Positions 1-64,000 of a stretch of 64,000 bases of DNA are shown here, piece after piece. The notes under the pieces were generated by a model, which searched no databases, had not been told where the DNA came from, and saw only the letters and a program-made list of their open reading frames with translations. The stretch is taken from NCBI GenBank assembly GCA_030606485.1, contig JAUWGH010000003.1:310001-374000 (forward strand), in the 5' to 3' direction. Within the stretch, counting starts at the first letter, position 1; each line of letters begins with the position of its first letter. Source of the stretch: Promethearchaeota archaeon. Lineage in GTDB: Archaea > Asgardarchaeota > Lokiarchaeia > Sigyniarchaeales > SOKP01. The position numbers were made by a program, and so were the translations under genes.

Positions 1-105
1 TTTAAATTAGATTTATCAGAAAATTTGAAAACATACTATGAAAAGCGAGGATGGAATGATAACGGCGTCCCAACGAATGAAAAATTAGATGAATTGGAAA
101 TCTAA
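1..105 (+). CDS. Aldehyde:ferredoxin oxidoreductase, C-terminal end (partial)
   Basis: The first 34 codons are open from the window edge to a TAA. The peptide contains YYEKRGWNDNGVPTNEKLDE and ends DELEI. This is the typical end of tungsten/molybdopterin aldehyde:ferredoxin oxidoreductases (Y-Y-x-x-R-G-W-D-x-x-G-x-P-T-x-x-K-L). Those enzymes oxidise aldehydes to carboxylic acids with ferredoxin as acceptor in the cytoplasm. The catalytic and cofactor-binding parts lie outside the window, so the subfamily cannot be told. The gene converges on the small reverse-strand gene at 181-405. Confidence 0.75.
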   Translation, partial: FKLDLSENLKTYYEKRGWNDNGVPTNEKLDELEI

Positions 106-180
106 ATTAACCTTAAATATTTTTTTTCTATATTTTTCTGTAAAAAAGAATCTCTATTTATAATTCAATTTTTATTTCTA

Positions 181-405
181 TTATAAAACTTTAAAAAATT
201 GGTCCAATCGTTCCTTACCTTGATATTTCAAAAGTTTTTTTAACGATTTTTTATCTATACTATCAGTTGCCAATAGAAAAGTCTTGAATTCTCCATCTTG
301 CTCAATTTTAGCAATAATTTCTATGGTTTTATCTTCTTCTATTTTTACACTCTTTATTGTATTAAAATCATATATTTGTCCAGATCTTAATTTTATTTCC
401 ACCAT
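181..405 (-). CDS. Small conserved-looking hypothetical protein (74 aa)
   Basis: An ATG-started 74-residue reading frame rich in alternating hydrophobic/charged stretches (MVEIKLRSGQIYDF, then SVKIEEDKTIEIIAKIEQ), which predicts a small beta-rich N-terminal half. The C-terminal half is basic and helical (KKSLKKLLKYQGKERLDQFF). No family is recognised. It lies between the aldehyde oxidoreductase tail (convergent) and the thermosome gene (same strand, upstream), with a 139-bp gap upstream that could hold its own promoter. Codon use looks like its neighbours. The main evidence is the clean frame in an otherwise empty gap, so it is probably but not certainly real. Confidence 0.5.
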   Translation of the reverse strand: MVEIKLRSGQIYDFNTIKSVKIEEDKTIEIIAKIEQDGEFKTFLLATDSIDKKSLKKLLKYQGKERLDQFFKVL

Positions 406-544
406 TTTTTAAAACCAATTCACTTAGAAGTGATACCTTGTGGGTAATTATTACTTACTATAAAGAAAAAATCAATTTATTTTAAGGTATAATTGATTTT
501 AAAATTTTGTTAAAAAAAATAAAATAAAAAAAAAATCTATAGAT

Positions 545-2203
545 TTACATCATTCCAGGAGGCATTCCTCCCATTCCACCCATTCCACCCATTCCACCAC
601 CTGGAGGCATTGGGGGCATAGCAGATTTTGAGCCGGCGATTATATCGTCAATACGCAGGATAAGGCTTGCCGATTCGTAAGCAGATTTTATGGCTTGTTT
701 TTTTACAATGGTTGGTTCGATAACATTTAAATTCATCATATCTTTCTCGATTTCTCCCTTTTCCAGATCAATTCCCGCATATTTATTACCAGCTTGATGA
801 GCAGCTCTTAATTTAACCAAAATATCAATTTGATCAAGGCCACCATTTTCAGCAAGTGTAGTCGGAACAATATCTAAACTATCGGCAAATACATCAACAG
901 CTAATTGTTCTCTTCCTCCAAGAGTGGTTGCAAATTTTCTTAATTGAATAGCAGTCTCTACTTCTGGAGCGCCTCCACCGCCCACAATATTTTCATCTTC
1001 GATAACATCTTTAACTACGGACAAGGCATCATGTATCGCACGTTCTGCTTCATCTACAATTAATTCTGTTCCACCACGGATTAAAATCACTACTGCTTTT
1101 GGATCCTTACATTTTTCAACAAAAATCCAAGAATCTTTCATAATTTTTCTTTCTTCTACTAATCCCGCGTAACCAAGTTTGTCTTTATTTAAATCACCAA
1201 AACCTGTAAAAATCATACCACCTGTTGCTTTGGAAAGCTTTTCCAAATCCGATTTTTTGACTCTTCTTACAACTAATACTCCAGCTTTAGCCAGAAAATG
1301 TTGAGCCATATCGTCAATACCTTTCTGACAAATTATTACATTTGCACCAGTATTGATAATCTTATCCACCATATCTCGAAGCATTTTTTCCTCCTGATCA
1401 AGATATGCTTGTATCTGCTCCGGACTAGTGATTTGCAACTTACTATCAAATTCTGTTTTTTCAATCTCTATTGCCGATTGAAGCAATAAAATTTTAGCGT
1501 CTTTAATAATCTTTGGCATGCCAGGATTAACAACTTCTTTATCTAAGATAATACCTTTAATTAATTTTGTGTCATCTATACTTTCTCCTTCTTTTTTCTG
1601 AATTTGAACCTTATCTAAATCGGCTCTCCATTCTCCATTTACTTGCTCGGCAACAGAAATTATAGCCTCTACGCAAATATCTGAGAGTAAATCTCTTGAT
1701 TCTGAGACCAATTTAGAAGACATCGAAGTCATTGCTACTTTCTTGAGTATATCCTTATTATCTATAGTTGCTTTTTCTGAGATATTATCCAAAATTTCTA
1801 AACTTTTATCAGCGGCTTTTCTAAAACCTTCAGCTATTATAGTTGGATGAATTTTTTGTTCTAATAATTTTTGAGAACGTTTTAATAATTCTCCAGCAAG
1901 TATTACTGCAGTAGTTGTTCCATCTCCAACCTCTGAATCTTGAGTTTTAGCGACTTCCACCATCATCTTGGCTGCTGGGTGTTGTACGTCAATTTCTTTT
2001 AAGATTGTGGCACCATCATTCGTGATTACAATGTCGCCGAATTGGTCCACTAACATCTTATCCATTCCCTTTGGACCAAGGCTTGTTCGAATAGCCTCGG
2101 CAATTGTTATTGCAGCGGCTATGTTGTTGCTTTGAGCGTCTTTGCCTTTAGTTCTTTCAGTTCCTTCTCTTAAGATTAGAACTGGTTGACCACCTAGTTG
2201 CAC
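545..2203 (-). CDS. ths: Thermosome subunit (group II chaperonin)
   Basis: 552-residue group II chaperonin subunit (CCT/TCP-1 family) that folds proteins in an ATP-driven double ring in the cytoplasm. The sequence begins [20 protein letters not shown], the usual thermosome start, followed by the ATP-binding motifs [17 protein letters not shown] and [15 protein letters not shown] in the equatorial domain. GGGGAPEVE and the second equatorial segment come before a glycine/methionine tail ([13 protein letters not shown]). That tail is common in archaeal chaperonins. The start is GTG at 2203, which keeps the conserved QLGGQP segment. No good Shine-Dalgarno sequence precedes it. A TATA box at 2250-2258 fits its own promoter. 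It is the only chaperonin gene here. Confidence 0.97.
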
Positions 2204-2249
2204 TTTTAAATTTCATCTCTTTCTTTTAAATTTCAAAATTTTTTAATAC

Positions 2250-2258
2250 TATTTAAAT
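2250..2258 (-). promoter_or_regulatory. Putative TATA box of the thermosome gene
   Basis: On the reverse strand the sequence reads ATTTAAATA, close to the archaeal TTTAWATA consensus. It ends 47 bases before the GTG start, which would put transcription initiation about 20 bases upstream of the start codon. No heat-shock operator was recognised around it. Confidence 0.45.
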
Positions 2259-2342
2259 GATCTCTATGTCATATAGATTTTAAATTTTTCTCTATTTTAA
2301 CCTAGAAATATTTAATTTCAAGAGAATAAAAATTTAAAGAAG

Positions 2343-2510
2343 TTATTTTGAGCGTTCTCTTCTTTTTGGCCGTAAATCCTTACTCCGGCACAATCTACAC
2401 TTTACCGCTTTAATTGGATTATGCGCTCCACATTTTCTGCAAATTGAATGTTTAGCTATTAAATGGTAAGTTGCAATCCTCCTCTTACTTGGATCATCAA
2501 TAGGTGTCAT
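2343..2510 (-). CDS. rpl40e: Ribosomal protein L40e
   Basis: A 55-residue zinc-ribbon ribosomal protein. The two CxxC pairs are in SICRKCGAHNPIKAVKCRLC, followed by RSKDLRPKRRERSK. This is the standard archaeal L40e layout, CxxCxAxNPxxAxxCRxC then a basic LRPK tail. The protein sits in the large ribosomal subunit. In eukaryotes the orthologue is made as a ubiquitin fusion; here it is free, as in other archaea. The ATG at 2508-2510 is followed by a short N-terminal extension (MTPIDDPSKRRIATY). It is divergent from the L38e gene and shares a 198-bp upstream region with it. Confidence 0.93.
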   Translation of the reverse strand: MTPIDDPSKRRIATYHLIAKHSICRKCGAHNPIKAVKCRLCRSKDLRPKRRERSK

Positions 2511-2708
2511 TTTCGAGCACTATTTTGAAATTAATATAAAAAATATTAGATACTTTAAAAGATACTTAATAATCTATAAAATTTTCGAAATTTTCTATTT
2601 ACTCTTAAGGTAAATCAAAAATTTAATATTTGATTTTTCTTTCATTTGATTATTAATAGAGATAAATTGAGATTAATAATAGAAAAGTAGATATGGATTA
2701 GAAAGCAA

Positions 2709-2903
2709 ATGCCAAGAGAAATTTTTGATCAGAATCAATTCATAGAATTAAGTAAAGTTGCAATTCATTGTAGAGTAAAGCGTAGGAAAGAAGATGTTAA
2801 ATTAAAATTAAGGACTAAGAAGTACTTATTTACTTTTAAAACAGATTTTAAAACTGCAGAAGATCTGATAAATAAAATAGATTGTTCAATTATAGAATTG
2901 TGA
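2709..2903 (+). CDS. rpl38e: Ribosomal protein L38e
   Basis: A 64-residue protein starting MPREIFDQNQFIELSK and continuing with CRVKRRKEDVKLKLRTKKYL, then FTFKTDFKTAEDLINK. It follows eukaryotic L38e closely (MPRKIEEIKDFL, then KKNKDNVKFKVRCSRYLYT, then KAEKLK) in length and order. L38e is a large-subunit protein universal in eukaryotes and patchy in archaea, so its presence supports a TACK/Asgard-type lineage. It heads an apparent operon with the NusA-like KH protein, Pth2 and TruD, with 25-52 bp or smaller gaps between genes. Confidence 0.9.
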   Translation: MPREIFDQNQFIELSKVAIHCRVKRRKEDVKLKLRTKKYLFTFKTDFKTAEDLINKIDCSIIEL

Positions 2904-2914
2904 AAGAATGTATA

Positions 2915-2920
2915 GAAGGT
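2915..2920 (+). promoter_or_regulatory. Shine-Dalgarno site that places an AUU start
   Basis: GAAGGT lies 8 nt upstream of ATT at 2929. No ATG, GTG or TTG exists in the frame between the stop at 2920-2922 and the GTG at 3121, inside the conserved KH region. The site therefore decides the start of the NusA-like gene. Confidence 0.6.
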
Positions 2921-2928
2921 AAAAGAAA

Positions 2929-3432
2929 ATTTTAGATTTACCGGCAGATAAAACATGCATTAAATCGTCATTTTTATGTTCAAATTGTAAGCGGAAGTTA
3001 GAAAATAATGAAATTTCACAATTTGATTTAGAGATCGCAAGAGATCTTTTAGAAATAGAAGCAAAACACCCCTCATTAGAAGAGGCTTCTTTATATAGGA
3101 CTATTGATTTTGGAGATGTTGTGATTTTTATTGTAGGAAAGGGAGATAAACTTAGATATAATGGGGAGATTTTAAAATTTCTGAGAAAGAAATATGATGT
3201 TAAATATATAATATTAGTTGAAAAGACTAAAAAAATTAGACAAGTTGTAGAGAGTTTAATTTCTCCGGGTAAATTGATTGGATTAAATGAAATTTTTGTG
3301 CCTACGGGAGATGTTCAGTATAAAGCAATAATTAGTAAGATTGATAAAGACAAAATTCTTTTTACTAAAGATGAGCTTGAAGAGCTTATTGAGGAGATAT
3401 CTACTCAAATTATAAGAATTAATTTTGAATAA
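2929..3432 (+). CDS. NusA-like KH-domain RNA-binding protein with zinc finger, probable AUU start
   Basis: Open frame of 167 residues. The N-terminus has a zinc-binding pattern (TCIKSSFLCSNCKRKL), a helical segment (FDLEIARDLLEIEAKHPSLE), then a KH-like part (VVIFIVGKGDKLRYNGEILK) and the ending IIRINFE. This matches archaeal NusA-like transcription factors of the zinc-finger plus KH type from memory of the family. The only canonical start in frame is GTG at 3121, which would delete the zinc finger and the first KH strand. The strong Shine-Dalgarno GAAGGT at 2915-2920 lies 8 nt before ATT at 2929, and a stop sits just upstream at 2920-2922. Initiation at AUU is therefore the best reading. It is the second gene of the L38e operon. 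Confidence 0.72.
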   Translation: MLDLPADKTCIKSSFLCSNCKRKLENNEISQFDLEIARDLLEIEAKHPSLEEASLYRTIDFGDVVIFIVGKGDKLRYNGEILKFLRKKYDVKYIILVEKTKKIRQVVESLISPGKLIGLNEIFVPTGDVQYKAIISKIDKDKILFTKDELEELIEEISTQIIRINFE

Positions 3433-3484
3433 ATGGATAATTTTTCTTTTTATTGATTGTTTCACTATATAGAGAGGATTTCAT

Positions 3485-3847
3485 ATGGGTGCAATTGAAT
3501 ACAAACAAGTTATTTTAATAAGGACAGATCTTGGAATGAGTGTGGGAAAGAAGTGTGTTCAATCCTGCCATGCAAGTGTTAGTTCGTCAGATTTAGTTAG
3601 AAAACGAGATAAAATAGTGTGGAAGCAGTGGATGAATACAGGTCAAAAGAAAATTGTATTAAAAATTAAAACTTTAGAAGAGTTATTATCAATTTATCGT
3701 AAAGTTTTAAAAGAAAAAATACTATGTTTTTTAGTTCAAGATGCTGGTTTAACTCAATTGGAACCTGGAACTATTACAGCTTTAGGTATTGGTCCGGCAA
3801 AATCAGATATATTAGATAAAATTAGTGGAGAACTTAAACTCTTATAA
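3485..3847 (+). CDS. pth2: Peptidyl-tRNA hydrolase, archaeal/eukaryotic type (Pth2)
   Basis: 120-residue enzyme that releases peptides or N-blocked amino acids from stalled peptidyl-tRNA. The family hallmarks are present in order: [20 protein letters not shown] with the following SCHAS, a central [14 protein letters not shown] strand/helix, and [20 protein letters not shown] followed by GP. Length is typical for Pth2, which is unrelated to bacterial Pth. The ATG at 3485 follows GAGAGGATT, a good ribosome binding site. Eight bases separate its stop from truD, so the two are probably co-transcribed. Confidence 0.95.
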
Positions 3848-3855
3848 CGATTAAA

Positions 3856-5208
3856 ATGGAAAAAATTCGACTTAGAGAAAATGAAAAATACGTTGGAATC
3901 GAATATTATGGAACCAATGAGAGAGGAATAGGGGGTATTATTAAACATAAATTTAAGGATTTTATTGTTAGGGAGATTACACGAGAAAGAAAAATATTAG
4001 AAATAAGGGAAGATCGTCCAGAGGTAGTTTTCCTACCAACAGGTAAATATACTACTTTTAATGTTACCAAGGTAAGACGAGATACATTAGAAGTATTAAA
4101 TATTATTGCACATGAACTTGGTATTCCATCCGAACATATTTCTTATTCTGGGTTAAAAGATCATCGAGCGATTACTGTTCAACAAATGTCAGTTAAAGGC
4201 AATGTAATAAATAAATTAAAAAAAATTAAAAAAAAAAACATATTTATTAGAGATATAAGGTCTACAAAACATCCCGTTAAAGTGGGAGACAATTGGGGGA
4301 ATCACTTTTCAATTGTAATTAGAAATATAGAAGGTTATCGAAAATTAAGCAGGAATATTGAAGCAATTAACCAATTTTTAAATAAATATGGGTTCCCAAA
4401 TTATTATGGCTTACAGAGATTTGGTATCTATCGCCCAAATTCTCACCTTATTGGTAAATATATTTTACAAAAGAAATACAAGGAAGCTATAGAAGAATTT
4501 CTGATGAGAATTTATTCAATTGAAGAGATAAAAAATATAGGTGGAAGGAAAGAAATTTCTGAGATTATTGAACGTATGAATTCATTTGATGAAATCCCAA
4601 GAAAATTTAAATTTGAAAAAAAAATCATTGATTACTTGGCCAAAAATGGAGAAGATTATTTTGGATGCTTATCATCTCTTTCTAAGAATATACTTAATTT
4701 AGTTATTAGTGCATATCAATCTTATTTATTTAACAAGGCTCTCTCTAGGAGAATTCAATTGGGTTATCCAAGATTTAAACCTGTAAAAGGAGATTTAATT
4801 GGTATATTAGAGGATGAAATGGGTCATTTAACAAAAATAAAGTATTTATATAATGGAAATTTAAAAAAACCTTTAAAAAAGGCATTGAAAATAGATCGAG
4901 CAGCAATTATTTCCCCAATAATAGGATATGATTCTGAATTAAACCCCTCGCATTTAATGTCTAAAATCTATTTAAAAATATTGAAGGATGAAGAAATATT
5001 AAGAGATATTTTTAACCTTCCAGAATTTTCCGCTTTAAATTTCCCCGGGACATATAGGCCCATATCTATAAAACCTAGGGGATTGAAAATTTTTAAAATC
5101 GATGATGATGATTTATTTCCAGGAAAAAAGAAAATAAGATCAGATTTTGACTTAAGAAAAGGTTCTTATGCTACTATGTTATTAAGAGAGTTCATAAAAC
5201 ATCCTTAA
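3856..5208 (+). CDS. truD: tRNA pseudouridine(13) synthase TruD
   Basis: 450-residue TruD family enzyme that converts U13 of tRNA to pseudouridine. The catalytic motif is SGLKDHRAITVQ with the nucleophilic Asp at about residue 102. Downstream are the TruD-specific NYYGLQRFGIYRPNSHLIGK segment and, near the C-terminus, LREFIKHP. Archaeal TruD proteins are larger than bacterial ones because of an inserted domain, and 450 residues fits that. It ends the L38e-NusA-like-Pth2-TruD operon and converges on the zinc-ribbon membrane protein gene. Confidence 0.95.
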   Translation: MEKIRLRENEKYVGIEYYGTNERGIGGIIKHKFKDFIVREITRERKILEIREDRPEVVFLPTGKYTTFNVTKVRRDTLEVLNIIAHELGIPSEHISYSGLKDHRAITVQQMSVKGNVINKLKKIKKKNIFIRDIRSTKHPVKVGDNWGNHFSIVIRNIEGYRKLSRNIEAINQFLNKYGFPNYYGLQRFGIYRPNSHLIGKYILQKKYKEAIEEFLMRIYSIEEIKNIGGRKEISEIIERMNSFDEIPRKFKFEKKIIDYLAKNGEDYFGCLSSLSKNILNLVISAYQSYLFNKALSRRIQLGYPRFKPVKGDLIGILEDEMGHLTKIKYLYNGNLKKPLKKALKIDRAAIISPIIGYDSELNPSHLMSKIYLKILKDEEILRDIFNLPEFSALNFPGTYRPISIKPRGLKIFKIDDDDLFPGKKKIRSDFDLRKGSYATMLLREFIKHP

Positions 5209-5239
5209 ATATTAAAAATTTATTAAGTGCAATTTTAAA

Positions 5240-6064
5240 TTAATTTAATGCTTTTCCACATCTAAAACAGAATCTTGCTCCTGCCAGTAATTGCTCTCCA
5301 CAATAAGGACAATATCCTGCGTATTCTATTGTTCCTGCTTTTGCGCTTGTTAATTGATCTGGAGGTTTTTGATAAGTATATGAGGCTAAATCTTTTAATT
5401 TTGCTAAAGAGAAATAACCGATTAATTTAAAAATTATGCCGATGATGCCTGTGATTATTAGAAAAATTAATGCCGTACATAAAGCTGCCGTCTTTAAATT
5501 TTTAGAGCCATCTATTGCTGCCTCTGAAATATATGGAGGAAACATGGAAGCATTTTCTATAAAAAAGTTATTTAAATTATCCCAAGCCTTCATTTCAATT
5601 ATCGCGGCTATCATGATTATAGCAAATACAATACCAAGAAAAATAAAGAGAATCATTATCATCTCCAAAATAGAAGATATTTCAAGTGTAGATGGGGGAT
5701 AAGGGTAAAATTTTGATATTATATCAACTAAAAAAAAACTCATCACTCCTAACAAAATCGCGAAAAGAACATTTGTAAAAATGATAGCCCCGAGTAATAA
5801 TGAATGAAATTTCGCCAAGTTATGATTATTTAGTTGTAGATTTATCCTTTTTACATTTACTAATGCACTAATATTAAAAATTAGTAAAAGTATAGATGGA
5901 ATTATTGATATTAATATTGAAACAATAAATAAAGTAGTTGAAGGTATTAAACTAAAAAAGGATAATGGTATACTTATTATTGGACCTATAATCACGATTA
6001 TTGCTACAATTCGTATTTTTCTTCCAAATTCGGAGAATTCATAATTAATATTGACATCTGACAT
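5240..6064 (-). CDS. Multi-pass membrane protein with C-terminal zinc ribbon
   Basis: 274 residues with about five hydrophobic segments (for example IVAIIVIIGPIISIPLSFF, LLLGAIIFTNVLFAILLG, MILFIFLGIVFAIIMIAA and LIFLIITGIIGIIFKLIG). The last 26 residues form a double-CxxC zinc ribbon, YCPYCGEQLLAGARFCFRCG. Function is unknown; such proteins are frequent in Asgard genomes. The chosen ATG at 6064 follows AAGGT 10 nt upstream; a longer TTG-started form from 6082 would place that site inside the coding region. The zinc ribbon resembles that of the small protein at 18384-18587. Confidence 0.75.
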   Translation of the reverse strand: MSDVNINYEFSEFGRKIRIVAIIVIIGPIISIPLSFFSLIPSTTLFIVSILISIIPSILLLIFNISALVNVKRINLQLNNHNLAKFHSLLLGAIIFTNVLFAILLGVMSFFLVDIISKFYPYPPSTLEISSILEMIMILFIFLGIVFAIIMIAAIIEMKAWDNLNNFFIENASMFPPYISEAAIDGSKNLKTAALCTALIFLIITGIIGIIFKLIGYFSLAKLKDLASYTYQKPPDQLTSAKAGTIEYAGYCPYCGEQLLAGARFCFRCGKALN

Positions 6065-6151
6065 AGTTGGATTTACCTTCAATTTATATTTGAATTAAAA
6101 AATTTTGAATATTTATCATTTTGAATTTAATTTTTAATATGGGAATCACTT

Positions 6152-6160
6152 TATTTAAAT
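6152..6160 (+). promoter_or_regulatory. Putative TATA box of aspS
   Basis: TATTTAAAT within GGAATCACTTTATTTAAATT matches the archaeal TATA consensus and lies about 52 bases before the aspS ATG. It is the only such match in the 129-bp gap. Confidence 0.4.
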
Positions 6161-6211
6161 TAAGTATTATTATAAAAAGAAATTGAATATTACTAAGAGG
6201 AACGAATATAA

Positions 6212-7534
6212 ATGTCTATGGATGAGATGGAAGACTTTAGAAAAACTCATTATACGAAAGATATAATTCCTGAGTTAATAGGAAAAGAAGTAATTCTTGG
6301 TGGCTGGGTTCAAAATTATCGTGATTTAGGAGGATTAAAATTTATCATTCTACAAGATAAATTTGGCGAACGACAAATTACATTAAAGAAAGGCGTTGTT
6401 TCTAATGGTATTTTTGATATTAAAGTAGGATATCAGTGGAATATAATGATAAAAGGTATTGTTAAAGAATTTAAAAATGCACCTGGTGGAATCGAGATAA
6501 TACCTTCCCAAATCAAGATTTTGAATAAAACTCCAGAAAAATTACCTATTGATATGACTGGAGAAACAGTTTCAGAATTGGATATTAGGTTAGATAACCG
6601 AGTTTTAGATTTAAGATCTAAGAAAAATCAAGCCATCTTTCGAATAAGGTCAGAAGTTATCAATTCAATAAGAAAATTTCTTTTAAAAAAAGATTTTACA
6701 GAAATTACAACACCAAAAATTATAGCTTCTGCAACGGAAGGTGGGACAGAACTCTTTCCAATAATATATTTTGAGGCGGAGGCATTTTTAAGTCAATCAG
6801 CTCAACTATATAAAGAACAATTATGTAGCGTTTTTGAGAACGTGTTTGAAATAAGTCCTGCCTTCAGAGCCGAAAAAAGCCATACGAAACGTCATTTATG
6901 TGAGATTTTTACGTTAGATGTTGAAATGGCTTTTGCAAATATGCAAGATGTAATAATATTACTTGAAGAAATGATTCAATTCATAATAAAAGACATTAGA
7001 GAAAAAAGATTAGATGATTTAAAAATTTTAAACATGGAAAAAAAAACAATTGTTCCTAAAATACCGTTTCCAAGATATACGTATAAAGAGATAATTGAAA
7101 AAATTTCAACCGAATTTAATATAAATGTAGAATTCGGAGAAGATATCTCAACGGAGGCTTATAGAAAATTGGGTGAAGTATTACCGGGTTATTATTTTAT
7201 AATTGATTGGCCAACATCGAGTAAGCCATTTTATATTATACCCTACAAAGATAAGCCAGAATTAACAGAATCCTTCGATTTACAAAAAGGATATCTTGAA
7301 CTCACATCTGGAGGAACGAGAGTTCATAATAAGGAATATTTAGAGAAAAGATTAGAAGAAAAGGGTTTAAACCCAATATCTTTTGAATCTCATCTAAGAA
7401 TGTTTGATTTTGGCATGCCTCCGCATGCAGGAGCTGGGTTAGGAATTGACAGATTTATAACCGTATTATGCGGTTTAGATGATATTAGAGAGGCTGTAAT
7501 GTATCCAAGAACGCCAGATCGGCTTACTCCTTAA
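6212..7534 (+). CDS. aspS: Aspartyl-tRNA synthetase, archaeal type
   Basis: 440-residue class IIb synthetase that charges tRNA-Asp. The N-terminal OB-fold anticodon-binding domain ([20 protein letters not shown]) spans roughly residues 20-105. It is followed by the LDNRVLDLR linker, motif 2 ([14 protein letters not shown], about 218-231) and motif 3 (GAGLGIDRF, about 407-415). The absence of the bacterial insertion domain and the length of about 440 residues are archaeal/eukaryotic. Whether it discriminates against tRNA-Asn was not determined. The ATG at 6212 follows GAGG. The methionine aminopeptidase gene starts 21 bp after its stop. Confidence 0.95.
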
Positions 7535-7555
7535 AAATTTATTATGAGGTTTGTT

Positions 7556-8455
7556 ATGATCGAAGATTATTTAAAAGCTGGAAAAGCCACTGTAAGTGCA
7601 AAAAAGTTGGCACGTCAAATCACCAAACCTGGAACTCCACTAATTGAAATTTGTAATAAATGTGAAGAAAAAATAATAGAAAATGGAGCAGAACTGGCAT
7701 TTCCTTTAAATATTTCATTAAATGAAATCGCAGCCCACTATAGTTCTCCAATTGATGATCAGAGTGTAGTACCTGAAGAAGGGTTACTAAAGTTAGACTT
7801 TGGAGCGCATGTTAATGGATACATCGCTGATACAGCCATTACAATAAATCTAAACCAAGATAAAAAATTTGAAACATTTATTATAGCTGCAGAAGAAGCA
7901 TTAGAAGCAGCAATTGAAAACTTTCGACCCGGTGTTAAATTATTTGAGATAGGAGAAAAAATTTCAGAGAAGATCATTAAACATGGATTAAAACCGATAA
8001 TGAACCTTGGAGGACACAGATTATTACAATATACTTTACATGCAGGGGAATTTGTTCCTAATTTCAAAGATAAAACTCATAATCAAGAAATTCATATTGG
8101 GGATGCATATGCGATTGAACCATTTACTACAAACGGGGTCGGACGTGTAAAAGACGGAAAAAATAGTTATATTTATAGATTTCATAAAGTTATCAAAAAA
8201 AATGTATCGTATGAACTGAAAACTGCAATAAGCCAAATTAAACAAAATTTTTCTACACTTCCATTTAGCCCCCGAGCGATTTTAAAAAAAAAGTTATTAC
8301 CAAAAAATAAAATAATGCAAATTATAAATCGCTTAGCTGGTAAAGGAGCTCTTCAACATTATCCAATTCTTGTCGAAGTAAGAAATGGATTTGTCGCACA
8401 AGCAGAACATACGGTTGTGGTCAATGAAAATGAAACAATAATAACCACTAAGTAA
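7556..8455 (+). CDS. map: Methionine aminopeptidase, type II
   Basis: 299-residue cytosolic metalloprotease that removes initiator methionine. All five metal ligands of the pita-bread fold are visible: Asp in LLKLDFGAHVNGY, Asp in IADTAITINL, His in LGGHRLLQYTLHAG, Glu in AIEPFTTNG and Glu in AQAEHTVVV. The length and the insertion before the C-terminal part are of the archaeal/eukaryotic type II. The ATG at 7556 was chosen over ATG 7544 because GAGGT at 7546-7550 is a good ribosome binding site 5 nt upstream. Part of an operon with aspS and the following nucleotidyltransferase. Confidence 0.95.
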   Translation: MIEDYLKAGKATVSAKKLARQITKPGTPLIEICNKCEEKIIENGAELAFPLNISLNEIAAHYSSPIDDQSVVPEEGLLKLDFGAHVNGYIADTAITINLNQDKKFETFIIAAEEALEAAIENFRPGVKLFEIGEKISEKIIKHGLKPIMNLGGHRLLQYTLHAGEFVPNFKDKTHNQEIHIGDAYAIEPFTTNGVGRVKDGKNSYIYRFHKVIKKNVSYELKTAISQIKQNFSTLPFSPRAILKKKLLPKNKIMQIINRLAGKGALQHYPILVEVRNGFVAQAEHTVVVNENETIITTK

Positions 8456-8486
8456 CAAATTATATAAATAAAATTTGAAATAAAAT

Positions 8487-9341
8487 TTGAAAAATTATAA
8501 TAAGTTATCTTTAATCATTCTCTGTGCAGGAGAAGGAAAAAGAATTCAAAAATTCTTTCCAAAAATTCCCAAATCTTTAATAAAAATAAAAAATCTCGAT
8601 AAATCAATAGTAGAATATACTATAACGCAATTTTTAAATCTAAATTTTAATAAAATTTATCTTATTTATGGATATAAAGCGAACACTTTTATCAAGTATA
8701 TTAAAGATTTGGAATCAAAAAATATAATTGATAAATTTCGCTTAAATAATTCAATAATTCCTGTAAATGCGGAAAAGAATTACCAAAAAGGATCATTTCA
8801 TTCATTTTTGGAAATTTTTAACGAACCTAATTTTACTCTCGATGATAATTTCTTCTTATTAATTCCCGGTGATACACTATTTGAAGATGAATTAATTAAG
8901 GCAATACTTGGATGCATTAAAGAAGAAATAAAGAAGAGGGTTAATATGCCAATTATTTTTTATCGTGAATTTGATAAAAATTTAATGGAAATTTATAAAT
9001 CGAAAAAATGTTTTTCTATTTCTGTTGTAAATATATTGAAGGAAAAAAATCATGAATTCTTAAAATCTATAGAGCAGATTGATATTAAATCTAATAAATT
9101 AGAAGAATCCATTTTTCAAGTGATTCCAATTTATTTCTTCCCTTCTAAATTTTTAGAAGAAATAAGAGATTCGATTGATATTAATCTGGATGACTACTCA
9201 AATTTAACAGAATTCATCAATAATGTCTATTTAAAAGAAAAACAAGTTCTTACTCTTAAAATAAATAAATCTTTAAATTTTTTTGAAGTAGATACAATAG
9301 AAGATTTACAGTTTTTAGAAGCAAATTTCAAAGTTAAATGA
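8487..9341 (+). CDS. Sugar-phosphate/NTP nucleotidyltransferase-like protein
   Basis: 284 residues starting at TTG. The N-terminus has the nucleotidyltransferase signature LIILCAGEGKRIQKFFPKIP followed by KSLIKI, the G-x-G-x-R nucleotide-binding loop and the P-K-x-L-I segment. LLIPGDTLFEDEL supplies the metal-binding Asp. The fold is that of enzymes making NDP-sugars or CDP-alcohols. There is no left-handed beta-helix or acyltransferase part. The substrate cannot be told. It follows map by 31 bp on the same strand. No clear Shine-Dalgarno sequence precedes the TTG. Confidence 0.75.
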   Translation: MKNYNKLSLIILCAGEGKRIQKFFPKIPKSLIKIKNLDKSIVEYTITQFLNLNFNKIYLIYGYKANTFIKYIKDLESKNIIDKFRLNNSIIPVNAEKNYQKGSFHSFLEIFNEPNFTLDDNFFLLIPGDTLFEDELIKAILGCIKEEIKKRVNMPIIFYREFDKNLMEIYKSKKCFSISVVNILKEKNHEFLKSIEQIDIKSNKLEESIFQVIPIYFFPSKFLEEIRDSIDINLDDYSNLTEFINNVYLKEKQVLTLKINKSLNFFEVDTIEDLQFLEANFKVK

Positions 9342-9551
9342 TTGGAAGATTTAAAAAAATAAAGGGGATAATAGTAGTTTTGCATTAGTAAACTTCAGAA
9401 TCATTTGAATCCTCTTTTTTTTATATAGATTTTAATGGCAATAGTGGAAATTTTGGAAGATTCTAATTCATTTATCATTCGGGGATATTTGGATATATCA
9501 GGATTATATATCTAAGATTTTTTATCGAGTAGAACTTGTATTTTATAATTT

Positions 9552-9578
9552 CAGAGAAGTTAGTATTATGATTCTCTG
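9552..9578. repeat. Perfect 7-bp stem hairpin
   Basis: CAGAGAA at 9552-9558 and its exact reverse complement TTCTCTG at 9572-9578 enclose 13 nt. The right arm also appears as ATTCTCT in the two direct repeats nearby, so it looks related to them. Function unknown. Confidence 0.4.
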
Positions 9579-9644
9579 CGTCAGAGTTTGGTAAATGTTG
9601 GGATGATTGAAAATTAATTTTTTCAGAATTTAACCATTAAACAG

Positions 9645-9690
9645 TGAATCAACAACTTATTCGGTTGAGGTGTATATTTGATTCTCTGTA
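9645..9690. repeat. Imperfect 46-bp direct repeat, copy 1
   Basis: Begins TGAATCAACAACTTA and ends TTTGATTCTCTGTA. The ends GAATCAA and TTGATTC are inverted, so the copy can fold into a hairpin with a long loop. The second copy is at 9779-9824, with the same length and the same ends. Confidence 0.5.
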
Positions 9691-9778
9691 GCCTATTTTT
9701 TTTAAGAGAGGTTTTTTTAGACGGCTTTCGGTTTGTTTTAAATGAAACTAATTTTTTAATTACTTATCTTATTGCTTA

Positions 9779-9824
9779 TGAATCAATAACTTACATCAGA
9801 GAAGGACTTATTTGATTCTCTATA
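9779..9824. repeat. Imperfect 46-bp direct repeat, copy 2
   Basis: Begins TGAATCAATAACTTA and ends TTTGATTCTCTATA. It matches copy 1 at both ends and diverges in the middle, with the inverted GAATCAA/TTGATTC arms kept. That pattern would be expected if the arms rather than the loop matter. Confidence 0.5.
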
Positions 9825-10009
9825 TTAAAGTTTATTTAAGAAAGACATTTTTTTAATTGAACTTATGATTTCATTGAATAAAAGTCTAGTTTTTGGATTA
9901 ATTTTTGACGAATTTAAAGTAATAATTATCTAAGGTTCCCGAAATTTTGTTTGGATATCTAACCAATGCAAATGGATACTATTATCCAAATAATATAAGA
10001 AAATTCATA

Positions 10010-10018
10010 TTTATAAAT
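10010..10018 (+). promoter_or_regulatory. Putative TATA box of the cyclophilin-like gene
   Basis: TTTATAAAT in CATATTTATAAATATT is a near-consensus archaeal TATA element 45 bases before the ATG at 10064. Confidence 0.45.
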
Positions 10019-10063
10019 ATTTAGTAAATATTTTAATAAGAGATTATTATATATTTTATCCAT

Positions 10064-10471
10064 ATGAGTGAAACTGAAAGTTTTGATAAAACACCAATTA
10101 ACATAAATATTTTTGACTGTGGAACGATTAAGGCATCTTTTTATAGACATTTAAGTCCTTTTTCAGTTATGGAAATTTTAGAAAAATTACCACTTACTAT
10201 TAGGGGGAGATTTAATTTTATAGGTCCGAAGACTCATTGGATGCTTTCCCAAATAGGCATATCAGTTGGGCCGGATTCAAAGTCTGGGCATTCTGTTGAT
10301 AAAGGAGATATTGTTTATTGCCCCCAGACTGACAGTGTCTATATTTTTATAGAAAATGATAAACTTCAAACAAAAATGAATAAAATGGGGAAAGTTGATA
10401 ATTTAGATGATTTAGAATTATTTAAAAGTGTCAAAAATGGAATTAATACCGAATTAAAATTAAGTAATTAA
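10064..10471 (+). CDS. Cyclophilin-like fold protein (TM1367/DUF369 type)
   Basis: 135-residue protein with the segments GTIKASFYRHLSPFSVMEIL, LPLTIRGRFNFIG and DKGDIVYCPQTDSVYIF. These fit the small prokaryotic cyclophilin-like family (TM1367 type), which has the cyclophilin beta-barrel but whose biochemical role is not established. It is not a canonical peptidyl-prolyl isomerase by motif. The C-terminal third (from IFIENDKLQTK to ELKLSN) is repeated in the truncated copy at 12768-12923, on the far side of the ABC exporter. Confidence 0.6.
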   Translation: MSETESFDKTPININIFDCGTIKASFYRHLSPFSVMEILEKLPLTIRGRFNFIGPKTHWMLSQIGISVGPDSKSGHSVDKGDIVYCPQTDSVYIFIENDKLQTKMNKMGKVDNLDDLELFKSVKNGINTELKLSN

Positions 10472-10560
10472 ATAATAAATTATTTTCCGGTGCGTGAATT
10501 GGTACGAATTTATCTCCGAAATTTTTAACGCTATTGCCTATTTATGCAAATTTAATTAAC

Positions 10561-10623
10561 GAAATTTTTCGATTTTTTTTCGATCCCCGATCGATCGACC
10601 GATCCGATCAATCGAAAATTCCA
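10561..10623. repeat. Inverted repeat enclosing a cluster of GATC/CGAT motifs
   Basis: Left arm GAAATTTTTCGATT (10561-10574) and right arm AATCGAAAATTCC (about 10611-10623) are near-complementary. Between them are five GATC tetramers within about 30 bases, including CGATCGATCG. This is far more GC-rich and self-complementary than the surrounding DNA. Confidence 0.5.
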
Positions 10624-10817
10624 TTATATAGTGCACTGTACGAATTAATAAATATATGTATCTATAGGTATAGAACCGCAGAATAGGGGTATAAAATTAC
10701 AGATTAGAGCTCTAAAAATTCTACACCAAAAATCTGCACAATAATAATAGAGTACTACAGTACTGGGCATCTTGAATGCCTAACAACTATGTGAACGTTA
10801 AAACATTTAATGAATAG

Positions 10818-10831
10818 TTACATGCATGTAA
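10818..10831. repeat. Perfect 14-bp palindrome
   Basis: TTACATGCATGTAA is its own reverse complement. It lies 138 bp upstream of the ABC ATPase start and could be an operator or part of the palindromic island. Confidence 0.45.
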
Positions 10832-10968
10832 AGGTATAGTAACATTGAAATTCTCGGAGACGGAATCAAATCGGGTGATAAGAATTTACACAATCATGAA
10901 GTTCATAATTTATGTTTTTTTGTTTTTTTGATATTATTAATATATTACAAGCATCTAAATCTAATAAC

Positions 10969-11925
10969 ATGGAAGTAATTCAAGTTAAAAATTTAGTGAA
11001 ATATTATAAAACTAAAAAGAAAGTAGTTAAAGCGGTAGATGATATTTCATTTAATATATTAGAAGGAGAAAGATTCGGGTTTCTTGGACCGAATGGATCG
11101 GGAAAAACCACCACTATTAGGTCTATATTAGGACTTTTGAGAGGTGTTAAGGGAGAAATTTCAATTTTAGGGGAAAAAATCAACCCTAATAAAGACACAG
11201 TTTATCGTAATCATATTGGTTATATTCCGGGTGAGCTTGGTTTAGAATCTGAATTGAATGCTATTCAAATGTGTAAATATTTAAGTAAGCTTTATGATAT
11301 TTCTTTTAACTGGGATGAGATTAAAAATATCGCCGAACGATTAAAGTTAGATGTAAGTCGTCCAATCCAAGAATTAAGCAAGGGCAACAGACAAAAGGTG
11401 GGAATCCTTACATCATTGATGGGAGATTTTGATATACTAATTTTAGATGAACCAACATCTGGACTGGATCCGTTAATTCAATCAGAATTCTTTGAGATTA
11501 TAAAAGAAAGGCAAGAAAAAGCTAGCTGCACAGTTTTTATATGCTCGCACCTCCTTTCAGAAGTCGAGAAATTCTGCAATCGAGTTGCTATTATTCGCAA
11601 TGGCAAAATCGTGGAGATTTCAAAAATTTCCGAACTCAAGCAGAAAGGATTGAAAAGTTTTCAACTAGAATTCACATCAAATGCTGGATTGATGGAATTT
11701 GTACAATATCTAGAATCTCAGTTTCTTAATGCAACAGTTAAATCACAGAGTGTCAATCGCATTGAATTTTTGATTCCTCCAGAGAAAAAAAGAAATTTAC
11801 TGCATGATATTAGTGAAATGCAATGGGCTGGGGAATATATAAAAGATTTCAATATTAATAATTCAAGCCTCGAGGATATTTTTATGAAATATTATGAAAT
11901 TGACAATCCAGAGGAGGAGAGATAA
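10969..11925 (+). CDS. ABC transporter ATP-binding protein (ABC-2 exporter type)
   Basis: 318-residue ATPase from the ATG at 10969. The frame extends upstream to 10912, but the extra residues are hydrophobic and not family-like. Walker A is GPNGSGKTTT, the signature loop is LSKGNRQKVG (an LSGGQ variant), and Walker B is LILDEPTSGLDP with a downstream ICSHLLSEVEKFCNRV switch. A C-terminal extension of about 100 residues is typical of ATPases paired with ABC-2 permeases. Its TAA overlaps the permease ATG by one base (TAATG), so the two are translationally coupled. Substrate unknown. Confidence 0.92.
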   Translation: MEVIQVKNLVKYYKTKKKVVKAVDDISFNILEGERFGFLGPNGSGKTTTIRSILGLLRGVKGEISILGEKINPNKDTVYRNHIGYIPGELGLESELNAIQMCKYLSKLYDISFNWDEIKNIAERLKLDVSRPIQELSKGNRQKVGILTSLMGDFDILILDEPTSGLDPLIQSEFFEIIKERQEKASCTVFICSHLLSEVEKFCNRVAIIRNGKIVEISKISELKQKGLKSFQLEFTSNAGLMEFVQYLESQFLNATVKSQSVNRIEFLIPPEKKRNLLHDISEMQWAGEYIKDFNINNSSLEDIFMKYYEIDNPEEER

Positions 11926-12740
11926 TGAAATTATTTACTATCACAAAAATTGAAATCAAAAAGAGCTTCAAACCTGTATTATTACTCTCTCTTCTTATGT
12001 GTTTGTTTGTATTAATGATTGTGTCAATATTTGATCCCGAACTCTTTGAGGGTATAGAAGAAATGATGGACCTATTTCCAGAGGCAATCAAGGATATGCT
12101 AGGTTCAGCATTAGATTTAACAACAATTGGAGGTTTTTATACCATAGAGTTTCTTTCAATGATTTGGATTTGGGTTGGAATTTATTTTATCTTAAAGGCA
12201 GGACAAGATATACCAGCAACTATAGATAATAAAACAATAGATCTAGTTCTAAGTAAACCTTTGAAACGATGGGAATTTGTTCTTGGGAGATATATGAGAT
12301 TTGTTTTTTCTATTCTATTAGTTATACTTTTCATTGGAATTACAACATTTATATTGTTTGAAATCGCACCAAATCTTCAAGATCAAGAGATAGATTTTTC
12401 AGAATTCTTTTGGGCGTTAACTTGGGCTTTCATATTTGTTGTTTCTTTAACCACGACTGCATTCTTTTTTTCAGTCTTCTTGAATAGAAAGAAAGCAACT
12501 GGTTTAGCTTTTGGGATGATGGTTTTGTTTTTTATAGTGGGGACATTTTACAGTTATTTCGAAGAAGATGTTCAAGAAATAAAGCGAATTAGCCTATTTT
12601 TTTACTATGATCCCGCAAGAATTTTAGTTAGCCATAGTTACGAAAATGTTCTAAGAGATTTCCTAATACTATCTGGATATTCTGTGGTTATGGTTATTGC
12701 CTCAATAGTAATTTTTAACAAAAGAGATATTCCTGTTTAA
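11925..12740 (+). CDS. ABC-2 type transporter permease
   Basis: 271-residue integral membrane protein with about six hydrophobic segments, starting KPVLLLSLLMCLFVLMIVSI and ending YSVVMVIASIVIFNKRDIPV. A soluble stretch after the first segment (DPELFEGIEEMMDLFPEAIK) and DLVLSKPLKRWEFVLGRYMR are usual for this permease family. Together with the upstream ATPase it would form a homodimeric exporter. No substrate can be inferred from the neighbours. Confidence 0.88.
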   Translation: MKLFTITKIEIKKSFKPVLLLSLLMCLFVLMIVSIFDPELFEGIEEMMDLFPEAIKDMLGSALDLTTIGGFYTIEFLSMIWIWVGIYFILKAGQDIPATIDNKTIDLVLSKPLKRWEFVLGRYMRFVFSILLVILFIGITTFILFEIAPNLQDQEIDFSEFFWALTWAFIFVVSLTTTAFFFSVFLNRKKATGLAFGMMVLFFIVGTFYSYFEEDVQEIKRISLFFYYDPARILVSHSYENVLRDFLILSGYSVVMVIASIVIFNKRDIPV

Positions 12741-12767
12741 TTTTTTTTTCTCAAGATTAAGTTCCAG

Positions 12768-12923
12768 ATGAGTAATGCATCAATTCATGGCAATATCTTT
12801 ATAGAGAATGATAAACTTCAAACAAAAATGAATAAAATTGGGAAAATTAATAATATAGAGGAGTTAAATTTATTTTCTGATGCAAAGAATGGAACTAATA
12901 CGGAATTAAAATTAAGTAATTAA
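12768..12923 (+). pseudogene. Truncated duplicate of the cyclophilin-like gene
   Basis: A 51-codon frame from ATG 12768. After nine unrelated residues it reads IFIENDKLQTKMNKIGKI and ends NTELKLSN and TAA. This copies the C-terminal 42 residues of the cyclophilin-like protein at 10064-10471 (IFIENDKLQTKMNKMGKV ... NTELKLSN) with a handful of changes. The DNA is also closely similar, including the AAGTAATTAAAT around the stop. The N-terminal two thirds of the fold are missing, so it is most likely a degraded duplicate. Whether the short frame is translated is unknown. Confidence 0.75.
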
Positions 12924-12931
12924 ATGTTAAT

Positions 12932-13738
12932 TTATTTTTCTTTCTTTTGCCGATCTTCCAAATATCGACTCCAATCGAACCCAAATATAAACATCATAAT
13001 TGTTAAAGTCAAAATTAGCATAATACCTTCAATTATCACATCTTGAATTGGAGTTAATTCTGCACCAATCCCTAAAAGTCCTAGTCTCACCAATACTGGC
13101 CATAAACAGTAAAAGAGTGTTGTAAAAGTCTTTCCAATCCATCCTGGAATAAGAGCTTTATACCATTTATATTTTAGTAAACCAAGTGGAATATATAATA
13201 AATCATCTGGCGCAGGAGTAAGGGCAAATAGGAAGATATAAAGGGGAGTGCGTTTCTCATTTTCTAAGACCAATTTTCCAAACCCACTTAAATTCTTCAT
13301 GATTTTGGAACTTGAAGTATCTATTAATTTCCCAGCCCCATATCCAGCGATATAGCCAGCTAACTCTCCAATAGCACAACCTAATCCCCCAAATACGACA
13401 AAACCCATAATTTCCATCCAAAAATTACTATTAGCTAATATTTCTTGAAATAATAATCCCTGATTTCCGTACTTCATTAATAATGAATTTGATAATGTAA
13501 ATAAAATGAATGGAAAAGGAATTGGGAAGCCGATACTTGCAGATCCTATTAAGCAAACTAAAAAAGCAATAAATACCCCCCAGAAATAATTAGTATCTTC
13601 TGTTAGAATCACAAAAGAAGAGCGCACTGATATTACAAAGTCTTGGAATTCAGGAAAAACAAAAAAACACAAAAGATATGCAGAAACTATAACGTAAAAA
13701 AATATAAAAACATATAATAATCGCTTGGATAGGGTCAT
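12932..13738 (-). CDS. VTT/DedA-like membrane protein
   Basis: 268 residues with about five membrane segments. The central GGLGCAIGELAGYIAGYGAG and the later FALTPAPDDLLYIPLGLLKY and PGWIGKTFTT match the VTT (SNARE-associated/DedA) pattern: two re-entrant loops with a G-x-x-x-G-E-x-x-G-Y motif and a conserved proline/acidic segment. The superfamily includes bacterial DedA/UptA-type lipid carriers and eukaryotic TMEM41B/VMP1 scramblases. Which activity applies here is not known. It converges on the exporter and cyclophilin-like fragment. Confidence 0.7.
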   Translation of the reverse strand: MTLSKRLLYVFIFFYVIVSAYLLCFFVFPEFQDFVISVRSSFVILTEDTNYFWGVFIAFLVCLIGSASIGFPIPFPFILFTLSNSLLMKYGNQGLLFQEILANSNFWMEIMGFVVFGGLGCAIGELAGYIAGYGAGKLIDTSSSKIMKNLSGFGKLVLENEKRTPLYIFLFALTPAPDDLLYIPLGLLKYKWYKALIPGWIGKTFTTLFYCLWPVLVRLGLLGIGAELTPIQDVIIEGIMLILTLTIMMFIFGFDWSRYLEDRQKKEK

Positions 13739-13882
13739 GATTAATTAAAACTATTTTGAGTTATTAATCTTATTTAGTAATGATTCAAGCTCAAATTCAC
13801 AAACACAATGCGGATTGAAAAACCTCTAATGGACTAAAGGCAATAAATAGCAGAAAAAAGATTTCTTCTTAGAATTAACGAA

Positions 13883-14218
13883 TTATTTTGTAGATAATTC
13901 GATTTCAATTCTAGAGATTAGTTCTTTATTGTGATTTTTGCTATTTCGTTTATAATGTTGACCTCTGATTCGAGAATCTTGGTGTCTCCCATAATTCGTA
14001 TAATTATTCCTACGGGAACTTATGGAGATATTACTGATATCGACTCCTGGATACATTCTATTTTTTAGATCAACAGCGGTTTCGACAGCGGTTGAGATCT
14101 CGTCTCCTTCTCCTTTAATCAGAATAGTCCTCGTTCCAGCAGTGAATGCAAATATGCCATCTGTCGTGTATTTATTTTTGTCCCGTCGGTCTCTTACAGT
14201 GATAATTTTTGGATTCAT
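13883..14218 (-). CDS. albA: Alba-family nucleic acid-binding protein with an expanded basic loop
   Basis: 111-residue protein. TRTILIKGEGDEISTAVETA, the following VDLKNRMYPGVDISNISI and the final SRIEIELSTK follow the Alba core (I-x-I-K-x-x-G-x-A-I-S-K-A-V-D, then R-F-x-P-x-x-x-I, then S-x-I-E-I). Alba coats DNA or RNA in archaea. Unusually, the hairpin loop before the last strand is enlarged to about 35 residues rich in Arg, Asn, Tyr and His (RRNNYTNYGRHQDSRIRG...). The N-terminus is shorter than usual. It is single in the window, with its own upstream gap. Confidence 0.75.
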   Translation of the reverse strand: MNPKIITVRDRRDKNKYTTDGIFAFTAGTRTILIKGEGDEISTAVETAVDLKNRMYPGVDISNISISSRRNNYTNYGRHQDSRIRGQHYKRNSKNHNKELISRIEIELSTK

Positions 14219-14357
14219 ATTTAAAAAAAGGATATTTAAAACTTAATAATTAAACAGTTACAATACTAAATAAAAAGCTTGTTATATTTGCGTTATTTTT
14301 GAATTTTCAAAGTACAAGTAATTTTAAAATAAGGCATAATTTTTTTTTTCAGATAAT

Positions 14358-15509
14358 TTATTTTATTTTGAATTTTAATTTTTCTTCAATAATCTTAAGT
14401 TCTTTCGTATAGGAATTAAGCCTTTCTTCCAAATATTCAACGATTTTTCTTTCGGCGGTATCCAAATAGTCATAATAAGGGCGAATGACCTCCATTTTTT
14501 TATTAAATCTGGCTTTAATCTTTCCTAACCATTCTTTTGGCTTCAGTAATTTCTTCTCTAATTCCCCTTGAATTTTTTTCTTTGCCCCCTCAAATTTCTT
14601 TTTAGCTTCAGATTTATTATATGTTTTGTTTTTTAGGATTTTTTTCAATTTTTGTTTTGATTTAGCTATTTCTTTCTCTAATTTTTCTCTATAATGGGGA
14701 ACACGATATTTTTCTTCTAGGAATTTTGGATTCCATTCATACAGATAACGATCTGCCTCCTCTTCAGCTAGCTCTTCTGAGGTTGTAATTTTTTTATCTC
14801 TTTTCGGAACTAAAATTAATCCAAAATTTCTTTGTAGTTGAGCCATTAACCTTTTTCGTAATACATTATGAATATAATGCAATAATTCATTAATCTCTTT
14901 AAATTTTGGAAGAACTTCTTTAATTTCATTGTTAATCTTTTTTATCGCTTGATCAACAGGAACATCAAATTTTAATTCTGCAAATGCATATTTTGAATAA
15001 ACACCACGAGATGGATCAACAAGTCGTAAACCTTTAATTCCAGAAACATTAATAGTCTGCTCTGTATGGTCATAAATAAGTCCTATGGCATATGGATTTG
15101 GACCTTGATATCCTAGTTGCGTTGCAGTATCAACCCTGGAGAAAAACCAGCCAAAACCTGGATGCGTATGCCACCATCCTAAAATAAAATCATCACTTTG
15201 TTCATTAAGGAATTTTTCATAAAGAGATTCATCGATCTGAGCCATATCTGCATATTGTTTTGTTTCAAATTTAACACCAGCACGACTACCAACAATCATA
15301 GGAATTGCATCTGTAATATAACAGATATCATCATTCTCAATATGTCCAATCAGAATTCCATATGCTTCTCTCCAATTTTTTGGTTTCATATCATTATTTG
15401 CATATCTCAAGGCGTAGACTACAATTCGCCTATATGCTTTCATTGAGATAATGCAAGGAGATTCTGGATCAACTTTTTTAGATGAAAAATTAATAGATTT
15501 TCTTACCAT
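14358..15509 (-). CDS. JAMM/MPN+ metalloprotease, Rpn11-like, with C-terminal coiled coil
   Basis: 383 residues from ATG 15509. Residues about 20-170 are an MPN+ domain: the catalytic Glu in WREAYGILIG (E48), and GWWHTHPGFGWFFSRVDTAT gives the complete zinc motif H114-x-H116-x7-S124-x2-D127. The wording is very close to proteasomal Rpn11 ([20 protein letters not shown]), which removes ubiquitin at the proteasome. Some Asgard archaea carry ubiquitin systems with Rpn11-like peptidases. The last 130 or so residues are lysine-rich helical coiled coil, not found in Rpn11. No ubiquitin, E1 or E2 gene is in this window. Substrate unproven. Confidence 0.85.
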   Translation of the reverse strand: MVRKSINFSSKKVDPESPCIISMKAYRRIVVYALRYANNDMKPKNWREAYGILIGHIENDDICYITDAIPMIVGSRAGVKFETKQYADMAQIDESLYEKFLNEQSDDFILGWWHTHPGFGWFFSRVDTATQLGYQGPNPYAIGLIYDHTEQTINVSGIKGLRLVDPSRGVYSKYAFAELKFDVPVDQAIKKINNEIKEVLPKFKEINELLHYIHNVLRKRLMAQLQRNFGLILVPKRDKKITTSEELAEEEADRYLYEWNPKFLEEKYRVPHYREKLEKEIAKSKQKLKKILKNKTYNKSEAKKKFEGAKKKIQGELEKKLLKPKEWLGKIKARFNKKMEVIRPYYDYLDTAERKIVEYLEERLNSYTKELKIIEEKLKFKIK

Positions 15510-15646
15510 AATTTGGAATATCAAATTTTATAAGAGTAGACAATTCATGAATTTTTTGTATAGTATAATAAATCAAAAAAAATTATTAAAAACCTTCTTT
15601 ATTAAATAACTTATTATTAATAAAAAAGCAATTTCTCTCTTCTATC

Positions 15647-16225
15647 ATGATGCAACCTATTATGAAGAATAAAATTGTTATTGGTTTTGTTGGGTTAGCT
15701 GGAGCCGGTAAATCATCTGCTCTTGAAGGGATAAAATCCATAGGAACAATAATTACAATGGGAGATGTAATAAGAAAAGAGGCAGAACTGAGAAATATAT
15801 CTTGTACTTCTAAAAATCTTGGAATGATTGCAAAAGATTTAAGGAAAGAGTATGGGAATGATGTGATCGCAAAAAAATGCGTTGAGCTTATAAAAGAACA
15901 TCCATCTGATACAATTTTCATAGATGGATTACGTTCAATGAATGAAGTAAATATTTTTCGTGAATTTTTAAAATTCCCAATAATCTCTATTATTATCGAT
16001 GAAGAGATTAGGATTAAACGCCTTTTAGAAAGGGGGAGAGAAGATGATTCGATAAAAATAGATGATATTAAAGAACGTGATGAAAGAGAAGCGAAATTTG
16101 GTTTAAAAGAAGTTATAGAGAATTCAGATTATAAAATTAATAACAATTCAACAATTACAGATTTACAAGAAAAAACACGAAAAATTATTGAAAAAATAAT
16201 TATGGAACCATCTAATTTATTCTAA
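15647..16225 (+). CDS. UPF0200 family P-loop kinase-like protein
   Basis: 192 residues. Walker A is GFVGLAGAGKSSALEG, followed by ITMGDVIRKEAELRN, the D-V-I-R motif typical of the archaeal UPF0200 (dephospho-CoA kinase/adenylate kinase-like) family. IFIDGLRSMNEVNIF and a lid-like ERGREDDSIKIDDIKERDER segment follow. Likely a nucleotide or cofactor kinase in the cytoplasm; the substrate is not established. Its 3' end overlaps the 3' end of the convergent prs gene by 9 bp. It is divergent from the Rpn11-like gene. Confidence 0.8.
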   Translation: MMQPIMKNKIVIGFVGLAGAGKSSALEGIKSIGTIITMGDVIRKEAELRNISCTSKNLGMIAKDLRKEYGNDVIAKKCVELIKEHPSDTIFIDGLRSMNEVNIFREFLKFPIISIIIDEEIRIKRLLERGREDDSIKIDDIKERDEREAKFGLKEVIENSDYKINNNSTITDLQEKTRKIIEKIIMEPSNLF

Positions 16226-17119
16226 TTGTTTTGCAATAAGTTTAGCAAGACTTACTTTACTCACAGGAGTATCAATAGAATCCGTTCCAATGATCTCATC
16301 GGCTCCTGCATTTAATATACGATAGGTTGCATTTTCTAATAATAAAGCATGGGTTCCCACTGCCAATATTTTATTTGCACCACATTTTTTAGAAATTTTA
16401 ATTGCATTAGCCATAGTACCTCCTGTCGCTATTATGTCATCTGAAATAATTACATCATGTCCTGATAAATCTACATCAGCATACATTTCAATTTCTCCAG
16501 TTCTCACATCTCGTTCTTTTGAGAATAACTTTACAGGAATATTTTCTCCTAAATGTGCTGCAAATTGTTCTGAACGGGCTACAGCACCCTTATCCGGAGC
16601 AATAACAATTGCATTATTCAAATTTAATACTTTCACGTAATTGGCAATTTCGGTCGTTGGATCAAGATTTTTGGCGGGAATCGAGAAATCATTTAATATA
16701 TCAGGTGCATGAACATCTACAGTATAAAATTTATCAATACCTAACGAGTCAATCATTTTCACGATTACACTAGCAAATCTAGTTTCTCCCGGTCTAAAGA
16801 TTTTATCTTGGCGTCCATAAGCTAGGTACGGAACTACTACTGTTAAATTCTGAGGATTCATTCTCTTCGCTGCAGAAATCATCATAAATAATTCCATAAT
16901 CCTTGCATTTTGATTCTCCTTTGTGCTCGCTCCTGTAGTTTGGATAATAATAATATCATTTCCTTCAATTATAGACTCATCATCAATGTTTAGTCTGAGG
17001 TAATTTTCTCCATCGGGAAATTTTTTAGTCTCTGTTGTTATAGTTTCAATATTGAGCAATTTCGCAATTCTCATTCCCAACAACTGAGATGAGGGACCTA
17101 TAATTAGATATTTTCCCAT
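16217..17119 (-). CDS. prs: Ribose-phosphate pyrophosphokinase
   Basis: 300-residue enzyme making PRPP from ribose 5-phosphate and ATP for nucleotide, His and Trp synthesis. Recognisable parts are KKFPDGENYLRL near the N-terminus, the YLAYGRQDKIFRPGE catalytic flexible-loop region, a KGAVARSEQ segment, and the PRPP-binding loop VIISDDIIATGGTMANAIKI. Length is that of short archaeal Prs. The ATG at 17119 is preceded by AGGTGA, 5 nt away; a GTG three codons upstream lies inside that ribosome binding site and is unlikely to be the start. Confidence 0.95.
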   Translation of the reverse strand: MGKYLIIGPSSQLLGMRIAKLLNIETITTETKKFPDGENYLRLNIDDESIIEGNDIIIIQTTGASTKENQNARIMELFMMISAAKRMNPQNLTVVVPYLAYGRQDKIFRPGETRFASVIVKMIDSLGIDKFYTVDVHAPDILNDFSIPAKNLDPTTEIANYVKVLNLNNAIVIAPDKGAVARSEQFAAHLGENIPVKLFSKERDVRTGEIEMYADVDLSGHDVIISDDIIATGGTMANAIKISKKCGANKILAVGTHALLLENATYRILNAGADEIIGTDSIDTPVSKVSLAKLIAKQLE

Positions 17120-17169
17120 TTTTTTCACCTATATTATATTTTGCAGATGTTCATATTAAAATTATTTTT

Positions 17170-17886
17170 TTATAACTTTTTAAGAAATTTTAGTATCTCT
17201 TGAAATAGATTTTCTCTATTCCCTTTAAATGAATGCCCACCTGTGTCATAAATTAATACATTTTCATTATTCAATCCTAATTGCTCCTTAATCTGGGACA
17301 GATTTTCAAAGGGAATTGTTTCATCATCTTTGCAATGAGCGATTAGAATTCTATTATTATTTGAAGGATCCTTATTAAGATAGAATTTTGGACTTACATT
17401 TCTAATTATTTCTTCACCAAAATTTATTTTACTCTGACCAACTGTAGCATAATCGTATCTTGTACATAACGTAATAAGAATTTTTGCCCGAACATCTTTA
17501 AACCCTTGAGTTAGTATAATAGCTCCTCCATAACTTCTCCCAAAAAGTGCAATTTTTTTTTCCAAAATTCGATTTTTCTGCTTATCTAAAATCCAACTAA
17601 TTACCTCAGGAAGAAAAAAAAAGATTTTATCAAAAAATTTGATCCAATTTCTTCCAGTTTGTTTTCCCGGCAATGGGTCATAAGCCAATACATTATATCC
17701 GACTTTAGCGAATTTTTCGGTAAATGTTTTTACAAATTTACCATTTCGATCTTCCATAAACGCAGGAATATTAATTATCCATGGAGTTTTCTTGGGAGTA
17801 TCATTTGTATAATAAATAGACCCATTTAAGAAGATTTTACCATCATCTACTGGAATTGAAACATTTTCTATTAAAATGTCTTCCAT
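17170..17886 (-). CDS. Alpha/beta hydrolase
   Basis: 238-residue serine hydrolase fold. The nucleophile elbow is ALFGRSYGGAIIL (Ser at about 118), the acid is probably in CKDDETIPFENL, and the His is in GGHSFKGNRENLF. No signal peptide. Substrate unknown; the family spans esterases, peptidases and lipases. It is 12 bp downstream of the small gene at 17898-18170 on the same strand, which suggests co-transcription, and about 50 bp upstream of prs. GAGGT lies in front of its ATG. Confidence 0.85.
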   Translation of the reverse strand: MEDILIENVSIPVDDGKIFLNGSIYYTNDTPKKTPWIINIPAFMEDRNGKFVKTFTEKFAKVGYNVLAYDPLPGKQTGRNWIKFFDKIFFFLPEVISWILDKQKNRILEKKIALFGRSYGGAIILTQGFKDVRAKILITLCTRYDYATVGQSKINFGEEIIRNVSPKFYLNKDPSNNNRILIAHCKDDETIPFENLSQIKEQLGLNNENVLIYDTGGHSFKGNRENLFQEILKFLKKL

Positions 17887-17897
17887 GTTCTATACCT

Positions 17898-18170
17898 CTA
17901 TTGTAAATGTTTTAAAACGTGCTTCTCTAATGCATTAAATGATTCTTTATCAATTTGATATTTCTTAAGTATTTGAATAATTTTTTGATTAAGTAGATTG
18001 TGTTCCGGTTTGCATGCACTTGAATTTAAAAATTCTTCCCCATGAAACATACCCACAGTATTTTCAGTAATTCGAATAAGTTCCGTTGCGATAATACTAT
18101 TTATGAATATTAAATCTTCCAATCTATTCAGAATCTCTTTATTTTCATTCATACCTTTAGTAATATGCAT
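17898..18170 (-). CDS. Hypothetical helical protein (90 aa)
   Basis: A 90-residue, mostly helical protein (ENKEILNRLEDLIFINSIIA, KIIQILKKYQIDKESFNALE) with a single Cys and a His-rich end (KHVLKHLQ). No family recognised. It lies immediately upstream of the alpha/beta hydrolase on the same strand, probably the first gene of a two-gene unit. An alternative start is the internal Met seven codons in. Confidence 0.55.
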   Translation of the reverse strand: MHITKGMNENKEILNRLEDLIFINSIIATELIRITENTVGMFHGEEFLNSSACKPEHNLLNQKIIQILKKYQIDKESFNALEKHVLKHLQ

Positions 18171-18383
18171 TTTTTTTTAAATCAATCTATTTTTTAAAGC
18201 ATATTATCATATTTGAACAAATTAATTCAATTTAGAAATGTAAATACTAACCTTTAAATAGCTAATTTACCAGTTGCTGATATTTATATACCTTATGTTA
18301 ACATTGTATAGTAAATAAAATTATAATAAATTAAAAAATAAAAAGAATAAAAAGAAAAAAAAAGAGTTAAAAGGAAAAGAATT

Positions 18384-18587
18384 ATGGCTTATGTTGTAGC
18401 TGCTGCTGCTGCATCTAAAAGGCGTAGGCGATGTCGCTATTGCGGGAATCACTTAAGCCTATTTGCTAGATTTTGTAATGAATGTGGTCATGAAGTGCCT
18501 AAACCTTTAAAATATACATTTTTGATATTAAGTGCTCTTGTTGCTATATCATTTATCTCATTATTTATTACTATGCTATTCATTTAG
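18384..18587 (+). CDS. Small zinc-ribbon membrane protein (67 aa)
   Basis: A 67-residue protein: an Ala-rich start, a basic patch (KRRRRC), a zinc ribbon (CRYCGNHLSLFARFCNECGH) and a single C-terminal membrane helix (TFLILSALVAISFISLFITM). The ribbon spacing and the L-x-x-x-A-R-F-C pattern match the C-terminal ribbon of the membrane protein at 5240-6064. It precedes an ABC exporter pair by about 120 bp on the same strand, so it may be an accessory protein, but nothing proves this. Confidence 0.7.
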   Translation: MAYVVAAAAASKRRRRCRYCGNHLSLFARFCNECGHEVPKPLKYTFLILSALVAISFISLFITMLFI

Positions 18588-18705
18588 TAATATAATGGGA
18601 TATATCGAATCTTGAAAAATAATAAAATTTTTTAATTAATCAACAAAAAATAAAAGAAATCTTATAAAATTAATATAAAAGAAAGGAAAAAAAAAGGAAA
18701 CAAAA

Positions 18706-19515
18706 TTGTCAGATATCATTGTAATTCGAAATTTAAAAAAATTCTTTGGAGAAATAAAAGCAGTAAATAAAATCTCCTTTGAAGTTCGCGCAGGAGAAGT
18801 CTTTGGTCTTTTGGGTCCAAACGGTGCAGGAAAAACTACTACTATTAAACTTCTCATGGGATTGCTCGAACCCGAGCCAAATGGGGGAGAGATGTCTGTT
18901 TTTGGTTTAAATCCAGAAAAAAATGAAGTGGAAATTAAACGTCGTATTGGATATGTGTCGGAAGAGCCTCTTATATTTAAATCTTTAACACCACGAAATT
19001 TATTTAATTTTATTGCTTCAATTAGGGGTTTAGATGAGGGAGAAACTACAGAACGTGCAAAAGAATATTTGGAAAGTTTGGAGGCACTCCAATATTATGA
19101 ACAGCTTATTGCCACTTTATCACACGGAAATAAACAAAAAATTCAAATTATTGCTGCGATTCTACATGACCCAGATTTACTTATCATGGATGAACCTCTT
19201 GCAGGTCTCGATGCAAAATCTGTTAGGGTAGTCAAGGAGATATTAGAATTACATACTCAACGAGGTGGTTCAGTTCTTTTTTCTACACACATTATGGAAG
19301 TTGCACAAGAATTATGTGATAGGATTGGGATATTAAATAAAGGTAAATTGGTAGGAATCGGTGCTATTGAGGAGTTAAGACAACAATCTAATAAATTAGG
19401 TGAAAATTTAGAAGATGTGTTTTTACGCCTTACTGAACAAGATACATCAGTTGAGGAGATTGTGAAAAAATTACGTAAATCATATAAAAAGAGAATAAAG
19501 GAAGAAATGATTTAA
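18706..19515 (+). CDS. ABC transporter ATP-binding protein
   Basis: 269-residue ATPase starting at TTG 18706, with AAGGAA upstream. Walker A GPNGAGKTTTIK, signature LSHGNKQKIQ (LSGGQ variant), Walker B LLIMDEPLAGLDA and switch His in FSTHIMEVAQ are all intact. The C-terminus is shorter than in the ATPase at 10969-11925. The permease begins one base after its stop, so they form a coupled pair. Confidence 0.92.
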   Translation: MSDIIVIRNLKKFFGEIKAVNKISFEVRAGEVFGLLGPNGAGKTTTIKLLMGLLEPEPNGGEMSVFGLNPEKNEVEIKRRIGYVSEEPLIFKSLTPRNLFNFIASIRGLDEGETTERAKEYLESLEALQYYEQLIATLSHGNKQKIQIIAAILHDPDLLIMDEPLAGLDAKSVRVVKEILELHTQRGGSVLFSTHIMEVAQELCDRIGILNKGKLVGIGAIEELRQQSNKLGENLEDVFLRLTEQDTSVEEIVKKLRKSYKKRIKEEMI

Positions 19516-19516
19516 T

Positions 19517-21268
19517 ATGGAAGAGCAGAAATTCAAATCTTACTCACTTTCAAAATATACTAACTACGAGATATTTCTTGAATCTCAGATTCAATCTGCC
19601 GGAGCTCATCAAGCTCGATTTTTAGAAAAACTCGAAAAAAATGCAAATTTCATTAGAAATATGACTATAATGATGAAAGTTATTTACTCATTCCTCTTTG
19701 TTGTTTTACCTATCTTACCATTATTTACTTATTTGCAACTTGTGGGTTACCTTTATAGCGGAACATACACAATAGGAACCATATTATTTGTTTCTAGTTT
19801 TCTTTTTGGGATCTTTTTTGCGATGGTAATCATGTACCTTATTCTCTTAGGTATGTTGCCAATCAGCTCTTTAATGACAGGTAATGCTTTCAAATGGTTG
19901 CAAACTTTACCTATCCCAAAAAAGAATTTGAAAAAGTTAGGTTTTATGACTATTTTTCGTTCTTTGAACATCCCACTTATTGTTTTGGGTGCTGCTTTCC
20001 CTATTATTATGCTTATTGGAACACAGAATATTTTTTTCTTCTTTGTCTGCATTGTTACATCGATTCTCAATTTGATTTTTAGTTTTAGTCTGCTTATTAT
20101 TGTTTCGGAACGCTTAAGTCGTATTTTGCATAATCCGAACCGCCAATCTAAAAAAGCAAGTTTAGCCAAAATTTTAAGTATGGCTGGTTATTTCATTATC
20201 GCTATGGGATCTGGATTCATTCTGTCATGGGGTATCAGTGCTATTGATGACCTTCTTATCATTTTTGCCACATTTGAGCATATAGATATATTAAATTTTA
20301 TTTTAAGCTTAATCCCCTATCCATTTGCCCCAGGTTATTTAATATCATTGATTACTGCTCCAGATCAAATACCTATAGGACTATTTTTTACTACTATTAT
20401 TGGTTTTACGATGTTTATCCTTATAACATGGGGTACTTATAAGGTTGCGATTCGAAATCTAATAAGTGCAACATCTGCAGAAGTCAAAGGAATTAAAGCT
20501 GGAGAACTTTTTATTGTTCCTGAAGAAGAAATCCAAGTTGAGATTAAAACAAAATCTCCTCTTAAGTCATATATCCAAAAAGATCTGATTACAGCATCTC
20601 GTGATTTTCAGACATTAATGTTTTTAATTATGCCAATTGTAATTCCAATTTTCATGATTTTTTCGTTCGTGGGCCCAATTGGGAGCGATTTATCATCACA
20701 AACGGGTATAATGATAACTTGGTCGATAATATTGATTTTCTCTATAATTGTACCTGCGATGTTAATATCGGGTCTTCTCAATATGGACGAGAGTGGTGCA
20801 ACCATACTAGCATCATTACCAGTTATTCCTCGGGATCAAGCGAACGCTAAATTGATATTAATGTCAGTAATTCAATTAATGTCATTTACTATACTTACAG
20901 TAGTGCTTACAATAATTACAAATTCGATATTATTATTGGTATTGTTTTTAGCTACAATTCCGATTGTTTGGGTTTTCTTATTTTTAATGTTCGAGATGAA
21001 GATGCGATTATTTGGCAAAATGAAGTATAAATATGTTATTGAAGAGTTGAACAAAGAACATAAAGTAGTAAAGTGGATTTTAATGTTTCTCGTCCAAATC
21101 GGTCTGTATTTTGTGATTTCAATTTTGAGTTTTACTTTATTTAATATATTTGGAATAGAAGGTACAGCACTTGGATTATTTATTATCGGAATGATAGGAT
21201 TTATGAGTTTGGTCTTTGTATTCACCAAAATGTTTCCAAAAATCGAGAAAATAGATTTAAAAAAATAA
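19517..21268 (+). CDS. ABC transporter permease, large ABC-2 type
   Basis: 583 residues with about 12 hydrophobic segments, arranged as two halves separated by a hydrophilic stretch (AEVKGIKAGELFIVPEEEIQ, then KSPLKSYIQKDLITASRDFQ). The doubled layout, with a loop ahead of a second set of membrane helices, is that of fused ABC-2/efflux permeases. With the upstream ATPase it probably forms an exporter; the substrate is unknown. It converges on the CheY-like gene across a hairpin (21326-21350). Confidence 0.82.
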   Translation: MEEQKFKSYSLSKYTNYEIFLESQIQSAGAHQARFLEKLEKNANFIRNMTIMMKVIYSFLFVVLPILPLFTYLQLVGYLYSGTYTIGTILFVSSFLFGIFFAMVIMYLILLGMLPISSLMTGNAFKWLQTLPIPKKNLKKLGFMTIFRSLNIPLIVLGAAFPIIMLIGTQNIFFFFVCIVTSILNLIFSFSLLIIVSERLSRILHNPNRQSKKASLAKILSMAGYFIIAMGSGFILSWGISAIDDLLIIFATFEHIDILNFILSLIPYPFAPGYLISLITAPDQIPIGLFFTTIIGFTMFILITWGTYKVAIRNLISATSAEVKGIKAGELFIVPEEEIQVEIKTKSPLKSYIQKDLITASRDFQTLMFLIMPIVIPIFMIFSFVGPIGSDLSSQTGIMITWSIILIFSIIVPAMLISGLLNMDESGATILASLPVIPRDQANAKLILMSVIQLMSFTILTVVLTIITNSILLLVLFLATIPIVWVFLFLMFEMKMRLFGKMKYKYVIEELNKEHKVVKWILMFLVQIGLYFVISILSFTLFNIFGIEGTALGLFIIGMIGFMSLVFVFTKMFPKIEKIDLKK

Positions 21269-21325
21269 TAATATAATTTATTCTTGTATCTCTTTTTTTA
21301 TATATTTAATCTGCTAGATTCTTTT

Positions 21326-21350
21326 AATAGTGATGGAAACATCCACTATT
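21326..21350. terminator. Hairpin with GAAA tetraloop between convergent genes
   Basis: AATAGTGATG and CATCCACTATT pair over about 10 bp with one bulged C and a GAAA (GNRA) loop. It lies midway between the ends of the ABC permease gene and the receiver gene, with T-rich runs around 21291-21300. It may act as a 3'-end signal or RNA stabiliser for one or both transcripts. Archaeal termination mainly uses T-tracts, so the hairpin's role is uncertain. Confidence 0.4.
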
Positions 21351-21388
21351 ATTGCAAACTGAATTGTTTCTAACTATATTTTATAAAA

Positions 21389-21763
21389 TTAAGCTTTTAA
21401 TTGAATAATCTTTTCAATTTTCGAAATTATTCCATTAATTCCAATATCTTTACTTACTACATCCATTAAATCTAAATCAATCTCATAATTAGAAAGATAG
21501 TTAATTTCTAAGCCGGTTATTAATATAACTGGAATATTTGGGTAATTTTTTTTAACAATATTTAATAATTCAACACCTGACATTTCTGGCATACGAATAT
21601 CACTTGCAATTACTGAAATATCTTGATTTCTATCATCTGCCAATAAATTTAACCCATCTTCTCCTGATTCTGCATAAATGAATTCAATATTAGAAATTTC
21701 CTCAGCATATAATCTAAATAACCGAAGGAAATCTGGATTATCATCAATCACCAATACTTTCAT
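21389..21763 (-). CDS. CheY-like response regulator receiver protein
   Basis: 124-residue stand-alone receiver domain. The acidic pair is in VLVIDDNPDF (D7, D8), the phosphoacceptor is D55 in VIASDIRMPEMSG, the conserved Thr is T83 in VILITG and the Lys is K105 in VVSKD. No output domain. It follows the TPR gene by 29 bp on the same strand, so the two are probably co-transcribed. No histidine kinase is found in the window, so the phosphodonor is unknown. Confidence 0.92.
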   Translation of the reverse strand: MKVLVIDDNPDFLRLFRLYAEEISNIEFIYAESGEDGLNLLADDRNQDISVIASDIRMPEMSGVELLNIVKKNYPNIPVILITGLEINYLSNYEIDLDLMDVVSKDIGINGIISKIEKIIQLKA

Positions 21764-21792
21764 AAAAAATACCTTGTTTTCAAAGCAAATTA

Positions 21793-23385
21793 TTATCTAC
21801 GAGTTAAAACCATGTTGGATAATTCTTGTTTAAGATCATTTATTGCTAAAATACTTAATTTTGAAATTTTCTGTGAATCAGTAATTTTCGAATATATTGT
21901 TTTTATCTTATTTTGCAAATTTAAATTTTTGTTTTCTGATATTGTTTTTGCCTTTAGTAAAAATTCGAGAGATTTATTGATATTTCCTTCGATAATTGCG
22001 ATATTGGCTAGAATTAAATATGATTGTGCAAGAACTAGAAAAGAAAATGCGTTTTTTGCATTTTCTATTAATATTAATGTTAATTTTTTCACTTCATCCA
22101 AATTATCATGCTGATTTGAGGGTTCCCAGTTTTTTAAGATAATTTCACAATAATTAATTATAGCAAATGTTTTTTTTTCAAACTCTACATTGGAATCTTC
22201 AAAGATTTCTTTAAAAAGATTTCTGGCGTCTGCAATATCACCATTACTTTTACTATGTTTTAGGTAATATGCCTTTGCAATTTTATAATAATAATCAAGT
22301 TTATTTGATGAATATTTTTGAGGTAAGTTTTCTAGCTCATTTAGATAGGTTCTTATCTTTGAAGTTTTATTAAAATCAATGCAAGATACAATAAGTCCCA
22401 GTAAAGCATCAAAATGAGCGGGTCCTACGTTAAGAAAATCAAAAATTGTAATACTTTTTTGGTAAAATTCAATAGCTTTTTTGAAATTTCCCCTTGCACG
22501 TGATAAATCACCTAGATTGGTAAAATTTCCTGCTATGTCATATTTATTCCCCATTTTTTTATTTATAGAGAGACTTTCTAAAAAAGTTTTTTGAGCTTGT
22601 TCCAATTCTCCTATTAAAAGATAAGTATTACCCAGATTGGTAAGTGATTTTGCTACATTTTGTATATCACCAATTTCAACAGAAATCTGGCGAGCAATCT
22701 TAAAATTTTGAATAGAGATATCATAATCACCGGTTTCGTTTCTTAAAATTCCAAGATTATTTAAAGTTACAGCACTCATTTTTTTATTTTTTAAATTTGT
22801 AAAAATCTCAACAGCTAAACTCAAAAATTCTGATGCCTTAGCAATTTCTCCCTTTTTCCAATAAGCGCCTGCTATAAGGTTTTGAACTATTGCTAAATTA
22901 AACTGCGATTTAATTTTTTTGTATAACGATTGTGCCTGAAATAAATGATCTAATACTTCATCAAAACTCCCTTTAGCTGTAAAATAACGCCCTTTTAATT
23001 GTTCTAACTTGGCGTATTGTGTTATTAATTGATCTTGATTATTTGATAAAGATGTGAGTAATTTCTCAGAAAACTTTAGATCTCTATAAAGTTCATTATA
23101 TTTTCCTAAAAAATATAAAGCTTCACCACGCGTAAGAATTGCATCAAGATAAATTATGGATTCTTGCGAAAATTTATTTTGTTCAATTACCCAATTTATA
23201 ATCTCTAAAGCATATTGATATTCTCCAAGCAAAATATTATGGTTACTTCTAATTATAACAATTTTGAATTGCTCTTTTTTATTATTTTTAAATTTAATAT
23301 CTAATTCATCTAAAAATGATTTCAGTTCTGGGAATTTACCACTCTCTAGTAAATTTACTATTTTTACAAAATCATCTTTTGGCAC
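21793..23385 (-). CDS. TPR-repeat protein
   Basis: 530 residues made mainly of tetratricopeptide repeats, clearest in the middle: AVTLNNLGILRNETGDYDIS, KSLTNLGNTYLLIGELEQAQ and GNFTNLGDLSRARGNFKKAI. The repeats resemble those of TPR scaffold proteins such as LGN/Pins or bacterial Rap-type regulators. No catalytic domain was seen. The start is GTG at 23385 with no clear ribosome binding site. It sits directly upstream of the CheY-like gene, so it may be a partner of the receiver. Confidence 0.85.
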   Translation of the reverse strand: MPKDDFVKIVNLLESGKFPELKSFLDELDIKFKNNKKEQFKIVIIRSNHNILLGEYQYALEIINWVIEQNKFSQESIIYLDAILTRGEALYFLGKYNELYRDLKFSEKLLTSLSNNQDQLITQYAKLEQLKGRYFTAKGSFDEVLDHLFQAQSLYKKIKSQFNLAIVQNLIAGAYWKKGEIAKASEFLSLAVEIFTNLKNKKMSAVTLNNLGILRNETGDYDISIQNFKIARQISVEIGDIQNVAKSLTNLGNTYLLIGELEQAQKTFLESLSINKKMGNKYDIAGNFTNLGDLSRARGNFKKAIEFYQKSITIFDFLNVGPAHFDALLGLIVSCIDFNKTSKIRTYLNELENLPQKYSSNKLDYYYKIAKAYYLKHSKSNGDIADARNLFKEIFEDSNVEFEKKTFAIINYCEIILKNWEPSNQHDNLDEVKKLTLILIENAKNAFSFLVLAQSYLILANIAIIEGNINKSLEFLLKAKTISENKNLNLQNKIKTIYSKITDSQKISKLSILAINDLKQELSNMVLTRR

Positions 23386-23463
23386 AAAATAATAATAAAA
23401 TTGTTTATTTTAAATTCTTCCGTTGAAGTAGATTTTTGTGATTATCTTAAAAATAATGTTGTG

Positions 23464-24687
23464 TTAAACCCTTTCGATGATGGTGGCTACCCCTTGCCCA
23501 CCACCTACACACGCCGTAGCGAGACCAAGAGTCCCTCCTTCAAGTTGTAATATCCGAGCGAGGGTCCCGACTAGCCGTACACCAGTCATTCCTAGAGGAT
23601 GACCTAATGCAATTGCCCCACCTTTAATATTTATAATCTTATGTGGAATACTAAGCATTTTCCTAGCATATAACGGCACAATCGCGAATGCTTCGTTGAT
23701 TTCCCAAAAGTCAATATCCTCTACCTTTAACCCAGCCCGGGCAAGAACTTTTTTACATGCAGGCACCGGACCTTGTCCCATAACACTGGGATTAACACCA
23801 GCCCATGCCATCGCCTTAATTCTTGCCATAGGTTTAATTCCGAGCTCGTCAGCACGCGACTGTGACATAATGACACAACATCCTGCACCTGTATTCAATG
23901 GAGATGAATTTCCCGGAGTAATCTGAGCATCCTTTTCAATTCCTTCTGAAACAAGACGAAGCTTCTTCATAGTTTCCATATTAGATCCTTCTCGTATTGA
24001 TTGGTCATATTTAATCATTTTTCTAGTACCATCTGAGAGCATCACTTCGATTGGAAGGATTTCTCCGTCAAAGAATCCCTCATCTCGTGCTTTAACGGCC
24101 CTTTCATGAGAAATAAGACTCCAATGATCCATATCCTCCCGTGTTATATCAGGATTCTGTTCCCATAATTTTTGTGCCGTCTGAATCATTGAATATCCGG
24201 TATTTAAATCGTATTTTGCATGGTTTGGAAACATTTTTTCATCGGTTAATTCATAATGCCGGGCAGTTAAATCAGTCCCACGGGGAATTCTTGTCATATG
24301 TTCCATACCAGCAGCAATAACCATTTCTGAGTTTCCTGTTGCGATCTCCATAGCACCGATATGAATACATGTCATACTCGATGCGCATTGTCGATCAATA
24401 CCCATAGCAGCAACCGTTTCAGGTAATTCTGCTAAAAAAACAGTATGCCGCCCACCATAGAGAAAATTTTCTTTTACTTGATTAGCACAACCTGTGATCA
24501 CTTCATCAATTTCTGTGGGATTAAACTTTGCTCTTGCGATTATTTCTTTAATTACTAATGATAGTAATTTATCAGCTGGAATTTTATAAAAAACATCTCG
24601 CTCTGGTTGGTTGGGACGACTTCTAGACATTGGGGTACGTAAATAATCCACAATAACAACTTCTCTTAATTCCGGCATTTTTATCAT
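23464..24687 (-). CDS. Acetyl-CoA acyltransferase (thiolase)
   Basis: 407-residue thiolase. The nucleophilic Cys is in DRQCASSMTCIHIGAMEIAT, the His in GGAIALGHPLGMTGVRLVGT and the second Cys in LATACVGGGQGVATI. All three active-site residues of degradative or biosynthetic thiolases are present, and the length is full. It cleaves 3-ketoacyl-CoA with CoA or condenses two acetyl-CoA. It is the downstream gene of a same-strand run: methylmalonyl-CoA mutase, acyl-CoA dehydrogenase, crotonase-like protein, thiolase. The base composition is somewhat more GC-rich than the neighbours. The gap from the crotonase gene is about 10 bp. Confidence 0.95.
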   Translation of the reverse strand: MIKMPELREVVIVDYLRTPMSRSRPNQPERDVFYKIPADKLLSLVIKEIIARAKFNPTEIDEVITGCANQVKENFLYGGRHTVFLAELPETVAAMGIDRQCASSMTCIHIGAMEIATGNSEMVIAAGMEHMTRIPRGTDLTARHYELTDEKMFPNHAKYDLNTGYSMIQTAQKLWEQNPDITREDMDHWSLISHERAVKARDEGFFDGEILPIEVMLSDGTRKMIKYDQSIREGSNMETMKKLRLVSEGIEKDAQITPGNSSPLNTGAGCCVIMSQSRADELGIKPMARIKAMAWAGVNPSVMGQGPVPACKKVLARAGLKVEDIDFWEINEAFAIVPLYARKMLSIPHKIINIKGGAIALGHPLGMTGVRLVGTLARILQLEGGTLGLATACVGGGQGVATIIERV

Positions 24688-24697
24688 TTAAAAAATT

Positions 24698-25492
24698 CTA
24701 TTTTCCAATAAAAACGGGTTCCTTTTTTTCGTTTAATGCAAATACACCAATTTTGTAATCTTCTGATTCAGCTGATTTTATTTGCATTTGTCTTTCATTT
24801 TCAAGCTGTTCTTCAAGTGGTGTGCTAAATGCATCAAAAAATAATTTTTTCGTTCTGGCATAGGATAATGTTGGTCCTTTAGCAAATCGTTGTGCCCAGT
24901 TTAGTGAAATCTCTTCCAATTTTTCTGTAGGAACAATTTCATTAATAAATCCAAGTTTTTTCATTTGTTCTGCGGAATAAGTATCTCCAAAAAAAGACAT
25001 TTCTACTGCTTGTTGCCAAGGGATTTGGCGACTTAATAAGATTGTCCCAGCAAATCCAGGAATTAAAGCAAGTTTACAAAAAGATTGTTTAAATCTTGCA
25101 TATTCTGAAGCAATTATAATATCACATGAGAGTGCAAGGTTCATCCCTGCTCCAATAGCCCAACCATTTACGGCTGCTATAACCGGTTTTGGATAAAGGC
25201 GCAAAATTAATGCAATTTTGTAAAGATCTCGTGTTAAATCATCCATTAATTGACCTGGTATTCCATTTTCAATACTTGTCTTAAATTGTTTTATATCTCC
25301 GCCTGCTGAAAAAGCTTTTCCTGAACCAGTAATTATTACACATCTTACATCACTATTATCCCGAAGAGATTCTAAAACATCTAATAATTTTCTCCCCATA
25401 TCCTTATTTAATGGATTGTGATTCTCTGGATCAATGAATTTTATCGTTGCGATATTATCTTTGATTACTAATTTAATTTTTTCTTTTATCAT
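24698..25492 (-). CDS. Enoyl-CoA hydratase/isomerase family protein
   Basis: 264-residue crotonase-fold protein. The oxyanion-hole regions are GSGKAFSAGGDIKQF and NGWAIGAGMNLALSCD. In the catalytic region, KLALIPGFAGTILLSR is followed by AVEMSFFGDTYSAEQMKKLG. The second catalytic Glu of hydratases (E164 in rat numbering) is present in AVEM. The position of the first (E144) is Phe by my alignment, so it may act as an isomerase or on a different acyl-CoA rather than as an ordinary hydratase. ATG 25492 follows GGGAGA. It sits between an acyl-CoA dehydrogenase and a thiolase, in an apparent beta-oxidation operon. Confidence 0.88.
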   Translation of the reverse strand: MIKEKIKLVIKDNIATIKFIDPENHNPLNKDMGRKLLDVLESLRDNSDVRCVIITGSGKAFSAGGDIKQFKTSIENGIPGQLMDDLTRDLYKIALILRLYPKPVIAAVNGWAIGAGMNLALSCDIIIASEYARFKQSFCKLALIPGFAGTILLSRQIPWQQAVEMSFFGDTYSAEQMKKLGFINEIVPTEKLEEISLNWAQRFAKGPTLSYARTKKLFFDAFSTPLEEQLENERQMQIKSAESEDYKIGVFALNEKKEPVFIGK

Positions 25493-25507
25493 CAATCTCC
25501 CTTTTTT

Positions 25508-26728
25508 TTATTTACCCCACATTCTAATCATTTCTCTTGAAATAAGGTATCTCATAATTTCTGCAGTACCAGCGGATATTTGTCCAACTTTTGCATCTCG
25601 GTAATACCGTTCTAACGGATATTCTTCAGTGTATCCAAGTCCACCAACAATCTGTATGGCTTCTTGAGTAGTTTTAACTGAATCATCTGCAAGTCGGGCT
25701 TTAATTGCAGCTACTGAAGCTCTACAATAATGTCCATCATCAAGCATTCTGGCAATTTGAGTTACTGCCATCCTATTTAGCTCTATAGACATAAACATTT
25801 CACTAAGTTTAAATGAAATCCCCTCAAATGAATAAAGGGGTCTTTTAAATTGCATACGTCTATGTGCGTATTTATATGCCACTTCAAATGCACTTCTTGA
25901 GATGCCGAGATATTGAGACGCAGTAAAAGTGCGTTCCCCATCAAGACCAAAAAGCAATACATCTAATCCCACATTTTCTTTATGAAGCACATTTTCAACT
26001 GACACCTTACAATTATTAAATCTAAGATGTGAATTAGGCATTCCTCTGCGTCCCAGGTGTTTATAATCTTTGATAACTTCAAAACCAGGAGTATCAGTTT
26101 CAAATATAAATGCTGTCATACCTTGATGAGGTTTTACTTTATCATTTGTTATTGCATATAAACAGATATAATCAGCTACACTGCCATTTGTTATGAAACA
26201 TTTCTCTCCATTGAGGATATAATGATCCCCTTCTCTTTTAGCTTTTAATTTCATTCCACCAATTGCATCAGATCCCCCTGTTGGTTCTGTTACACCTATA
26301 GCACCAATTTTTGTGCCATCAGCAATTCCTGAAAGAAATTTCTTCTTTTGCTCTGGAGTTCCAAATTCTATAACAGGACCAGCAAATAAACATGAAGATG
26401 CTCCAAATGTACTTGCTAAAGCATAATTGAAAGCAGTTAATTCTTCACCAAAAATAGTACGATATAAAACCCCTTTACCAAGACCTCCAGCCTCTTCTGG
26501 GATAATTATATTTAAATAAGGCTTCATTTTTCGTAAAATTTCAACTACAAGCTCATAATTTCTCTCCCTATCAATTTTTTCTATAACAGGTTCAACATTT
26601 TCTTTGCACCACTTGCGTACTTCCATCCGGAAATCATTTTCTTCATTGGAATAGTAATGCAATCTTTCAGGCATACAAGAATATCCATACTCTATATTCA
26701 AATCTTCAAAATGAACATGTCCTTCCAT
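25508..26728 (-). CDS. Acyl-CoA dehydrogenase, catalytic Glu in the isovaleryl-type position
   Basis: 406-residue flavoprotein. The FAD-binding strands include IGAIGVTEPTGGSDAIGG and the ending is QISAGTAEIMRYLISREMIR. In most members the catalytic base is the Glu of Y-E-G-T near the end; here that position is Ala (SAGT). A Glu occurs instead in GLDGERTFTA (about residue 265), the place used by isovaleryl-CoA dehydrogenase. This suggests a branched or long-chain acyl-CoA substrate. It would pass electrons to the ETF encoded nearby. Second gene of the mutase-to-thiolase run. Confidence 0.92.
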   Translation of the reverse strand: MEGHVHFEDLNIEYGYSCMPERLHYYSNEENDFRMEVRKWCKENVEPVIEKIDRERNYELVVEILRKMKPYLNIIIPEEAGGLGKGVLYRTIFGEELTAFNYALASTFGASSCLFAGPVIEFGTPEQKKKFLSGIADGTKIGAIGVTEPTGGSDAIGGMKLKAKREGDHYILNGEKCFITNGSVADYICLYAITNDKVKPHQGMTAFIFETDTPGFEVIKDYKHLGRRGMPNSHLRFNNCKVSVENVLHKENVGLDVLLFGLDGERTFTASQYLGISRSAFEVAYKYAHRRMQFKRPLYSFEGISFKLSEMFMSIELNRMAVTQIARMLDDGHYCRASVAAIKARLADDSVKTTQEAIQIVGGLGYTEEYPLERYYRDAKVGQISAGTAEIMRYLISREMIRMWGK

Positions 26729-26890
26729 TTATATCACAATCAAAATAGTTTGAATTATTGTTTTCATATTAATTATTAATGATTATTAATTTGTTTAAAA
26801 GATATTTAAATTGTAATTCTTTGACATTTATCTTACTTTTAAAAATATTTATAGAAAGGATTTAAAGTGTGAAAAAGTTGTATAAAATTT

Positions 26891-28549
26891 TTAAAAGATG
26901 GTTGTCATTTTATAAGTTCCAAAGACTTCTTTTAATATTTTACAAATTTCCCCAGTAGTAGCATAAACTTTTACGGCATCTATCAAGTAAGGCATTAAAT
27001 TCTCATCAGTTTTAGCAACTTCTTTGATTTTAATAAGTTTCTCATGCACAAGATTGTTATCTCTTGACTCTTTTATTTTCTTTAATTTATCAATCTGTTG
27101 TCGTTCAATTTTCGGATCCGATTTTAAAATCTCCAACTTTAAATCTTCTTTATCAATTTGAAATTTATTTACTCCAATTACAATTTGTTCTCCCTTTTCA
27201 ATGGATTGCTGTATTTTATATGCATTTTCTTGGATTTCTTTTTGAATATAACCGTTTTCTATCGCATTAATTGCGCCTCCTTGTTCTTCGATTTTTTTAA
27301 TTATTTTAAATGCCTCCTCTTCCATTTGATTTGTTAGTGATTCCAAATAGTATGATCCGCCAATTGGATCTATTACATTTCCAGCACCAGTTTCATATGC
27401 GATTATTTGTTGAGTTCGTAATGATAAACGTACAGAATCTTCACTTGGAAGACTTAAGGCTTCATCTCTACTACTTGAATGAATTGATTGAGCTCCTCCC
27501 AATACAGAAGCAAGAGTTTGAATGGCAACTCTTATTAAATTTACATCGGGCTGTTGAGCGGTTAATGAGGAACCGATAGTTTGAGCATGAAATCTTAATT
27601 GCATTGATTTTAAATCTTTTGCTTTAAATCTGTTTTTTATTATTTTAGCCCACATTCTTCTTGCAGCCCTAAATTTAGCAATTTCTTCAAAAAGGTCATT
27701 ATAAGTACAAAAAAAGAAAGCTAATCGACTTGCGAATTGATCAATATCCAAACCCCGTTTTAACACCTCTTCTACATACACTATTGCATTTGCTAAAGTA
27801 AAGGCAATCTCCTGAACTGCTGTTGCTCCAGCTTCTCGAATATGATACCCTGAGATGCTTATTGTATTAAAATGTGGGATTTTTTTTGAACAATACTCGA
27901 TCACATCGACGACTAACCTCATAGAGGGGGTGGGTGGGAAGATATAAGTATTTCTAGCAATATATTCTTTTAAAATATCATTTTGTACAGTTCCACGTAA
28001 TTTATCTATAGATACTCCTTGTTTTTCGGCCAATGCGATATACATCGCAAGAATTATAGCAGTAGGAGCATTGATGGTCATAGAGGTGCTAACTTGATCT
28101 AACGGAATATCCTCAAAAAGATCTTCCATATCCTTTAATGAGGAAATTGGCACTCCTGTCTTTCCAACCTCTCCTTGAGCTAAAATATGGTCACTATCGA
28201 ACCCCATCTGGGTACATAAATCAAAAGCGACGCTTAAACCAGTCTGACCATGTTCAAGTAAATATTTATAACGTTGATTCGTTAATTTAGCGTTCTGAAA
28301 GCCACTATACTGACGCATCGTCCACAATCTCCCTCTGTACATTGTTGAGTATGGTCCTCTTGTGAAAGGAAACTCCCCCGGAAAATTAATATCACCATAA
28401 GTAGTATCTTTCAGATCTAAAGGTGTATATATGGGTTTTAATTGAAAATATGAACTATTGTCAATTTTTTCTAAGTCAAATTTCTTAATTTTTTCTTTCC
28501 ATCTTTTTAAATCTTCGGAAAGTCTTTTTTCTTCTTCCTTATCTATCAT
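26891..28549 (-). CDS. mcmA1: Methylmalonyl-CoA mutase, large (catalytic) subunit
   Basis: 552 residues from ATG 28549 (a TTG start at 28558 is possible). It contains FPFTRGPYSTMYRGRLWTMR and EHGQTGLSVAFDLCTQMGFD, with AGNVIDPIGGSYYLESLTNQ near the end of the TIM barrel. This is the catalytic domain that interconverts methylmalonyl-CoA and succinyl-CoA. The separate B12-binding subunit is not encoded here (no DxHxxG domain), as in other archaea where it is a distinct small gene. It begins the reverse-strand acyl-CoA cluster and is divergent from the second acyl-CoA dehydrogenase. Confidence 0.93.
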   Translation of the reverse strand: MIDKEEEKRLSEDLKRWKEKIKKFDLEKIDNSSYFQLKPIYTPLDLKDTTYGDINFPGEFPFTRGPYSTMYRGRLWTMRQYSGFQNAKLTNQRYKYLLEHGQTGLSVAFDLCTQMGFDSDHILAQGEVGKTGVPISSLKDMEDLFEDIPLDQVSTSMTINAPTAIILAMYIALAEKQGVSIDKLRGTVQNDILKEYIARNTYIFPPTPSMRLVVDVIEYCSKKIPHFNTISISGYHIREAGATAVQEIAFTLANAIVYVEEVLKRGLDIDQFASRLAFFFCTYNDLFEEIAKFRAARRMWAKIIKNRFKAKDLKSMQLRFHAQTIGSSLTAQQPDVNLIRVAIQTLASVLGGAQSIHSSSRDEALSLPSEDSVRLSLRTQQIIAYETGAGNVIDPIGGSYYLESLTNQMEEEAFKIIKKIEEQGGAINAIENGYIQKEIQENAYKIQQSIEKGEQIVIGVNKFQIDKEDLKLEILKSDPKIERQQIDKLKKIKESRDNNLVHEKLIKIKEVAKTDENLMPYLIDAVKVYATTGEICKILKEVFGTYKMTTIF

Positions 28550-28784
28550 TAATTTCAACTCAAATAAGCAACCGAATAAAAATAATTATGAAAACAAATT
28601 AAAAATTAGCATTTACATTAGGATAATTTTTTTTGATCTTGTTTAATTTATTCATAATTTGTCAGAAAAATTAAAATTAATTAAAACTAAAACTAAATAA
28701 AATTAAATAAAAATTTTGTCAATTAAAATTAATTCAAATTAAATTTCAAAACAAAAAATACACAAAAAGTTGAATAAATCACAT

Positions 28785-28791
28785 AGGAGGT
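28785..28791 (+). promoter_or_regulatory. Strong ribosome binding site of the acyl-CoA dehydrogenase
   Basis: AGGAGGT lies 7 nt before the ATG at 28799, a perfect Shine-Dalgarno sequence. The 240-bp divergent region upstream is almost pure A/T with repeated AAAATTAA-like words; no distinct operator was seen. Confidence 0.6.
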
Positions 28792-28798
28792 AAAAAAA

Positions 28799-29992
28799 AT
28801 GGAACTTAAATTTACTGAAGAACAAGAAATGTTCAGAGAAAGTGTAAGGGAGTTTTGTCAAAGGAAAATTACACCCGTTGCTCTTGAAATGGAAAAAACC
28901 AGGGAGATATCAATAGAAATCAAAAAAGGAATGGCCGAACTTGGTCTTCTTGGATGTACAGCTTCACCAGAATATGGTGGTTCGGGACTTGATGCAGTGA
29001 GCGCTGGTGTTATAGGAGAAGAGCTGGCAAGAGCAGATCCTACGGGTTCAATACCCGTTTTTTATCTCGTTCAAGCAGCATGGGGTTTTGTTCTCAATAA
29101 ATATGGAACAGAAGAAGCAAAAGAAGAGGTATTTCCAAAAGTTATTGCGGGAGAATATTTTCTTGGAATCGCTACAACTGAAAGTGATGCCGGGTCAGAT
29201 GTAGGAGGAACTAGAACTATGATCAAAAAGGAAGGTGATGGTTATATTGTAAATGGAGAGAAAATGTATATAAGTGGGGTACGCGAAGCTGCAGAAGGTG
29301 GTGGAGGACATCTTACGATTGCGAAGCAGAATCCAGAACTTGGCACTAGAGGTATGACAATGTTTTATTTACCTCTTACGGCTGATGGTATTACCCCAAC
29401 ATATATTGATGATTTAGGCAGAGAGGGTATATCCTGTGGTGGATTTGCAATAGATAATGTAAGAATTCCGAAGTATTATATAATAGGAGAAGAAAACAAG
29501 GGGTTTTACATTGTACACGAGGGGTACGAATTTGCAAGGGGATTAATTGCAGTAATATGCGCAGCAGCAGGTCTAAAATCATTAGAAAACGGTATGAATT
29601 ACATTAAAGAAAGAAAATGTTTTGGTACTGCTATTGGAAAATTTGAGGAAATAAACTTCAGACTAGCAGAACATTATACTAGGCTTAATATGTTAAGAGA
29701 TTTGGCATATAAGTCATTATGGACTATTGACAGAGAACAACAAGGAAAGGGATCCAGATTTGAAACAAGTAAAGCAATTGCTATGGCAAAAATGTTTGCA
29801 TCTGATTGGGCTTGCAATGCTATAAATGATGTAATGCAATGGCAGGGAGCATTTGGCTATTCTAAAGAGTGTCCAGACCAAGCTGCTTGGAGAGCTATAA
29901 GGTCTTTTGCGCTTGCAGAAGGTTCAAAAGAAATGATGAAGATGATCGTAGCTAGAGAGCTACTTGGCAAGGAATTTATTGCCTACAAGTGA
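28799..29992 (+). CDS. Acyl-CoA dehydrogenase, short/medium-chain type
   Basis: 397-residue flavoprotein. It starts ELKFTEEQEMFRESVREFCQ, carries LGIATTESDAGSDVGGTRTM in the FAD/substrate region, and ends FALAEGSKEMMKMIVARELL. Here the usual catalytic Glu is present (AEGS, about residue 374), unlike the dehydrogenase at 25508-26728. The two may therefore differ in substrate. It is followed at 77-89 bp by etfB and etfA, the electron-transferring flavoprotein that would accept its electrons. Confidence 0.93.
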   Translation: MELKFTEEQEMFRESVREFCQRKITPVALEMEKTREISIEIKKGMAELGLLGCTASPEYGGSGLDAVSAGVIGEELARADPTGSIPVFYLVQAAWGFVLNKYGTEEAKEEVFPKVIAGEYFLGIATTESDAGSDVGGTRTMIKKEGDGYIVNGEKMYISGVREAAEGGGGHLTIAKQNPELGTRGMTMFYLPLTADGITPTYIDDLGREGISCGGFAIDNVRIPKYYIIGEENKGFYIVHEGYEFARGLIAVICAAAGLKSLENGMNYIKERKCFGTAIGKFEEINFRLAEHYTRLNMLRDLAYKSLWTIDREQQGKGSRFETSKAIAMAKMFASDWACNAINDVMQWQGAFGYSKECPDQAAWRAIRSFALAEGSKEMMKMIVARELLGKEFIAYK

Positions 29993-30080
29993 AAAGAATA
30001 ATCTTTTAAAATTTTTTTTATTATTTTATATTATTATTTTAAGGAAATAAAGATTAAAAAAAAATTTAGTGGATATTATT

Positions 30081-30866
30081 GTGAGATTTATAGTTTGTGT
30101 GAAAGAGGTTCCAGAATCAATAGATGTAAAAATTGATCTTAAAACTAATAAACTTCAGGAAGAAGGCATTTCAACAACTTTAAATCCCTTTGACCAATTC
30201 ATATTGGAGGAGGCTTTAAAGTTGAAGAAAGATGAGGATGAAATCATTGCAATTTCAGTAGGAACACCTCAAACAAAAATGGTTTTAATGAAATGTCTTG
30301 CACTTGGTGCTGATAAAGCTATTTTGCTCAGTGACAATGTCTTTATGGGATCTGATTCTTTTGCTACAGCCTACACTCTTTCTAAAGTAATTAATAAGAT
30401 TGGAGATTTTAATATAATTTTTTGTGGACAACAAACAGTTGATGGTAATACAGCTCAAGTTGGTCCCGAATTAGCCGCTCAGCTCAAAATACCACAAGTC
30501 ACATATGTAGAAAGCGTAGATAAATTTGAAGGACAGAAATTAGTTGTAAAATCCCAAACAGATGAAGGATTTAAAATAGTAGAATCCCAAATCCCTGTGC
30601 TTCTAGCGGGGATTCCTCCATCATCATTTACACCAAGCCTCCCACCTTTACGAAATATAATAGCAGCTCAAAATAAACCATGTATCATATGGAATTTTGA
30701 AGATTTAGGTGGTCCCAAAGATAAATACGGCTCGGCAGGATCGTTAATACAGATTATTAAAGTTTATTATCCTCCACCAAGGAAAAAAGGTATTGTGATC
30801 GTTGAAGAGCCCACAACTGCAGTTGAAAAGCTTATTGAATTATTAAATAAGGATAAGGTGATTTAG
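30081..30866 (+). CDS. etfB: Electron transfer flavoprotein, beta subunit
   Basis: 261 residues from GTG 30081, giving MRFIVCVKEVPES, the usual ETF-beta beginning. A GTG at 30069 is an alternative. The nucleotide-binding hallmark is QQTVDGNTAQVGPELAAQL, followed by KIPQVTYVESV. ETF-beta and ETF-alpha carry electrons from acyl-CoA dehydrogenases. Its TAG ends two bases before the ATA where etfA appears to start, so translation is tightly coupled. Confidence 0.94.
   Translation: MRFIVCVKEVPESIDVKIDLKTNKLQEEGISTTLNPFDQFILEEALKLKKDEDEIIAISVGTPQTKMVLMKCLALGADKAILLSDNVFMGSDSFATAYTLSKVINKIGDFNIIFCGQQTVDGNTAQVGPELAAQLKIPQVTYVESVDKFEGQKLVVKSQTDEGFKIVESQIPVLLAGIPPSSFTPSLPPLRNIIAAQNKPCIIWNFEDLGGPKDKYGSAGSLIQIIKVYYPPPRKKGIVIVEEPTTAVEKLIELLNKDKVI
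30855..30861 (+). promoter_or_regulatory. Shine-Dalgarno site that places an AUA start for etfA
   Basis: AAGGTGA, within the last codons of etfB, lies 6 nt before ATA at 30868. No ATG, GTG or TTG occurs in the etfA frame before a TTG at 30961, which would delete the first conserved strand (VWVFAE) of ETF-alpha. Confidence 0.6.
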
Positions 30867-30867
30867 A

Positions 30868-31884
30868 ATAGAGTCGAAAAAGGATAATTTTTCTAGTTTT
30901 CAAGATGTATGGGTATTTGCCGAGATTAAGAATAATGAAATAAGAGAAATTACTTTAGAATTGCTTGGTAAAGCAAAAGAACTTGCAAATGAGTTAAAGC
31001 AAGATATTTGTGCTGTAATTATTGGAAGCGAAATAAGAAAATTCTGTAATGTACTCTCTACTTTTGGTGCAAATAAAATATTTATTGCTGAAGATGATGC
31101 CCTTAAAGAATATAACACAGAAATATATACTTCCATTCTTACTAGGATAATTCTAAAGCATAAACCAAATATTTTACTATTCCCTGCCACAAAAATTGGA
31201 AGGGATTTAGCACCAAGGGTTGCTTCCACACTAAAATTGGGGCTCGCAGCTGATTGTGTAAAATTAGTTATACAAGATGGTAAATTATTAATGACTCGTC
31301 CGGTGTATGGCGATAATATCTTAGCAGATATTATTTGTCCAAATACTCGACCACAAATGGCAACAATCAGAGCTAAAATGATGAAAAAGGCAGAACCAAA
31401 ACAAAATGAAAGTGCTGAAGTTATTAAAGAACCTGTTAATGTTAATGTTGATTCTTTTAAGACAATAGTAAAAGAAAAGAAAAAGACATCAATACCGGGT
31501 GTAAAATCAATTGATGAAGCTGATATTATTATATCTGGAGGCAGAGGCGTTGGAAGTAAAGAGACATTTAAAATTATCGAGGAATTATCTGATGTATTGA
31601 ATGCTGCTGTAGGAGCAAGTAGGGCTGCAGTTGAAGCTGGCTGGAAACCAAAATCATGTCAAATAGGACAGAGTGGTACAACTGTTTCACCAAAAATATA
31701 CATTGCCTGTGGAATATCGGGAACAACCCAGCATCTAGTAGGAATGAAAGGGAGTGAAGTTATAATAGCAATAAATAAAGACCCCGAAGCACCGATATTT
31801 GAGGTTGCAAATTATGGAATTATCGGAGATTTGAAAGAAATTGTACCGCTATTAACGAAAGCATTAAAAGAAAAAAAAATTTAA
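30868..31884 (+). CDS. etfA: Electron transfer flavoprotein, alpha subunit, probable AUA start
   Basis: 338 residues. The N-terminal VWVFAEIKNNEIREITLELL is the conserved beginning of ETF-alpha. The C-terminal FAD-binding part is clear: IIISGGRGVGSKETF, WKPKSCQIGQSGTTVSPKIY, ACGISGTTQHLVGMKGSE and ANYGIIGDL. The canonical-codon start at TTG 30961 would lose the first strand. The frame back to the stop at 30859-30861 has only ATA 30868 as a start-like codon, 6 nt after AAGGTGA. The middle holds an extra hydrophilic linker (about residues 170-200). Confidence 0.9.
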   Translation: MESKKDNFSSFQDVWVFAEIKNNEIREITLELLGKAKELANELKQDICAVIIGSEIRKFCNVLSTFGANKIFIAEDDALKEYNTEIYTSILTRIILKHKPNILLFPATKIGRDLAPRVASTLKLGLAADCVKLVIQDGKLLMTRPVYGDNILADIICPNTRPQMATIRAKMMKKAEPKQNESAEVIKEPVNVNVDSFKTIVKEKKKTSIPGVKSIDEADIIISGGRGVGSKETFKIIEELSDVLNAAVGASRAAVEAGWKPKSCQIGQSGTTVSPKIYIACGISGTTQHLVGMKGSEVIIAINKDPEAPIFEVANYGIIGDLKEIVPLLTKALKEKKI

Positions 31885-31939
31885 AAAAATAGACTTTTTT
31901 TTCCTTATCACTAAGGAAGATAAGAAGCTGTGAAATTAG

Positions 31940-32608
31940 ATGATGGAATTTAATTATTTATTTATTGAACAAAAATTAGGAAATTTTCCACCATTGGAGT
32001 TAAAATCTTCTATTTTAAAAAAATCTGCTGTAATAATTCCAATTAAACCAACGAAATCGAGCTATAATATAATTTTTACTTCTCGTTCTCCAAAATTAAA
32101 ACATCATACAGGAGAAATGAGTTTTCCTGGAGGCACTTTTGATTCTAATCTTGATAATATACTCCAAGATACTGCTTTAAGAGAGATATATGAAGAAATT
32201 GGTATCATTCGTGAAAATTTAAAAATTATTGGAAGACTTGATGATTTACCTACACTTACAGGTTTTATAATTCGCCCTTTTGTAAGCTTAATTAAAAATA
32301 CAAATGAAATAAAATTCAAAATTAATCATGATGAAGTAGCAGAATTAGTTGAAATACCAATTGAATATATTGCTCAAAAAAAACTTTTTTATGAAATCCC
32401 ATTTCCAAAAGATCCTAAAAATTGGAAAATGTTATGTTTTAAATATAGAGATCCTAATACAAATAATATATTTAATATTTGGGGCGCTACAGCACATATG
32501 CTCCAAGAATTTATGAAAAAGTTATATGATATAAAAGTTATTACTCCTGAATATAAAAGACCTACTCTTCCAGAATGCGTAGAATTTTTGCAAAAAAAGA
32601 AATCATAA
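31940..32608 (+). CDS. Nudix hydrolase, CoA pyrophosphatase-like
   Basis: 222 residues. It has the extra motif of CoA-type Nudix enzymes (FTSRSPKLKHHTGEMSFPGG; family pattern L-L-T-x-R-S-x-x-L-x-x-H-x-G-E-x-S-F-P-G-G), followed by a Nudix box with LREIYEEIGI. These enzymes cleave CoA or acyl-CoA to 3',5'-ADP and phosphopantetheine, or other nucleotide diphosphates. Its place right after the acyl-CoA/ETF genes fits CoA turnover, though a different nucleotide substrate cannot be excluded. Confidence 0.85.
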   Translation: MMEFNYLFIEQKLGNFPPLELKSSILKKSAVIIPIKPTKSSYNIIFTSRSPKLKHHTGEMSFPGGTFDSNLDNILQDTALREIYEEIGIIRENLKIIGRLDDLPTLTGFIIRPFVSLIKNTNEIKFKINHDEVAELVEIPIEYIAQKKLFYEIPFPKDPKNWKMLCFKYRDPNTNNIFNIWGATAHMLQEFMKKLYDIKVITPEYKRPTLPECVEFLQKKKS

Positions 32609-32710
32609 AAATTACAAAAAGAAAAATTGAAAAAACATATATAATTAGAAATTTCAAACAATTTTTTTAATTAATTAACGAATTCAATATTGCAGAGTGA
32701 AGTATAGAAA

Positions 32711-33298
32711 ATGTTTGAGAATTCTGAAATTTCAGAAGAATTTAAATTGAAAGATGGTAGGGTTCTACTGATTAAACGATTGTCAATTGAGGATTATGAA
32801 AAAAATAACAATTATGAATTTACCCATAACTGGCTAAATCAAGTAAATAAATATTTATTAGGAGAATTTGAGAAAGAAGATTTACAGCCAAATAAAGAAT
32901 ATTTTTACAACAAATTATCTAATAAAGCGGAGGACTTAATGATAGGGGCAATTTATAATCAGAGGATCATTGCTTCAGCAGGTGTTAGCGTAAATCTGAA
33001 GTTAAAAAAAATAAAGCATGTTGGTAATTGGGGTATATCTATACATCCAGATTTTCAAAATCAAGGATTAGCTACGAAAATATTAATGATCCTTGAAGAG
33101 ATTGCCACAGAAAGGGGGTTAAAGAGACTTGAAGCAGATTTTTTTGAGGGAAATGAAGTTGCAGAACACCTCTATGTTAGAAAATTAGGGTATAAGATTG
33201 AAGGTAGACGAAAATATGCAGCTCTTTTGAAAGATGGAACTTATGTTGATAAAATCATAATGGGTAAAATAATAGATAAATCTTTAGAAAAAAAATAA
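32711..33298 (+). CDS. GNAT family N-acetyltransferase
   Basis: 195 residues. The acetyl-CoA-binding motif A is WGISIHPDFQNQGLATKILM, the R/Q-x-x-G-x-G/A pattern, and motif B is DFFEGNEVAEHLYVRKLGYK. The closest textbook analogues acetylate amino acids, polyamines or protein N-termini; the target is unknown. No clear operon partner: it is 102 bp after the Nudix gene and 84 bp before the SUMF1-like gene. Confidence 0.85.
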   Translation: MFENSEISEEFKLKDGRVLLIKRLSIEDYEKNNNYEFTHNWLNQVNKYLLGEFEKEDLQPNKEYFYNKLSNKAEDLMIGAIYNQRIIASAGVSVNLKLKKIKHVGNWGISIHPDFQNQGLATKILMILEEIATERGLKRLEADFFEGNEVAEHLYVRKLGYKIEGRRKYAALLKDGTYVDKIIMGKIIDKSLEKK

Positions 33299-33382
33299 AA
33301 AAAATCAAAGTATTTATATTAAATTTAATTCAGACTTGATTAACTTTAAATTAAAAATTTTAAATATATTTTCTTTAGATAA

Positions 33383-34153
33383 ATGAAGAAAAATAAGAAG
33401 AAAACAGGTAAAAAATCAAAAGAACCAGAAATAAACCAGCAAAGCTTTGTTTACTCACAAGACACTGCCCAAAGAATGGTTCTCATCCCTGGTGGAGAAT
33501 TTATTATGGGAAAAGATAGTGATCGTGAAGCTGATTTTAGTCCAGCGCATAAAGTACAGGTCGATTCGTTTTATATTGACAAGCATGAAGTAACTAATGC
33601 AGAGTATTATAAGTTTTGCCAAGAAACAGGGCATAATTTACCAGAATTTTGGGAAGTTGAAATATTTCGTTGTGGAAATGATTTTCCGAGTCATCCGGTA
33701 ATTGGTGTAAATTGGTCTGATGCAAAAGAATATGCTGAATGGGCTGGAAAACGATTACCAACTGAAGCTGAATGGGAATATGCTGCTAGAGGAAAACTTA
33801 TTGATAATCATTATCCTACAGGTAACGAATGGACTATTCCATTAAGAAGAAACACACCAGGAGAAGGTTGGGAGAATTTAATTGTAGAAGTTGACAGTTA
33901 TGATTCAAATGCTTATGGATTGTTCAATATGTCAGGAAATATTTGGGAATGGGTTTTGGATATATATAATGAAGAATATTATAATGAAAGTCCTTATAGT
34001 AATCCTAAAGGCCCCAAAAAAGGTACATTGAGGGTTATTCGTGGTGGAAGTTGGCATTCTGGTAAAATGTGTAAAAAAGTATTTTATCGAAAAGGACTTC
34101 CTTCAAATTGGGTCGATTTTGCTGTAGGGTTTCGATGCGCTAAGGATCTTTAA
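33383..34153 (+). CDS. SUMF1/formylglycine-generating-enzyme-like protein
   Basis: 256 residues. After a basic N-terminus comes the family core: MVLIPGGEFIMGKDSDREAD, FYIDKHEVTNAEYYKFCQET, VNWSDAKEYAEWAGKRLPTE, LFNMSGNIWEWVLDIY and VIRGGSWHSGKMCKKVFYR. Formylglycine-generating enzymes need two active-site cysteines near the RGGSW segment. Here the first is Ser and only one Cys is nearby, shifted by one place, so sulfatase activation is doubtful. The fold is shared with other iron or ligand-binding proteins (EgtB, PvdO types). No sulfatase gene lies in the window. Confidence 0.8.
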   Translation: MKKNKKKTGKKSKEPEINQQSFVYSQDTAQRMVLIPGGEFIMGKDSDREADFSPAHKVQVDSFYIDKHEVTNAEYYKFCQETGHNLPEFWEVEIFRCGNDFPSHPVIGVNWSDAKEYAEWAGKRLPTEAEWEYAARGKLIDNHYPTGNEWTIPLRRNTPGEGWENLIVEVDSYDSNAYGLFNMSGNIWEWVLDIYNEEYYNESPYSNPKGPKKGTLRVIRGGSWHSGKMCKKVFYRKGLPSNWVDFAVGFRCAKDL

Positions 34154-34387
34154 CAATTTAAGTTTAATGCAAATCTGAGATAAGTACGAGTTAAAACCTA
34201 CCAAATTAATAGGAAAAGTAGATAAAAATTTGAATGTCTTTCGAAATTCTTGGCTATGGTAAGAAAAAAATGTTGGAAATCGATTAAAATAGGTCGGGGT
34301 ACATCTTTTCAATGTTTTCTATAGTTTCGGTAAATAAATTATACAAAATAATATTATCATAGACAAGTGTATTTTCAAGAATGTAAT

Positions 34388-36901
34388 CTAAAATCCTGAT
34401 TCTTCTTTCAGTTGTTTAATTTCTGAAATATAATTATCTGCTTTTTCGATCCAACATGTTTTGGTTTCAAGTTCACATATCATCCCAGTTGAAATCTTTT
34501 TTCCTTTTTCAATATATTCAGTTGCTAAATCATATTCACCAAGTTCTTTATAACAATTACCCATTTTGATATATGTCTCATAAGAAAAGTAACCATATGG
34601 TTCAAGCTCTAATGCTTTTTGAAATTCTTTTATAGCTTCTTTAAATTCATTAAACATCATAAATATTTCACCATAAGAATCATGGTAATTTCCATTATTT
34701 GGAACAAGGGATACTAATTTTTTAGCAGCTTCTATAGATTCTTCTTTTTTCTCTAAATATGCTAACCCATAAACTTTACTATTCAGAAATTCGTAATCTT
34801 CAGGGTATAATTCAATTAAACTGTTAAGTATTTTTATTCCTTCATCAAATTCTTTCATTTTATAAAAAATATGTGCTTTTTTCCATAAAAGATCCTTTCT
34901 TTTCTCTGGAAAATCTTTAATACCTTCTTCTAATAAGGCTAATATATCATCGAATCTATTAACTGAAATTAAAATGTGTATTTTGGTGAAAAAGAGACAA
35001 ATATTTTTTGGATTTAGATCAATAGCAAAATCGATTGCATTAAATGCTTCTTCATATCTTTTCAATTCTCGCAAAATAGAACTTTTTAATTGATAAAATA
35101 GGGATATGTTGGATTTATTAGGCTCTAATGAAATAGTCTTATCAATCATATCTAAAGCAATATCCTCGTGTGCTTTTTGTGTATCAAATTTATAAATAAT
35201 ATTATAACCAAGCACTAGTGCTTTTGTTGCATAGGAAATAGGAATATCAGAATAAAGTTCGAGCAATTCATTAGCAACATTTAAAGCCTTCTCAAATTTT
35301 CCAAGAGTCATATAACAAAACGCTAATATAAAAGAAGAAGAAGCATAAATCTCTTTTTGAACAAGATTAATATCTATTTCTTTATTCAACAATTCAATGG
35401 CATCTTTATGTCTATTGGATACACATAAAATTATTGCTTTCAGAAGATAAAGTTCAAAGTTTTTTGGATTCAGTTTAAGATCAGAATCTACAATTTTTAA
35501 ATCTTCATTAAATTCTTTCCTTCTCTCAAATTTTTTTTGTTTTATTAAGTAATCTAGTTTAAATGAAAAATAAGGTTTTAGTGTTTTAAATATCTCCAGG
35601 TTTAAATTATACTTAAATTCACTTGGTTCAATAAAATCATATTGGGAATCAGTAGAATCATAAGTTTGAAATGCATCAGGAATATTTTGCCAAACGATAC
35701 CTTCTAATTTATCTAGTGGATCAATTAATCTTTTTTCAGTTTCGATTTTATAAGCCAAATATTTAATATATTCTGGTAAAAAATCTCTTAATGATTCTTT
35801 CAAATTTTTATTAAATACACTATCACAGATATCATCTAAGATATTGTCTAATAAATGTGTTAAATCTAAAGATGTATTAATGTAAAAAGTTTTTTCATAA
35901 AGCTTATTCAAATAAGTTAATTTTACGATATAATCTTTCACTATGGCTCTTAATACTTTCTCTATTCTCTCATTTACTTGAAAAAAATAAGCTTTACCTT
36001 GCTCATCTTCTAATTTGAAAAATTTTATTGTATAAAAATTTTCTTCTACAATTTTATAAATGTAATAATCAAGAATTGTTTTTTTAATATTATATTTATT
36101 AGAGAATTCCTCAGGTGAAATATATTCAGGATATTGATTCGGATGATTTAGGGAAAGAAAAAGTAAAATTTTGTCAAAATCTTCCTCATTACTTAATGTA
36201 TTTTTAACTTTAGCATAATCTAATTTTAACTTGTTATTTAGAAATCGAAACTTTAATTCATCATCTTCTATTTCATATTTTTCGAAAAATTTTATGGTTT
36301 TTTGTGTAATATCTTCAATTCTTTTGCTTTCTTCTTCCAAAATTGATTGTCGGTCTAGATCATATAATTTCAATATTCTTAAGTATTCCGTCTTACCCTC
36401 TGGAGTAATCTTATATTGCTTATTTTCATTTATTACAAATCCTTTGGTCATTAATAAATTAAGGTTTTTTGATAAAGAAGATTGATTAATTGAAAGAGGT
36501 TCTTCACGAAAATCTGACCATTTACAATAATCATTGTTATTTACCATCCAAAGAATAACATGATCGTAATTCCTTTTACTTATAATTGCTTTTGGAGGAT
36601 AATTTAATTTTCTTTTACCAGATTTTTTTAAATAGACCAACTCACTTAGTCTTTCTTTTCCTGCTGGTGTAATTTGGTAGTAATCTCGCTCAGGTTTTTC
36701 AACAAGACCTTTACTAATAAGATTATTTAACTTACCTGACAGTGTTGACTCACTTATTTCAACTTTAAAATCTGACCATCTACAGAACCTGTTGTTAGAA
36801 AGCATCCATAAAATAATTTGTTCATTATCTCGATTACCAAAAGGAGGACTTAAGACATTCTCAGGTGGATACATTATATTTATATTTTCTGAGTGACTCA
36901 T
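34388..36901 (-). CDS. Tandem winged-helix / TPR regulator-like protein
   Basis: 837 residues from ATG 36901. Two similar winged-helix modules occupy about residues 21-88 (EQIILWMLSNNRFCRWSDFK ... ITPAGKERL) and 108-178 (DHVILWMVNNNDYCKWSDFR ... ITPEGKTEY). After a long helical middle part come at least ten TPR repeats (for example FKEAIKEFQKALELEPYGYF) to the end. DNA binding by the pair is likely, with TPR repeats for protein contacts. The upstream palindrome at 36981-36998 is a candidate target. TTG 36913 is a longer alternative start. Confidence 0.8.
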   Translation of the reverse strand: MSHSENINIMYPPENVLSPPFGNRDNEQIILWMLSNNRFCRWSDFKVEISESTLSGKLNNLISKGLVEKPERDYYQITPAGKERLSELVYLKKSGKRKLNYPPKAIISKRNYDHVILWMVNNNDYCKWSDFREEPLSINQSSLSKNLNLLMTKGFVINENKQYKITPEGKTEYLRILKLYDLDRQSILEEESKRIEDITQKTIKFFEKYEIEDDELKFRFLNNKLKLDYAKVKNTLSNEEDFDKILLFLSLNHPNQYPEYISPEEFSNKYNIKKTILDYYIYKIVEENFYTIKFFKLEDEQGKAYFFQVNERIEKVLRAIVKDYIVKLTYLNKLYEKTFYINTSLDLTHLLDNILDDICDSVFNKNLKESLRDFLPEYIKYLAYKIETEKRLIDPLDKLEGIVWQNIPDAFQTYDSTDSQYDFIEPSEFKYNLNLEIFKTLKPYFSFKLDYLIKQKKFERRKEFNEDLKIVDSDLKLNPKNFELYLLKAIILCVSNRHKDAIELLNKEIDINLVQKEIYASSSFILAFCYMTLGKFEKALNVANELLELYSDIPISYATKALVLGYNIIYKFDTQKAHEDIALDMIDKTISLEPNKSNISLFYQLKSSILRELKRYEEAFNAIDFAIDLNPKNICLFFTKIHILISVNRFDDILALLEEGIKDFPEKRKDLLWKKAHIFYKMKEFDEGIKILNSLIELYPEDYEFLNSKVYGLAYLEKKEESIEAAKKLVSLVPNNGNYHDSYGEIFMMFNEFKEAIKEFQKALELEPYGYFSYETYIKMGNCYKELGEYDLATEYIEKGKKISTGMICELETKTCWIEKADNYISEIKQLKEESGF

Positions 36902-36948
36902 TATAAAACACAAAAAAAAATATTACTAATAATAAATAGTTCAATCAC

Positions 36949-36957
36949 ATTTAAATA
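36949..36957 (-). promoter_or_regulatory. Putative TATA box of the winged-helix/TPR gene
   Basis: On the reverse strand TATTTAAAT lies about 48 bases before the ATG at 36901, and 24 bp from the 18-bp palindrome. Confidence 0.45.
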
Positions 36958-36980
36958 CTTTGCACTTCACATCGGCTTTT

Positions 36981-36998
36981 GAACTTCGTGTGAAGTTC
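36981..36998. promoter_or_regulatory. 18-bp palindrome, candidate operator between divergent genes
   Basis: GAACTTCGTGTGAAGTTC is a perfect 7-bp inverted repeat around GTGT. Longer arms TTTTGAA (36977-36983) and TTCAAAA (37002-37008) flank it. A competing pair, ACTTCACA (36964-36971) with TGTGAAGT (36989-36996), overlaps. It lies just upstream of the TATA boxes on both sides (36949-36957 for the regulator, TTATATATG at about 37010-37018 for the small gene). Confidence 0.6.
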
Positions 36999-37081
36999 GA
37001 CTTCAAAACTTATATATGAATTATTTTCTTAATTTAAATTAATAATAAAAAATTGAAAAAAATTAGAAGTGATAAAAAAAA

Positions 37082-37324
37082 ATGGCCCAAGTATGTGAAA
37101 AAAATGCAGCACTTCTCGATAGTGCTGAAATAGAAATTGTTTTAGAAAAACTCCCTGAATTAAGAAAGCAAATCGAGAAAAAAAAAGTTGAAGATAAACA
37201 AGATAAATTACGATTATTGAAATTATTTAATGAAGCAAAATATAACGCTAAATATCATGAAGAGTTAATCCAAATAAAGGTAGTTAAAAGCCAGATTCAT
37301 TTTAGAAACTCTGGAGTTTTTTAA
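37082..37324 (+). CDS. Hypothetical charged helical protein (80 aa)
   Basis: 80 residues, strongly charged and helical (LPELRKQIEKKKVEDKQDKL, LFNEAKYNAKYHEELIQIKV). No family recognised. It is divergent from the winged-helix/TPR gene and would share the palindrome at 36981-36998. Its ATG follows a low-complexity A-run rather than a clear ribosome binding site. Confidence 0.55.
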   Translation: MAQVCEKNAALLDSAEIEIVLEKLPELRKQIEKKKVEDKQDKLRLLKLFNEAKYNAKYHEELIQIKVVKSQIHFRNSGVF

Positions 37325-37593
37325 AAAATCTAAATAAATTTTTTTACAATATATATTAAAAAAAAATAAAAAATCACAAAAGAGAGAAAAAAAAAATGAA
37401 AACAAATAGAAGAAATAAAGAAAAACAAATAAAAAATAGAATAAATATTCCTACAGGATATAATCCACAGTATTTTATATATTAAATAATCTTTTTTTTT
37501 ATTTTTATTATATTTAATTTTTGGAATTAAGTGCTTCTACTTTAAATTATCATTTTTGTGTTAATTTTTTGCATTATTTAAAATAATTTAGTA
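37325..37593. other. AT-rich gap with a possible 29-codon frame
   Basis: 269 bp. The only frame of note starts with ATG at 37396 (29 residues, MKTNRRNKEKQIKNRIN...). It is too short and low-complexity to support as a gene. T-rich runs at 37491-37520 may end transcription of the gene before. Confidence 0.4.
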
Positions 37594-37992
37594 TTAATGA
37601 TCATGTAAAAAACCATTGGGAAGAGTTTCTCCACATAAACATTGACTTGGATGACTATATACTTCGCAAATTCTTTCAATCAAATCACACGATATAACAT
37701 TTGCTATTTTTCTAGCTTCTTCATGAGCAAATTCTTCGGTAAGATTTAACACATCCATTAAGAAATGGGCAACCAGATGTTCATGCAATTTAAAATGCTG
37801 AGCTTCTTTCTTCCCGGCAGCAACTAACTCAACACTTCTATAAGGTTCCCATCTAACAAACTTTTTTTCAACTAATCGTTTCACTGCACTATTCACAGTG
37901 CTATGTTTAATATTTAAGGCTTTAGAGAGAACACCTACACTTATTGGGCTGTTTATTTTTTCTAAATAATTCAAAATTTTATTTTCAAGCAT
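37594..37992 (-). CDS. DtxR/MntR-family metal-dependent repressor
   Basis: 132 residues. An N-terminal winged helix (ISVGVLSKALNIKHSTVNSA, VKRLVEKKFVRWEP) is followed by the metal-binding and dimerisation domain, with HEHLVAHFLMDVLNLTEEFA, HEEARKIANVISCDLIERIC and SHPSQCLCGETLPNG. The E/H/C pattern matches DtxR/MntR, and the C-terminal SH3 domain is absent. It probably represses metal uptake when metal is abundant. It is 48 bp downstream of the ZIP transporter gene on the same strand, so it is likely in one operon with it and autoregulated through the twin operators upstream of zip. Confidence 0.88.
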   Translation of the reverse strand: MLENKILNYLEKINSPISVGVLSKALNIKHSTVNSAVKRLVEKKFVRWEPYRSVELVAAGKKEAQHFKLHEHLVAHFLMDVLNLTEEFAHEEARKIANVISCDLIERICEVYSHPSQCLCGETLPNGFLHDH

Positions 37993-38040
37993 AGTAGATC
38001 ATGTTTTATTTTTTGTATTTTTCCTTTAAAATAATTAAAT

Positions 38041-38820
38041 TTATATATGCACTTGAAAGACTAATATCATTGTTCCTATTCCGGCCATCATTAAAAGAAA
38101 TTGCCTAAGTGTATGTTTTAATTCTATATTACGATGTTGCAATTCAGGATATAAATCAGCTAAAGCAATGTAAATAAAACTAGCAGCTGAAAATGCCAAG
38201 ATATAAGGAATCGCAGTTCTAACAATATCTAAAATAAAATAACTTATAATAGCTGCAGGAATGGTCGATGAGCCAGATAAAGTATTGTAAAATAATGCTT
38301 TCTTTTTTGAATAATCTTGATCAAGTAGTATTCCAAAATCACCTACTTCCTGAGGAACTTCATGAGCAATAACAGAAAGGCTTACAGCTATACCCATTGC
38401 AAAATTAATTAAGAAACTAGATGCAATAATAATACCATCAATAAGATTGTGGAAAGAATCTCCAATGAGAATAATTGGACCAGGAGCACCATGCACTTCA
38501 CAATTTGTTACATGACAATGACGCCAAATTATTAATTTTTCAAGAACAAAAAAAACAACAACCCCCATTAAAACAGTTGCTAATATAAATGATATATTTT
38601 GATTAACCTGTTCTATTACGGTAATATTTTCGTTAGCATACCCGATAGCATGTGGTATCATTCCTAAAAAAGCTGCTGAAAGTAATGTTCCGGTAGCGTA
38701 TGAAATTAAGCATGGAATAAGTGTATTCTGTACTTTATCATTAAATAGCAATAATGCACCCGCTGATAATACTGCACCAACACTGCCCAATACACTAAAT
38801 AATATAATCCATATTAACAT
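38041..38820 (-). CDS. ZIP family metal transporter
   Basis: 259 residues with about eight membrane helices. The metal-binding motifs are HNLIDGIIIASSF (helix 4) and HEVPQEVGDFGILL (helix 5), the classic ZIP H-N-x-x-D-G and H-E-x-P-x-E. A cytosolic His/Cys cluster (WRHCHVTNCEVHG) lies in the loop between helices 3 and 4. It would import Zn, Fe or Mn across the cell membrane. The following DtxR-type regulator and the two palindromes upstream point to metal control. Confidence 0.93.
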   Translation of the reverse strand: MLIWIILFSVLGSVGAVLSAGALLLFNDKVQNTLIPCLISYATGTLLSAAFLGMIPHAIGYANENITVIEQVNQNISFILATVLMGVVVFFVLEKLIIWRHCHVTNCEVHGAPGPIILIGDSFHNLIDGIIIASSFLINFAMGIAVSLSVIAHEVPQEVGDFGILLDQDYSKKKALFYNTLSGSSTIPAAIISYFILDIVRTAIPYILAFSAASFIYIALADLYPELQHRNIELKHTLRQFLLMMAGIGTMILVFQVHI

Positions 38821-38866
38821 TTTTTTATTCTCTTCTATAATTTATTTTAAAAATTTTTAATAAAAA

Positions 38867-38882
38867 TTACGATATGTCGTAA
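38867..38882. promoter_or_regulatory. 16-bp palindromic operator, proximal copy
   Basis: TTACGATATGTCGTAA: arms TTACGA and TCGTAA are perfect with a 4-nt centre. It lies between the zip TATA box and the probable transcription start, where a repressor would block initiation. The same arms recur at 38919-38934. Confidence 0.75.
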
Positions 38883-38887
38883 ACTAG

Positions 38888-38895
38888 TATAAATA
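38888..38895 (-). promoter_or_regulatory. Putative TATA box of the zip-dtxR operon
   Basis: On the reverse strand TATTTATA, lying between the two 16-bp palindromes, about 70 bases before the zip ATG. Confidence 0.5.
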
Positions 38896-38918
38896 AAAAA
38901 TAATCAGAAATTTAAACT

Positions 38919-38934
38919 TTACGATAAATCGTAA
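38919..38934. promoter_or_regulatory. 16-bp palindromic operator, distal copy
   Basis: TTACGATAAATCGTAA, with the same TTACGA/TCGTAA arms and 4-nt centre as the proximal copy, 52 bp away (about five helical turns). It lies upstream of the TATA box on the reverse strand. Two copies at this spacing suggest cooperative binding by the neighbouring DtxR-type regulator. Confidence 0.75.
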
Positions 38935-38970
38935 TTATACAATTTTATTAATTACTATCTTTTTTTTTTA

Positions 38971-40668
38971 TTAGACAAAGGAAGATGCTAAATATATTGA
39001 TGTACCGATTATAGTCGCAACAACCATTATTACAATAAATAATAATCTTAAAAGAAAAGTCTTTTTAAGTGGTTTTGATAATACTGCTTTAAAATTAAAC
39101 TTTTCTCGAGATTTTAAAGTTACTGGTATGTAATAATTTATTGTAGAAGTCTTAAATTTTAATTGGTATAATGGAACACATAAATATATAAAAATCAGAA
39201 AGCATACAACGACCATAAAAATTGTACTGATAACAGAATCAAGAATTAAAACTGTTGATGTTGCTAGAGCCCAACTTTGTGTTATTTGTAAAGAAATAAA
39301 GAATAACAATCCCGGGATGGCAGCTACATCAAAAAAATCTAATTTTCTAAATTGCTTAGCAAGTTTTAGTTCAGTGGGTTTGTATGTGCGAATTTTGAAG
39401 AATTTATAACGAAATTTTCTTTGAAATTTTAAAATCTTATCGGAATCATTACATTCTATTAGATCACCATTAATATCACTAAAATCCTGCGAAATTGCTC
39501 TTATAACTAAAATTGAACCGAAAATAATTGCAAACCACCAATAAAGAGTGCCAAATAAAATAAAAAAATTCCACATTACAACAGAAGTAGCAATAAAGAA
39601 AATCCCCAAAATGAGGTTAGTATAAGAACGGTGAGTTGTACTAATTTGATTACTTTTCATAAATTCAGAAATTTCTTCTTTTTTCATGGAACATTCAAAA
39701 ACTTCTGATATATCCTCTGTTATGGGATCTATTTCTTTTAATCTTATTTTAGATTTCTCAGGCTCAAACCACATTTCATATAAATCATCCTTGGTAACAA
39801 TTTCAAAATAATGCTGAGGAGTTAAAACCAAAAAAAACAAGGCAAAACATTCCATAATAGCAGAAAAAATTAATAAGATTCCCTGAATTGGGGTTTCTAA
39901 TCTTGGAATCGCGTACATGTTTATGAGATAAAAACCTTCAATAAATGATAAAACAATAAAAGGCATTAATAGAACCACCCAAATAAGTTTTGGACCTAAG
40001 TGATTGTTTTGATACCGTAATGCTTCAATATCTTTTTTCAGAATTTTTGTAGTCCATGGAGAAGTAGGTCTAAATTCGTGAAAATACAAATTATTTTTTG
40101 AATTTGAAAAGACACCTCTAAAAGAGCTTATCATTACATACAAAAATAGACCGATCCCAAAAAGACTGGGAAAAAGACCAACAGTATAGAAATAAGAAGG
40201 ACCACCTAAAACTATTGCCTGACCGAATGGAGCCGAGTGGTGAGAAAGACCTCCAGTTAAAATGAATAGATCTACGAAACCCATAATAAGCAATAATAAT
40301 GAAGCAATTAATCTACTGAGGGCAAATGAATAAAATCTTATGGATTTTGCTGGTTTCTCATTAACTTCGAAAAACTTATCCAAATAATAAGAAACTATGT
40401 GCGGTTTAGGAATTTTCATTATTGTAATCTTTATACACATAAACAAACCAATCCCAAATAAAATCCACCCAAGAATGAAAGCAACTTCAAAATCAATACC
40501 AACATCTATAAATTCTACAGCATAACTTAAAACAATTATAAAGAAACCAAGAACTAATAAAAATGCTCCTAAGATAAGAATTATTAAAATTAAACGTCTT
40601 GGTTTTTCATATAATTCTTTAATTATATCAATCTCAACTGTTTGGTTTCTTTCTTCCATCTTAACCAT
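38971..40668 (-). CDS. Large multi-pass membrane protein of unknown function
   Basis: 565 residues with about 12 predicted membrane helices (first: LILIILILGAFLLVLGFFII; last: LLRLLFIVIMVVATIIGTSI). No transporter or enzyme signature recognised. The hydrophilic stretches between helices are moderately charged. It follows the secreted-type gene at 40701-42239 by about 30 bp on the same strand, so the two are probably one operon and may act together at the cell surface. Confidence 0.7.
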   Translation of the reverse strand: MVKMEERNQTVEIDIIKELYEKPRRLILIILILGAFLLVLGFFIIVLSYAVEFIDVGIDFEVAFILGWILFGIGLFMCIKITIMKIPKPHIVSYYLDKFFEVNEKPAKSIRFYSFALSRLIASLLLLIMGFVDLFILTGGLSHHSAPFGQAIVLGGPSYFYTVGLFPSLFGIGLFLYVMISSFRGVFSNSKNNLYFHEFRPTSPWTTKILKKDIEALRYQNNHLGPKLIWVVLLMPFIVLSFIEGFYLINMYAIPRLETPIQGILLIFSAIMECFALFFLVLTPQHYFEIVTKDDLYEMWFEPEKSKIRLKEIDPITEDISEVFECSMKKEEISEFMKSNQISTTHRSYTNLILGIFFIATSVVMWNFFILFGTLYWWFAIIFGSILVIRAISQDFSDINGDLIECNDSDKILKFQRKFRYKFFKIRTYKPTELKLAKQFRKLDFFDVAAIPGLLFFISLQITQSWALATSTVLILDSVISTIFMVVVCFLIFIYLCVPLYQLKFKTSTINYYIPVTLKSREKFNFKAVLSKPLKKTFLLRLLFIVIMVVATIIGTSIYLASSFV

Positions 40669-40700
40669 CTAATATTTTTTTTTAACAATTTTATTTTTTC

Positions 40701-42239
40701 TTAACTTAAAGGTGGTGGAATAATTCCATAAGCGCGACCCATCCAATAAACGCAGTTATATACTCGACCATCTCCTTCAGTTAAACCATTCCCTTGGCGT
40801 CCACCATCTTCTTCAAATGGATTATCTCCCCAGAAATTGCCAGGATCATAATACATCATGTCAACAGTAGCAGGTTGCATCCAGAGCTCATCGGTAAAAT
40901 CAATTTCAAGTGCAATAGGTGCATATAGAAAGCCCAATGGTCCATTTAAAATTTGATTCCATTTTTCTGGTGCTGGATTCTTAGTATGCCATGAGGGGCG
41001 TTCCGTTGCATTAAAGTTTATATATCCTCCCTTTCCCCATTCGATATTATTTTGAAACCGCATTAATTGGTCAAAAATATCATTACGAATTGTTTGATTT
41101 TCATCTCCTGTCCAAACTAGATATATCATATTAAAAAACGCATTACGATGATATCTTATAAGCGGATAAGTGCCTTGAATATATTCATTAATAAAAAATT
41201 GTTTTAAGTTAGGATCTTGCGTAGTCATAATTAGATTGAAGAGGTCCATGTGTCCAAAATTCCATCCATAGTATTCTTCAATTATATTGAAAGTAGAACC
41301 TTCCCCAATGCCATTCATGTACATGTTCTTAGTTGCATAATAGTGCCATAAATCATCATATAGCCCGGGATATGCTATTCTACCCAAATTTAATAATGAT
41401 AAAACCCATTCTCCTGAGCCTAAAGTGGCTTTTAAATCAGTTCCACAAGGGTTTCCATCTCCTCCAATAACCAACCAATTGGTTTTTCTAAATCCCTCTA
41501 TTAATTGAGCGATTAATAATTTAACACGCTCCTGCACCCACGAGTCATCACATAACTGAAGTGCGCGCCCTAAACCAAATAAATAACCACCCATCTCATC
41601 TTTGGAAGTATATAATCTACAACGCCAATTTTCATATTCACCGGAACCATTGAAATGTCTTACATGGGGGCTTAGCATCCAATTAGTAACATGCTCATAT
41701 CCTGGAATATTTTTATGCTCAGGAGCCCAATAGAATCTGGCTGGAATTCCCGGATAATCAGGACCAATTCCACCATTTGGAACAGCGAGCATATAAGAGA
41801 ATCCGGTTAGTAATCCCTTTATTATTCTCAATGCATCTTCCATCATTGCTAAATTGCCTTCATCTTTCGCTGCTTTGTATTTAAAGCAATAAGTAGCTAG
41901 TGACGTTCCGGTTGATAACCCAGCATTATCGGTGGAATGGTAATATGCAGGAGTCGTGTAGTTATAATCTGTAAATGTAATTGTCAAGGACAAATTTGAA
42001 GCCATGTGAAACTGTTCAAATCGAAGATCTAATTTTGCAGACAATTGATCCATTTTGTTAAAATCGGGCTCTATAAAATCAGTCGTATTTAATCCGATAG
42101 TATAAGTAAAGGAGGCTAGGTCATCCAAAATATAAAACACACCACCAGCGTATCCCAAAAAAGAACCAAATGGGAGAAAAAACAACAATACCACAAGTAA
42201 ATTATGTCGTTTTAAATTTTTTCTAGTTCTAATTCTCAT
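40701..42239 (-). CDS. Membrane-anchored extracellular protein of unknown function
   Basis: 512 residues with a basic N-terminus and one hydrophobic segment (NLLVVLLFFLPFGSFLGYAG), probably an uncleaved signal anchor. The remainder is rich in aromatic residues and N-x-S/T sequons (LNTTDF, ASNLSL, HFNGSG, NQTIRND), consistent with a glycosylated outside domain. The helical, Trp/Gly/Asp-rich layout (SKDEMGGYLFGLGRALQ, GSGEWVLSLLNLGRIAYPG) resembles alpha/alpha-barrel carbohydrate-active proteins, but no family can be named. Operon partner of the 565-residue membrane protein. Confidence 0.6.
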   Translation of the reverse strand: MRIRTRKNLKRHNLLVVLLFFLPFGSFLGYAGGVFYILDDLASFTYTIGLNTTDFIEPDFNKMDQLSAKLDLRFEQFHMASNLSLTITFTDYNYTTPAYYHSTDNAGLSTGTSLATYCFKYKAAKDEGNLAMMEDALRIIKGLLTGFSYMLAVPNGGIGPDYPGIPARFYWAPEHKNIPGYEHVTNWMLSPHVRHFNGSGEYENWRCRLYTSKDEMGGYLFGLGRALQLCDDSWVQERVKLLIAQLIEGFRKTNWLVIGGDGNPCGTDLKATLGSGEWVLSLLNLGRIAYPGLYDDLWHYYATKNMYMNGIGEGSTFNIIEEYYGWNFGHMDLFNLIMTTQDPNLKQFFINEYIQGTYPLIRYHRNAFFNMIYLVWTGDENQTIRNDIFDQLMRFQNNIEWGKGGYINFNATERPSWHTKNPAPEKWNQILNGPLGFLYAPIALEIDFTDELWMQPATVDMMYYDPGNFWGDNPFEEDGGRQGNGLTEGDGRVYNCVYWMGRAYGIIPPPLS

Positions 42240-42422
42240 TTTTTATACACAAGATTGCATTAAATAAAAGATTGGATCTATAATTATATAAATTTTAGAT
42301 TTGTTAATTTAGAATAATTATTAAAGAGATGAGATAGAAAGTATATATTAAAAATATGAAATTTCAAATAATAATTATTTCAAGAATAATATTAAGTTAA
42401 AAATATTTAAGAGATTTTTAGA

Positions 42423-43202
42423 GTGTTTTTTCAAGAGATTAGTCAGCTGGCTCACGTTTCAGGGATAACTGCATTTATATCTATTTTGGTGGCATTTCTT
42501 TTAGCGGGGATAATATTAGGTAAAGCCATTAAAGAAAAATCTCGCATTGTATTTGAATTTTCTTTTTGTGTTGTTTTTACAATATCACCATGGTTCCCCT
42601 CAGGTATGGGTTATTTATATTTTTTGATTACAGGAGTACATCTCCCATATGAGATCTATATAATAATTGGAAATCTTTTCCTTCCTCTCGCGATCATTTT
42701 CTGGCTTGATATATATCTTACTACAGTTAGTCCAAGTAGAAGAAATCCAATATTATGTATATATATTTTTTTCTCAATATTTTTCTGGATATATGCTTTT
42801 TATTTCTTATATTTTTCTCCAACTGCTCCTGTTGAAGAGATGTTAGGAATAATAGATGACCCGACAAATCCATTTGATATTGATTACAAAGGGTTTGTTT
42901 TAGTGTATTTAGCAACTAGTATATTTACATCATGTACAACTGGCTTTCATTTTGCTGCAAAATCTTTAAAAATTGAAGATAAAGAAATTCAATGGAAGGG
43001 GAGATTCTTATTAATCGCATTTTTATGCTTCGGAATAAGTGCCATCGCAGATTCAGTTATTCCAATGACTGAGATCTCATTGGTGATTTTCAGAATAATA
43101 TTAATTTTAGCAAATTTGTTTTTCTATATTGGTTTTATTCTGCCAAAGTGGATAAAAAAGATTATCTTTCATGAGGATAAAACCCAGACCGACGGAATAT
43201 AA
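42423..43202 (+). CDS. Seven-helix-like membrane protein of unknown function
   Basis: 259 residues starting GTG 42423. About seven hydrophobic segments (FISILVAFLLAGIILGKAI, FSFCVVFTISPWF, IIGNLFLPLAIIFWLDIYL, ILCIYIFFSIFFWIYAFYF, LVYLATSIFTSCTTGFHFAA, FLLIAFLCFGISAIADSVI, LVIFRIILILANLFFYIGFI) and a short charged tail. The number of helices recalls 7TM sensors, but no retinal Lys or other signature was seen. It is divergent from the secreted-type gene at 40701-42239. Confidence 0.65.
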   Translation: MFFQEISQLAHVSGITAFISILVAFLLAGIILGKAIKEKSRIVFEFSFCVVFTISPWFPSGMGYLYFLITGVHLPYEIYIIIGNLFLPLAIIFWLDIYLTTVSPSRRNPILCIYIFFSIFFWIYAFYFLYFSPTAPVEEMLGIIDDPTNPFDIDYKGFVLVYLATSIFTSCTTGFHFAAKSLKIEDKEIQWKGRFLLIAFLCFGISAIADSVIPMTEISLVIFRIILILANLFFYIGFILPKWIKKIIFHEDKTQTDGI

Positions 43203-43300
43203 ATATTAATTGTATTTATCATTTTTTTCTTTATATATTAAATTTCATTAATGAATTTTACATTATGAAATGAAAGAGAATTTTTTAGGTATGATATGAG

Positions 43301-43675
43301 ATGCGACTAAATAAAAAGTTAGTAAAAGAATTTCAGGATTACGATTTTTCCCTAATAAAAGAAAAGAAGTTATTTTTAGTAGGTTCGGCAAGATTTCGTG
43401 ATTATTTCATTAAAATTGAGTCAATCTTACAAATAAAGTACAAAAAATTAGTTTCCATTGCCTCGGTTGATGGGCTCTTGAATAAAGATATGTTTTCAGA
43501 AGATGAATGGGAAATTTTACAAGAAATTGCCTTATCTAAATTAAAAGATCAAGAAGCAATTTTAGTTTTAGATATAAATGGTTATATTGGAGATCATACT
43601 AGACAAGAAATAAAGTTCTTCCAGAATGAAATACATAGACCTATATATTATTTATCACGATTAAGAATTTCTTAA
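43301..43675 (+). CDS. Rossmann-like small protein (nucleoside 2-deoxyribosyltransferase/DUF4406-like)
   Basis: 124 residues. KKLFLVGSARFRDYFIKIES at the start and AILVLDINGYIGDHTRQEIK followed by IHRPIYYL at the end match a family of small Rossmann-like proteins related to nucleoside 2-deoxyribosyltransferases (V-L-N-x-x-G-Y-I-G-x-x-T-R-x-E-I). Function unknown; they are often found near nucleotide or defence genes, which is not the case here. A stand-alone gene in front of the longin-like gene. Confidence 0.6.
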   Translation: MRLNKKLVKEFQDYDFSLIKEKKLFLVGSARFRDYFIKIESILQIKYKKLVSIASVDGLLNKDMFSEDEWEILQEIALSKLKDQEAILVLDINGYIGDHTRQEIKFFQNEIHRPIYYLSRLRIS

Positions 43676-43789
43676 TTTTTAAGAGGAATTTTTAGTAATA
43701 TCTGGATATTACTTTTTTTTTTTTAGGAATTTAAATACTTAGAATTAGAATTAGACTAATTCATATATAATAGATTTCTTGGATATTTG

Positions 43790-44542
43790 ATGATTAAGGA
43801 CATTTTTATCATAAAGGATGGAATTCCTTTATTAACTGAGCATTGTCCGGAAGTAGGTGGCATCTTTAGTAATAATGATAATGCACTTTTGATTTCGGGG
43901 TTTTTCTCAGCCTTGGATTCTCTATCCGACCAATTTCAAGATTTTGGAAATATTAGTGAATTAAAATTATCTAATGATATGAAATTATCCTTTATGAGGG
44001 ACCCCAAAATTGATAATTTAATCTATATAGCATCAACAGACACAAAAAGTGATGAGAAATCAGTTAAAAAAATATTAAAAAAGATATCTAATTCATTTTC
44101 AAATAAATATAATGCTAATATGTTAGAAAAATGGAGTGGTAAGCGAGCTGATTTTAAAGATTTTAAAGAAGAATTAGAAAAAATTTATAATCAGGATGAT
44201 AATTTGGAAGAGTCTAATAGTAATCAAGTTATAGAAGAAAAACTGGTTGTTCAGAAAAATCACGAAGAAAATGCTAATGAAGATAAAAATGAACAAGTTA
44301 TTGAAGTAAAAACGCCCCCTAAAAAAAATTCATTTTCAAATGCAAAACCATTATTAAGAATTAATTCTAATTCAAATCCAGAACGGTTTTTATCTGGGGA
44401 AATGGCAATAAAGATATTTAAGGAGATAAATGGAAATAATAATATTGCGTATATTGCTCAAAAATTGCAATATGATGAGGTTGAGGTTTTTAATATATGT
44501 AAAAATTTCACAAAAATGGGGCTAATCGCTTTTTCCATGTAA
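43790..44542 (+). CDS. Longin/roadblock-like domain protein with C-terminal helix-turn-helix-like part
   Basis: 250 residues. Residues 1-135 have the layout of small longin/roadblock-type regulators: an opening strand IKDIFIIKDGIPLLTE, then DNALLISGFFSALDSLSDQF, a strand DNLIYIASTDTKSDE and helices. An acidic, Asn/Glu-rich linker follows. The last 50 residues (GEMAIKIFKEINGNNNIAYI, EVFNICKNFTKMGLIAF) look like a small winged-helix-like domain. Longin and roadblock domains in eukaryotes and Asgard archaea act on small GTPases. The neighbouring convergent surface protein carries a similar domain on its cytosolic side. Domain assignment is by pattern only. Confidence 0.5.
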   Translation: MIKDIFIIKDGIPLLTEHCPEVGGIFSNNDNALLISGFFSALDSLSDQFQDFGNISELKLSNDMKLSFMRDPKIDNLIYIASTDTKSDEKSVKKILKKISNSFSNKYNANMLEKWSGKRADFKDFKEELEKIYNQDDNLEESNSNQVIEEKLVVQKNHEENANEDKNEQVIEVKTPPKKNSFSNAKPLLRINSNSNPERFLSGEMAIKIFKEINGNNNIAYIAQKLQYDEVEVFNICKNFTKMGLIAFSM

Positions 44543-44565
44543 TTAAAAAAGAAAAATTTTTAATT

Positions 44566-47500
44566 TTAAATACTACCAGGAATTGGTATAAAATATCTAA
44601 AATCTATTAGATCATATGTATTAGCAACTATTTCTTCCTTCGATTTTTTAGGTAAGGCTGAAATTAAGTAAGTTAATAATTTACTGATAAAAAATGATTT
44701 GTAATCTATTTCTAATGTCTTGGCTAAAGAAATTATGTTTTTCTGAAGGAGATTCAATTTTATTCTATGTGGATTTTTATTTACAATGTGAGGAAAAGAT
44801 AAATTCAATTTTAATACTTGATTAATAAGTTCCATATGATCACTGAAAGGTCTAAGATCACCAGAGAATACTTCTAAATATTTTTCGTATTTTTTCTCAA
44901 ATTCTTCAATAAATTGCGAAACTAATATCTTTAGATTCTCTGAAGGTTCAGATGTTAATGTTAATGCCAATCGAATAAATTTTCCATCTTGAAGAAAAAT
45001 AATGTAATCTTGGTAATCTATTTTAAAACCACCCGTAGATTCTTCCAATTTAGCACCTGGCTTTAATTCATATTTAAATTCCATAATTGCTTGAAGGAAA
45101 CCACTCACTAAAGTACCATCAAATTTAATTTGTCTAAATTCCTTCGTTATTAAAGCAAGGCCACTTAATTTATGGATAACTATTAAATATTCAATGTTTA
45201 GTATATCTGAAAATTTATTAGTTTTTTCGTACCAAATTTGTTTTCTCTTCTTTTTCCTTGAGTAATTTACTAAAATATAAGAGGTAATTATTAATAAAAA
45301 GCCCGCAATAAAAGGAATCAAAAGTAAAAATTCTGAAATAAATTGTTCTGTTGTTGATCTAACATCTATATTCGTTATACTGATACTTGAGTTTCTATTA
45401 TTAATAGTTCCGTCGAAAAGAACTTTTATTTCTATTGAATTAACTTTTCCTATAATATGGTGAACAATAGCATATCCATTATTACCAGTAATTGTGGGAA
45501 TGTTAATAACTAATAAATCTCCATTCTCAGAGATTTCTATTATTTGAAAAATAATTGATTCATTTGCTAATGGATTTTCTCCGGATTTTAAAATCACTTC
45601 AAGTTCAATCAAATCATCCCAAACATAAAAATCCTTAAAATTATTAAGAAATTCTAAGCTACTATTTTCTCTTTTCAATACAGTTATATTTATTGATGTT
45701 TCTACTGGTGTGTAGTCAGAAGCATTCATTTCAATTTTAACTTCATATATTCCTGGATTTAAATTACCAAGATTTAAAGTTCCTTGATACCACCCAAAAT
45801 TTGAGACTACTGGTATAAATTCGTCAGAATATGGAATAAATCCTTCGATTTTCATCTTTACATGAGCATCCAAAATATCTTGCTGACGAAATGTATCTTT
45901 TAATATAACAATTAATTCAAGGTCTTGCTCTTGATATAAAGTTAAATTACGAAAATCTTCTGAAATTTCAATAGTTGAAGGATAAGGATTGATATAAACA
46001 GATCTTTCTTCAAAATAAGTTCTAAATTTGGGTTTTGTTATAGTAATTTTTAGGTTATAAGTTTCATTAATATTAAGGTTAGTGGAATCTAAAAATAGTT
46101 TGAAAATACCTGGTTCAGTGGAAGCGAAACTCAATTTATTTTCTCCCAGATAAGCATTTATTAAAGCTGTTTCAATTGGACCGTAAGCATATGAGAGATT
46201 GAGAATTACACTTTTACTCAGGTCATTTGTATAAACGACGGGAATCGGATCAAGATCAACATTAAAATCTGCTGGTATAAATGTCAGATTATAATTTATA
46301 CTTGATTCATTATAAGTAATATTACTTTCACGAGCTTTGCTAGCTTTTATGGTTAAATTATAATAACCAATATCTAAATAATCTAAAAGAAAAGTGATAT
46401 TGTATCTATTTGGTATTTCTGAAACAATATATGCATAAGAGGGAATTAAATCAGTCCCATTATTAATTATAAATTGTCCATTAGTTAGATTTTCTTTTTG
46501 AGCTTTGCTTTCATCATGGAATCTCACGCATACAAATGGAGTATCTCCATATATAACATTTTGGGGTGAATGTGAAAGAATTGTTAAATTGGTGATATGT
46601 GGTGGGTTATATATTTTGAATGTATCATTTTGATTAACTTCTAAATAACTTCCAATTTTTATCGCATAAAATTCAATAGTTAAATTTTCTAATTCTCTAC
46701 CATCAAATAATATTTCAGTTAATAATGTGATATCATAGTTTCCATCATTATGATCAAAAATATTATAAGCTATATCACTTATGGATTGCCTTCCACCATT
46801 TTCTGCTGAAAAATTTACCCAAATTGAAAAATCAACATCAGAAACACTTTCATTAGTAATAGAATCATTTAAGTAAATATAGTAAGTAGCATAATCTCCT
46901 AAGACAAATGTATTATTTTCTTTATTAGCTCCAGTAATTGTCATATTAAGGGATCTATATTTGATATTTAAAGTTGAATTATACGTATAACTAGAGAAAT
47001 ACATATTTTCTGCTGTAAAGTTAATAAGATAATCTCCAGCGGGTAAATCAGGTTGGGTTGTATCAATTGTTATATTTAATAATCCTGTATTTATTGAATC
47101 GATGTAATAATGCTTATATTCCGATAATGACTTCCAAGTGCCAGAGGTGGAATTTATTTGAACGATTAAATCGTCTAAATCTAATGATTCATTATTATAT
47201 GAATTATTTATAGAAAAGAGATAAGAAGCAAAATTATTTTTATAAACTAAAGAATTAGATTCTAATAATATCATATTCATTTGAGATAAGGTTACATTAA
47301 ATACTAATGTTTCAATTCCTGCCATAGTGCCATTATTAGAATGAATTTGTAATCTAATTTGTGTATTATTTTCTTTCGCACCAGTATCCTGATCAGGGCG
47401 CCATATAGGAAAGAAAAAATTACTTTCAGTAATATTATCTTCAAGTATTACATCTAATACAGAAGTATATATATACATTGAAGTAGCACCATTGGAGTTA

Positions 47501-48945
47501 TTAAATTGAACAGAAACATTTATATAATCCGTTATATTAGCAAAATTCATAATATTAATCCATGTTTGATTATTATTACTTGATTGGATTTGAGTGCTTA
47601 AAATTGCATTAGTTTGATTAAAGGTACATCTCCAGTTATTGTTTGAGATATTAAGAAGATCAATAAAATTTGGATTAACAATAACTTCAGTATCGCTAAA
47701 TAACACACTTTCATTATAGGTGCAATTATACCTCCAGAATTTAGGTTTATAAAAACGTGCAGTATTATTTCGAGAATCGCTTGGAAAATGATTCATAAAT
47801 AAAGTTGAATTCCATAAGATGTCTTTTCCAACTGTCGCATTAAAAGTAGAAGAAGATTTTGTGTTATATTTAAAATTTCCTAGAAAAGATACATTATATT
47901 TTACCTCATTAAACCATAATGAAGATATTGGAATGTGAAATTGATTATTTTCATTTGGAAAAAAGGCTTGATTATGATAAATTCCAGAAATATTAACTGG
48001 TGTGCCAAATACGGTTAAATTTATTTGATCTGGCGTTGGTGTGTTGGTTAATGGAGCTAAATTTACTTTAAGTAAGCCATTTTTTCCAGTTTGTTCAATC
48101 CATGAATCACTTAAGGGAAATCTTTTATAAAAAATATTTTCATATTGATCATTTGGTTCCTCGAAAGCATAGAAAATAAAACCCCGTTTATCCATAAATC
48201 CACCATAAGCAATATCAATTACATGAAATACAGCAAAAAATGTATTATTAACAGTTTTTGATATATTCAAAATTATATTAGTATAATTTGCTTGATACCA
48301 TTTAGCTGGTTGATAATATACTTCATTTTCTAAATCAAAAGTGAAATTATCATAAGCATCATCTAAAGTCTCATTTGGAACTATTTTACTGTTTTCATCA
48401 ATAGTAGCATTATAAATCCTAATGGTAAATATGGATTGGCCTGATGGTACACCAATTTCTCCCGGATATTGAATAAGCATTGAGATATTTCTAACATAAC
48501 ATGAATTTGGAATTTCAAATGATGAGGAATAATAATCGTCAGTATCATTAAATTCATCAGCATCACCACTTCTTATTTCAAAGGGAATATATTTTTCAGT
48601 AGTATATAGACTTGTAAAATTTAACTCAAAATTTGTCATATTCCAACCAAGAACGGAATTATTGTATGTAATACCACTATCTTCAGTAGTTTGATTTATA
48701 AAAGTGAAATTTCTAGAGGAATAGAGAGAGACATTTTGAGAAAGACCCACATCGATAAAAGAACCTTGGCCAATCTCGGCAGAATTTTTAAGTTTCTGAC
48801 CATAGGAATCTTCATATATAATTTCATTATTATCTGATTTTAAATCATTTCCAAATAGAGTAAGATCTGAAATAACTATTTGAAAAACTGATATAGTAAC
48901 AATTAAACAGCCTAAAAATATTATCCACTTATTATTTTTCCTCAA
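44566..48945 (-). CDS. Giant surface protein with beta-domains, one membrane helix and cytosolic longin-like domain
   Basis: 1,459 residues starting TTG 48945. Signal peptide (NNKWIIFLGCLIVTISVFQI), then about 1,150 residues of beta-rich, Asn-rich repeats with dozens of N-x-S/T sequons (LNISKTVNNTF, YNESVLFSD) that look like stacked Ig-like or carbohydrate-binding domains. A membrane helix lies near 1205-1226 (FLLLIPFIAGFLLIITSYIL), then KKKRK. The last 233 residues are cytosolic and contain EYLIVIHKLSGLALITKE and SGFLQAIMEFKYEL, similar in layout to the longin-like protein encoded at 43790-44542. It is a candidate receptor linking the surface to cytosolic GTPases. No ligand can be named. Confidence 0.7.
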   Translation of the reverse strand: MRKNNKWIIFLGCLIVTISVFQIVISDLTLFGNDLKSDNNEIIYEDSYGQKLKNSAEIGQGSFIDVGLSQNVSLYSSRNFTFINQTTEDSGITYNNSVLGWNMTNFELNFTSLYTTEKYIPFEIRSGDADEFNDTDDYYSSSFEIPNSCYVRNISMLIQYPGEIGVPSGQSIFTIRIYNATIDENSKIVPNETLDDAYDNFTFDLENEVYYQPAKWYQANYTNIILNISKTVNNTFFAVFHVIDIAYGGFMDKRGFIFYAFEEPNDQYENIFYKRFPLSDSWIEQTGKNGLLKVNLAPLTNTPTPDQINLTVFGTPVNISGIYHNQAFFPNENNQFHIPISSLWFNEVKYNVSFLGNFKYNTKSSSTFNATVGKDILWNSTLFMNHFPSDSRNNTARFYKPKFWRYNCTYNESVLFSDTEVIVNPNFIDLLNISNNNWRCTFNQTNAILSTQIQSSNNNQTWINIMNFANITDYINVSVQFNNSNGATSMYIYTSVLDVILEDNITESNFFFPIWRPDQDTGAKENNTQIRLQIHSNNGTMAGIETLVFNVTLSQMNMILLESNSLVYKNNFASYLFSINNSYNNESLDLDDLIVQINSTSGTWKSLSEYKHYYIDSINTGLLNITIDTTQPDLPAGDYLINFTAENMYFSSYTYNSTLNIKYRSLNMTITGANKENNTFVLGDYATYYIYLNDSITNESVSDVDFSIWVNFSAENGGRQSISDIAYNIFDHNDGNYDITLLTEILFDGRELENLTIEFYAIKIGSYLEVNQNDTFKIYNPPHITNLTILSHSPQNVIYGDTPFVCVRFHDESKAQKENLTNGQFIINNGTDLIPSYAYIVSEIPNRYNITFLLDYLDIGYYNLTIKASKARESNITYNESSINYNLTFIPADFNVDLDPIPVVYTNDLSKSVILNLSYAYGPIETALINAYLGENKLSFASTEPGIFKLFLDSTNLNINETYNLKITITKPKFRTYFEERSVYINPYPSTIEISEDFRNLTLYQEQDLELIVILKDTFRQQDILDAHVKMKIEGFIPYSDEFIPVVSNFGWYQGTLNLGNLNPGIYEVKIEMNASDYTPVETSINITVLKRENSSLEFLNNFKDFYVWDDLIELEVILKSGENPLANESIIFQIIEISENGDLLVINIPTITGNNGYAIVHHIIGKVNSIEIKVLFDGTINNRNSSISITNIDVRSTTEQFISEFLLLIPFIAGFLLIITSYILVNYSRKKKRKQIWYEKTNKFSDILNIEYLIVIHKLSGLALITKEFRQIKFDGTLVSGFLQAIMEFKYELKPGAKLEESTGGFKIDYQDYIIFLQDGKFIRLALTLTSEPSENLKILVSQFIEEFEKKYEKYLEVFSGDLRPFSDHMELINQVLKLNLSFPHIVNKNPHRIKLNLLQKNIISLAKTLEIDYKSFFISKLLTYLISALPKKSKEEIVANTYDLIDFRYFIPIPGSI

Positions 48946-49162
48946 AAATACTCAACCATTTAAAATTGAAAATTTAAACCTTAAGAGTTACTTGTGAGAA
49001 TAATAAAAAATATGGATTATAAATCTTCTTTTTTTTTTACAAAATAATTAAAAAATGGAATAATGGATTTGATCTCATTGTACATCTAGTTTTATTGGAA
49101 ATCTTATTAAAAAGTTACCTTAAATTGAAAAATTTTAATTTTTTTTTCAGATTTTAAAAGGC

Positions 49163-49188
49163 AATAGGTGATAATTTAATCACCTATT
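49163..49188. terminator. Perfect 10-bp stem hairpin
   Basis: AATAGGTGAT (49163-49172), loop AATTTA and ATCACCTATT (49179-49188). It lies 38 bases past the stop of the reverse-strand gene at 49226-49522 and about 220 bp upstream of the surface-protein start, so it may end or stabilise the transcript of the former. Confidence 0.4.
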
Positions 49189-49225
49189 TTAATTCTGCCA
49201 CAAGTTTGAATTGAAATAGAATTTA

Positions 49226-49522
49226 TCATTTTTTTTTCTTTTTCGCTTTCATATCTTTTTCTTTTGCAAGAATAGCCTCTTCCATAGACTCATTAAGTTC
49301 TTTTGATTTTCCTTCAAATCTAAATTTTCCAAAAATCTTACTTTCCTCTCTCTGCCCAGATGTTGAGATTTTTTCAAATGTTAAAGTAATATCATTCTCG
49401 TTTTTAAGGGCATAATTAACGAAGTTTATAAATCCTATATGTTTACTTGGAGCAATATTAAACTTTATTGATGAATCTTTTCCTTTCTTGTTTTTTACTT
49501 TTAAAACTAGCCTTAACTTCAA
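49226..49522 (-). CDS. Hypothetical protein with basic C-terminal tail (98 aa)
   Basis: 98 residues, TTG start at 49522 with AGGT 9 nt upstream. Beta-rich first half (KLRLVLKVKNKKGKDSSIKF, NDITLTFEKIS) and a helical, basic end (ESMEEAILAKEKDMKAKKKK). No family recognised. Located between the surface protein (same strand, downstream) and TBP (divergent). Confidence 0.5.
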   Translation of the reverse strand: MKLRLVLKVKNKKGKDSSIKFNIAPSKHIGFINFVNYALKNENDITLTFEKISTSGQREESKIFGKFRFEGKSKELNESMEEAILAKEKDMKAKKKKK

Positions 49523-49851
49523 GATTTATTAACCTACTTAAGAGGAAATTTATATTTATTTATATTTCTACAATTAATAATTATATTAAAAATTAATAGA
49601 TATTAAAAAATACCGATATTAAAAATTTGGACAATTAAAAATAGATTCAGAATCATTTCAGATTGTATGTTTTTAAAAATTAAAAAAAAAATTAATTACT
49701 TATATTAATTATTCGATAAAAATATAGAAAAGGAAATAAAAAAAGTAGGATCGTAAAAGCTTTATTTCTAAAAATACTTTAAGTACTCAAAGATTATTAA
49801 AGATTATTTTGATTTATTGTTAAAGATCATTATTTATAGAGTATAAGAACC
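49523..49851. other. Regulatory gap upstream of tbp
   Basis: 329 bp of almost pure A/T, with no gene. Near its right end are direct repeats of AAAGATTATT (see 49789-49831). A TATTTATAG at 49831-49839 is too close to the ATG at 49852 to be an ordinary TATA box unless the start lies downstream; the true promoter was not identified. Confidence 0.45.
49789..49831. repeat. Short direct repeats AAAGATTATT before tbp
   Basis: AAAGATTATT occurs twice in tandem (49789-49798, 49799-49808), then once with one change as AAAGATCATT (49822-49831). In this AT-rich DNA it could be chance, but it lies just upstream of a general transcription factor gene that is often autoregulated. Confidence 0.35.
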
Positions 49852-50508
49852 ATGAATAAAAATTCCGGAAATAAAAAATTAAAAGTAGAAGATGAATGGG
49901 AAGGCTATGATTATATAGCTAATTTGACATATAAAATAGAGAATGTTGTTGGGACGGTAGTTACAGATATTATCGAACCAGTTGATTTGAATCTAATTGC
50001 AGCCCATGATGAAAGTGTTCAATACAATCCTGAAAGATTTCCAGGGTTAGTTATGAGAATTGAAAAGCCACGTGGCACCGCCTTAATATTTTCTACAGGA
50101 AAAATGGTTATTACAGGTCTTAGAGCAGCATCTGAAGCAGACAAAGTTGTTCAAAAAATTATCAAGAATATAAAAAAAGTGGGAATAGAAATGAAAAATC
50201 CTGTTATAACCGTTCAAAATATTGTAGCAAGTGGGGATCTCCATACAAACATAGATTTAAATATGGCTACTGTCGTAATGGACGATGCAATGTATGAGCC
50301 TGAGGTTTTCCCCGGATTGATTTATAGAATGCAAGATCCAAAAACAGTATTTCTTGTTTTTTCAACTGGAAGAATTGTCTGTACTGGGGCAAAAACCAAA
50401 CAAACAGTTCGAGAAGCAGTTCTCAAATTAAACAAGTATGTTCGAGAGATAGGAATTGCCAAGAAGAATTTAGAACCATATAATTATGGTGAATTTGATT
50501 TTCTCTAA
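49852..50508 (+). CDS. tbp: TATA-box-binding protein
   Basis: 218 residues with two TBP repeats: FPGLVMRIEKPRGTALIFST followed by GKMVITG, and FPGLIYRMQDPKTVFLVFST followed by GRIVCTG, giving the saddle-shaped DNA-binding core of about 180 residues. A 25-residue hydrophilic N-terminal extension (NKNSGNKKLKVEDEWEGYDY) and a short tail are somewhat longer than in many archaea. TBP nucleates transcription with TFB at TATA boxes such as those listed here. It is followed after about 135 bp by a membrane protein gene. Confidence 0.96.
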   Translation: MNKNSGNKKLKVEDEWEGYDYIANLTYKIENVVGTVVTDIIEPVDLNLIAAHDESVQYNPERFPGLVMRIEKPRGTALIFSTGKMVITGLRAASEADKVVQKIIKNIKKVGIEMKNPVITVQNIVASGDLHTNIDLNMATVVMDDAMYEPEVFPGLIYRMQDPKTVFLVFSTGRIVCTGAKTKQTVREAVLKLNKYVREIGIAKKNLEPYNYGEFDFL

Positions 50509-50644
50509 CTATTTTTATTTTTTTTTAAGTTTTTTTTTTAATACTTTGAGATTTATTATAAAATAATATATTACATTGAGTAAAATATTTAATAGAGATT
50601 GACAATAATATTAGTTGAATTTATTATTAAAACTGATTAGAAAC

Positions 50645-51439
50645 ATGTCTTCAAAACTTTTCTCATACTTATTGAAAAATAATCAATGGATAAAGTCTGA
50701 TGCGATTTCCATTGATGATGTCACAGTTTTAGTGGATACTACGAGAGATATCATCTGGTATTTAGAAGAAAAGAAAGCAACAGCAAGAAAAAAATTTGAA
50801 GCTAGAGGGCTTTTAGGAGAATTAAAGAAAAAGTATGAACCATACAAATTTAAGAAAATAGATCATAGAGCCCCCATTGATGTTTTAGAAAAAATAGAGG
50901 AATTGAAGAAAAGCACTTCACATCTAAGTATGAAATTTAGAGGTAAAGAGATTCAAGAATTTTCAAAATACTTGTATTTTTTAAATATTGTTGCTGGAGT
51001 ATTACAAGTAATTTGCATGATAATCATCACATGGGCACTTTCTTGGCCCCAGGTTTATGATTCACAATCTTATTTGAATTATATTATAAATTCTAATCAC
51101 TTTTACTTTTATATAGAATTAGATTCACTATTACTCTTTTTCTCCTTGATAATTTTTATATTTACATCATTTTTTGGAATAATAATTTTAAGAAGAAAAA
51201 TATTCACTACGAGTTCAATATTTTTAGCAGTAATAATATTTTTATCATTAATATATATTAGAATTGGACCTACATTATTATATTTTCAAGCCACCTCACC
51301 TTTTCCTAATATTTTAATAAGAGTAGATGCTTTCTTATTTTTCATTATTGGAGTAGATATAATTTTATTTGTATCTATTGTGGGCTCAATTATCCCAGGA
51401 ACTTATTGGTTAATAAAGAAGAATATTAAAAAAATTTAG
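50645..51439 (+). CDS. Membrane protein of unknown function with cytosolic N-terminal domain
   Basis: 264 residues from ATG 50645 (TTG 50615 is an alternative). About 120 hydrophilic residues (DTTRDIIWYLEEKKATARKK) precede four hydrophobic segments (FLNIVAGVLQVICMIIITWAL, LLLFFSLIIFIFTSFFGIII, SIFLAVIIFLSLIYIRIG, AFLFFIIGVDIILFVSIVGS). No family recognised. It is 33 bp upstream of the CDP-alcohol phosphotransferase gene on the same strand and likely co-transcribed. Confidence 0.6.
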   Translation: MSSKLFSYLLKNNQWIKSDAISIDDVTVLVDTTRDIIWYLEEKKATARKKFEARGLLGELKKKYEPYKFKKIDHRAPIDVLEKIEELKKSTSHLSMKFRGKEIQEFSKYLYFLNIVAGVLQVICMIIITWALSWPQVYDSQSYLNYIINSNHFYFYIELDSLLLFFSLIIFIFTSFFGIIILRRKIFTTSSIFLAVIIFLSLIYIRIGPTLLYFQATSPFPNILIRVDAFLFFIIGVDIILFVSIVGSIIPGTYWLIKKNIKKI

Positions 51440-51472
51440 GATTTCATTTAAGTTATTTTTAAATGTAAAATA

Positions 51473-52105
51473 ATGCCATCAAAATTTCGATTACGCTACA
51501 TTTTTAGACCGCTAATTAATAAGTTAGCAAAAATATTAGGAAGAATTGGTCTTACTCCGAATTATGCAACTGCAATTATGCTCATTTTATCTTTTTTTTG
51601 TTTTATTTTTCTTACTGTTTTGAAAATTGAATGGCTATTTGGGATTTTTGTTTTTTTAGTAGGTATATTCGATGGAATAGATGGCGCAATTGCAAGACTT
51701 TTGAAAAAGGAATCAAAATTTGGAGGATTTTTGGATTCAATTGCTGATAGATTCTCTGAAATTATAATTTTCTTAGCAATTTTACTCTATTTTGGGAACC
51801 AAAAATTTTGGAATTTGATTGAAATTAATTTTATTATTTACATTTCATTGGGAGCCTCCCTTCTTATTAGCTATGCTCGAACACGAGCACAAAATATTTC
51901 TTCAGGAGATTTTGATATTGGATTAATGGGACGATCTGAAAGATTATTTTTTATCTCAATATCTTCTATTTTAGGGTGGCTTTGGGAGTGCCTTCCCATA
52001 TTTATGATATTAACGGTTAGCACGGCCATTTTCAGATTAGTTAAAGCCTATTCAATCATTAAAAAAGAAGAATTTTTAAAATCTAACTCGAACAGTAAAT
52101 TCTGA
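51473..52105 (+). CDS. CDP-alcohol phosphatidyltransferase (archaetidylinositol phosphate synthase-like)
   Basis: 210-residue membrane enzyme. The full motif D67-G-I-D70-G71-x2-A-R75, then G84-x3-D88-x3-D92, is visible in FDGIDGAIARLLKKESKFGG and FLDSIADRF. It transfers a phosphatidyl or archaetidyl group from a CDP-lipid to an alcohol. Length and the C-terminal hydrophobic layout fit archaeal inositol-phosphate type synthases, but the alcohol substrate is not proven. It is followed by a Ras-like GTPase gene. Confidence 0.82.
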   Translation: MPSKFRLRYIFRPLINKLAKILGRIGLTPNYATAIMLILSFFCFIFLTVLKIEWLFGIFVFLVGIFDGIDGAIARLLKKESKFGGFLDSIADRFSEIIIFLAILLYFGNQKFWNLIEINFIIYISLGASLLISYARTRAQNISSGDFDIGLMGRSERLFFISISSILGWLWECLPIFMILTVSTAIFRLVKAYSIIKKEEFLKSNSNSKF

Positions 52106-52300
52106 AATAGAATGATAATTTTGAGATAGAATAAAATTTTAAAATACTCCCCAAGTAATAATAATTTTTAATAACAATTATGTAAATCTATATAATAATC
52201 AATAAGATTAAAGAAATTTTTTTAAATATCACGATTAGTATATAATATATTAAGTTCAATGAAAGAATTATTTAAGATAATCTAATTCAAGGTGAAAAAG

Positions 52301-52831
52301 ATGCGAGATGCCGTTTTCAAGATGTTTATTTGTGGAGAGGGTGGTGTAGGGAAGACTACATTAACTAATCGATATGTTACAGGGATTTTTAAAGACCAAT
52401 CGATGACTATTGGACTTGATTTTTACCTCAAAGATGTTGAGATTGAAGATAGAAAGGTTTCTTTACAAATATGGGATTTTGCTGGCGAATCACGTTTCAG
52501 AGCTTTAATTGGTGGTTATGTGAGAGGAGCTACGGGAGGAATTTTCATGTATGACATCACAAGATATTCTACTTTAATAAATATAGATGAATGGCTTGAG
52601 ATAATTGGTCAAAATTTAAAAGATAGCTATGAGGATATTCCAATAATTTTAGTCGGGGGAAAAGCAGATTTAGATGAAATTAGATCTGTAACTAAAGAAG
52701 ATGCAATAGAGGTTGGAAAGTCTCGACATTTATATGGATTTATTGAATGTTCCGCAAAATCCGGTCAAAATGTAGAATCAGTATTTACAAGCTTAGCACG
52801 TGCAATGATGGAAAATGCTAATTTAATTTAA
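52301..52831 (+). CDS. Ras-superfamily small GTPase with altered G3 and G4 motifs
   Basis: 176 residues from ATG 52301 (CAAGGTG 5 nt upstream; the GTG inside it is not the start). P-loop GEGGVGKTT, G2 Thr in SMTIGLD, G3 WDFAGESRF and G5 ECSAKSG. In G3 the Gln normally used for GTP hydrolysis is Glu (AGE). G4 reads GGKADL rather than NKxD, losing the Asn that helps select guanine. No C-terminal prenylation Cys and no lipid-attachment signal, so membrane contact would need a partner. It follows the lipid synthase gene. Confidence 0.93.
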   Translation: MRDAVFKMFICGEGGVGKTTLTNRYVTGIFKDQSMTIGLDFYLKDVEIEDRKVSLQIWDFAGESRFRALIGGYVRGATGGIFMYDITRYSTLINIDEWLEIIGQNLKDSYEDIPIILVGGKADLDEIRSVTKEDAIEVGKSRHLYGFIECSAKSGQNVESVFTSLARAMMENANLI

Positions 52832-52940
52832 ACTTGTATGTTTGCTTCTATAATTTATTAATTATCTCATTTTATAATAATAATAATAAGTTTAAATTAG
52901 TTTTATAAAATATTATAAAAACTCAAGGAATAGATGAAAA

Positions 52941-53615
52941 TTGCTTCAAAAATTTAAAAAAAAAATTGATGAAAAAGAAAAGAAATCTCGTAAAGTGAAA
53001 ATACAAGACCTCTTCATTCAATCTGCAGAAAAGATTGAAATATCTTTTAATAATATGAATAATGCCATTTACGCGTTATGTGACGGTAAAACAAAGGAGA
53101 TTAAAAAATATTGCGAAGCTACAGTAATAGCAGAAAAGGAAGCAGATAGAATATTCGAAGAGATTTCAGCACGCTTGTTTTCACGAGAAGTAATGGTTTT
53201 TTCGCGAGGAGATCGATTATACATCGCAAAACACATTGAGGAAGTTATAGACGCAGCAGAAACCGTCGCGCGGAGATTACTAATTCATAAACCCAAAGTT
53301 TTTCCAGATTTAAGTGAAATGTTGAAAGATGTAGCTGCCAAAGCAAAAAATATTGGGCAAATACTTAGGAAGGTAATAATAAAGATTTTCGACGATTTCG
53401 ATGAGGCAGAAAGGTTAGTTAATCAAATTCAGGATATTCGACGCGATGCAAGAGAGGTGGAATACCAATTTCTCGAGAAATTGTACGAATTTAAACCTGA
53501 ATACGCGGATTTTAGTTTTTATGACCAAATTATCAAAAAGATTTTATTAGCGATAAATAAAGCAGAAAATTTTGGCGATGGCATTCGAGGTTTAATTTGG
53601 AAGTATCGATTTTAA
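52941..53615 (+). CDS. DUF47/PhoU-like phosphate transport regulator
   Basis: 224 residues starting TTG 52941 (AAGGA upstream). Helical PhoU-like protein: SAEKIEISFNNMNNAIYALC, EADRIFEEISARLFSREVMV, RGDRLYIAKHIEEVIDAAET and IQDIRRDAREVEYQFLEKLY. DUF47 proteins are coupled with PiT transporters and probably regulate phosphate uptake. The PiT gene starts about 40 bp after its stop, the usual arrangement. Confidence 0.88.
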   Translation: MLQKFKKKIDEKEKKSRKVKIQDLFIQSAEKIEISFNNMNNAIYALCDGKTKEIKKYCEATVIAEKEADRIFEEISARLFSREVMVFSRGDRLYIAKHIEEVIDAAETVARRLLIHKPKVFPDLSEMLKDVAAKAKNIGQILRKVIIKIFDDFDEAERLVNQIQDIRRDAREVEYQFLEKLYEFKPEYADFSFYDQIIKKILLAINKAENFGDGIRGLIWKYRF

Positions 53616-53655
53616 AATCAATTTTGTTTGAAAAGATAAAGGAATTAAATGGGAT

Positions 53656-54663
53656 ATGGACTGGGTTATAATAATTCTCATAGTTTTAGCATTTGCCCTA
53701 GCTTTTGGAATCGGGAGTAACGACGAGACTATGGCAAATGTAGTTGGAAGCGGGTCTTTAAAACTTAAAAGAGCAGTAATTCTCGGAGGAGTGCTGGCTT
53801 TTTTAGGAGTCATTCTTCTTTCTAGAAACGTCGGTAAGACAATCGGAAAAAGTTTGTTAGGTCCATCTGTAAATTATAATTCGTTCATGATGATCGCAAT
53901 CTTGCTTAGTACCTCTATTTGGTTGATCATTTCATCTAAATCATCTGTACCTATCAGCACAACACACAGCGTAGTTGGCTCAATTTTCGGGATTAGCTTC
54001 GTATGGGCGATTTCAACTGGAGAAAATTATTTCCTTAGCATTAATTGGGTAAAAATTAGTGAAGTTGTTTTGGGATGGTTTATTTCACCAATTTTAGGTT
54101 TTTTTGGTGCGATAGCGATGCAATTAATCATTAAACGGTTCATGAAATATCGTAGTGCGGGTTTATTAGAGGTGGAAAGTACCGAAAAATATTTGCAATA
54201 TGCCATTTTGACATTTGTCTGTATTAATCAAATTAGTCGTGGAGGTAACGATTCCGCTAACGCCCTCGGAGTTTTGATTGGTTTGACGGGACCTGATAAT
54301 TTGACGCAGGAAGTTGTTACGATCTTAACTTTTATTATTGGTCTTATGCTCATGGCAGGATTGATTTTTGTAGGAAAAAATGTTATCAGAAATATCTCAA
54401 CAACGACCGGTAAAATGAGACCTAGTGATTCATTGTCGGCAGAAGTATCCACTAGCATGATAATGCTTGGAGCGACAATATTAGGTTTGCCTGTATCAGG
54501 TAGTCATATTTTAATATTTGCTTTAATTGGCAGCGCTCGCATGAAAGGACAAAAACCCGATAGAAAATCATTCCGTAGAATGGTATCATCATGGTTTTTA
54601 ACCTTCCCTGTTGCGGCGATCCTTTCAGCTGTTATTTATTCTGTACTCTTATTTTTTGTCTGA
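53656..54663 (+). CDS. pit: PiT family inorganic phosphate permease
   Basis: 335 residues with about ten membrane helices. The two family signatures are GIGSNDETMANVVGSGSLKL near the N-terminus and SRGGNDSANALGVLIG after the middle, with SVPISTTHSVVGSIFGISF and LGLPVSGSHILIFALIG in the two inverted halves. It would import phosphate with Na or H ions. Paired with the DUF47 gene upstream. Confidence 0.93.
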   Translation: MDWVIIILIVLAFALAFGIGSNDETMANVVGSGSLKLKRAVILGGVLAFLGVILLSRNVGKTIGKSLLGPSVNYNSFMMIAILLSTSIWLIISSKSSVPISTTHSVVGSIFGISFVWAISTGENYFLSINWVKISEVVLGWFISPILGFFGAIAMQLIIKRFMKYRSAGLLEVESTEKYLQYAILTFVCINQISRGGNDSANALGVLIGLTGPDNLTQEVVTILTFIIGLMLMAGLIFVGKNVIRNISTTTGKMRPSDSLSAEVSTSMIMLGATILGLPVSGSHILIFALIGSARMKGQKPDRKSFRRMVSSWFLTFPVAAILSAVIYSVLLFFV

Positions 54664-54757
54664 TCTTTAAACTTAATTTAAAATTTTATCTATAAAAATA
54701 TTAAAAAAATTATAACAATTTTTATAAAAAATAAAAACATATAGGAGTTGATACTAA

Positions 54758-55021
54758 TTGCAAAAAGAATCTATTAAAAAATTTATTATTACCTATGGAA
54801 GTAAGATATCTTACTGTCTCTTAGGTGCATGTTTAGTAATAATTATCTTATTAATTATAAACATTCCTCTACAATTTTGGGATGATTCACTTTCAGATTT
54901 CATGGACAAAATTGTTAATAGAACTTTAATGATAGTAGGAATTAATACACTACTTTTTTCAGCAGTGATAAAAGCAATAGTTGCCAATAAAGAAGAAGCA
55001 GAGCAAAAGGAAGAAAAATAA
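54758..55021 (+). CDS. Small two-helix membrane protein (87 aa)
   Basis: 87 residues starting TTG 54758, with GGAG 11 nt upstream. Two membrane helices (YCLLGACLVIIILLIINIPL and LMIVGINTLLFSAVIKAIVA) and a charged end (NKEEAEQKEEK). No family recognised. It follows the phosphate permease on the same strand at about 95 bp and converges on the riboflavin kinase gene. Confidence 0.5.
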   Translation: MQKESIKKFIITYGSKISYCLLGACLVIIILLIINIPLQFWDDSLSDFMDKIVNRTLMIVGINTLLFSAVIKAIVANKEEAEQKEEK

Positions 55022-55046
55022 TTAAAAATGATAATCCTATTTTCTT

Positions 55047-55757
55047 TTAATGTGTATTATTTAGCAATATAACTATTTTATCTCCATCCTTTATATTTAG
55101 GTGATCTCTTAGGTATGGTTCTGCAATGATTTCAACTACATGCTTTTTGTGGAAAGTTCTTTCAATTTGTAAAACTGCCCCCATACTTGTAATACTTGGA
55201 TTATGTAATTTGTAAACAATTGCTGGAAAACATAGAACAGCACCAAACCCACGATTTTCTTCTGTAAAACCTTCAATTATCACAGGTCTAATACGATCTA
55301 ATTTTTGCGTGAGGATCATAAAATGATGATCTGAGAGCTCCAAATTTAAAGTTCCTTTATAAGGATTATACCCTAATTTTTTTTTAAATTGCTCGTAATA
55401 TCCCTTAATGGAAACGTAATATCGCCCTTCATCGGCTCCAGAAATTAATATTCCAATTACATGAAAGCTCTCATAAATATCCTTAATTTTTTCATAGATC
55501 TTAAAAATTATTTGATAACCCTTATCAGTAATCTCAATTTGTTGAGCATTGAACATTTTTTTCCTAATGATCCATCCCTTTTTCTCAAGATTTTGAAGCC
55601 GTCTTGAAGCGGTTTGTTGACTTGTGCCCAAAGTTTTACAAAACTCTGTGCTTTTCACTCGAATTTCTGGTTTCTCAGTTAAAATATGAGCTAAATTGAT
55701 AAGTGCAAACCACTCAGCATAATCGTGATAATTAAATTTAGACTCTTTTTTCTTCAT
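55047..55757 (-). CDS. ribK: CTP-dependent riboflavin kinase with N-terminal winged helix (RbkR-like)
   Basis: 236 residues. A winged-helix domain fills about residues 1-95 (FCKTLGTSQQTASRRLQNLE, KKGWIIRKKM). The CTP-dependent kinase domain follows: ISGADEGRYYVSIKGYYEQF, LGYNPYKGTLNLEL and LNIKDGDKIVILL at the end. It makes FMN from riboflavin and CTP. Archaeal fused forms (RbkR) are also repressors of flavin synthesis genes. The FAD synthetase gene lies 5 bp upstream, so both flavin cofactor steps are in one unit. Confidence 0.93.
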   Translation of the reverse strand: MKKKESKFNYHDYAEWFALINLAHILTEKPEIRVKSTEFCKTLGTSQQTASRRLQNLEKKGWIIRKKMFNAQQIEITDKGYQIIFKIYEKIKDIYESFHVIGILISGADEGRYYVSIKGYYEQFKKKLGYNPYKGTLNLELSDHHFMILTQKLDRIRPVIIEGFTEENRGFGAVLCFPAIVYKLHNPSITSMGAVLQIERTFHKKHVVEIIAEPYLRDHLNIKDGDKIVILLNNTH

Positions 55758-55762
55758 TTAAA

Positions 55763-56218
55763 TTATGTCTTTTCCTTCTTATTTTTTAAATAATCTTTAA
55801 TAATTTTCTCTTTAATTAATGTAGATGAATGGAATTTGTGCTTATTATAAAATTTCTCTAATCTAATAATCTTAATTTTTTCAAGACCCTTTGCCTTTAA
55901 ACCATTTTTGATCATTTTAATAGTTACTTTCTGATTAGGGCCCAGCATAATAATATCGGGATTAATTTCTTCAATAATTTTCAAATAATCTGAATCTATT
56001 TTACCAAATATTGCTTTTTTAACATTTTTTAAATTCTGCACCATTTCAAGTCGTTGATCTTCAGGGAGTATAGGAGATTCACCCTTAAATTTTTTTACAT
56101 TAACATCCCTAGCTACAATAACATAGACTTCTCCTAATTCTGATGCTTTTTTTATTAAAAAAGTATGTCCGGGATGAACGAGATCAAATGTCCCCGTAAT
56201 TACAATTTTCTTTTTTAT
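55763..56218 (-). CDS. ribL: FAD synthetase, archaeal type (RibL), probable AUA start
   Basis: 151-residue cytidylyltransferase-fold enzyme making FAD from FMN and ATP. The nucleotide-binding signature is VITGTFDLVHPGHTFLIKKA (HxGH), followed by the ILPEDQRLEMVQNL segment and a STLIKEKII end. A GTG-started form from 56227 would put the ribosome binding site AGGTG (56225-56229) inside its own start codon. ATA at 56218, 6 nt after AGGTG, gives the compact N-terminus (KKKIVITGTFD) usual in the family. It sits between translin and ribK. Confidence 0.9.
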   Translation of the reverse strand: MKKKIVITGTFDLVHPGHTFLIKKASELGEVYVIVARDVNVKKFKGESPILPEDQRLEMVQNLKNVKKAIFGKIDSDYLKIIEEINPDIIMLGPNQKVTIKMIKNGLKAKGLEKIKIIRLEKFYNKHKFHSSTLIKEKIIKDYLKNKKEKT

Positions 56219-56224
56219 TTCTAA

Positions 56225-56229
56225 CACCT
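56225..56229 (-). promoter_or_regulatory. Shine-Dalgarno site that places an AUA start for ribL
   Basis: AGGTG on the reverse strand, 6 nt before ATA at 56218. The only canonical start in frame, GTG at 56227, overlaps this site and so has no upstream site of its own. Confidence 0.5.
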
Positions 56230-56252
56230 AATTATTCAAATTTCATTTATAT

Positions 56253-56873
56253 TTAATCCTTCAATTCCTTTTCTTTAAGAGATGAATTTAACCGGTCCAT
56301 TTGAATTGATAAGGATATATTTCTTCTCAAATTTTCTAACGTTTTTCTTACACCGTCGATTTTCGATCTAAGATTTTTTAAAATTCCTTTTGGATAATCC
56401 AAATTAAACAAATTATCATAAATCAACTCCATTATTTCAAAATAATGATTTAATTTTGATATTTTCCCTTCTCTAATCATATTTAAACACATTCTGTTCA
56501 TTTCACCAATAAGATCCGCCATACCAAGAATATAAGAAAGAGGTTCTAAATTTAAATCCCTTGAAGAAGGAAAATCCTTATTTAATAAAACTGCTTCAAA
56601 AAGCACGGCTTCGGTAAATTCTTGCTCGGGAGTCCAAAGATATTTTGAAAAATAAAGCGGATTCTTATTAATAAGTTTTTTAAGCTGAATATGCTGCTCT
56701 TTAATCATCTTAATTTTTATTTTAAAATCTTCATAATCTTTACGATGCAGAGATTTAATAATCTCACTACAGTTTCTTACCATTTCACGAGAGAGCTTTA
56801 GTATTCCTTCTCTCACTGTATCTAATTCGTCAAGATCTTTAATTATTTCTGCAAAAATATTGTTTAAATTCAT
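56253..56873 (-). CDS. Translin family protein
   Basis: 206 residues, all helical. ILKLSREMVRNCSEIIKSLH near the N-terminus, EQEFTEAVLFEAVLLNKDFP in the middle, and LSYILGMADLIGEMNRMCLN followed by IMELIYDNLFNLDYPKGILK follow the translin layout. Translin and its partner TRAX form an RNA/DNA-binding octamer; the TRAX-type complex is a nuclease in eukaryotes and has archaeal homologues. The catalytic acids of TRAX were not confirmed here. It begins the reverse-strand run translin-RibL-RibK. Confidence 0.85.
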   Translation of the reverse strand: MNLNNIFAEIIKDLDELDTVREGILKLSREMVRNCSEIIKSLHRKDYEDFKIKIKMIKEQHIQLKKLINKNPLYFSKYLWTPEQEFTEAVLFEAVLLNKDFPSSRDLNLEPLSYILGMADLIGEMNRMCLNMIREGKISKLNHYFEIMELIYDNLFNLDYPKGILKNLRSKIDGVRKTLENLRRNISLSIQMDRLNSSLKEKELKD

Positions 56874-56944
56874 CTAAAAACAACCCAATAATAGAGATTT
56901 ACTACTCAATTAATATTAAAAAAAAGAACGAATAAGAATTAAAC

Positions 56945-59014
56945 TTATCTGAATTTTATCTTACTTGAAAATTTTCTAAAAGGAATCGGCAATTTGTGCT
57001 TTGGATATCCTTCTGTATCTTTTTTTAACATTTCCAATAAAAATTTGAGTTTAACATCGTTATAACTCACGGTTGTACTTTTATTTTCACCATATGGCTG
57101 ATTTATCAGTCTTTGCCGAATAGAGATAGTATTGCTTTCTAATTCTTTCTCACCGACAATTATTGTATATGGAATCCAATCAACTTCTGAATTTCTTATC
57201 TTCTTACCTAATTTCTCATTTCGGTCATCTAAATCTGCTCTGTATCCTAAATTATTGATCTCATTCATCAATTTTTCAGCGTAATCCAATGTTTTCTCTG
57301 AGATTGGCAAAATTCTAACTTGAATAGGAGAGAGCCAAGTCTTGAAACCAGGAATTAATTTATCTTGATTTCTTATAGCACTCTCTAATAAACCCCAAAC
57401 CACTCTTTCGACGGCTCCACTTGGTGAATTATGGAGAATAATTGGATGTTTTACTACTCCATCATCATCAGTGAATTTGATATTATACTTTTCTCTTTTT
57501 TTATCTCCTTGCATTATATAATCTAAACTGCTCTCAACATCAATTTGAATGGTCCCTAAGGTTGCACTTTTACCAAATTTACCAGCAGATACAACATTAC
57601 GTTCAAATTTCAATACGAAATAATAATACCTATCTTCCCATAACTCGAGCAATGCTGGAATTCCTTCTTTTTCTACTAAATCTAAAATCCATTCTCTATT
57701 TTGTTCATAAAATTCTCGTGTTGACCTAAAAGTGATGTAAGAAGGGAGACCAAAAGCATCTGAAATTTCTTTTACCACATCATATTGTTTTTTAAACTCA
57801 TCAATCGAAGATTTCAAATCTTTACAGAGCGTGTGTAGATCTGGCATAATGAATCCTCTTAAACGTCGGAGTCCGCTTAATTCACCTTCTTGCTCTCGTC
57901 TGAAAGCGTATTGCACGTATTCATAAAGTCGTAGTGGAAAATACGTTGGCTTTAAAAGCATATCACTAAACATCTGAAATTGAAGAAAATCTCCAGCAAA
58001 CCGTAATAAATAACGATTAGCCCCAGAAATAACCCAATAACTTTTTGCAGGAAAACGTGCAGTTTGAGCAATTAATTTTTTATTTTTCGCCGAATACATA
58101 ATTGGTGTATCAACAATAATCGCTCCAAAATCAATCACTTTATCCTTCACATACTCTCGAATAATTTCTTTTAAAATAACCCCTTTAGGATACCACCGAA
58201 AATTTCCACTATCTGTATTTTTATCAAAATCAACTAATTCAAATTTTTGCATATACTTAATATGAGCGGGTTCTTCACCTAAATCCTCCCTAGCCTTTCC
58301 TAGCTCAGAATCAAAAAAGAATTTAAGATCTCCATATCCTAGCTTCCTTAATTCCTCTGGAAATATATAGTTGCCATTTGAATCATACTCAATTTCAAAT
58401 TCTTTTTTCTCGGGAGTTAAAATCTTAAACACTGCGCTCTTAATATGTTCCTCTGGTTCAATATATAACTTCACATCCCTATACATTTCTGCTAATTCAT
58501 GCCCCAAACAATTAATTTTAAAAGCCTTATACCATCCGAATGGAGAATATGATGCGTCTATACCCCGATCCTTTAATAATTCGGCAATCTTAGGACATAC
58601 ATCCATAGCTTCCTTATCATTGCTTAAAAACTTGCTTAAATGAGCCCAAGGATATACTAATACTTTATCTACTTTATATTTGGATTCATCAAGGATTAAC
58701 TCCTTTTCTTTTCTGAGTTTTCCTTTTCTTTCACTCTTCTCAACTTTTAAATTGTATTTTTGAATTTCTTTATTTTGTTGGCGAATTTTTTCGGGAAATC
58801 CTTCAATCTGATAAATTGCATCTTCAATTACCTCTGCACCTTGTTTAGCAATGACGTCAGTATCATACGTATCTTGATCTTCTACAGAAACATATGCTAC
58901 AAGAATTAACCCGTCCAATTCAATTTTATCTTTCTCAAACTCCTGTGGTTTCGAAGTAGCTGGCTTTTTTTTATAGACTTCTAAGCCTTCTGAATGAATT
59001 AGTAATATTTTCAT
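56945..59014 (-). CDS. thrS: Threonyl-tRNA synthetase, archaeal type
   Basis: 689-residue class II synthetase. The N-terminal 150 residues are the archaeal editing domain, with YPWAHLSKFLS and a D-amino-acid-deacylase-like start (KILLIHSEGLEV). The core has GELSGLRRLRGFIMPDLHTL, with the family His, and ILHNSPSGAVERVVWGLLE, with a second His. The anticodon domain ends the chain. By memory of archaeal relatives, the third zinc ligand is Cys in FAACF. Here the matching segment reads FAGDF, so Cys is replaced by Asp. This should be checked by alignment. Confidence 0.95.
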   Translation of the reverse strand: MKILLIHSEGLEVYKKKPATSKPQEFEKDKIELDGLILVAYVSVEDQDTYDTDVIAKQGAEVIEDAIYQIEGFPEKIRQQNKEIQKYNLKVEKSERKGKLRKEKELILDESKYKVDKVLVYPWAHLSKFLSNDKEAMDVCPKIAELLKDRGIDASYSPFGWYKAFKINCLGHELAEMYRDVKLYIEPEEHIKSAVFKILTPEKKEFEIEYDSNGNYIFPEELRKLGYGDLKFFFDSELGKAREDLGEEPAHIKYMQKFELVDFDKNTDSGNFRWYPKGVILKEIIREYVKDKVIDFGAIIVDTPIMYSAKNKKLIAQTARFPAKSYWVISGANRYLLRFAGDFLQFQMFSDMLLKPTYFPLRLYEYVQYAFRREQEGELSGLRRLRGFIMPDLHTLCKDLKSSIDEFKKQYDVVKEISDAFGLPSYITFRSTREFYEQNREWILDLVEKEGIPALLELWEDRYYYFVLKFERNVVSAGKFGKSATLGTIQIDVESSLDYIMQGDKKREKYNIKFTDDDGVVKHPIILHNSPSGAVERVVWGLLESAIRNQDKLIPGFKTWLSPIQVRILPISEKTLDYAEKLMNEINNLGYRADLDDRNEKLGKKIRNSEVDWIPYTIIVGEKELESNTISIRQRLINQPYGENKSTTVSYNDVKLKFLLEMLKKDTEGYPKHKLPIPFRKFSSKIKFR

Positions 59015-59228
59015 TTTCCATACACGCTTATCATTAAATAAATATAATTTATTTTATCGAGCCTTTCAATAAAAAATTTGTTAAATTTTCCAGATTATTT
59101 CTCTTCTTAAATAGATTGAGATTTTAACTTAAATTAAGAATTCAATTATGAAGAGTATTCAAAATGAAAATATTTTAAAGAACGTAATTAGTTAGAAAAT
59201 AAGGGTAAATTTAATTTTAAAAAAAAAA

Positions 59229-59756
59229 TTACATTTGAGATTCCTCAAGACACCTTCTCGCGATAAATTGAAAAGCTTTCTCTACATTCTCGCCTGTCTT
59301 CGCTGAAGTTTCCAAATATTCACACTTTAGGCGCGTTGCTAATTCTTCACCTTCTTCATTACTAACTTTACGCTCGAGATCAATTTTGTTCCCAATCAAT
59401 ATCATTGGGATTTCCTTATTTACTGATTTATTAATTGAGCTAACCCAACCTGGTATTTTCATTAGAGAGTCAGAACTAGTAACGTCATAGACTCCTAAAG
59501 CGCCATTTGAACCCTTAAAGTAAATTCGTCTTAGCTTTTGAAATTGAGCTTGACCTCCTATATCCCACAAGAGGAGTCTTACTTTCTTATTGTCGATATT
59601 AACATCTTTGATAAGGAAATTACTGCCAATGGTCTTTTTGAGATCTTCATTAAAGGTTTTTTTTATGTAGCGCAACAGAAGACTAGTTTTACCAACTCCT
59701 CCTGTTCCAAAAAGAGTTATCTTATATTTATAAACGTCCTCAGACTGTTCTGTAAT
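59229..59756 (-). CDS. Ras-superfamily small GTPase, probable AUU start
   Basis: 175 residues. G1 LFGTGGVGKTSLLLRY, G2 Thr in KKTIGSNF, G3 LLWDIGGQAQF with the catalytic Gln present, G4 IGNKIDL and G5 LETSAKTG. WDIGGQ is Arf-like while the other motifs are Rab/Ras-like. No prenylation Cys at the end (EESQM). GGAGGG (59764-59769) lies 7 nt before ATT at 59756; the TTG-started form from 59771 would put that site inside codons 2 and 3. Located between ThrRS and a membrane protein gene. Confidence 0.92.
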   Translation of the reverse strand: MTEQSEDVYKYKITLFGTGGVGKTSLLLRYIKKTFNEDLKKTIGSNFLIKDVNIDNKKVRLLLWDIGGQAQFQKLRRIYFKGSNGALGVYDVTSSDSLMKIPGWVSSINKSVNKEIPMILIGNKIDLERKVSNEEGEELATRLKCEYLETSAKTGENVEKAFQFIARRCLEESQM

Positions 59757-59763
59757 TTTAGTT

Positions 59764-59769
59764 CCCTCC
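59764..59769 (-). promoter_or_regulatory. Shine-Dalgarno site that places an AUU start for the GTPase
   Basis: GGAGGG on the reverse strand, 7 nt before ATT at 59756. No ATG, GTG or TTG occurs in frame between the site and the P-loop, so AUU is the best-placed start; TTG 59771 overlaps the site. Confidence 0.55.
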
Positions 59770-59946
59770 AATCATTACAAACTTGGATCTTATATTATTT
59801 AGAATTGTTTTTTAAATGTTAATTATTTTATAATTATTTTCTTATTTAATAATTTACATTAAAATACTTATAAAGCCAATTTTAAAAAAAAAGATAGATT
59901 ATTATTAAGAAAAGATTATTATAAAGAAAAGAGAAAGTGGTTTAAA

Positions 59947-60414
59947 ATGTTGGCATCATTACTTTCAAAGGCTAAAGAGGTAAATTATTTTTCTTATATA
60001 GGTATAATAGGTGGGATATTTGTCATTTTATCTGAATTTTTATCATGGTTTAGTGATAATAATTTAATTTTGATATATTTTTTATCACCATTTGACCCAG
60101 AGGCGTTTGTGTATTTTTTTCCTCTTATGTCAGGTATAATATGCCTTTTCGGAAGCATTTTATATACATTTCGTCAAGATTTAAAGATTAATTCAATTAT
60201 AATCCAGTTAATTGGATTAGGATTTAACACAATATTCATTTTAGATTTTATTGTAAATCAAATAGCGTTTATTTTGACAATTCAACTTGGGTTTTATTTT
60301 TTTATAGTTGGATTTTCATTAATTTTTATTGAGATTATTGTTAAATTAACTTGGAAAGAAGAGATACCGGTAAATCAAATAAAAGAAAAAAAAAATACCC
60401 AAATCGAAGAATAA
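59947..60414 (+). CDS. Four-helix membrane protein of unknown function
   Basis: 155 residues with four hydrophobic segments (YIGIIGGIFVILSEFLSWF, VYFFPLMSGIICLFGSILYT, IIQLIGLGFNTIFILDFIVN, IAFILTIQLGFYFFIVGFSL) and a charged tail. No family recognised. GTGGT lies 5 nt before its ATG. It is 35 bp upstream of the winged-helix membrane protein and probably co-transcribed with it. Confidence 0.6.
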   Translation: MLASLLSKAKEVNYFSYIGIIGGIFVILSEFLSWFSDNNLILIYFLSPFDPEAFVYFFPLMSGIICLFGSILYTFRQDLKINSIIIQLIGLGFNTIFILDFIVNQIAFILTIQLGFYFFIVGFSLIFIEIIVKLTWKEEIPVNQIKEKKNTQIEE

Positions 60415-60449
60415 TTAAAATTTTTTCTAAATTTTGGGTGGTATAGTTA

Positions 60450-61319
60450 ATGGATTCAGAAAGAAAAGAACCCAATCATAAAGAAGAGAATTTCTACTCA
60501 GCTTTGAGCCATGAAATTCGACGCAAAATGCTTAAAATTATTGGTGAGCAAGGATATTCATCCTTTACAAACTTTAAAAAAATATTAGGGACGAGTACTG
60601 GGACAATTTATCATCATTTAGAGGTACTAAAAGATTTAATTTTTCAAGAGAAGAATAAAAAGTATTATCTGACCATTCTTGGGGGTCATGCCTATAAATT
60701 CCTTGATCAAAATATAGATTCAATTGAATCCACGAAAATTACTGAAAAGGATATAAAGTCGCCTTTTTTAAGAGGTATTTTATCATTTACTCCGAAAAAA
60801 ATGTTTCTCGGTAATCCAAGAGAAAATATCTTAACTATAGTTATATCAATAAGTATAATGATAACAGGAGCCATTTTTGCGGGTTTATCCGGGTTAAGTA
60901 CATGTATTTTATTTTTTCAAGATTCTGTTGAATTTCCATTACTTTTAGATCCTTTTTCGCAACTTGTTTTAGGTCTTATTTTTGTTTTAAATTATTTCGC
61001 CCTTTTTGCTTTAGCTGAATTCTTTAGTTATTTGTTCTATGAAAAAAAAGAGAATTCTTTTAAAATTTTTCTTAATTTTGGGTTGATTTATCTTCCAATT
61101 TTAATATATCTAGTAATTCATTATATTTTATTAATTTTAAATCTTAATTATTTAAAGATTTTAGATAATATTCTACTGATCTTTTTTCAAATTTGGGCTT
61201 TGTGGCTTTTGACCTATAATTTAAGTGTAAATAAATATATAAAAATAGAGAGAGCCTTGATTATAAGTTTGGTTATTCACTATGGAGCGTTTATTGTATT
61301 ATTTATTATTTCTTTATGA
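60450..61319 (+). CDS. Winged-helix protein with five membrane helices
   Basis: 289 residues. Residues about 12-85 are an ArsR-like winged helix (LSHEIRRKMLKIIGEQGYSS, LGTSTGTIYHHLEVLKDLIF). After a linker come about five membrane helices (ILTIVISISIMITGAIFAGL, LVLGLIFVLNYFALFALAEF, LIYLPILIYLVIHYILLILN, ILLIFFQIWALWLLTYNL, IISLVIHYGAFIVLFII). It looks like a membrane-bound transcription regulator of the kind seen in archaea. The signal sensed is unknown. GGTGGT precedes its ATG. It converges on the ATP-grasp gene with a 2-bp gap. Confidence 0.75.
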   Translation: MDSERKEPNHKEENFYSALSHEIRRKMLKIIGEQGYSSFTNFKKILGTSTGTIYHHLEVLKDLIFQEKNKKYYLTILGGHAYKFLDQNIDSIESTKITEKDIKSPFLRGILSFTPKKMFLGNPRENILTIVISISIMITGAIFAGLSGLSTCILFFQDSVEFPLLLDPFSQLVLGLIFVLNYFALFALAEFFSYLFYEKKENSFKIFLNFGLIYLPILIYLVIHYILLILNLNYLKILDNILLIFFQIWALWLLTYNLSVNKYIKIERALIISLVIHYGAFIVLFIISL

Positions 61320-61321
61320 AA

Positions 61322-62617
61322 TTATAAGAAATTTTTAATAGTATTTTTAATATTTTGCAGTTTCTTTTCCGAATCTATTAAAGACTTCTCGTTTGTCGCA
61401 ACAAATGACGAAAAATTAAACCCATCTATAGATATTGGAGGTGTGATAATTTCCGGAATATCTTTCAGAAAATGAATTTCAACTCTATTCGAATCTGGTT
61501 GTTTTTTAGAATTTATTTTTTCTTTTAAGGAAAAATCCAACCTGTGATAATGTGAAAAGTTAATTGGATGAGGATCAAAATCTTTTATATTACCAAGTTT
61601 GGAGTTATATATAATTTCGAAAATATTTTCTTTCAAAATATTTCGAATTCCCAAATAACTTGTTGTCAATCGGGGATTAATTTCAATAAAGTATAAGGGA
61701 TTTGGATTTGAAGTACATTTAATGAAATCAACGCCAAAATACCCTTCTACTTTGAATTTTGATAATGCTGAAACTAATTGGTTTAAGTAATTCATTGGAA
61801 CACTTGCTATTGGTGAATATCCACCAAAATATTGGCTTGGTTCATTTGATTTTGAAATATTTAGGATTTGGGCATTAATACAGATGGGTAAAGGTTTAAA
61901 AGAATTTTCAATTGAATTTAATTTCCTCCCAATAAAAGAAACACTGAGATCTTGTCCGGAGACATATTCTTGAATTATGAATGGTCTCATGATAAAACTT
62001 TCCTTATTGAAATTCATTTGTTTTATAAATGCATTTAGTCTTTCAACATTATCGATAAAAAAAATAGATTCTGCACCGACTCCATCTTCTGGTTTTAGAA
62101 TAATTGGTTTTCTTAGTTTTTCAAAAATGTTCTTTAAAACTTTAATATTTAAACCACTGTTATTAGATGGAATTAAATATGTTTTGGGAGTGTTTAGGTT
62201 CATCAATTGAAAAAATTCATATGTTTGATATTTTGAAGTGAATTGTTGAATAAAGTTTGAGCCGACACTTAAGAGATTTTTATCATTGTCTTCGGCCAAC
62301 TTCGTAAGATTATACAAAATATTTTGAAATTCTGGCGCAATTATAAATGCATAATCATTATTCAAGAGAATTTTTTTAAATATTTTAATAAAATCATCAT
62401 TTTCTTTTACAATTGAAATAGTATCTGCCACAAGAATTTCATTTAATTTTGAGATTCGATCATCTAGAAGGGTTTCAATTTCAAAATCGATTGACATAAA
62501 ATCTTCTATACATGCTCGAAGCATAGCAAATCCTTCACAAAATAAAGAAATTGGCAGAGTTTCCTTATTAAAACCACCTCCCGAAATAAACTCAAAAATG
62601 AAAATCTTATTAGACAT
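61322..62617 (-). CDS. ATP-grasp ligase, MfnD-like
   Basis: 431 residues. It opens IFIFEFISGGGFNKETLPIS, typical of the methanofuran-type tyramine-glutamate ligases (F-E-x-x-S-G-G-G). The ATP-grasp core has KPIILKPEDGVGAESIFFI, IIQEYVSGQDLSVSFI and YFIEINPRLTTSYLGI with the metal-binding E-x-N. In methanogens MfnD joins glutamate to tyramine for methanofuran; no other mfn gene is visible here, so a different carboxylate-amine ligation is equally possible. Confidence 0.7.
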   Translation of the reverse strand: MSNKIFIFEFISGGGFNKETLPISLFCEGFAMLRACIEDFMSIDFEIETLLDDRISKLNEILVADTISIVKENDDFIKIFKKILLNNDYAFIIAPEFQNILYNLTKLAEDNDKNLLSVGSNFIQQFTSKYQTYEFFQLMNLNTPKTYLIPSNNSGLNIKVLKNIFEKLRKPIILKPEDGVGAESIFFIDNVERLNAFIKQMNFNKESFIMRPFIIQEYVSGQDLSVSFIGRKLNSIENSFKPLPICINAQILNISKSNEPSQYFGGYSPIASVPMNYLNQLVSALSKFKVEGYFGVDFIKCTSNPNPLYFIEINPRLTTSYLGIRNILKENIFEIIYNSKLGNIKDFDPHPINFSHYHRLDFSLKEKINSKKQPDSNRVEIHFLKDIPEIITPPISIDGFNFSSFVATNEKSLIDSEKKLQNIKNTIKNFL

Positions 62618-62749
62618 TATTGATTAATGAAAAGCTCACATATTAAAATAAAATGAAAAGGATTATTTTATAAATAATAAGAGGATATAAAAATCTATAA
62701 AAAAATCTAACAAAAAAAATCTAACAAAAAACTAAGGATATTGATTGAA

Positions 62750-63967
62750 ATGCCTTTTTTTGAACAAGAAGAAGTGCAGAAAATAAGATTTCTGCATTTT
62801 ACTATTAAAAAATTAGAGGAGAAGTTGAAAAATGACGAAGATTTTACAATCGATGAATTAAACAATATTTTAAGTTATACTATGATACTAAACAAGAATT
62901 ACGGAAATATAAATCACTTAAGAATCTTAAATGAAATGGATATTACGAAAGAATATATTGATCCATTAGAAAATAAGCCAATCCAAATAAGAGACCTATA
63001 TTTTGAATGTGCCCGTGTATTAGAGGTATTGGGGCAAGGGTATGAGAAATTATCACAAAAAAGAGAAGAGGAAGATTTTCCCGAAGATGCGATAATTGCA
63101 ATGTTAGAGAGTAGTAAAATTTATAAGGCATCTGCATACTTTTCAGCTGCATCTATGCATCAAAATTACAAGGGAATATCATTACTTCCATTAAATTTAG
63201 AGATAGAATCTGAAGAAGCACGCTTATTTGCGCAAAGTATTTCTGCTCTAAATGAAGAAATGAAGGGAAATTTAATATTTGCTTCCAAATTATATGCTGG
63301 ATTAAGTACTTTATCAAAAAGAATTTTTTATTTGAAAGAACATGATGATATTAAGAAGCACCAATTAAGAGCACAAATGCATTTTGATATGGGAAAAGCT
63401 TGTATATTAGTTATTGAAGTTGCATCAGATTACAATATAGATAAGCATCGAGTAGATAGCCTCAAACAAAAAGCACACTTCTATTTTAATAAAGCAACGG
63501 AGATTTGGGAAGAAATGATTAACACAATACCAAATTTAAAAGTAGAAGAGATACATAGTATTAAAGATAATATTACCGTATCGAACGATATTTTAGAAGA
63601 AATAAAAATCGAAGATCTTCCTTATGAGAAAATTAAAAAGATCCAAGATCCAGAACCTATTATTATTATCCCGGAAAATCTTGCACCATTTGTGCCTAAA
63701 GCGACCATTTATTTATCTAAAATAGTCCCTAAAGATTTAAATATTACAAGGTTCAAAAAATTCAAAAATAAGAAAATCGAGAAAAAAACATCATATTCAG
63801 AACTCGAGAAATTAGAAAGCGAAAAATTTGGAATTTCCAGAACGATATTAGAACTAAAAAAAATGAAGAAAGAAGGAGAGATTAGTTTAGAAGATTATAC
63901 TGAGCAACATGAAAAATATAAAAAGAAACTTAATGAAATTGAAACGAAGATAAAAAATTTGAAATAA
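62750..63967 (+). CDS. Helical repeat/coiled-coil protein of unknown function
   Basis: 405 residues from ATG 62750 (AAGGA 11 nt upstream; TTG 62741 is an alternative). Helical throughout. The middle (AMLESSKIYKASAYFSAASM, SALNEEMKGNLIFASKLYAG, HFDMGKACILVIEVASDYNI) looks like TPR or BRO1/MIT-type helical pairs. A proline-rich stretch (IIIIPENLAPFVPKATI) leads to a C-terminal coiled coil (EKYKKKLNEIETKIKNLK). No family named with confidence. It could be a scaffold in a membrane or trafficking process, which is only a guess. Confidence 0.55.
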   Translation: MPFFEQEEVQKIRFLHFTIKKLEEKLKNDEDFTIDELNNILSYTMILNKNYGNINHLRILNEMDITKEYIDPLENKPIQIRDLYFECARVLEVLGQGYEKLSQKREEEDFPEDAIIAMLESSKIYKASAYFSAASMHQNYKGISLLPLNLEIESEEARLFAQSISALNEEMKGNLIFASKLYAGLSTLSKRIFYLKEHDDIKKHQLRAQMHFDMGKACILVIEVASDYNIDKHRVDSLKQKAHFYFNKATEIWEEMINTIPNLKVEEIHSIKDNITVSNDILEEIKIEDLPYEKIKKIQDPEPIIIIPENLAPFVPKATIYLSKIVPKDLNITRFKKFKNKKIEKKTSYSELEKLESEKFGISRTILELKKMKKEGEISLEDYTEQHEKYKKKLNEIETKIKNLK

Positions 63968-64000
63968 AAAATTATAAAAATCTTATTCAATTTTACCTAA

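Follow-up and report, generated by a model that had tools for sequence, protein, structure and literature searches.

INTRODUCTION

Eukaryotes control small GTPase switches with longin domains, and the Ras-superfamily GTPases of Asgard archaea, which number in the dozens, have no inputs that we know of. Dimers of longin or roadblock domains serve as platforms with which small GTPases make contact, as in MglB-MglA, TRAPP-Rab1, and Ragulator-Rag (PMC10933270). Lokiarchaeum has 41 longin-like domains, of which five are joined to an Arf-like GTPase (for a review, see PMC4917890), and structures of Asgard longins have been reported (PMC10933270). Asgard multidomain longins with Vps28-C, adaptin appendage, TPR, or HTH domains have also been described, with GTPase activation as a suggested function (PMC10936438). 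According to a structural study, Asgard GTPases are not matched to regulators by any general rule of operon organization (PMC10933270).

The protein family described here shares its fold, its phylum, and its kind of GTPase fusion with these longin expansions and longin-Arf fusions. However, the accounts in PMC4917890 and PMC10933270 contain neither receptors built from a signal peptide, an ectodomain, and a transmembrane (TM) segment nor multi-TM longin proteins, and the word "transmembrane" does not occur in PMC10933270. The longins of PMC10936438 are likewise terminal in large multidomain proteins, but they are linked to ESCRT and lack the giant glycosylated ectodomain of the receptor presented below. 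Asgard longin expansions and longin-GTPase fusions are known. In the open-access literature that we searched, neither receptors with a longin tail nor multi-TM longin proteins were described.

Among eukaryotic systems, the tri-longin RabGEFs MON1-CCZ1 and FUZ-INTU provide the Pfam longin models closest to relatives of our proteins, and their longin surfaces contact Rab GTPases; they differ in being soluble heterodimers of three longin domains with no ectodomain. MglB and LAMTOR have the fold in common with the receptor tail but are roadblock proteins by sequence, and the proteins studied here have no match to the Robl_LC7 profile. NPRL2 and NPRL3 of GATOR1 consist of a longin domain followed by a winged helix, as does a 251-aa protein at our locus. 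The latter is far smaller than NPRL2, and one of its orthologs matches NPR2 weakly, below the cut-off and outside the longin part (E-value of 4e−4, residues 138 to 248 only).

RESULTS

We analyzed a stretch of 64,000 nucleotides of Promethearchaeota archaeon DNA, here called the window. In it, the gene of a giant membrane protein, called the receptor below, and the gene of a small soluble protein are convergent, with 23 bp between their stop codons. The features are as follows.

42423 to 43202 (+): multi-TM protein, homologue of the gene that follows a longin-like/GTPase pair (E-value of 3e−46)
43787 to 44542 (+): soluble protein with a longin fold at residues ~1 to 125, a linker, and a C-terminal winged helix (AlphaFold2, Foldseek)
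44566 to 48945 (−): giant single-pass surface protein of 1,459 aa (ORF, signal peptide, one TM helix, sequon enrichment)
44569 to 44799 (−): C-terminal helical extension of the receptor tail, winged-helix-like by secondary structure
44800 to 45198 (−): predicted cytosolic longin/roadblock-fold domain of the receptor (AlphaFold2, Foldseek, profile A6)
45268 to 45324 (−): TM helix, residues 1208 to 1226, then a positively charged stop-transfer stretch (hydropathy)
45360 to 48855 (−): ectodomain (approximate) with 61 sequons (sequon count, blastp)
52292 to 52831 (+): Rab-like small GTPase of the same subfamily as the GTPase beside receptor L015
59229 to 59771 (−): second Ras-superfamily GTPase, for which we found no specific link

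With the ATG at 43790 as its start, the soluble protein has 250 aa, and otherwise 251 aa. The initial annotation had located both ORFs correctly, and the two GTPases that it had seen in the window are indeed members of the Ras superfamily. Scanning the window for Rfam families and tRNAs returned no matches.

Hydropathy places a signal peptide at residues 8 to 26 of the receptor and one strong membrane helix ahead of the sequence SRKKKRKQ. The 61 N-X-S/T sequons of the ectodomain compare with 22.6 ± 4.1 in composition-preserving shuffles, 36 being the highest count among 500 shuffles, and the tail has just 2. Judged by the charge of SRKKKRKQ and the distribution of the sequons, the tail should be cytosolic. 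A signal peptide, a sequon-rich outer part, one helix, and a cytosolic tail had been proposed for this protein before, and hydropathy, charge, and sequon shuffles uphold that layout. The ectodomain is locally similar to those of other longin-tailed receptors (blastp E-values of 3e−16 for L101/L119 and 3e−12 for L129). The tail is 96 to 97% identical in the same-genus genomes G002 and G003.

The tail was modeled with AlphaFold2 from an alignment of 32 homologous tails from other genomes. The model has a helix-bbabbba core and a helical extension that is conserved among receptor tails (pLDDT of 84.5, pTM of 0.73). The model of the 251-aa protein, for which the alignment was thin and contained only remote homologues, shows bbabbba(a), then a linker that is disordered, and an end that resembles a winged helix; its mean pLDDT is 72.6, with about 85 to 90 through most of the N-terminal domain. 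In roadblock/LC7 proteins, a helix that packs on the sheet comes ahead of strand 1; the tail model has a helix (2-20) ahead of strand 1, which may or may not pack in this way, and the 251-aa protein has none. In Foldseek searches against the PDB, all 50 matches listed for the tail and all 50 listed for the 251-aa protein were longin/roadblock structures or complexes containing them; for the tail they include AP and COPI small chains, Sec22b, TRAPP, Ragulator, MglB, and an Asgard roadblock protein, and the target-normalized TM-score is 0.64 for MglB and 0.69 for a subunit of Ragulator. AlphaFold2 and Foldseek together thus confirm the longin/roadblock fold that the initial annotation had read from the strand-helix pattern of the tail and of the N-terminal part of its neighbor. 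The most conserved element of the family is the LISGFLxAI helix; in roadblock proteins, the equivalent central helix mediates dimerization (PMC10933270, Fig. 7 legend).

Neither window protein scored above the cut-off in Pfam or NCBIfam, and a search of PDB sequences was similarly unconvincing. The relatives are more telling. The tail profile matches L022, which is encoded in the same genome and consists of this domain and a small GTPase, at an E-value of 2e−11; L022 in turn matches Longin (1.7e−5) and the FUZ/MON1 longin (6e−5), with a weak further match to the clathrin adaptor small chain. Two further relatives exceed Pfam cut-offs, namely, L210 for Longin (27.0 over 26.2) and L254 for Fuz_longin_1, the FUZ/MON1 longin (27.8 over 26.1). 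Because L022, L210, and L254 lead to the Longin and FUZ/MON1 models, we assign the domain by sequence to the longin family and not to roadblock. SNARE profiles gave no match to the window proteins, which have a winged-helix-like or helical extension where the SNARE coiled coil would stand. The profiles of the tail and of the 251-aa protein both match the intermediates L017 and L022, and hhalign aligns the two domains with an E-value of 2.5e−4, though with a probability of only 43%; on this profile evidence, the two longin domains of the window are homologous to each other.

Profile A6, which finds the tail domain of the receptor at an E-value of 2e−41 in its own genome (G000), detects 23 copies there, and the domain profile is matched in 146 of 148 Asgard genomes, often with at least 20 copies. 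Three of the G000 proteins are giants with one TM segment and a longin end (1,459, 1,553, and 1,318 aa); the other carriers are multi-TM proteins of 356 to 751 aa, a RelA/SpoT-TPR-SLOG protein, and soluble proteins. Giants with the order signal peptide, ectodomain, TM segment, and longin domain also occur in other Asgard classes, as assigned by kinship labels (L244 to L247; the starts of L246 and L248 are missing, cut by the contig or the stretch). The largest longin receptor that we found has 3,031 aa (L122:4241-13336). Two proteins from different families, of 751 aa (L016:4132-6387) and 720 aa (L249:1024-3186, family f18), combine ~15 predicted TM segments with a C-terminal longin domain; all TM counts given here are simple hydropathy counts. 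The receptor of the window is one member of a set of membrane proteins, found across Asgard archaea, with a longin domain inside the cell, and the recurring layout suggests, short of proof, that outside signals are passed directly to GTPases.

Some other carriers deserve mention. A group of 356- to 383-aa proteins has about 6 to 7 predicted helices and a layout that resembles a receptor with a GTPase-platform tail: L018:2560-3657(−) and L018:3669-4820(−), which form a tandem pair, L020:3483-4553, L171:11794-12924(−), and L105:3590-4693(−). A cytosolic longin domain was confirmed by profile in all except L018:3669-4820. The TM parts of this group have no Pfam match, and phmmer finds no match between the TM modules of one multi-TM longin protein and another. 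L021:4967-7483(−), of 838 aa, joins RelA/SpoT, TPR, and SLOG (LSDAT_prok) domains to a C-terminal longin domain, and a Rab-like GTPase lies about 0.65 kb away (8131-8691). L210:1031-1798(−), of 255 aa, combines longin and V4R (TRAPPC3-like) domains, and about 0.2 kb from it lies the gene of a protein of 335 aa that ends, C-terminally, in a small-GTPase domain (L210:1993-2997, −).

The link of the family to small GTPases is most direct in fusions. Longin-GTPase fusion proteins of about 290 to 305 aa are present in G000, G001, G050, G046, and G056, the last being a 1.42-Mb genome of another Asgard class by its kinship label. The sister receptor L015 of G000 is followed on the same strand, after 57 bp, by a Rab-like GTPase in an apparent operon, and a GTPase likewise follows L149, a receptor of the same genus (G003), at about 0.2 kb. 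The window GTPase at 52292 is 54% identical to the GTPase beside L015 and falls in the same subfamily, three other members of which have no receptor neighbors. The nearness of the two window GTPases to the receptor is unremarkable by itself, because G000 has about 50 to 60 Ras-superfamily GTPase genes in 3.75 Mb. GTPase density in the flanks of 40 receptor regions is 29 per Mb, versus 9 per Mb in 20 control regions and about 13 to 16 per Mb genome-wide (P of about 0.03 before correction for shared ancestry); this two- to threefold enrichment over the controls is weak, and conserved synteny accounts for much of it.

Other Lokiarchaeota have a set of three genes about 3 kb from a receptor. A ~186-aa protein, longin-like by eye and with a winged helix, is encoded by a gene that overlaps an Arf-like GTPase gene by 4 bp (L078:12909-14858, −, and equivalents in L076 to L100), and a homologue of the window's multi-TM protein comes next in about ten of these loci. 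The set is not independent evidence, because it lies inside a large conserved block; in G000, the longin-like/GTPase pair sits away from the window receptor.

DISCUSSION

We propose that a small GTPase docks on the receptor tail, which would serve as a membrane-anchored platform and be altered by a change in the ectodomain; we give this reading slightly better than even chances. We hypothesize that the tails dimerize and dock a GTPase and that engagement of the ectodomain shifts that state. A ligand, a contact, or clustering would change the ectodomain and thereby alter the longin tail, perhaps via its dimer state; the altered tail would then recruit, activate, or switch off a Rab- or Arf-like GTPase at that membrane patch. 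The layout, the fold, the spread of the family, and the domain-GTPase fusions were obtained by computation; tail dimerization, GTPase binding, the direction of the signal, and the ligand are what we infer. Some longins, such as those of SNAREs, do not regulate GTPases; the longin family described here, taken together, is linked to them.

A wider reading is plausible, though we would not yet call it probable: Asgard receptors throughout the phylum would signal via longin domains to small GTPases, and the system would predate eukaryotes. Tentatively, and with about the same reserve, the receptor class would then take in the giant glycoproteins with one helix as well as proteins with several, in some cases about seven. 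If true, surface proteins with a longin end would connect the cell's exterior directly with Asgard GTPases. Longin receptors would make the question of what these GTPases are for testable, and they would bear on whether signaling preceded membrane traffic in the origin of eukaryotes.

The strongest alternative, which we consider rather unlikely, is that the longin tail serves in sorting or as a scaffold, like the small chains of AP and COPI or like VAMP7 and Ykt6. The tail would then set the destination or clustering of the protein, perhaps as the effector of an Arf-like GTPase, with no signal-driven change in GTPase state. Consistent with this, the best Foldseek matches of the window models, among those listed, are AP sigma/mu and COPI longins and VAMP7. 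The domain is also found on transporter-like and other multi-TM proteins, where a localization tag fits; one such protein, L019:3515-5167, is weakly MFS-like (E-value of 1.6e−5, below the cut-off) and has a C-terminal longin domain. However, GTPase fusions that are conserved across classes favor a GTPase-proximal role, and to our knowledge no coat complexes have been established in Lokiarchaea.

It is distinctly less probable that the protein is mainly a structural surface glycoprotein or adhesin, S-layer-like, whose tail anchors or dimerizes it and carries no signal. The large, N/T/S-rich beta ectodomain would suit such a function. So would the sister species G001, which lacks the receptor and has an unrelated, longin-less surface protein of 1,372 aa at the same site (L172:7504-11622, −), made up of many near-identical WTTTEVVSTEST repeats and a C-terminal TM anchor. 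This swap means that the site tolerates the exchange of surface proteins and is a variable spot for them. Yet identity within the family is higher in the tail (about 30 to 44%) than in the ectodomain (about 25%), and the tail domain is common to unrelated membrane modules and enzymes.

The initial annotation had proposed a surface-to-GTPase system with a conserved pairing of receptor and neighbor. The family-level link of longin domains to GTPases stands, by virtue of the fusions and the apparent L015 operon, but the claim that the receptor, its neighbor, and the window GTPases form one system is not supported. The 251-aa gene is kept through family f1, in many genera, beside 98-aa and phosphatidyltransferase-like genes and with no receptor, which is found next to it only in the source genus; conserved pairing is thereby ruled out. 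Synteny also rules out a specific link of the GTPase at 52292 to the window receptor. Because the 251-aa gene and this GTPase both persist where the receptor is missing, the three genes are not a conserved unit, and the 251-aa protein is a separate longin and winged-helix regulator, not a dedicated receptor partner. A longin heterodimer of receptor tail and 251-aa protein acting on the window GTPases is accordingly very improbable, for although the genes are adjacent and convergent, encode homologous longin domains, and retain their arrangement in G002 and G003, the 251-aa gene occurs in many other genera with no receptor and the GTPase at 52292 remains at the receptor-free locus of G001. In some genera, a protein that by eye resembles a CheR methyltransferase fused to a CheD-like domain is encoded between the orthologue of the 251-aa gene and the 98-aa gene (L183:7517-9568, L185:7225-9081, and L187:5790-7811).
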